From positions 1-21,067 of the IMG/VR virus record IMGVR_UViG_3300028423_000472: a stretch of 21,067 bases of DNA, one strand, 5' to 3'. A program made the position numbers and the translations under genes. Under the pieces are notes generated by a model. It was not told where the DNA came from. It saw only the letters and a program-made list of their open reading frames with translations, and searched no databases. The stretch is from a virus. Positions 1 through 21,067 of the stretch are shown here, piece after piece. How positions within the stretch are numbered: the first letter of the stretch is position 1; the number at the start of each line of letters is the position of its first letter.

Positions 1-80
1 CATACACGCTTGCATTCTCGTGCAATCTCTGCACTCTGTGCCAGTGTTTCGTGCTGACAAGGACCTGCGATAATTCTCAT
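1..80 (-). CDS. KDO-8-phosphate synthase-like protein, N-terminal fragment (partial)
   Basis: An ATG at 80-78 on the minus strand opens a frame that runs off the left edge (26 codons visible). The peptide begins MRIIAGPCQHETLAQSAEIA. The IAGPCQxE signature directly after the start is typical of 3-deoxy-D-manno-octulosonate 8-phosphate synthase (KdsA), which condenses phosphoenolpyruvate with arabinose 5-phosphate. The related DAHP and NeuB synthases share the fold, so the substrate is uncertain. The start overlaps the stop of the preceding gene in an ATGA junction, the usual coupling in this operon. A Kdo-type sugar synthase would fit the KpsC/KpsS-like (Kdo transferase family) genes at 5.2-8.6 kb. 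Only the first strand and loop of the barrel are visible, so this rests on one motif. Confidence 0.55.
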   Translation of the reverse strand, partial: MRIIAGPCQHETLAQSAEIARECKRV

Positions 81-334
81 TTGTCATCCTTTATAATGTA
101 GTAGATGTCTAGAAGTTTTTTCATCTGTAACTCTAAGGTAGGATTAGTTTTTGACAGTTTCATCATATCTTGCCATTCACTCCAGCTAAACAGATTGCCT
201 GTTGCTTTACATAATGCATCTTCGTCTCCTCCTATGATCCAACGAGGAATTTCAGGTCGAGTTTGATAACGAGCATAAACTACTCCGTCTACTCTCTCGT
301 ATATTAGCGGTTCATTTGATTTTAGATTTCCCAA
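77..334 (-). CDS. Small conserved phage protein, unknown function
   Basis: This 85-residue protein has no recognised domain. It is soluble, with no signal peptide or membrane segment, and contains the aromatic/acidic stretch NLFSWSEWQDMM in its middle and a Lys/Asp-rich tail. There is no in-frame ATG before residue 57. The start is taken as the TTG at 334-332 because an AGGA Shine-Dalgarno lies 7 nt upstream. It overlaps the 3' end of the cupin gene by 23 nt and overlaps the next gene (KdsA-like) by ATGA, so it is probably co-translated with both. A role linked to sugar metabolism is possible only by position. Confidence 0.6.
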   Translation of the reverse strand: MGNLKSNEPLIYERVDGVVYARYQTRPEIPRWIIGGDEDALCKATGNLFSWSEWQDMMKLSKTNPTLELQMKKLLDIYYIIKDDK

Positions 335-686
335 CTTCTGTTCCTATTGTGCGACGAACTATATCATCATGTGAAAACTCTGCCCAATATAGTTCAAATG
401 CTACGCCGTCTTCTACACCTTCAAACTGATGAATCTTACCAGGCTTGACCTGCGTAAAGTCACCTGCATGTAAGACAGTTTCGTCTACTAAGCCATCTTG
501 ATCTCCGTCTTGCCAAACACGAACAATCATACTGCCTGACTCTACATAGAAGCCATTCCATTTGTATCTGTGCTCATGCTCTGAACATTTATACCCTGCT
601 TTGAATTCAATTCGATGAAATTCAAGAACACCGTTGGCATGTATAAGTTCAGTGTTCCCCCATATTTTACCAGCTTTAATTCCCAT
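312..686 (-). CDS. Single-domain cupin protein
   Basis: This 124-residue protein has the size and pattern of a single RmlC-like cupin barrel. Cupin motif 1 is seen as EHEHRYKWNGFYVESG at about residues 36-51, with candidate metal ligands His37, His39 and Glu49. Motif 2 is GDFTQVKPGKIHQFEG (about 75-90) with His86. Members of this superfamily bind sugars, nucleotides or metals and include sugar-phosphate isomerases and epimerases; the substrate cannot be read here. The ATG at 686 has a strong AAGGAG Shine-Dalgarno 4-5 nt upstream. It lies between the 168-residue protein and the small 85-residue gene, a few genes from a KdsA-like gene, so a role in nucleotide-sugar or glycan metabolism is plausible. 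Confidence 0.72.
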   Translation of the reverse strand: MGIKAGKIWGNTELIHANGVLEFHRIEFKAGYKCSEHEHRYKWNGFYVESGSMIVRVWQDGDQDGLVDETVLHAGDFTQVKPGKIHQFEGVEDGVAFELYWAEFSHDDIVRRTIGTEVGKSKIK

Positions 687-695
687 TGTTTCTCC

Positions 696-1202
696 TTATA
701 ATAATTTTGCTTGATCAATAACTTCGCTTTGTCTATTAATCTCTTTAATAAAATATGCACACTGCGGATTATCTCCGGTTGTAATTGGCACAGTTAACAG
801 TTGTCCGTTTTTTGTTTTAGGAAAATACCATTTAACATCTGTATAAAAATTTACTATTTCTAGTCTACCAAAATCCATTTTATAACTAGTCAAGGGATTA
901 AACAAAAATGCTTCAAACCCCCTGTCATTTAAACTTGTTAATGGTAGTATTTCTAAATCTGAACCTGCTTCTGAACATCCTACTGCTACTGACCAATCCA
1001 CTGGCATTGTTATTTCGTGTCCATCGATATTTAGTACCATAGCAGGAGCACTGAAACTTTCTAAAAATATCAGTGGCATAAAAAAGAAATCAGGTTCTTT
1101 TGGATCTGAGTTGTCTAATACTGAAAAGCGAACGTCGTCGTCGATCTGTTCAGGCAAACTGTCTATTTCAAAACATTGATTTTCTAAGGTTAAAATCCTC
1201 AT
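696..1202 (-). CDS. Conserved phage protein next to uvsW, unknown function
   Basis: This 168-residue soluble protein starts MRILTLENQCFEIDSLPE and is acidic and rich in beta-type and aromatic residues (DFFFMPLIFLESF, GFEAFLFNP, VKWYFP). No catalytic motif, signal peptide or membrane helix is evident. The ATG at 1202 lies 6 nt after the stop of the uvsW C-terminal gene, so the two are likely co-transcribed and coupled. It is followed by the strong Shine-Dalgarno of the cupin gene. A replication or late-transcription accessory role is possible from its position beside uvsW, but I do not recognise the family and assign no function. Confidence 0.65.
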   Translation of the reverse strand: MRILTLENQCFEIDSLPEQIDDDVRFSVLDNSDPKEPDFFFMPLIFLESFSAPAMVLNIDGHEITMPVDWSVAVGCSEAGSDLEILPLTSLNDRGFEAFLFNPLTSYKMDFGRLEIVNFYTDVKWYFPKTKNGQLLTVPITTGDNPQCAYFIKEINRQSEVIDQAKLL

Positions 1203-1208
1203 TACGTG

Positions 1209-2048
1209 TTAATTCCAATCTATTTTTTCTATTGTAAATGGATATTCTGCATCTCGATAAAATTTCTTACGCTGTGTTAAATGTCGTTTTGCGTATTTAC
1301 AAGTGCTAGTAACATCCCATATCTGTACAAAATCTTTGTCTTTTGCCTTTCTTACGCCTCTGCCTATACTCTGAATAACTCTAACAAAACTTTTACCCGG
1401 CTCTAACAACACAAGATTAAAGATGCGAGGAATGTTAAGTCCAACCGCAGCAACACCATAGGTTGCAATAATCACTTCGTTGGTTCCTTCATGAATAGTA
1501 TCGTATGTGTCTTTTCTGTCTTTTACTTTTACTGACCCGCTGACAAATGTACTGTTGGGTATTAGTTCTGTTAGTGCTTCGCCTGCTGATATCCTGTCAA
1601 CTAATATCAGTGTGTTGCCTGACTGCTTGACAGTGTTCATCATTTTGGCAATGTATTCAATTCGTTCTTTGTTGGTAACAAGATATTTCAATTCTTCTTG
1701 ATAACCCGAATGTACCTGAGTATCAATCAACTGACAGATGTTAACGTGACAGTTTGACAATACTCCTTTGTCCTGCAATTCTTTTGCACTGACCTGGCCA
1801 ACAACAGGACCAAGACTTGCAAGTATGCTTTGAAACTCTGCATCTTCTTTGGGCACTGTGCCAGTTAATCCCCAGCGTATCGGAGCATTGCGAAGATTCT
1901 GTGTAAGCAGTTTCTTTAATACTTCAGCCTTGGCCATGTGGCAATTAGACACTACAGCATTATTTGCAATGTAATTATGATCCTGTTCTATATGTAGATT
2001 GTATGTTTCCTGAGGTTTTTCAATTTCTTTTTTTCTAACTAGTTTCAT
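1209..2048 (-). CDS. uvsW: UvsW helicase, C-terminal half, fused to intein C-terminal half
   Basis: Residues 1-35 are a split-intein C-terminal piece: block F is the stretch ETYNLHIEQDHNYIANN and block G is AVVSN, followed by Cys36 as the +1 extein residue. The extein then continues CHMAKAE, completing the DECH box, followed by an SF2 helicase C-terminal domain with GLTGT (motif III-like), ILVD, ATYGVAAVGLNIP (motif V) and QSIGRGVRK (motif VI). UvsW of T4 is an RNA:DNA and recombination-intermediate helicase. I chose the ATG at 2048 and not an in-frame TTG at 2084 because AGGA lies 6 nt upstream of the ATG and because the resulting 35-residue piece matches the size of other phage split-intein C-halves. 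The start overlaps the endonuclease gene by 14 nt. Trans-splicing with the 2963-3994 product would give about 487 residues, close to T4 UvsW. The residue before the final Asn is Ser, not the usual His. Confidence 0.88.
   Translation of the reverse strand: MKLVRKKEIEKPQETYNLHIEQDHNYIANNAVVSNCHMAKAEVLKKLLTQNLRNAPIRWGLTGTVPKEDAEFQSILASLGPVVGQVSAKELQDKGVLSNCHVNICQLIDTQVHSGYQEELKYLVTNKERIEYIAKMMNTVKQSGNTLILVDRISAGEALTELIPNSTFVSGSVKVKDRKDTYDTIHEGTNEVIIATYGVAAVGLNIPRIFNLVLLEPGKSFVRVIQSIGRGVRKAKDKDFVQIWDVTSTCKYAKRHLTQRKKFYRDAEYPFTIEKIDWN
1944..2048 (-). other. Split intein, C-terminal half (IntC) of UvsW
   Basis: Thirty-five codons at the 5' end of the uvsW C-terminal gene. Block F (YNLHIEQDHNYIAN) and block G (VVSN) are visible. 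The C-terminal Asn is encoded by 1946-1944 and the +1 nucleophile is Cys. The penultimate residue is Ser where most inteins have His, so Asn cyclisation must be assisted differently; variants of this kind exist. It has no endonuclease domain of its own. Confidence 0.85.
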
Positions 2049-2949
2049 AAAGTTTCCTAATTTTATTTTGTGTTTTAGTGTCAAACTCTGTTAAATTTGT
2101 AGGTATTGATTTAGATAGAAAATAATCTTTATCTGCTAATAAAAAAGTATATCCATTTTCGGTACACCATTCTTTAGCAGCAGAAATTTTTGCTTGTGTC
2201 TTTGCATTATTAACCAGTTCTTGAGGTTTAACTTCTATTACTATTTTAGTTTCATGATTTACAAAATCTATAATGTAGATACAATCTCGATTATCAAATT
2301 TGTAAGGAATTCTTAATGTCTCGTATTCTGCACTATTGTCAAAATAATGATACAACGCTTCCCAGGAACTTCTATATTTTTTATTTTTGTAAAAAGAATC
2401 CCAATGAGTATTTCTATTATTAGAGTTAGGTGTAAATTCACCTAACAATATTTTTTCTTTCATTAACTCACTGCGATGCTGTTTTCCTTCATCTGAATGC
2501 TTCCTGCCAAACATTCCGTTTTTATCACCGCGATTGGCATCTCCTATCTTTTTTTTAGTATCTTCTGCACAAGAATGCGAGTAAGGATAATTGCCCTTCA
2601 TTCCTTTGTTCCAAGGAATGCCTCCGACATGATTAAGATTTTGTTTTATTTTTTCTTTGTGTTCCTTTTGACAATTGATTCCGCCTTTAACAGATATTAA
2701 AGATCTACACTCTTGTTCTGCAGTTGCTCTACTCGGTTCATCTGTACTATAGATTCTATCAAAGTTTTTCTTCCAAACATTGTCTCCATTCATTACTCGT
2801 CTTTTACACAACCGCACTTCTTGTTCTGAGTTGAGAATTAATCCATTTGATAAAATAACTTCTTTGCCAGTTATCTTTTCTGCTTGCAATTGTTGATTGT
2901 GTTCTTTTAAAATTCTATTAAATCTTTCTGTGTCAAACTGCTTTGCCAT
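2035..2949 (-). CDS. Free-standing homing endonuclease (NUMOD3-like repeats plus PD-(D/E)XK-type nuclease)
   Basis: This 304-residue protein has two NUMOD3-like DNA-binding repeats: GGIPWNKGMKG at about 109-119 and KKIGDANRGDKNGMFGRKHS at about 133-152. A nuclease-like core follows: YRSSWEALYHYF (192-203), IPYKF, then IIDFVNHETKIVIEVKP (226-242), which gives a D...ExK arrangement. The tail WCTENGYTFLLADKDYF fits the last strand and helix of such folds (PD-(D/E)XK or Vsr-like). It sits exactly between the two halves of uvsW, as in the 'fractured gene' loci described by Dassa and co-workers (2009), where a Vsr-like endonuclease separates split-intein halves. It probably cuts intact uvsW alleles and spreads the locus. 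The ATG at 2949 has a strong AAAGGAG Shine-Dalgarno held in a hairpin loop. Its 3' end overlaps the downstream uvsW half by 14 nt. Confidence 0.82.
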   Translation of the reverse strand: MAKQFDTERFNRILKEHNQQLQAEKITGKEVILSNGLILNSEQEVRLCKRRVMNGDNVWKKNFDRIYSTDEPSRATAEQECRSLISVKGGINCQKEHKEKIKQNLNHVGGIPWNKGMKGNYPYSHSCAEDTKKKIGDANRGDKNGMFGRKHSDEGKQHRSELMKEKILLGEFTPNSNNRNTHWDSFYKNKKYRSSWEALYHYFDNSAEYETLRIPYKFDNRDCIYIIDFVNHETKIVIEVKPQELVNNAKTQAKISAAKEWCTENGYTFLLADKDYFLSKSIPTNLTEFDTKTQNKIRKLYETS

Positions 2950-2981
2950 AAATACATCTCCTTTAGCCGTATGTATTTATG
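2947..2981 (-). promoter_or_regulatory. Hairpin occluding the homing endonuclease start, with late promoter in its 5' arm
   Basis: A perfect 11-bp inverted repeat: CATAAATACAT at 2981-2971 and ATGTATTTATG at 2957-2947 (minus-strand sense), with a 13-nt loop at 2970-2958. The loop holds the Shine-Dalgarno AAAGGAG and the 3' arm ends in the endonuclease ATG. In transcripts reading through from uvsW the start codon would be paired. The 5' arm includes CATAAATA, one base from the T4 late promoter TATAAATA. A transcript started there would begin near 2968, lack the 5' arm and expose the start. The same logic is known for T4 intron endonucleases such as I-TevI. Confidence 0.75.
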
Positions 2982-3994
2982 TCAATAATCTCTAAATCTT
3001 CTGTTAATTCGTCTGCTCTAACCCATCCTTTGTTAGTTAGGAATTTGTGGTTAGCAGTGACTTTAGTAGTAATGCCGTTGTCAAATTCTAATTCTAACAT
3101 TTTTTCACTTTCACTGTGTGTTAGATTTTTATGGACTTTAATAATGGTATCTTCTTTGTATTGTTTTGTTTTTTCGCAAAAATTAATTACTTTGTCGCCT
3201 GCTTTCAAATCTTTAATGGGTGTTTTGCCTTGAGGCGTAGAAATAAGAGTATCGCCGTTAAAGCACTCATCTACTATAACTGACGAAATATCTTCTAGCA
3301 TTTCTGCCAATGACAATACTTCTTTACCGTCTTTGTTTCTTTTGTCGAGAATGTTCAGACTTTGCCAAGTGCATATAGTATGTGTTCGACCCAGTTCTTT
3401 TCTGTCACCGAAATACACACCGACATCAAGTCCGCAGTTGATATAGTCTTCTTCTGTCTGTTCAACAAGACTTTTGTTTGGAACAATTACAACAGTTCTA
3501 CCATGCTGTTCGCATAGATGGCTCAGTGTAGCAGTGGTGATTGTTTTGCCTGCACCTGTTGCAATTTCCTGTAGACTCTGCGGATTAGCAATAAAGTTGT
3601 TAACTGCTGTGACCTGATAGTCACGCAGCATAATTAACTCACCTTCATAAGGATGGCCTTTGGGCCAACACACACCTTGATCCGCCCAATATCGTTCGGT
3701 AACAGGTTCAAAGTTTAAATCAAACTTTCGTCTATGATCTTCAATGTCACCTATTCTTACTCGATTCTTTTCTAATTCTTCTATGATAATATCCAGATGA
3801 TTTAGAAATCCAGAACCGCCGATGCCAAAGAATCCTACCTTGCCATCCCATCTGCCCAGCTTGTACTGCGGAGTATGTTTAGCATAAGCCAGTTCATATT
3901 TTAGACGATTAGAAATTTTTCGTCTTACATCAACTGCTAAACCTTCTAATTTTATGTTAACTTCATCTTGAATTACTAATTTACACTCTGTCAT
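2963..3994 (-). CDS. uvsW: UvsW helicase, N-terminal half, fused to intein N-terminal half
   Basis: Residues 1-243 are the N-terminal region and first RecA-like domain of an SF2 helicase. The N-terminal DNA-binding-type region (about 1-115) includes YKLGRWDGKVGFF. The Q-type motif is LRDYQ at 123-127, Walker A is ATGAGKT at 145-151, and the sequence VIVDE at 239-243 is the first half of Walker B. Residue 244 (Cys) begins an intein N-half of 100 residues: block A is CFNGDTLISTPQGKTPIKDL and block B is ITTKVTANHKFLTNKGW. The stop follows at 2963, just before the endonuclease Shine-Dalgarno. The product cannot be an active helicase alone because motifs III-VI are encoded at 1209-2048. It overlaps the upstream gene by ATGA. 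Transcription is probably driven from the promoter near 5.2 kb. Confidence 0.9.
   Translation of the reverse strand: MTECKLVIQDEVNIKLEGLAVDVRRKISNRLKYELAYAKHTPQYKLGRWDGKVGFFGIGGSGFLNHLDIIIEELEKNRVRIGDIEDHRRKFDLNFEPVTERYWADQGVCWPKGHPYEGELIMLRDYQVTAVNNFIANPQSLQEIATGAGKTITTATLSHLCEQHGRTVVIVPNKSLVEQTEEDYINCGLDVGVYFGDRKELGRTHTICTWQSLNILDKRNKDGKEVLSLAEMLEDISSVIVDECFNGDTLISTPQGKTPIKDLKAGDKVINFCEKTKQYKEDTIIKVHKNLTHSESEKMLELEFDNGITTKVTANHKFLTNKGWVRADELTEDLEIIDINTYG
2966..3265 (-). other. Split intein, N-terminal half (IntN) of UvsW
   Basis: One hundred codons, from the TGC for Cys1 (3265-3263) to the last codon before the stop. Block A starts CFNGDTLIS and block B contains the TxxH signature as TANH. 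With Cys1 and Cys+1 this is an ordinary class 1 mechanism. The extein junction is VDE|C, within the helicase DExH box. The half-intein length matches known phage split inteins and lacks an endonuclease domain. Confidence 0.88.
2974..2981 (-). promoter_or_regulatory. Putative T4-type late promoter for the homing endonuclease
   Basis: CATAAATA followed by C on the minus strand matches the T4 late consensus TATAAATA at 7 of 8 positions. The expected start about 6 nt downstream (near 2968) leaves the whole Shine-Dalgarno in the transcript. It lies inside the last codons of the uvsW N-terminal gene. Confidence 0.55.
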
Positions 3995-5181
3995 ATATAA
4001 TAATTTGAATACCTTCTAAATGGGCTTAAATCGCGATCTCTAGTAATATTGAGATCACAGTTGTTCACCAAATATGCATCGACAAATCGATTCATCATGC
4101 CGCCGAAATTTATTGCAGTAATAGGCTTGAAGTCAGAGTCAAGCAGCAGCTTAGGGAGTTTATTAGTATCAATATACACAACCTTAGTATTGCTGTCAAC
4201 CCAATTATTCAAGCCTTTTTGTTTTATAAAACGATTAAATTCAGTATCTCCGTCTTGACGAAACAGAACACTCTGTTCTTCATTTGAAACAATATTTTTA
4301 AGTTCGCTCCATATTTCGAATATTTGATCTTCTGCGTTTTTGTAGTCTAGCAACACTACCATAGGAAATCTATCTAAACTATAAACAGCTTCAACTGTCT
4401 GCTGCATAGTCCACTTGTCAGGACTACAGAGAAACTCGCAGGATTCTCTGTTTACAATTTCGCCAACAAGAGAGTCGTCATTTACAGTGTCAAAATTAAC
4501 AAGTCCATAACGACGATGACGATCAATTGTTTGATAATAGTTTAGGTTGTCAGGAATTTTATTTTTTACTTTAAAAGTTTCGCCATTCAAAACACAGTCG
4601 ATATGCTCACTTGGATTTTCTTTTATTGTTTTGATCTTTTTATAAAATTCTACAACGTCGTTGTCAATTTCAAAATTGCGATCTTGAAATGTCTCTACAA
4701 CGTCGTGTACTATGCTTTCTTTAAAAACAAAATAATGCTCATGTGAGCCGCGCTGATGGTGATAGCTGCGACGATGTTTGCTAGTAATCTTTTCCAACGC
4801 AGCAATTGTTTTTTTGTTAAACGGAAATCGTATTTTTAGATACTTTGTTTTGTCTTTTGATTCTTTAAGGGTGTTGGGCAAAAAATCTACAACAGTAACA
4901 GTTTTACTGCGATCAATCTCTCTGAGAGGCAAACGAATATTTTCAAGTTTGCTTGGGAGATTTTCGACTCCGTTGTTTTCAAACTGTGCTTCGTAGGCAA
5001 GAAGCTTTTCTTTCACAAGAGCATACTGCCTGTCAGTAAGTGCTGTGCCTCTATAAATCTGCCTTGCTATGCTGTTTAAAATAGCAGCATCGCTAGGGTC
5101 GATTTTAAATCCATAATCAGCAGATTTTAATCCTGTTAAAATCTCAAGACAGTCTTCTACGGTGTGTGCTAAATTATTCAT
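3991..5181 (-). CDS. Uncharacterised phage protein upstream of uvsW
   Basis: This 396-residue soluble protein has no motif I can name with confidence. Residues about 114-165 (KYLKIRFPFNKKTIAALEKI followed by an H/R-rich turn and HYFVFKES) look loosely like the HARP-type small domain found beside some SF2 helicases; this is only an impression. The C-terminal third (MVVLLDYKNAEDQIFEIWSE, KVVYIDTNKLPKLLL) has a strand-helix rhythm but no Walker or DExH motif. The gene ends in an ATGA overlap with the uvsW N-terminal half, so the two are probably translated together and may act together. It is the first gene after the glycan island and has its own strong candidate promoter. No Shine-Dalgarno is visible before its ATG. 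Confidence 0.68.
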   Translation of the reverse strand: MNNLAHTVEDCLEILTGLKSADYGFKIDPSDAAILNSIARQIYRGTALTDRQYALVKEKLLAYEAQFENNGVENLPSKLENIRLPLREIDRSKTVTVVDFLPNTLKESKDKTKYLKIRFPFNKKTIAALEKITSKHRRSYHHQRGSHEHYFVFKESIVHDVVETFQDRNFEIDNDVVEFYKKIKTIKENPSEHIDCVLNGETFKVKNKIPDNLNYYQTIDRHRRYGLVNFDTVNDDSLVGEIVNRESCEFLCSPDKWTMQQTVEAVYSLDRFPMVVLLDYKNAEDQIFEIWSELKNIVSNEEQSVLFRQDGDTEFNRFIKQKGLNNWVDSNTKVVYIDTNKLPKLLLDSDFKPITAINFGGMMNRFVDAYLVNNCDLNITRDRDLSPFRRYSNYYI

Positions 5182-5187
5182 AACTAC

Positions 5188-5216
5188 AATATAACGTATT
5201 ATAGTTTGTTTGTCAA
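5188..5216 (-). promoter_or_regulatory. Near-consensus sigma70-type promoter for the uvsW block
   Basis: Minus-strand TTGACA (5216-5211), a 17-nt spacer and TATATT (5193-5188). The -35 is perfect, the -10 matches five of six, and the spacing is ideal. It spans the end of the preceding glycan gene and the 17-nt gap before the 396-residue gene. The start predicted 7 nt after the -10 falls on the A of the ATG at 5181, so the mRNA could be leaderless. A short palindrome, TATAA-TACG-TTATA, overlaps the spacer and -10. Confidence 0.6.
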
Positions 5217-6071
5217 GCGGTTAAGTGGGATACCTTTGGCAATTTCTTTCACAGTAAACTCTGTCCAGGCATAGTCATTCAGCCACTGTGTTCTGTCTGG
5301 CATTGCAGGATTTTCGATATCTTTTAGATTGGCAATGTCATTGGCTACATCATAGGCAAGGCTGTGACTGCTGACAAAACTAGGAACACCGTTGAGAACG
5401 CTGTGTATACCAGGATTTGAACTCCAGTTTACTGTTGCCCATATGTCATTAAACTCCATGTCAAAGTCGTCGTATGTGTCACGCAGTTTCTTCGGTTCTT
5501 GTCTGTAGACGTGTTTAAGACTGCGTTCGATATGTTCTAGTCTACATCTAGGATGTGGTCTAAATATAATAGGACGATCAGTGTGTTTGCGTATCTCGTC
5601 GTATGTTTGTAAAAACCAATTGCTCATACGGGGTTGTGCTTGCCACTGTAGGCTGCGATCATGCTGACCAGCTATGAGAATATATTCGCCTTGTGTTCGC
5701 CATGGAGTTAATTCTATGCCCATGTCAATACTGCGATCACTGTTATTGTTTATATCTCCAAAGTAAGCATCACGGTTTATACCGTTTACGCCTACCTTCC
5801 ACGTTTTGCCTCGATCGATTCCTCCGACTTCGAGTATAATAACTGGCTTTTTTGAACGTCGACAATAATCCCAGACAGCACGGTTTCGAGCCATACGGCC
5901 GTGAAATAAAACGCTCCAAATAACATGAACATCGGAATGTTCAAGATCATTAGAATCATAAACAACGCCGCCGCTGTTGATAACGCTATGAGCAAAAGCA
6001 TCAAACACAGAGCGAGAATTAAGCGCACCATATTCTCTCCACAGTTTAAATTTTTTGCCAGTAAGGCTCAT
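5199..6071 (-). CDS. KpsC/KpsS-like glycosyltransferase (capsule synthesis family)
   Basis: This 290-residue protein has the C-terminal signatures of the capsule polysaccharide synthesis family, whose members KpsC and KpsS are GT-B-type Kdo transferases. These are IIFRPHPRC at about 168-176 and NWSSNPGIHSVLNGVPSFVS at about 215-234. An earlier strand is PVIILEVGG (76-84). It lacks a signal peptide or membrane segment and should be cytoplasmic. It overlaps the upstream GT-A gene by 26 nt and is the last gene of the island. Two further members of the same family lie at 6903-7829 and 7826-8632, probably products of duplication. The sugar transferred is unknown; Kdo is suggested by family and by the KdsA-like gene at the left edge. 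Confidence 0.62.
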   Translation of the reverse strand: MSLTGKKFKLWREYGALNSRSVFDAFAHSVINSGGVVYDSNDLEHSDVHVIWSVLFHGRMARNRAVWDYCRRSKKPVIILEVGGIDRGKTWKVGVNGINRDAYFGDINNNSDRSIDMGIELTPWRTQGEYILIAGQHDRSLQWQAQPRMSNWFLQTYDEIRKHTDRPIIFRPHPRCRLEHIERSLKHVYRQEPKKLRDTYDDFDMEFNDIWATVNWSSNPGIHSVLNGVPSFVSSHSLAYDVANDIANLKDIENPAMPDRTQWLNDYAWTEFTVKEIAKGIPLNRLTNKL

Positions 6072-6906
6072 TTCTATGACCCATTAAATCTTTGCGTTTG
6101 CTTGCACCTTCGAATTTTCTATCACCTTTCATATGATCCATCCACTGACCTAGTTTAGAATTAATAAGAGGGTGGCCGCCGCCGCCGGTTTTAGCAGTGT
6201 TGGTAAGATATATTTCTGCTGAATAATCCAGTACATTAGGCGCTGTCTGTTTCATGTTGTTTAGAATATGTCCAAATACAAAACTGTCGTGCCATTCTTC
6301 TAATGTGAAAATACCTCGATCTGCATCTTCGTACATTCTTTCAAATTCCAATAAAAATTCTTGACACACGGGATCTTTTAGATTCAAACCATAAAATCCA
6401 CATTCTGGCCAAGACTGTGATCCCCCGCCTCTGCCTACATATGTGATCCAGCTGGTAGTAGGCAACAGTTCTGCAAAATCTTCATAACTCCAATCTGAAT
6501 GAATTATTGAATCAGCATCCATCCATACACACCAATCCTTACTACGTTTACACGCATCAAATACAGCATATACTTTATTAGCAAATCTCACAGCATCCCA
6601 TTTAAAAGCTTTGTGGTAATCTCTAGGTCTGCGCCTTTTGATTTCGTCAGGTGGTGTGCCATTGGCTTTGGGATCGTTTTTCCATTTTTCTTTGAATTGA
6701 TTTAGTTTTGTTAACTGTGTTTCTGCATTTAAAATTTCTATACGAGTCGGATCAGGATTCTCTGGTTTACAGTCCTCTGCATAAACAATTAATTTGATTC
6801 TCTTATCTACGTGTCTAGCAAAACTGTCTAAAAAGTTTTTGCCATAAACTCCATAATGTTTACTGTGAAAAGTAGTTACTACTGTTATGTGTTTTGGTTC
6901 TGTCAT
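6046..6906 (-). CDS. GT-A type glycosyltransferase
   Basis: This protein of 286 residues begins ITVVTTFHSKHYGVYGKNFL, the first strand and loop of a GT-A fold. The metal/nucleotide-sugar motif is DAD at 130-132 in the context WCVWMDADSIIH. Downstream, CGFYGLNLKDP and EEWHDSFVFGHIL resemble acceptor-site segments of GT-A enzymes. It has no signal peptide or membrane anchor. I chose the ATG at 6906, which overlaps the preceding stop as ATGA like other genes here; the longer reading starts at TTG 6918. It sits between two KpsC/KpsS-like genes and is probably part of the same glycan pathway. Donor and acceptor are unknown. Confidence 0.72.
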   Translation of the reverse strand: MTEPKHITVVTTFHSKHYGVYGKNFLDSFARHVDKRIKLIVYAEDCKPENPDPTRIEILNAETQLTKLNQFKEKWKNDPKANGTPPDEIKRRRPRDYHKAFKWDAVRFANKVYAVFDACKRSKDWCVWMDADSIIHSDWSYEDFAELLPTTSWITYVGRGGGSQSWPECGFYGLNLKDPVCQEFLLEFERMYEDADRGIFTLEEWHDSFVFGHILNNMKQTAPNVLDYSAEIYLTNTAKTGGGGHPLINSKLGQWMDHMKGDRKFEGASKRKDLMGHRNEPYWQKI

Positions 6907-7829
6907 TTTATTGCCCAATTTCTAAGATGTTGCCATGCGGTGCCGTCTTTTAGTTCGTCAAGACTCCAATGCATTTGTGCCATTTTTAATATCCACGATT
7001 CTCTATCAAATTCTCGAATGTTTTCTAAATCTTTTAGATTGTGATGAGCAACTTCGGCTGCTTGACTATTATTCGGGTCTAACACAAAGGTAGGTATGCC
7101 TTCAATTGCTGCTGCTACAGCAGGACTCGAATTATAATTAATTACTGCATGTACATTATCAAAGTCTTGTAAAATATTTGGATTGTTACTGACCTTAACA
7201 TCTTTCATTCTATATCTTGCTATTGCTCTTTTATGAGCTAATACATTTTTATCGCCAGGATGAAAACGAATTACGATAGTTCTGTCGGAATATTTTCTAA
7301 TATAAGATATAGTTTTCATTAACCAAGGAATTAATGCTTTTCCGCCCATACTCCATCCGCCGTCTCGTTGGCAGCAGATTAGAATATTGTTACCTGTTTT
7401 TTGTTGCGGCTTCAAACCTATTCCCAGATTTTTCTTAATAAGCTCCCAGCGCCCGGGGTCAGGATCTGCATTACAGTATTCGCCAGTTGAAGGAAATATA
7501 CCATCATAACTGTATCTCAAAAACTTTTTACTATTGCCGGGGTCAGCATATAGAAAAAGATTCGAATCTACTATAATACTGCGATTACCGTCTTGCTGTT
7601 GTTTTTCAAAAACTGCTTTTCTTAAATTTAAATGTTGACTGTTTTTACTTCCGGGATGAACATATCCTTGGACTACTGCTACATCTGCATCAACAGGTGT
7701 ATAATCAGTTACTATAGTTCCTTCGTCGCCGTTTCTCCATACACCTTCTATGAAATTTACAATAATAGCTGGCTTTTCTGGATTGGTATTACCCGGAGGA
7801 ATACCCATGAGATATGATGCTACTTTCAT
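6903..7829 (-). CDS. KpsC/KpsS-like glycosyltransferase paralogue
   Basis: This 308-residue protein is related in layout to the 5199-6071 and 7826-8632 products. The key signatures are IVIRFHPGDK at about 185-194 and VINYNSSPAVAAAIEGIPTF at about 229-248, matching the RxHP and N-S-(S/T)-x(7)-GIP pattern of capsule-synthesis-type transferases. A preceding strand, NILICCQRDGGWSM (148-161), corresponds to the start of the second Rossmann-like half. No membrane segment is seen. Both ends overlap neighbours by ATGA, so translation is coupled. It retains the His of the HP motif and is probably active. Its substrate is unknown. Confidence 0.6.
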   Translation of the reverse strand: MKVASYLMGIPPGNTNPEKPAIIVNFIEGVWRNGDEGTIVTDYTPVDADVAVVQGYVHPGSKNSQHLNLRKAVFEKQQQDGNRSIIVDSNLFLYADPGNSKKFLRYSYDGIFPSTGEYCNADPDPGRWELIKKNLGIGLKPQQKTGNNILICCQRDGGWSMGGKALIPWLMKTISYIRKYSDRTIVIRFHPGDKNVLAHKRAIARYRMKDVKVSNNPNILQDFDNVHAVINYNSSPAVAAAIEGIPTFVLDPNNSQAAEVAHHNLKDLENIREFDRESWILKMAQMHWSLDELKDGTAWQHLRNWAIK

Positions 7830-8632
7830 CGTAAATCATACTCCTCTATAAGATTCATAGTCATACCTTCTGCCATTTCAGCAGGAGTATATTGGCAATA
7901 CCCTAACCAGTGCTGCCACTTAATTACTTTTTCAATATCACTATATAAAGGTGATTCAATTTCTGTTAAATCTTTTTTACAGAATTCGTCAGCTGCGTTA
8001 GGTGCTAATGTAAAGGCAGGGATGCCAAAACCAATTGCTTCTGTTGCTGCAATACTGTTATAAGTTACAACTGCAAATATATTATCGTCTTCTATTTGAT
8101 GATAGATGCTGTTACGTCCTATTCGCTCTCTTCTTAGACCTTTATCTCTAATTATTATAGGGCGATCAGTATTCTCTTTAATTTTTTTAATTGTTTCTTC
8201 TACCCAAGTATCTCTATTAATTCCGTAAAACAAACAAGGTTTATCAGAAGGGGTTACTAGTAAGATTGCTCTTCCGTCTTTTTTCCAATTTTTAAATTGT
8301 AAATACTCTTTTTCTTTAGCAATTCTTTTAAATCTATCTTCAGGTAAATCGTACCTAGGCACAGAATGTTGCATACCATTTTTTACAACTCTGTGCCAAT
8401 CTTTTCTTTTGTTAAGATTGCCAATATATCCAGTGTCTATGTAATAATAATTTCGATTTTGTTTTTCGCATAATTGAACTGTTTTTCTCTGAGTCATGCT
8501 ACGAAAAATTACAGAAGAATTTGTAGGAATTTCATTAAGAGATTTCCAGTTATTTAAAAATTCTGCATTAGTTCCTTTAGCCAAACATTGTACAATAGCA
8601 TCAGAATTGTCGTATGCATATATCTTAGTCAT
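7826..8632 (-). CDS. KpsC/KpsS-like glycosyltransferase paralogue with altered HP motif
   Basis: This 268-residue protein shares the C-terminal pattern of its two neighbours: VVTYNSIAATEAIGFGIPAF at about 188-207 corresponds to their N-S-x-GIP segment. At the position of their RPHP/RFHP motif, however, it has IIIRDKGLRRER (159-170), with no His. Loss of a residue conserved in the family suggests a changed or lost activity. It overlaps the upstream GT-A gene by 8 nt and the downstream paralogue by ATGA. No membrane segment is seen. It could be a non-catalytic partner or a transferase with another specificity. Confidence 0.55.
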   Translation of the reverse strand: MTKIYAYDNSDAIVQCLAKGTNAEFLNNWKSLNEIPTNSSVIFRSMTQRKTVQLCEKQNRNYYYIDTGYIGNLNKRKDWHRVVKNGMQHSVPRYDLPEDRFKRIAKEKEYLQFKNWKKDGRAILLVTPSDKPCLFYGINRDTWVEETIKKIKENTDRPIIIRDKGLRRERIGRNSIYHQIEDDNIFAVVTYNSIAATEAIGFGIPAFTLAPNAADEFCKKDLTEIESPLYSDIEKVIKWQHWLGYCQYTPAEMAEGMTMNLIEEYDLR

Positions 8633-9299
8633 TCATCATTGCCTGTAATTCTGCTTTCCAAAGTTCATGAAATTCGCAGTCTCTGTAATTTTCAAACCAC
8701 GGTCCGCCTTCTGTATAGTGTATTAGTTTAGGAACGTTGATGTCGTTGTACACTCCAACTAGATAATTCCAAGTATGATCTAAAGATCCAATTTCTTCAT
8801 CTTTGAGCCAACTAAAACGATGTAGATAAGCACCGTTGATTTCAGGATCGTTAACAAGATCCTGAGTTAGTTTTCGATTGCTGGGATGACCGCAATTGAT
8901 CAACATCACACTGCTCCAGTTTTTTCTAGGATACACTGTTTGAGCTTGCCCGTCCATTTTAACACCTTCTCGGGGAGTATAATCATGTTGAACACACATC
9001 ACTGCATAATCATCGTCTGCTTGGTCGAACAGCTCTTTGATGTCTGTAGTGAGAATCATATCACAATCCATAAACAAAGCCCAACCGTCAAAGTTTGCAA
9101 GTTCCGGAATTAAAAATCTAGTAAATGTAAATTCTGTACTTGCTAGTTTATCGACTGGGCGAGTATACCAACCTTTTTCTCTAAGTTCATTTTGTTTTAG
9201 TGGAATTACTTCTGCATTGGGTTGTCTAGAAACAATACTGTGTTTACACACTTGATATGCTATATCTTCTCTACTATCCCAACCTACAAATACCTTCAT
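8625..9299 (-). CDS. GT-A type glycosyltransferase (GT8-like)
   Basis: This 224-residue protein begins MKVFVGWDSREDIAYQVCKH, a strand plus loop typical of GT8-like phage and bacterial enzymes. A DCD motif lies at 78-80 in WALFMDCDMIL, the metal-binding DxD of GT-A folds. The segments STEFTFTRFLIPEL (54-67) and HYTEGGPWFENYRD near the C-terminus are also typical of this group. I chose the ATG at 9299, which forms an ATGA overlap with the stop of the nucleotidyltransferase gene; the longer reading begins at GTG 9332. It should be cytoplasmic. The nucleotide-sugar it uses may come from its neighbour's pathway, but this is inference. Confidence 0.75.
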   Translation of the reverse strand: MKVFVGWDSREDIAYQVCKHSIVSRQPNAEVIPLKQNELREKGWYTRPVDKLASTEFTFTRFLIPELANFDGWALFMDCDMILTTDIKELFDQADDDYAVMCVQHDYTPREGVKMDGQAQTVYPRKNWSSVMLINCGHPSNRKLTQDLVNDPEINGAYLHRFSWLKDEEIGSLDHTWNYLVGVYNDINVPKLIHYTEGGPWFENYRDCEFHELWKAELQAMMND

Positions 9300-10069
9300 T
9301 GATCTCGCCTTTCTATATCTTCTTCTGTGCACTTTTCACCGTACTGCACTTCTAATACATGACAGGGTTCTGTGCTGTTGTTAACTGCACAATGCCATAC
9401 TCCTACATCTACTATGTATGTAGTATTCTTTGTCATTTGTTGAGTGTGTTTACGGCCATTATACTCTGTATTCATTTCTAGCTCGCCGCTTAGTATATAC
9501 CAGTGTTCTGATCTGTATTGGTGCTTTTGATCAGACAACTGTGACTGGGGATTTATTACTAATTCTTTGACTTTGATTCCTTGATCAGGTTTGTCATCAA
9601 GCACACGCCAGTGCCCCCAGTTGCGTTGTGTTTTTTGAGTTTTCCACTCATCCAGTATCCAACTTGAGCTGTTTTGTTTATTATCTCCTCCAACTGACCA
9701 TGCGAATTCAATTCCATAGGTATTTTTGTACATTTTGTACTCAGGAGTAGTGCCGTTGTTTCTATCACCGCCGTTGGCAAATACAATAGTAGAGTTCGGG
9801 CCGTGTGTGCTTAACATGTAAAAAATAGCATGACAGGCTGTGTTGTCTTCGTCATTAAACGCAATAACATCATCTACCATTTTGAGATTTTTTATTATCT
9901 CAGCACGTTCTTCAAAAGGCATAAACGGTCTTCCTTTTTTGCGTGAGAGCCATGCGTCACTGTTAAGGGCGACAACTAATTTGTTGCCTAGTGCTTTTGC
10001 TGCTTTAAAATATTCTATATGTCCACTGTGTAGAGGATCAAAACCGCCTGTACAAAGTACAATTTTCAT
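9296..10069 (-). CDS. Cytidylyltransferase-like (HldE/RfaE2-type) sugar nucleotidyltransferase fused to a cupin
   Basis: Residues 1-140 are a nucleotidyltransferase domain. The HxGH motif is HSGH at 14-17 within TGGFDPLHSGHIEYF, NSDAWLSRKKGRP lies at 36-48, PFEERAEIIKNLKMVDDVI at 51-69, and SSSW at 134-137 sits near the usual second substrate motif. This matches the adenylyltransferase half of HldE, which activates heptose 1-phosphate; TagD-type cytidylyltransferases are an alternative. Residues 151-250 are a cupin of the type II phosphomannose-isomerase kind (WGHWRVLDD, HQYRSEHWYILSGELEM, VGVWHCAVNN) with candidate ligands His183, His189 and His226. The fusion may make and activate one sugar. 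No Shine-Dalgarno precedes the ATG; instead TATAAATA lies 5 nt upstream. It diverges from the sulfotransferase across a 40-bp gap. Confidence 0.8.
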   Translation of the reverse strand: MKIVLCTGGFDPLHSGHIEYFKAAKALGNKLVVALNSDAWLSRKKGRPFMPFEERAEIIKNLKMVDDVIAFNDEDNTACHAIFYMLSTHGPNSTIVFANGGDRNNGTTPEYKMYKNTYGIEFAWSVGGDNKQNSSSWILDEWKTQKTQRNWGHWRVLDDKPDQGIKVKELVINPQSQLSDQKHQYRSEHWYILSGELEMNTEYNGRKHTQQMTKNTTYIVDVGVWHCAVNNSTEPCHVLEVQYGEKCTEEDIERRDQ

Positions 10070-10074
10070 GTAGA

Positions 10075-10082
10075 TATTTATA
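10075..10082 (-). promoter_or_regulatory. Putative T4-type late promoter (TATAAATA)
   Basis: A perfect match to the T4 late promoter core, TATAAATA, lies on the minus strand in the 40-bp gap between the divergent nucleotidyltransferase and sulfotransferase genes. The expected transcription start is at or next to the ATG at 10069, which lacks a Shine-Dalgarno, so the message might be leaderless. The gap is AT-rich, so a chance match is possible. On the plus strand, GGTAAATA at 10097-10104 is a weaker match at the same distance from the sulfotransferase ATG. Confidence 0.45.
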
Positions 10083-10109
10083 CAGGTATTTAACTCGGTA
10101 AATAGTTTT

Positions 10110-10760
10110 ATGAGTTATTTTCCTAAAATTACCAAAGATAAAAAACCAATATTGTTTATTCATATCCCAAAAACGGCAGGGACATCTGTTTTACGATGGT
10201 ATGAGAAAACCTACGGAAAAAAATTTGTTAAAGAACATCACCACGCACCTAGAAGATTTAACAAATTTTTAGACTATAATTATAAGTCATTTAGTATTGT
10301 TAGAAATCCATACGATCGTGCTTTTTCATTTTACAAATTTAGAAAACAGGTTATTAAACACCAACAAGAGGATATATCTGACTTTCAGAACGAACTCAAT
10401 GCATGGAACAAAGGTTTTGATTATTGGGTTAAAAATTATTTTCACTATGATTGGCCGCTACCTAAAAGAAAAAAACCTATATACAAAATAAATGGATTTG
10501 GATTTAATCCTACAGATACTCAATACGATTATCTCACTATTAATAACAAAATTTCTGTTGATTTTATTTTAAATTTTGAAAATCTAAGTAATGATTTTTT
10601 TTTAATTAAAGATTATGTAAATTCTAATGTAGATTTACCAGTTGAAAATGTAACAAACGGAAATTGGGATAATTATAGAAAATATTATACAGAAGAAAGT
10701 AAAAAAATTATTACAAAATATTACGAGAAAGATTTAGATTATTTTAAATATGTATTTTAA
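10110..10760 (+). CDS. Sulfotransferase (PAPS-dependent type)
   Basis: This 216-residue protein carries the 5'-phosphosulfate loop PILFIHIPKTAGTSVLRWYE near residues 13-32 and the 3'-phosphate motif FSIVRNPYDRAFSFY at about 61-75. Both are characteristic of the Sulfotransfer_2 type enzymes that move sulfate from PAPS to a glycan hydroxyl. It is the only plus-strand gene here. Its stop overlaps the stop of the convergent FkbM gene by 2 nt. It is visibly richer in AT and in Lys, Asn, Phe and Tyr than the replication genes, which suggests recent acquisition. It has no signal peptide. PAPS would have to come from the host. The likely acceptor is a product of the surrounding glycosyltransferases, but this is inference. 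Confidence 0.8.
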   Translation: MSYFPKITKDKKPILFIHIPKTAGTSVLRWYEKTYGKKFVKEHHHAPRRFNKFLDYNYKSFSIVRNPYDRAFSFYKFRKQVIKHQQEDISDFQNELNAWNKGFDYWVKNYFHYDWPLPKRKKPIYKINGFGFNPTDTQYDYLTINNKISVDFILNFENLSNDFFLIKDYVNSNVDLPVENVTNGNWDNYRKYYTEESKKIITKYYEKDLDYFKYVF

Positions 10761-11389
10761 TCTATATATTTAAATATTGTATCATCGCTAATTGTTCCAA
10801 TTTCTTCGTATCCAAACCTAATTACTAAATCTTTAACTTCATTGTCAGTGTGATTGTAATGTTCTCCTAGGCCATTTAGCTCTAGTGCAATCACAGGTTT
10901 ACAACGCTTTATAGTTTCTACTGCACCCACTAGTGCAAACTTTTCAAATCCTTCAATATCTAAATGTATCAGATCTACAATAGGAAGATTTAAGTTATCA
11001 AGTATCAGTGTAGGAATATTTCCTTCCCCTTTAACACGATACCCTCCGCTATTAGGCTTTTTGTGATGAATTTCGTCGTATGATAAATTTACAAAATTTG
11101 GAGTATTGCCCAAACATCCCTGAAACTTAATTGTATTAATCGATGTATTTTTTGTTAAACAATAAAAATTAATAGGATCAGGCTCAAATGTATAAACAAT
11201 ATCGAATATATCTTCGTACATCTTTACATACATCCCTGCATTCCCGCCTGCTTGTACAACTACACGTTTTTTATTAGTGTAAGCCGAAACGTTTTTAGGA
11301 ACGTCTTGACGTCTTGATAGATATTTCCAACATGCAGTATCATGCTTAGGCCACCACCAACCTTCCCTTTGTTCTATTAAATTTTCCAT
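10757..11389 (-). CDS. FkbM-family methyltransferase
   Basis: This 210-residue protein has a SAM-binding Rossmann core: motif I VVVQAGGNAGMYVKMY at about 44-59, the acidic strand end VYTFEPDPINF at about 65-75, and motif IV LIHLDIEGFEKFALVGA at about 140-156, followed by CKPVIALELNG. The EPDP and LDIEG pair is diagnostic of FkbM-type O-methyltransferases, which often methylate sugars in surface polysaccharides. The ATG overlaps the stop of the GT25-type gene as TAATG, so the two are coupled. The 3' end meets the sulfotransferase tail to tail. Methylation plus sulfation point to a heavily decorated glycan; the acceptor is unknown. Confidence 0.82.
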   Translation of the reverse strand: MENLIEQREGWWWPKHDTACWKYLSRRQDVPKNVSAYTNKKRVVVQAGGNAGMYVKMYEDIFDIVYTFEPDPINFYCLTKNTSINTIKFQGCLGNTPNFVNLSYDEIHHKKPNSGGYRVKGEGNIPTLILDNLNLPIVDLIHLDIEGFEKFALVGAVETIKRCKPVIALELNGLGEHYNHTDNEVKDLVIRFGYEEIGTISDDTIFKYID

Positions 11390-12108
11390 TATGATGACAA
11401 ATGTCCTGTATTAGTATGCGATCCTCCAAATCGATTAAATATACCTTTAGGGTTTAGCATTACAACACTAGGTTTTGTATATTGTATGTTGCAGTACATT
11501 AGGTTAGGCTGTACATCAGCTGGAAGTATGCCATGATCTTTAGTTGCTTGAATTAATTTTGTTGCACCAGTAGGTTTAATAATATATCCAAATGCTCCTT
11601 TAATATGATTATTATTAATATATTTAAACTTATGATCTCGAGTACGCTTGCTTTTTAATGTATTAACTTCTATTTTATTTTCAGATTCTAGTTCAATTTG
11701 TGCAATATATTCTTTACCATTAGTAGATAATCCTAAATGTGTATGTCTAGTAAAATCTAAATTTAGATAATTATCGAACAATTCTAGTATATTATTAGGA
11801 AGTTTTTTAATAAAAATAGCATCATATTCTAATACACCTATAGGCCTATTCTCTTTGACAGATTTTTTCCATAAAAAATAATGAGACAAAAAACAACCAA
11901 GGACTCCTTTACCTCGGCGATTTACTTTGTGTGCGCCAGATGGGTTAACAAATAATTTCTCTTCATTAATAATATTATCAATATTTGAGTATATGCCTGC
12001 ATAAGGAATGACATTTATACCAAACTTTTTTCCAGAGTTAATTGCATCATCCAGAGGATCTTGCGAATTAGAATCGTCCTGTTTATGAATACAATAAAAA
12101 TTAATCAT
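11389..12108 (-). CDS. Glycosyltransferase family 25-like (LPS biosynthesis type)
   Basis: This 239-residue protein shows the GT25 pattern: GVLGCFLSHYFLWKKSVKEN at about 68-87, then IGVLEYDAIF (about 89-98) in the place of the usual LEDDA metal motif, and a later segment HIKGAFGYIIKPTGATKLI typical of the family. In GT25 enzymes the EDD acidic cluster binds metal and nucleotide-sugar; here it reads EYD, still with acidic residues. The ATG overlaps the uvsY stop as ATGA, so the glycan island begins directly after the recombination block with no gap. It is AT-rich with many Asn and Ile codons. Donor and acceptor are unknown. Confidence 0.75.
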   Translation of the reverse strand: MINFYCIHKQDDSNSQDPLDDAINSGKKFGINVIPYAGIYSNIDNIINEEKLFVNPSGAHKVNRRGKGVLGCFLSHYFLWKKSVKENRPIGVLEYDAIFIKKLPNNILELFDNYLNLDFTRHTHLGLSTNGKEYIAQIELESENKIEVNTLKSKRTRDHKFKYINNNHIKGAFGYIIKPTGATKLIQATKDHGILPADVQPNLMYCNIQYTKPSVVMLNPKGIFNRFGGSHTNTGHLSS

Positions 12109-12560
12109 AACGTTGCGTCTTCCATGCCTGCTACTCTAAGTTTTACAACATTTGTGATCTGCCATTGCTTCTGATCTAACGCCTTAAGAACGCCTAACCA
12201 CTTGTTGCGCATAAGAGCAAACTCGTTAATGACTTTTTCATAATCAACAACGTCAGATTCACCGTCGACATATTTTTCTACGTCACGACTGCTCAGAGCC
12301 CGTTGATAATTTTCAAGATACTTTTTGAAAATAGAGCTGCGCAGTCTACGCAGCTCTATATTTAGATACTCTAAGATTGCTTCAATTTCTTGAAGCTGAT
12401 TAAAACGATTTTCTACAATACCGGGCATACTTGCCGCAGCACGTTCGACATTGCCAGTCAGTTTTACTTCCTGTCTAGCCTGTTGTAACTCTGTTTCAAA
12501 GTATGCAACAGCATCAGGAATGCGTGAAATATCTCTTGATATTTCTGAATACCAACCCAT
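12105..12560 (-). CDS. uvsY: UvsY-like recombination mediator
   Basis: This protein of 151 residues is mostly helical and charged, the length range of T4 UvsY (137). Its C-terminal half has the order seen in UvsY: a basic helix with a Tyr (LRRLRSSIFKKYLENYQRAL), an SSRDVEKYVDGE segment, then a helical tail with WLGVLKALDQKQWQITNV. UvsY binds ssDNA and helps UvsX load on gp32-coated DNA. Position supports the call: it lies two genes from uvsX in the same operon. I chose the ATG at 12560, which forms TAATG with the stop of the small acidic gene; a TTG at 12572 is the longer alternative. A perfect 11-bp inverted repeat lies inside the gene. Confidence 0.72.
   Translation of the reverse strand: MGWYSEISRDISRIPDAVAYFETELQQARQEVKLTGNVERAAASMPGIVENRFNQLQEIEAILEYLNIELRRLRSSIFKKYLENYQRALSSRDVEKYVDGESDVVDYEKVINEFALMRNKWLGVLKALDQKQWQITNVVKLRVAGMEDATL
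12331..12359 (-). repeat. Perfect 11-bp inverted repeat inside uvsY
   Basis: ATAGAGCTGCG at 12331-12341 and CGCAGCTCTAT at 12349-12359 flank a 7-nt loop. It is GC-rich in an AT-rich genome and lies in coding sequence for the basic helix ELRRLRSS. As RNA it would form a stable hairpin in the uvsY message. Its function is unknown. Confidence 0.7.
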
Positions 12561-12793
12561 TACTCGTCCCAATCCTCTTCGTCTTCGGTATACAGATCAG
12601 CATCGATTTCTAGATAATAACCAATAGCTTCGTCTAGACCGATGTCAGTACCAATTGCTTCCTTGAATGTTTCATCTGAAACTCCATAGTCGGCTAACAA
12701 ATCAATATACTTTTCTGCTATTGTTTCCAGCTGTTTTTTGTCTAGATATTCCTTAAACAGTGTCCAAATATCTGCAATCTGTTCTTCGTTCAT
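12560..12793 (-). CDS. Small acidic phage protein between uvsX and uvsY
   Basis: This 77-residue, strongly acidic, helical protein begins MNEEQIADIWTLFKEYLDKK and ends in an acidic tail (TEDEEDWDE). It has no enzymatic motif. It overlaps the uvsX stop by ATGA and the uvsY start by TAATG, so the three are almost certainly translated as a unit. Small proteins of this kind are common next to the recombinase in T4-like marine phages, as I recall. A regulatory or protein-binding role with UvsX/UvsY is possible, but I assign no function. Confidence 0.7.
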   Translation of the reverse strand: MNEEQIADIWTLFKEYLDKKQLETIAEKYIDLLADYGVSDETFKEAIGTDIGLDEAIGYYLEIDADLYTEDEEDWDE

Positions 12794-13881
12794 TCTTCAG
12801 TGTGCTCCTCAGTAAATTCTTCATCAGTTACATCTTCGTCAATAACTTCGTCGGTATTTACCAAAGGTTTTGTTTTTTCTTCGAATTCGCGCATAATCAT
12901 ATCTAAGCGTTCACCGGTCCACTGCTTTCTGTAATTGAGATGCTCTTCACCATTTACGTCAGTGTATTTTAAACGGTTACCCTGCTTTACTAGTAGATCC
13001 TTCTTTTCAAAAAGTTCTACTAGACCACTGTAGGGATTCATTCCAGTTTCGTAGGGAATTTTAACCTGTACACCTTCAAATGGCTTTGAATAACGAGTCT
13101 TCATTACTTTACAACCGGCACGAATACCCATAACATCTGAAATCTTATTACCGTCTTCGTCTTCTTTTAACTTTAGCTTTTTCATTGCAACTACAATACT
13201 AGAAGCGTAGATAAAGCCTTGCCCGCCTGATATCTTATCATCAGGATCAAACATGTCTTGACTTGCATATGTGTGATTAGTGCAAACTAATCCCACGTTG
13301 TGAGTACCGATCATGTTTACTGTGTTGCGAACTAATGCTGTGAGTGCCTTGGGCTTACGGCCCATGTCACCTTTCATATCACCTTTATTGAACTGATCAA
13401 CATCGGTAGGCGTAAGCAGCATACCGAGACTGTCAACTACAAATAAAACTTTGGGACGATCTTCTTCAGCCATTGATTTGTAATCATCCATGAACGTTGA
13501 AATAGTTTTAGCAACGTCGTCAATCATACTCATATTAAGTTTTAGCAGTTTGTCTTCTGCTGTGTCAACGCCCAGTGCTTGCAACCAGGATTCGTCAAGT
13601 GCGTTTTCACTATCAATTAGCACAACAAAGATGCCTTGTTCCTGTGCGTTTTTAACAATATTACCCGAACAGAAATAGCTTTTACCTGCACCTGATTCGC
13701 CTGCAAATACAGTTACCTTTCCAAGCGGAACACCTTTGTTGAAGTCGCCTGAAATAAGATAATTCAGTGCGTATGAACCAGTGCCGACCCAATCTGTAGG
13801 ATCATTAAAACCTGCACTCATACCTTTAATACTCTTAGTTAGATCCTTGCGGAACTTACTAACATCAAATGATTTAGTCAT
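12790..13881 (-). CDS. uvsX: UvsX, RecA-like recombinase
   Basis: This 363-residue protein is a RecA-family ATPase. Walker A is GESGAGKSYF at 61-70 in VPLGKVTVFAGESGAGKS, and Walker B is VLFVVDSLGML at about 144-154. VGLVCTNHTYASQDM carries the strand before loop 2, and SGGQGFIYASSIVVAMKK follows. The C-terminal tail is very acidic, as in T4 UvsX. It forms filaments on ssDNA and drives strand exchange for recombination-dependent replication, with UvsY and gp32 as partners, all encoded here. The ATG at 13881 has a GGAG Shine-Dalgarno 6 nt upstream. A hairpin lies in the gap after gp32. Confidence 0.95.
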   Translation of the reverse strand: MTKSFDVSKFRKDLTKSIKGMSAGFNDPTDWVGTGSYALNYLISGDFNKGVPLGKVTVFAGESGAGKSYFCSGNIVKNAQEQGIFVVLIDSENALDESWLQALGVDTAEDKLLKLNMSMIDDVAKTISTFMDDYKSMAEEDRPKVLFVVDSLGMLLTPTDVDQFNKGDMKGDMGRKPKALTALVRNTVNMIGTHNVGLVCTNHTYASQDMFDPDDKISGGQGFIYASSIVVAMKKLKLKEDEDGNKISDVMGIRAGCKVMKTRYSKPFEGVQVKIPYETGMNPYSGLVELFEKKDLLVKQGNRLKYTDVNGEEHLNYRKQWTGERLDMIMREFEEKTKPLVNTDEVIDEDVTDEEFTEEHTEE

Positions 13882-13908
13882 TGTGTCTCCTTTTTCTATG
13901 ACAAGAGT

Positions 13909-13934
13909 AGATTGCGGATATAGACCCGCAATCT
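13909..13934 (-). terminator. Hairpin between gp32 and uvsX (terminator or processing element)
   Basis: A perfect 9-bp stem with an 8-nt loop: AGATTGCGG and CCGCAATCT in minus-strand sense. It starts 15 nt after the gp32 stop. On the minus strand no T-run follows; on the plus strand the stem is followed by ATTTTT, like a terminator for rightward transcripts. It closely resembles the hairpin before gp32. Confidence 0.55.
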
Positions 13935-13948
13935 ATTTTTAATCAATA

Positions 13949-14851
13949 TTACTGATTTTGTCTTGAACGAATCATTGCAAGAATGTCCTGTGCGCCGCCT
14001 GTGTCAGCTGGTGCAGCAGCTTTTTCTTCTGCAGGTGCAGAAGCTGTTTCTTCTTGCTTAGGCTCTTGCCAGCCACTGTCATTGTTAGACGATGTGTCAT
14101 TTGCAGAACTTTGACTGGTTGCAGTTGCCTGTGGGCTTGCTGCTTTTGTTGGATCACCAGTACGAGCTGCCATTCCTGCTGGACGGAAATACTGACTCCA
14201 ACGATCAGGATCATATGGCTCGCCGTCAACTGACGCTTCAAACATTTCCTGCATTACCTTTTGTTCAACATCACCTGGCTTCTTAGGAAGGAAGTCATGT
14301 AGACTAAACAGTCCGTGTGTATTAATTGCTGACATTTCTTGATCCGAAAGGGGACGCTCACGACGTGCCCAGTTAGATGTTGAATAATCAGCATAACCAC
14401 CTTTTGAAGTTTTGTTAAGACGGAAGTCAATACCTGTTGTGTAATCAGTAGGCAGTTCTTCCATGTCAGGATCAAGCAAGCTGCTTTTAATGATTTGGAA
14501 AATCTGAGGACCAATAATAAAGCGTCTAATTGGATTTTCTGGCTGTGAATCTTCTTTCAAAGGATCATCAGTTACAAAGCCTTGCATAATATATGAACGC
14601 TTTTTCCAATACTTACGACCCATGTCTTCGAGACTTGAATCCTTAAACCACCCACGTACTTCGTTTAGAATGTTACAGGTTTCGCCGTACATTTCCATGC
14701 AGGGTATCTGTACCTGTACAGGACGCGAATCTGTTTCGCCTTTGACACCTGCAAATGGCAGTTTAATCATAAGGCGTTCTGCCCAGAAAAAGTCATTGGT
14801 GTCGTCGCCATCTGGCACAAACCGCAGTGTTGCTGTTTGTCCTTCTTGCAT
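13949..14851 (-). CDS. 32: gp32-like single-stranded DNA-binding protein (5' end uncertain)
   Basis: The product matches the layout of T4-like gp32. An OB-fold core opens with TATLRFVPDGDDTNDFFWAE, continues through VQIPCMEMYGETCNILNEV (two Cys; a full zinc cluster is not obvious) and RRFIIGPQIFQIIKSSLLDP, and is followed by the segment GIDFRLNKTSKGG. The C-terminal tail is long and rich in Ala, Ser, Gln and Glu, the flexible protein-contact tail. It coats ssDNA in replication and recombination. Position beside uvsX supports this. The first ATG (14851) lies inside what should be the OB fold, and the frame continues upstream for 31 codons without any ATG, GTG or TTG. The protein as called would lack the N-terminal region needed for cooperative binding, so the true start is elsewhere, non-standard or lost. 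Confidence 0.82.
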   Translation of the reverse strand: MQEGQTATLRFVPDGDDTNDFFWAERLMIKLPFAGVKGETDSRPVQVQIPCMEMYGETCNILNEVRGWFKDSSLEDMGRKYWKKRSYIMQGFVTDDPLKEDSQPENPIRRFIIGPQIFQIIKSSLLDPDMEELPTDYTTGIDFRLNKTSKGGYADYSTSNWARRERPLSDQEMSAINTHGLFSLHDFLPKKPGDVEQKVMQEMFEASVDGEPYDPDRWSQYFRPAGMAARTGDPTKAASPQATATSQSSANDTSSNNDSGWQEPKQEETASAPAEEKAAAPADTGGAQDILAMIRSRQNQ

Positions 14852-14944
14852 ATTCCAAAATGGGTAAATTGCGTTATCGCCCGGTGCGTTATTTCCACCT
14901 GTGCGATTTTCTTGTTCTTTGAGCTTTGCTCTGATTTCTAAGAG
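14852..14944 (-). other. 32: In-frame 5' extension of gp32 without a start codon
   Basis: Thirty-one sense codons directly upstream of and in frame with the first gp32 ATG, bounded by a TAA at 14947-14945. They encode LLEIRAKLKEQENRTGG, then NNAPGDNAIYPFWN, which looks like genuine gp32 N-terminal sequence (helical basic start, Gly-rich linker, first OB strand). No ATG, GTG or TTG is present and no Shine-Dalgarno is visible. Confidence 0.65.
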
Positions 14945-14968
14945 TTAGCGGATTAAATACCCGCTAAC
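14944..14968 (-). terminator. Hairpin at the end of the 924-residue gene, upstream of gp32
   Basis: A perfect 8-bp stem, GTTAGCGG and CCGCTAAC (minus-strand sense), with a 9-nt loop that contains the TAA stop of the upstream gene. TCTT follows. Its core, GCGGGT...ATCCGC, and the tail are like those of the hairpin after gp32, so the two are probably the same kind of element: terminator, processing site or 3'-end stabiliser. Confidence 0.5.
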
Positions 14969-17727
14969 CTTGAGATGTCGTTTAACTCGTAATCGTCTTC
15001 TTGTATATCAGGTTCTCTGTAGCCCATTACTTCTGATACTCTTTCATTGATACGCTCAATGAATGCCTTTGCGGGTTCTATGAACTCTTCGCCATAGTCC
15101 TTTTCAATCATAGTTAATACTGCGGTTTCGCCTTTGGGAAATTGACCTGTGGTATAATCAAAATACGAAAGAATAAATTCTGATATCGGTGTCTGCTGTT
15201 CTTTTTCCAGTGTGATTTCATCACCGTCTGGACCTTGAACTTTGTCGCCTTTTTTCTTGCCGTTCATTTTTGCTTGGCGAACAGCATTAGCATATGCATT
15301 GCCTTCTTCTTGATTAGACTGCATTAGTTCCCATAAACTAGTTGCAATATTATTAGCATTACGACGATCAGTATCTCTCTGTGCAGATTTGTTTTGTCTA
15401 ATTAGATTTTTAACTTCTTCACTGTTTGTCATTTGATACAAGTCAATTAGTGCCGACTCAACCTGCTGAGCAAAAATACGATGTTCTTGATCATCAGAAC
15501 TTTGTTCAATGCCTTTGGCCATTTTACGGATTTTACCCATTAATTCCATTGCTGAGTTATTGGCATCTTGTTCAGTACTTTCAAATTCTCTGCCTTTGTC
15601 TTGACTAAACGATTTTTCTTTGTCAACACGAACTTGAGTTTCGCCAAATTTTGATACTACTTCTTCACTGTTTAACCAGTTGCGGAACTTTCTATACTGT
15701 GCTTGATCCATGACAAACTGATTTAGATTAGGTCTAAACGAGTTCATTATCTGCGGTGCGCTTTTTCTTAAGAAACTCATTAGTCTGTTGTTGTCTATGC
15801 TAAAATACTTTGTAGTCTCTGATTCAGCATCCTTGTAATTTTTCATTGCTGATTTTGCATGGCCTTTTGGTAAACGCTTTTTGCCTGAACCTTTTTCTCT
15901 TTTCTTAGTTGGATCTTGGTCTTTATATTGCACAGTAATGCCTTGCTGTTTGCCAAACTTTTCTAACACATCCAGTGCTTCGTCAAAGTGATCATACTTT
16001 TTAGACAACATTGGATTATCTACAAATACTGTGATATCTTTTGCACCTACAAATACTTTGTCATTCTTAACATCTTTTACTGCTTTTATAATGTCTTCTT
16101 TTGTAGTCAGCTTCATATACTTCCTTGAAGCCGAATCCATTTTTAGTTCTGCTGGAGAGTTGGCAAAGCCAGCAAATGCTGTGAGATAAGAATCACCCGA
16201 AGGAGTTTCACGATCTCTAAAACGCATGTACACTGTGCCTACTTCTGCTTCGTCTATTTCGTCTTCAGACTCGCCTACCTTTACGCAGTTGTCTACACGC
16301 TTGCCGCCCTTCATCTTAGTGCCTTGTCTGCGGTAGCCTTTCCAACATGCTTTGCCGTCTAGGCCTTTTTGCTTTTCTGCTTCTGTAAATGTACGCCAGC
16401 TTGGGTTGCCACAGTCTTTACAAACATCTGCAAACTGACCCATTGTATCTTCAAATGCCTGTTCCAGTTCAAACTCTTCTTTGGTTTGCTTTTCTGCTTT
16501 GCTATACTTGTCTCTAAGACGTCCTAGTTCTTCTTGCGATGCACCGTTACGTCCTGCTTGTGCAGCTTTTTTCATATATTCTTTGCCGTGCTTCTTTACA
16601 CCTGTGTGATACTGCAATCCACTTTCGTCCAGGTCGTCGCTCTCTGGCACACAGTTAGGAACTTCTTTACCGTTCTTCTTCTTCATGCCAACCTGCTTGT
16701 AGTTTTTCCAACATGGATCGTCGTCTTCATCAATGAGATCCTCTGGACCCAATTCTTTGGCACGAGTAGCTTCGCCTACCAGTCTATAGATATAAGGAAA
16801 TACGTCTTTGAGTTCTTCATTGAATTGACGAATAGTAAGTTGATCTACCCAGTTTTCTTTTACGTCGTCTGGTACATCTTCAAACACAGGAGTTTCATAC
16901 GAATCTATTGCTTCTTGATACTTGCTGCGATTTTGTAAACCGTTGATTGTTTTTCTAATGGTATCTACACGCTCTTTTACTACATCCATATAACCAGCTA
17001 GGCTTTCTGCCATTACGTTTGAACGGCCTACATAGTTTTTGAACTTGCGCAGCTTCCACATTTCTTCACTCAGTGTTGTAATGTGTGAACCGAAACTATC
17101 ATATGGCTTTCCGCCTTCTGCTACGTGACGAGCCATTGCTCTAGCACCGCTGAGATGACGATATGGATATTTGAATCTCTCACCTTCTGTGCTTTCGATG
17201 TAGATAGAACCGATATTTCTTGTTCTTGCTGCGGGAATTTCTTGGTTGATATTTTCGTTGTGTTTAATAACGATTCTAGCACCGTCTACGTTTTGATAAC
17301 TTACACGACCTGTCCCGTATAGTTTTGATTCGTTCATTGTTTCGTCTCCAGAGCGATTGGCTGCTAAAAATTTATAATCTCTTTTTGTTAGATTTGATTT
17401 TGTAATATCTCTTACATCAAAGTTTAATAGACGCTTTTTGGAAAACTTTCTCAGTTCTTTAAGAAAATTGTACCATTCTTTTTGAGTTAATTTATCTTCA
17501 TTTTGAATAAAATCTCGTGAATAAATTACCGAAAGTCCTTCGTCTTCAGATATGCTAACACTGACTTTGCCTAGTTTTCTTTCACCTGATTTGTAATCAA
17601 AATCAAAGAAACGAGCTTCTGTTGGCTCGTTGGTTACGTTTCCTTCTTCGTCGCCAATGGTTACATTAGGAAAACGTCCCCTGATTTTTTGAAATAAATC
17701 TTCGCCTATTCTACTTAAATCTTTCAT
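14953..17727 (-). CDS. Large phage protein with two CW-motif repeats, probably virion-related
   Basis: This 924-residue, highly charged, mostly helical protein has no recognised enzyme motif. It carries two related segments: DPCWKNYKQVGMKKKNGKEV at about 337-356 ending in NCV, and KACWKGYRRQGTKMKGGKRV at about 459-478 also ending in NCV. A CxxC pair (CKDCG, 436-440) lies just before the second. The C-terminus ends LNDISRLAGI. Similar CWxxY...NCV segments recur, as I recall, in large proteins of T4-like marine phages, where a structural or scaffold role is usually assumed. It lies directly after terL with 10 nt between the genes, which supports a packaging or virion role. The ATG at 17727 has no Shine-Dalgarno but is preceded by AATAAATA. 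Confidence 0.72.
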   Translation of the reverse strand: MKDLSRIGEDLFQKIRGRFPNVTIGDEEGNVTNEPTEARFFDFDYKSGERKLGKVSVSISEDEGLSVIYSRDFIQNEDKLTQKEWYNFLKELRKFSKKRLLNFDVRDITKSNLTKRDYKFLAANRSGDETMNESKLYGTGRVSYQNVDGARIVIKHNENINQEIPAARTRNIGSIYIESTEGERFKYPYRHLSGARAMARHVAEGGKPYDSFGSHITTLSEEMWKLRKFKNYVGRSNVMAESLAGYMDVVKERVDTIRKTINGLQNRSKYQEAIDSYETPVFEDVPDDVKENWVDQLTIRQFNEELKDVFPYIYRLVGEATRAKELGPEDLIDEDDDPCWKNYKQVGMKKKNGKEVPNCVPESDDLDESGLQYHTGVKKHGKEYMKKAAQAGRNGASQEELGRLRDKYSKAEKQTKEEFELEQAFEDTMGQFADVCKDCGNPSWRTFTEAEKQKGLDGKACWKGYRRQGTKMKGGKRVDNCVKVGESEDEIDEAEVGTVYMRFRDRETPSGDSYLTAFAGFANSPAELKMDSASRKYMKLTTKEDIIKAVKDVKNDKVFVGAKDITVFVDNPMLSKKYDHFDEALDVLEKFGKQQGITVQYKDQDPTKKREKGSGKKRLPKGHAKSAMKNYKDAESETTKYFSIDNNRLMSFLRKSAPQIMNSFRPNLNQFVMDQAQYRKFRNWLNSEEVVSKFGETQVRVDKEKSFSQDKGREFESTEQDANNSAMELMGKIRKMAKGIEQSSDDQEHRIFAQQVESALIDLYQMTNSEEVKNLIRQNKSAQRDTDRRNANNIATSLWELMQSNQEEGNAYANAVRQAKMNGKKKGDKVQGPDGDEITLEKEQQTPISEFILSYFDYTTGQFPKGETAVLTMIEKDYGEEFIEPAKAFIERINERVSEVMGYREPDIQEDDYELNDISRLAGI

Positions 17728-17731
17728 ATTG

Positions 17732-17739
17732 TATTTATT
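17732..17739 (-). promoter_or_regulatory. Weak late-promoter-like sequence before the 924-residue gene
   Basis: AATAAATA followed by C on the minus strand matches TATAAATA at 7 of 8 positions, 4 nt before an ATG that has no Shine-Dalgarno. It overlaps the terL stop. In AT-rich DNA such a match is not rare. Confidence 0.3.
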
Positions 17740-20305
17740 AAATTGAACTGCTTATAAAGATAGGCATAGGCTGTTCATAATCATCCTCTTGTTCTATTTG
17801 CGTAAATGTGTCGTATACTCTAGGATCCCAGTCTTTTAACACTGTCATCATTCTCAAAGCCAACAGTGTTGCTGAAACCAAATCGTCTGTTGCTCCTACC
17901 TTTGCTTCGAAACTGCTGCCTGTGGCAATAAACCCTTTGAGTTCAGATACCAATGGTTTTGATCGTATGGTAATTTTATCATTTTCTATCATGGTTTTTA
18001 ATCTACTACAGGCTGTGATTTTACTGCCGTGAGTAGTGTTAAATCCTCTTCTAAACTTTCTTACGTGTCCTTTTCTAATAGGCTCACTTACAAAAAGTCC
18101 TGGTATATTTTCTTCACCAAAGTCTTGGATAACAATAAGTGCAGCTTCACCGATCCCATTGTTTTCTACGCTCCAGTAAATACTTTGTGGATTTTTTGTC
18201 TGTTCAGCTATGTAATTGCAGATATCTCTTAATACTCGTATCTGCCCTGGTATTGCAGTTGTATTGTGTTGCCATTCTGCTACCTGTTCATACGAAGGCA
18301 ATTCATAAACTTCTATAGCAGCATGATCACCACCTGTGCCCATTGAAGGATCCAGTGCTACTACATATGAATATTTTGAACTGGGCTTTTTGTACCAGCG
18401 TGTTTGACCCATGTTTAGCAAAGGCGACTCGCCTTCCATTACTGCTAATTTAAGACTACTAATCAGTGTCTCGTCGAATACTAGGAATTCACAGCCGTAT
18501 TCACGACGAAACTTTTCTTCTCCGATTCGACCAATCTCAGCTTTTTGCCATTCTTCGTCCCTGTCCGGATGTTCGTCCCAAGTAGCTCTGAATCCATGGA
18601 AGCCGTTACGACCTACATCTTGTTCGTTACCATGTTCATCAAATTTGTCTTCTGCTTGCTTCCAAATTGTCGCAAATGTGTCTTCGTCTGAGTTAGGTGT
18701 AGAAGTAAGAATTGCTCTACCACCTGTTGCCAGTGTAGGCGAAATGGAAGTCCAGAACTCTTCTGCAATGTTAGGTTGTACGAATGCAAATTCGTCTGCA
18801 TATAAAAGAGATATTGACATACCACGTCCAGTGTTGCCTGTTGTAGTTTGGCTTACAATTCTGCTGCCGTTTTCAAATTCAATTGAACCTTTGTTGTACG
18901 AAGTAACACCTGCTCGAATAAAGTCAGGACACATTTCGTATACATAGCGTATACGCTGCATGATTTCCTGTGCACCTGTATACTTGTGTGCAGCAATAAG
19001 AATAGTTTGATCCGGATGAAACATTGCATACCAAGCAAGATAGATAGCAGCACAGGTTGTATTGTGTGTTGGAATCATAGACTTTCCGCAAAGAAACAAA
19101 TGTTCATCATTATCTACTTGAATACACCTAACTGGCACTGATTCTACTTCTGTAATATCAGTAATATAATGCCGAGTATTTTTTTGATGACCTTTGCAGT
19201 TATCTTGATATTGTGCTTTTCGTGATAACTTAAATACTTTATATTTTGTTGTTGCAAACCCAATGGTGTAATATTTTTGTCCGTTAATGACCTTGTAATT
19301 ACATCTATTTTTAATACCTAGCGATGATAGTAATTCTCTAACTTGTTCTACTAATTTATATTTTTTTTGATAAAATTCGCATCTTCCGCTTCTTTTATCA
19401 ATAGAACCGTCTGTATCCATTAATCCCTGCAATAACTCTAATCTTTGGTTTACTGATCCTCTTAGATAAATTTCAGGAATATGTTTATTTTTTAAAAGAT
19501 TATTTTTGTTTAACTTTGTTTTTAAACCATAAATAGTTCGATTTTCACTATTTATACTGGCTCCGTTAGGAAATGCTTTTGATATTTCAAAGCCTCGATT
19601 AATGATTTCATTAATTATTTCTTTATTATCTATTATAGATTGTGTATATCTTGCGCCTGCACTTTCGCCGTCGCCTAGCCACAATCCTAAAACATAAGGA
19701 TCAATAGGTAATTCAACATCTTGTGTTTTTATTTCTTCGGCAGCTTGAATATAAACACAGGTATTTTTAGATTCTATGTATTCTTTTATTTCCTCTGTTG
19801 TTTTAGTCTTAACACCAGTGCGCCAAAATCTCGAGTTAACATTCCACAAGTGTTCTGCATCTGCTATTATAGTTTCACTGTTGTCGAATGTAACTTTATA
19901 GCACTTGTGATTGTGCATTACATCTGTTGCAAAGGTAACAGTTGTTTCATTACCGTCGGGACCTAAGATTTTGTCACCTACTTGAATATCTCCCATAGTA
20001 GTCCAACTAGTTTTAGTAGGAATAGGAGTATCAAGAGCCAAGGCCTTTCCTGTCTGTCTTGGCATCATGTTTATATTAAATCGATGGTTATGGTAACTGT
20101 ACATCAACCGTTCTTGATATTCGTAAGGTTCGAACAGCAGTTTGCCTTTTACAGGATGTTGAATATAAGCAAAGTTTTTAGCAAAATGTAAATACCCGTC
20201 ATCAGGATTCATGCACTTTACCAGATCCTCTACCTGCTGCTCAGTATATGTTTCCTGTTGGTTTGCCTTTTTAATTAAGACGCCATCTAGTGATTTTGTT
20301 GACAT
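17738..20305 (-). CDS. terL: Terminase large subunit (gp17-like) with an in-frame intein
   Basis: This 855-residue precursor would be about 527 residues after removal of the intein (residues 88-415). The exteins have the gp17 layout. Walker A is RQTGK|TT, split by the intein after Lys87; Walker B is LLYADEF at 500-506; the coupling motif is LTSTPN at 533-538. The RNase H-like nuclease has Asp652 in VVALDPSMGTGGD, Glu714 in VENNG, and a later Asp in GATDDLVSATLLAL. This motor cuts concatemeric DNA and pumps it into the prohead. Until the intein splices, the P-loop is broken and the motor cannot bind ATP. A hairpin terminator separates it from the upstream gene. Only a weak Shine-Dalgarno (GGTAAG) precedes the ATG at 20305. 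Confidence 0.95.
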   Translation of the reverse strand: MSTKSLDGVLIKKANQQETYTEQQVEDLVKCMNPDDGYLHFAKNFAYIQHPVKGKLLFEPYEYQERLMYSYHNHRFNINMMPRQTGKALALDTPIPTKTSWTTMGDIQVGDKILGPDGNETTVTFATDVMHNHKCYKVTFDNSETIIADAEHLWNVNSRFWRTGVKTKTTEEIKEYIESKNTCVYIQAAEEIKTQDVELPIDPYVLGLWLGDGESAGARYTQSIIDNKEIINEIINRGFEISKAFPNGASINSENRTIYGLKTKLNKNNLLKNKHIPEIYLRGSVNQRLELLQGLMDTDGSIDKRSGRCEFYQKKYKLVEQVRELLSSLGIKNRCNYKVINGQKYYTIGFATTKYKVFKLSRKAQYQDNCKGHQKNTRHYITDITEVESVPVRCIQVDNDEHLFLCGKSMIPTHNTTCAAIYLAWYAMFHPDQTILIAAHKYTGAQEIMQRIRYVYEMCPDFIRAGVTSYNKGSIEFENGSRIVSQTTTGNTGRGMSISLLYADEFAFVQPNIAEEFWTSISPTLATGGRAILTSTPNSDEDTFATIWKQAEDKFDEHGNEQDVGRNGFHGFRATWDEHPDRDEEWQKAEIGRIGEEKFRREYGCEFLVFDETLISSLKLAVMEGESPLLNMGQTRWYKKPSSKYSYVVALDPSMGTGGDHAAIEVYELPSYEQVAEWQHNTTAIPGQIRVLRDICNYIAEQTKNPQSIYWSVENNGIGEAALIVIQDFGEENIPGLFVSEPIRKGHVRKFRRGFNTTHGSKITACSRLKTMIENDKITIRSKPLVSELKGFIATGSSFEAKVGATDDLVSATLLALRMMTVLKDWDPRVYDTFTQIEQEDDYEQPMPIFISSSI
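19061..20044 (-). mobile_element. Class 3 intein with LAGLIDADG endonuclease in TerL
   Basis: The 328-residue insert runs from Ala88 to Asn415 of the precursor, with Thr as +1. Position 1 is Ala, not Cys or Ser, so the usual first nucleophile is absent. The class 3 triad is present: Trp154 in block B (EHLW), Cys394 in block F (VRCIQVD) and Thr413 in block G (PTHN). In class 3 inteins (Tori and Perler) the block F Cys makes the first attack. Two dodecapeptide motifs, VLGLWLGDGE (205-214) and LLQGLMDTDGS (291-301), show a LAGLIDADG homing endonuclease. It sits in the P-loop, a usual intein site. No frameshift or stop is present, so it is probably functional. Confidence 0.9.
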
Positions 20306-20323
20306 ACAGTTACTTACCAGAAT

Positions 20324-20347
20324 AATAGGGCTCTTTAGAGCCCTATT
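20324..20347 (-). terminator. Hairpin terminator upstream of terL
   Basis: A perfect 10-bp stem, AATAGGGCTC and GAGCCCTATT, with a 4-nt loop, lies between the stop of the 219-plus-residue gene and the terL start. Only a short T-rich tail follows on the minus strand (ATTATTCTGG), so termination may be partial and terL may be transcribed by read-through. It is the only clear structure in this 48-nt gap. Confidence 0.65.
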
Positions 20348-20353
20348 GAAATA

Positions 20354-21067
20354 TTATCTTATTCTTTTTGCTAATCTATTAATATCTGCTTCTTCGGTTG
20401 ATTCCATTTCAAAATCGTCAAGATAATCCAACCCGGAATCGCCCATATCTGCCATAGCACCGTATGCTTGACTGATTCTCTTAGCAAGCCTACTGCTAGG
20501 TGCTGCTTCGTTGGTTTTCTTTGTACGATTTATATAATGATCAGTATCTTTACCGTATCCGTGTCTACGAGCCATCATACGCAATTCATCATCAGACTTA
20601 CCAGACAATTTTTGTGCTAGTTCATCATCGGGCATATTAGCTAGTTTTTGTTTGTATTTGATAACCGAAGAAGGCATACCTTCGTTGGTTTTCTTTTTTT
20701 TGGCATCCTTGGCTGCTTTTTTCATTGGCTCTTTTTTGTCGCCGTCTTTGTCTAGATCAATATAATCTGGTTTTGATTTCTTTTCTGCCAAAGCTTTCAT
20801 AAGCGAAGAACGAATAGCTTCTTTCATCTCATCTTCGCTATCTGATTCATAAGTAGACCACTCGCCGCTGCGTTTCGGTTTGCCTGGTTTCATGAATCTT
20901 TTTTGATTCATTTTGCGATTTTTGTCACGACTCATTTTGTCTAACTCGCCAGGTTTGAATTTCGGAAACAACTTTTTGCTTAATTCGTCATCATCGTCAG
21001 CTTCAACAGCCATTGCATTGTCACCATCTTCTGCATCAGCATATGAATTTTTAGGACGGTTAATACC
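20354..21067 (-). CDS. Charged phage protein, C-terminal part (partial), possibly virion-related
   Basis: The frame stays open to the right edge (237 sense codons in the window), so the ATG at 21013 need not be the start; the first visible residues are GINRPKNSYADAEDGDNA. The protein is very rich in Lys, Asp and Glu. It contains the acidic/basic segment YIDLDKDGDKKEPMKKAAKD, a form I recall in several T4-like marine phage structural proteins, and two similar segments GMPSSVIKYKQKLANM and AAPSSRLAKRISQAYGAM. It ends ADINRLAKRIR, similar to the DISRLAGI tail of the 924-residue protein. No enzymatic motif or membrane segment is seen. Position upstream of terL suggests packaging or virion assembly, as inference only. 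Confidence 0.65.
   Translation of the reverse strand, partial: GINRPKNSYADAEDGDNAMAVEADDDDELSKKLFPKFKPGELDKMSRDKNRKMNQKRFMKPGKPKRSGEWSTYESDSEDEMKEAIRSSLMKALAEKKSKPDYIDLDKDGDKKEPMKKAAKDAKKKKTNEGMPSSVIKYKQKLANMPDDELAQKLSGKSDDELRMMARRHGYGKDTDHYINRTKKTNEAAPSSRLAKRISQAYGAMADMGDSGLDYLDDFEMESTEEADINRLAKRIR

What the first reader, a model, noticed from the sequence alone, without database searches (positions are those of the whole stretch)
1209..3994. Fractured uvsW: a helicase rebuilt by a split intein across a free-standing homing endonuclease gene
Seen: one gene ends VIVDE then CFNGDTLIS (intein block A, B) and stops. A second gene begins with blocks F and G, ending AVVSN, followed by CHMAK. Joining the exteins gives an unbroken DECH box and a helicase of about 487 residues, near T4 UvsW length. 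An unrelated endonuclease gene lies between. Known: this layout was described as 'fractured genes' for phage gp41, NrdA, NrdJ and IMPDH in metagenomes. I do not recall UvsW among those cases, so the insertion in a recombination helicase at Walker B may be new. Inference: both halves are inert until spliced, tying UvsW activity to two translation events.
Basis: partly seen in the sequence, partly recalled or inferred. Interest (0 to 1): 0.9.

Follow-up and report, generated by a model that had tools for sequence, protein, structure and literature searches.

The report
Mobile split intein breaks phage UvsW
A virus of bacteria carries its DNA-repair helicase gene in two pieces, each tagged with half of a self-splicing protein element and separated by a DNA-cutting enzyme gene, and comparison with about 160 related stretches of viral DNA indicates that this whole cassette jumps between viruses as one selfish unit.

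Summary
On the minus strand, a UvsW helicase is encoded as 243 aa + 100-aa IntN (stop at 2963), a 304-aa free-standing endonuclease (2949-2035), then 35-aa IntC + 244 aa (ATG 2048, not the TTG at 2084). Both intein ends pass NCBI's curated intein cut-offs, and the joined 487-aa exteins align across the junction to T4 UvsW. This is a "fractured gene". It is not unique: the same site is broken the same way in isolate phages Salmonella S16 and STP4-a and Proteus PM2 and in dozens of viral contigs, and PHROGs already holds both halves, so it is a new member of a known kind. I found no paper describing it, but Dassa 2009 was not readable here. New evidence: the cassette moves as a unit. Two phages with uvsW exteins at dS 1.6 share a 1316/1316 identical cassette; another pair with 98% identical exteins has cassettes at dS 2. 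Exchange tracts end within about 30 nt of the site, and the +1 Cys replaces the Val of empty alleles. Some relatives have uvsW broken twice, into three pieces. Trans-splicing itself was not tested.

The parts
3266..3994 (-). UvsW N-extein, 243 aa, ending VIVDE (Walker B); its Walker A site (GAGKT, residues 147-151) is uninterrupted
   Evidence: PF04851 ResIII at residues 121-244, 9e-14; phrog_16 helicase and phrog_16259
2966..3265 (-). IntN, 100 aa (Cys1; block B TANH), followed by a stop codon at 2963-2965
   Evidence: TIGR01445 35.1 bits, cut-off 24.5; Cys1 and TxxH invariant in the 10 aligned loci
2957..2965 (-). Shine-Dalgarno-like AAAGGAGAT of the endonuclease gene, overlapping the stop codon of the N-half gene
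   Evidence: direct reading of the sequence
2035..2949 (-). Free-standing homing-type endonuclease, 304 aa: NUMOD3 (129-157) and TnsA-like PD-(D/E)XK nuclease domain (210-271; E197, D228, E239-x-K241)
   Evidence: PF07460 and PF08722 (27 and 31 of 35 members); invariant E/D/E and near-invariant K; AlphaFold2 pLDDT 85.9
1944..2048 (-). IntC, 35 aa, ATG at 2048, ending AVVSN (blocks F and G); 14-nt overlap with the endonuclease gene
   Evidence: TIGR01443 21.2 bits, cut-off 15.6; terminal Asn and +1 Cys invariant in the 10 aligned loci
1212..1943 (-). UvsW C-extein, 244 aa, starting CHMAK (stop at 1209-1211)
   Evidence: PF00271 Helicase_C 3e-8; phrog_9690 and phrog_16; 2OCA alignment

Best explanation
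A fractured uvsW. Three translated products are made: UvsW-N-IntN, a PD-(D/E)XK homing-type endonuclease, and IntC-UvsW-C. The intein halves associate and trans-splice by the class 1 route (Cys1 thioester, transfer to Cys+1, Asn cyclisation) to give a 487-aa helicase. The endonuclease cuts intein-less or differently occupied uvsW near the Walker B codons, and repair copies the whole IntN-endonuclease-IntC block with up to about 30 nt of flanking exon, including the +1 Cys codon. Shown by sequence: anatomy, conserved catalytic residues, purifying selection, transfer as a block with short flanking tracts, and loss, decay and refusion states. Inferred: trans-splicing, cleavage specificity, inactivity of unspliced halves.
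For: Intein profiles pass curated cut-offs on both halves. Exteins align across the junction to T4 UvsW. Cys1, TxxH, terminal Asn and +1 Cys are invariant. Same site in S16 and PM2: intein about 60% identical, exteins 27-28%. L087/L120: cassette 1316/1316 identical, extein dS 1.62; L005/L112: 1308/1316, extein dS 1.68. Reverse case L098/L112: exteins 98% aa (dS 0.12), flanks near-identical, cassette dS 2.0, divergence bounded at -28 and +15 nt. 74 empty alleles carry Val (DEVH), all occupied ones Cys (DECH); L079/L122 is a near-identical empty/occupied pair with differences crowded at the site. The extein tree needs 7 gains or losses, all forced by starred branches. Endonuclease dN/dS 0.09-0.24.
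Against: No biochemical test of splicing or cleavage. The penultimate intein residue is Ser or Ala in these phages (His in S16 and PM2), which other active inteins tolerate but which was not tested here. The AlphaFold model of the N half was poor (pLDDT 47), so the assembled Hint fold was not modelled. No PDB match of the endonuclease model is significant (best E 0.03). The contigs are metagenomic, though key alleles recur in separate datasets.
Confidence: 0.92

Rival explanations
1. The two chains work as a non-covalent two-subunit helicase, as reported for a phage ribonucleotide reductase broken by a homing endonuclease gene, and the intein remnants are dead tails.
For: A precedent of a gene in pieces that keeps function as two distinct peptides is cited in PMC10448857.
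Against: All splicing residues are invariant across diverged loci; IntN and IntC are under purifying selection (dN/dS about 0.04-0.16 in most pairs); contiguous in-frame versions at the same site must splice or carry a 130-aa insert next to Walker B.
Confidence: 0.04
2. Pseudogene or assembly artefact.
For: The window is a 21-kb virus record that may be a fragment.
Against: Same arrangement in isolate genomes and 57 viral contigs besides; intact frames; dN/dS well below 1.
Confidence: 0.01
3. The split is a regulatory device: splicing delays or conditions UvsW activity, for example to late infection or to a redox state.
For: Insertion in a catalytic motif and two separate chains make it possible in principle.
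Against: Patchy presence and absence among near-identical phages and replacement by diverged cassettes look like a selfish element rather than a conserved switch.
Confidence: 0.03

Closest known systems
Fractured genes (Dassa et al. 2009, NAR 37:2560): split inteins with a free-standing endonuclease gene in phage-like metagenomic loci
   Same: A DNA-metabolism enzyme broken by a split intein near the usual endonuclease insertion point, with an endonuclease ORF between the halves
   Different: Host enzyme is UvsW; the endonuclease has an E-D-ExK TnsA-like core with NUMOD3, not the EDxHD/Vsr core. The paper could not be read here, so whether UvsW is among its enzymes is unknown; the layout is cited from memory and from PMC7891396.
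AceL NrdHF split intein (PMC7891396)
   Same: Fractured phage gene with a free-standing endonuclease between the halves; 98-aa IntN, close to the 100 aa here
   Different: Class 3 intein, GIY-YIG endonuclease, ribonucleotide reductase beta host gene
uvsW of Salmonella phage S16 (gp114, gp114.1, gp115) and Proteus phage PM2
   Same: Identical architecture and insertion codon, homologous endonuclease
   Different: Exteins only 27-28% identical to the window; annotated only as two 'DNA helicase' CDS and a hypothetical protein
NrdJ-1 split intein (PDB 8UBS)
   Same: The joined IntN-IntC matches it over residues 9-133, E = 3e-8
   Different: Other host gene; a distant match

Membership tests
Fractured gene (Dassa type) | Conserved enzyme gene broken in two, exteins colinear with an intact homologue | tested here: met
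   Joined 487 aa aligns across the junction to T4 UvsW; 77 uninterrupted alleles at the same site
Fractured gene (Dassa type) | Both sides of the break carry complementary halves of one intein | tested here: met
   TIGR01445 and TIGR01443 above cut-off; contiguous homologue L008
Fractured gene (Dassa type) | Free-standing endonuclease gene between the halves | tested here: met
   NUMOD3 plus PD-(D/E)XK
Class 1 split intein | Cys1, TxxH, terminal Asn, nucleophilic +1 residue | tested here: met
   Invariant columns
Class 1 split intein | Protein trans-splicing | not testable with these tools
   Needs co-expression or in vitro assay
EDxHD/Vsr homing endonuclease family | E-D-x-H-D active site | tested here: not met
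   Conserved E197, D228, E239-x-K241; Pfam TnsA-like in 31 of 35 members; TnsA (prob 0.97) ranks above I-Bth0305I (prob 0.57-0.66) in Foldseek, neither significant
Homing endonuclease | Site-specific cleavage leading to copying of its gene | tested here: inconclusive
   Transfer pattern fits; cleavage not assayed
T4 UvsW helicase | SF2 helicase colinear with UvsW across both helicase domains | tested here: met
   2OCA is the best PDB match, E = 4e-27

The most novel reading that the evidence does not exclude
uvsW is a hot spot for a mobile split-intein cassette driven by a TnsA-like PD-(D/E)XK endonuclease family not previously recognised as spreading inteins; the free-standing gene moves both intein halves as one 1.3-kb unit, and in related phages a second, atypical split intein (27-aa IntN) at Walker A makes a three-piece helicase needing two trans-splicing reactions from five consecutive genes.
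Probability: 0.6. Interest if true: 0.75.

Novelty: new member of a known kind. Interest (0 to 1): 0.6.

Why it matters
Fractured genes raise the question whether a free-standing endonuclease still mobilises the two intein halves around it. They also supply many natural split inteins, including contiguous and split versions of one intein, for protein engineering.

Tried and rejected
EDxHD/Vsr membership of the endonuclease: rejected on motif. Structure of the N half: model too poor to use. PDB fold search of the endonuclease: no significant match. Rfam: nothing in the window. Cellular genomes: only one weak match (27% identity), so the intein appears viral. A test of one occupied clade on the extein tree did not finish; the count of 7 changes forced by starred branches is used instead. 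An exact search for the joined Walker A flanks of L098 in L112 failed, presumably because of the few differences seen in the sliding comparison, which is used instead. Literature: no held paper describes an intein in UvsW; Dassa 2009 is not held.

Full report
WHAT IS THERE. On the minus strand of the window three consecutive ORFs replace one uvsW gene. ORF 3994-2963 encodes 243 residues of an SF2 helicase up to VIVDE plus a 100-aa IntN beginning CFNGDTLIS. ORF 2949-2035 encodes a 304-aa endonuclease; its Shine-Dalgarno overlaps the preceding stop. ORF 2048-1209 encodes a 35-aa IntC ending AVVSN plus 244 helicase residues beginning CHMAK; it overlaps the endonuclease gene by 14 nt. NCBI's intein_Nterm and intein_Cterm models both pass their curated cut-offs. 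The joined 487-aa exteins match T4 UvsW (2OCA) from residue 115 to 471 across the junction, E = 4e-27; the N-terminal 114 residues lie outside that alignment.

IT IS NOT UNIQUE. PHROGs 16259 and 9690 are families of the two chimeric halves. In Salmonella phage S16 (and STP4-a and others) and Proteus phage PM2 the same three-gene arrangement breaks uvsW at the same DE|CH codons. A distant version is in Prevotella megaphage Lak-B4, L199. A scan with the IntN alignment found 209 viral-contig relatives; the 80 kept sit in uvsW at this site. After removing same-contig duplicates (near-identical contigs were not merged), the classified loci are: 59 split with full endonuclease (57 contigs plus S16 and PM2), 2 split with a broken one, 7 with an endonuclease remnant, 8 split without it, 8 contiguous in-frame mini-inteins, 3 partial, 74 empty with Val at +1, 3 empty with Cys at +1. 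The scans kept only the best 80 matches each, so these are not population frequencies.

THE CASSETTE MOVES. (1) Intein about 60% identical but exteins 27-28% identical between window and S16 or PM2. (2) L087 and L120: the 1316-nt cassette is identical at all positions while the exteins have dS 1.62; identity extends 27 nt upstream of the site and the first downstream differences are at +3 and +15. L005 and L112: 1308/1316 with extein dS 1.68; L152 and L160: 1283/1315 with saturated extein dS. These alleles come from different datasets, which makes chimaeric assembly an unlikely cause. (3) The reverse: L098 and L112 have exteins with dS 0.12 and near-identical flanks, but cassettes with dS 2.0; the divergent tract ends at -28 and +15 nt. 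(4) L079 (empty, DEVH) and L122 (occupied, DECH) have near-identical exteins with differences crowded at the site, including GTA to TGT: the +1 Cys that the intein needs appears to arrive by co-conversion. (5) L177 lacks the intein but has DECH and the upstream flank of L005-type carriers, consistent with precise loss. (6) The extein tree needs at least 7 gains or losses (quick tree). (7) Endonuclease dN/dS is 0.09-0.24 (pairs with near-saturated dS are rough).

THE ENDONUCLEASE. NUMOD3 DNA-binding motifs are followed by a TnsA-like PD-(D/E)XK domain in 31 of 35 relatives, with invariant E197, D228 and E239 and near-invariant K241. The AlphaFold2 model is confident (pLDDT 85.9). Foldseek PDB matches are not significant; TnsA and the I-Bth0305I domain are among the top rows. 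In the viral library it matches NUMOD3 and TnsA-like phage proteins. It therefore differs from the EDxHD/Vsr family that PMC12350094 attributes to the fractured-gene paper. Related endonucleases lie in or beside terminase genes of T-even phages.

MECHANISM. Best reading: trans-splicing by the class 1 route rebuilds UvsW, so the phage keeps its helicase, while the endonuclease spreads the block into uvsW copies of co-infecting phages. Splicing and cleavage are inferred, not shown. A two-subunit unspliced enzyme is unlikely because splicing residues are invariant and fused versions exist. A regulatory role has no positive evidence.

A FURTHER STEP IN RELATIVES. In L004, L120, L141, L155, L171 and L186 a second split intein interrupts the same gene at Walker A (GK|T), with its own endonuclease ORF; in L004 the five ORFs are 2454-2987, 3004-4116, 4106-5092, 5106-6017 and 6001-6840. 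Its IntN is 27 aa in L004, like the atypical split intein AceL-TerL with 25 aa (PMC11766414). Nine further contigs (L098-L103, L157, L161, L180) are split at both sites with an endonuclease missing or fused to its IntN. L098 and L112 differ by presence and absence of this 1.6-kb insert with 99-100% identical flanks. Such a helicase would need two trans-splicing reactions from three chains. I found no description of this, but the library is partial.

VERDICT. Observation confirmed; the kind is known (fractured genes), and uvsW cases already sit unrecognised in databases. The value lies in the evidence for whole-cassette mobility and the twice-fractured relatives. Whether Dassa et al. 2009 already list UvsW could not be checked.

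Noticed in passing
L004:2454-6840; also L120, L141, L155, L171, L186: uvsW broken twice: a Walker A split intein (27-aa IntN in L004) with its own endonuclease, plus the Walker B cassette, giving three helicase pieces and two endonuclease genes in a row.
   Followed up: partly
L098:2675-4336 (also L099, L101, L102, L103, L180): The Walker A IntN has lost its stop codon and reads in frame into the endonuclease, a 553-aa fusion.
   Followed up: no
window 17738-20305: Terminase large subunit carries a contiguous LAGLIDADG intein after GK of its Walker A; the first intein residue appears to be Ala, not Cys.
   Followed up: partly
L093 (Escherichia phage HY03, 1929-4781): T-even terminase large subunit in two ORFs with a related TnsA-like endonuclease between them; no intein profile match on the two halves.
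   Followed up: partly
L199 (Prevotella phage Lak-B4): UvsW-like helicase broken at the same Walker B site by a distant split intein with a similar endonuclease; endonuclease frames are interrupted under code 11, perhaps because of a recoded stop.
   Followed up: partly
L166:3153-5309: A contiguous LAGLIDADG intein at the uvsW Walker A site in a locus that also has the Walker B split intein.
   Followed up: no
window 3991-5181: A conserved ORF of unknown function overlaps the start of uvsW and keeps that position in L004, L008 and L086; no Pfam match.
   Followed up: no
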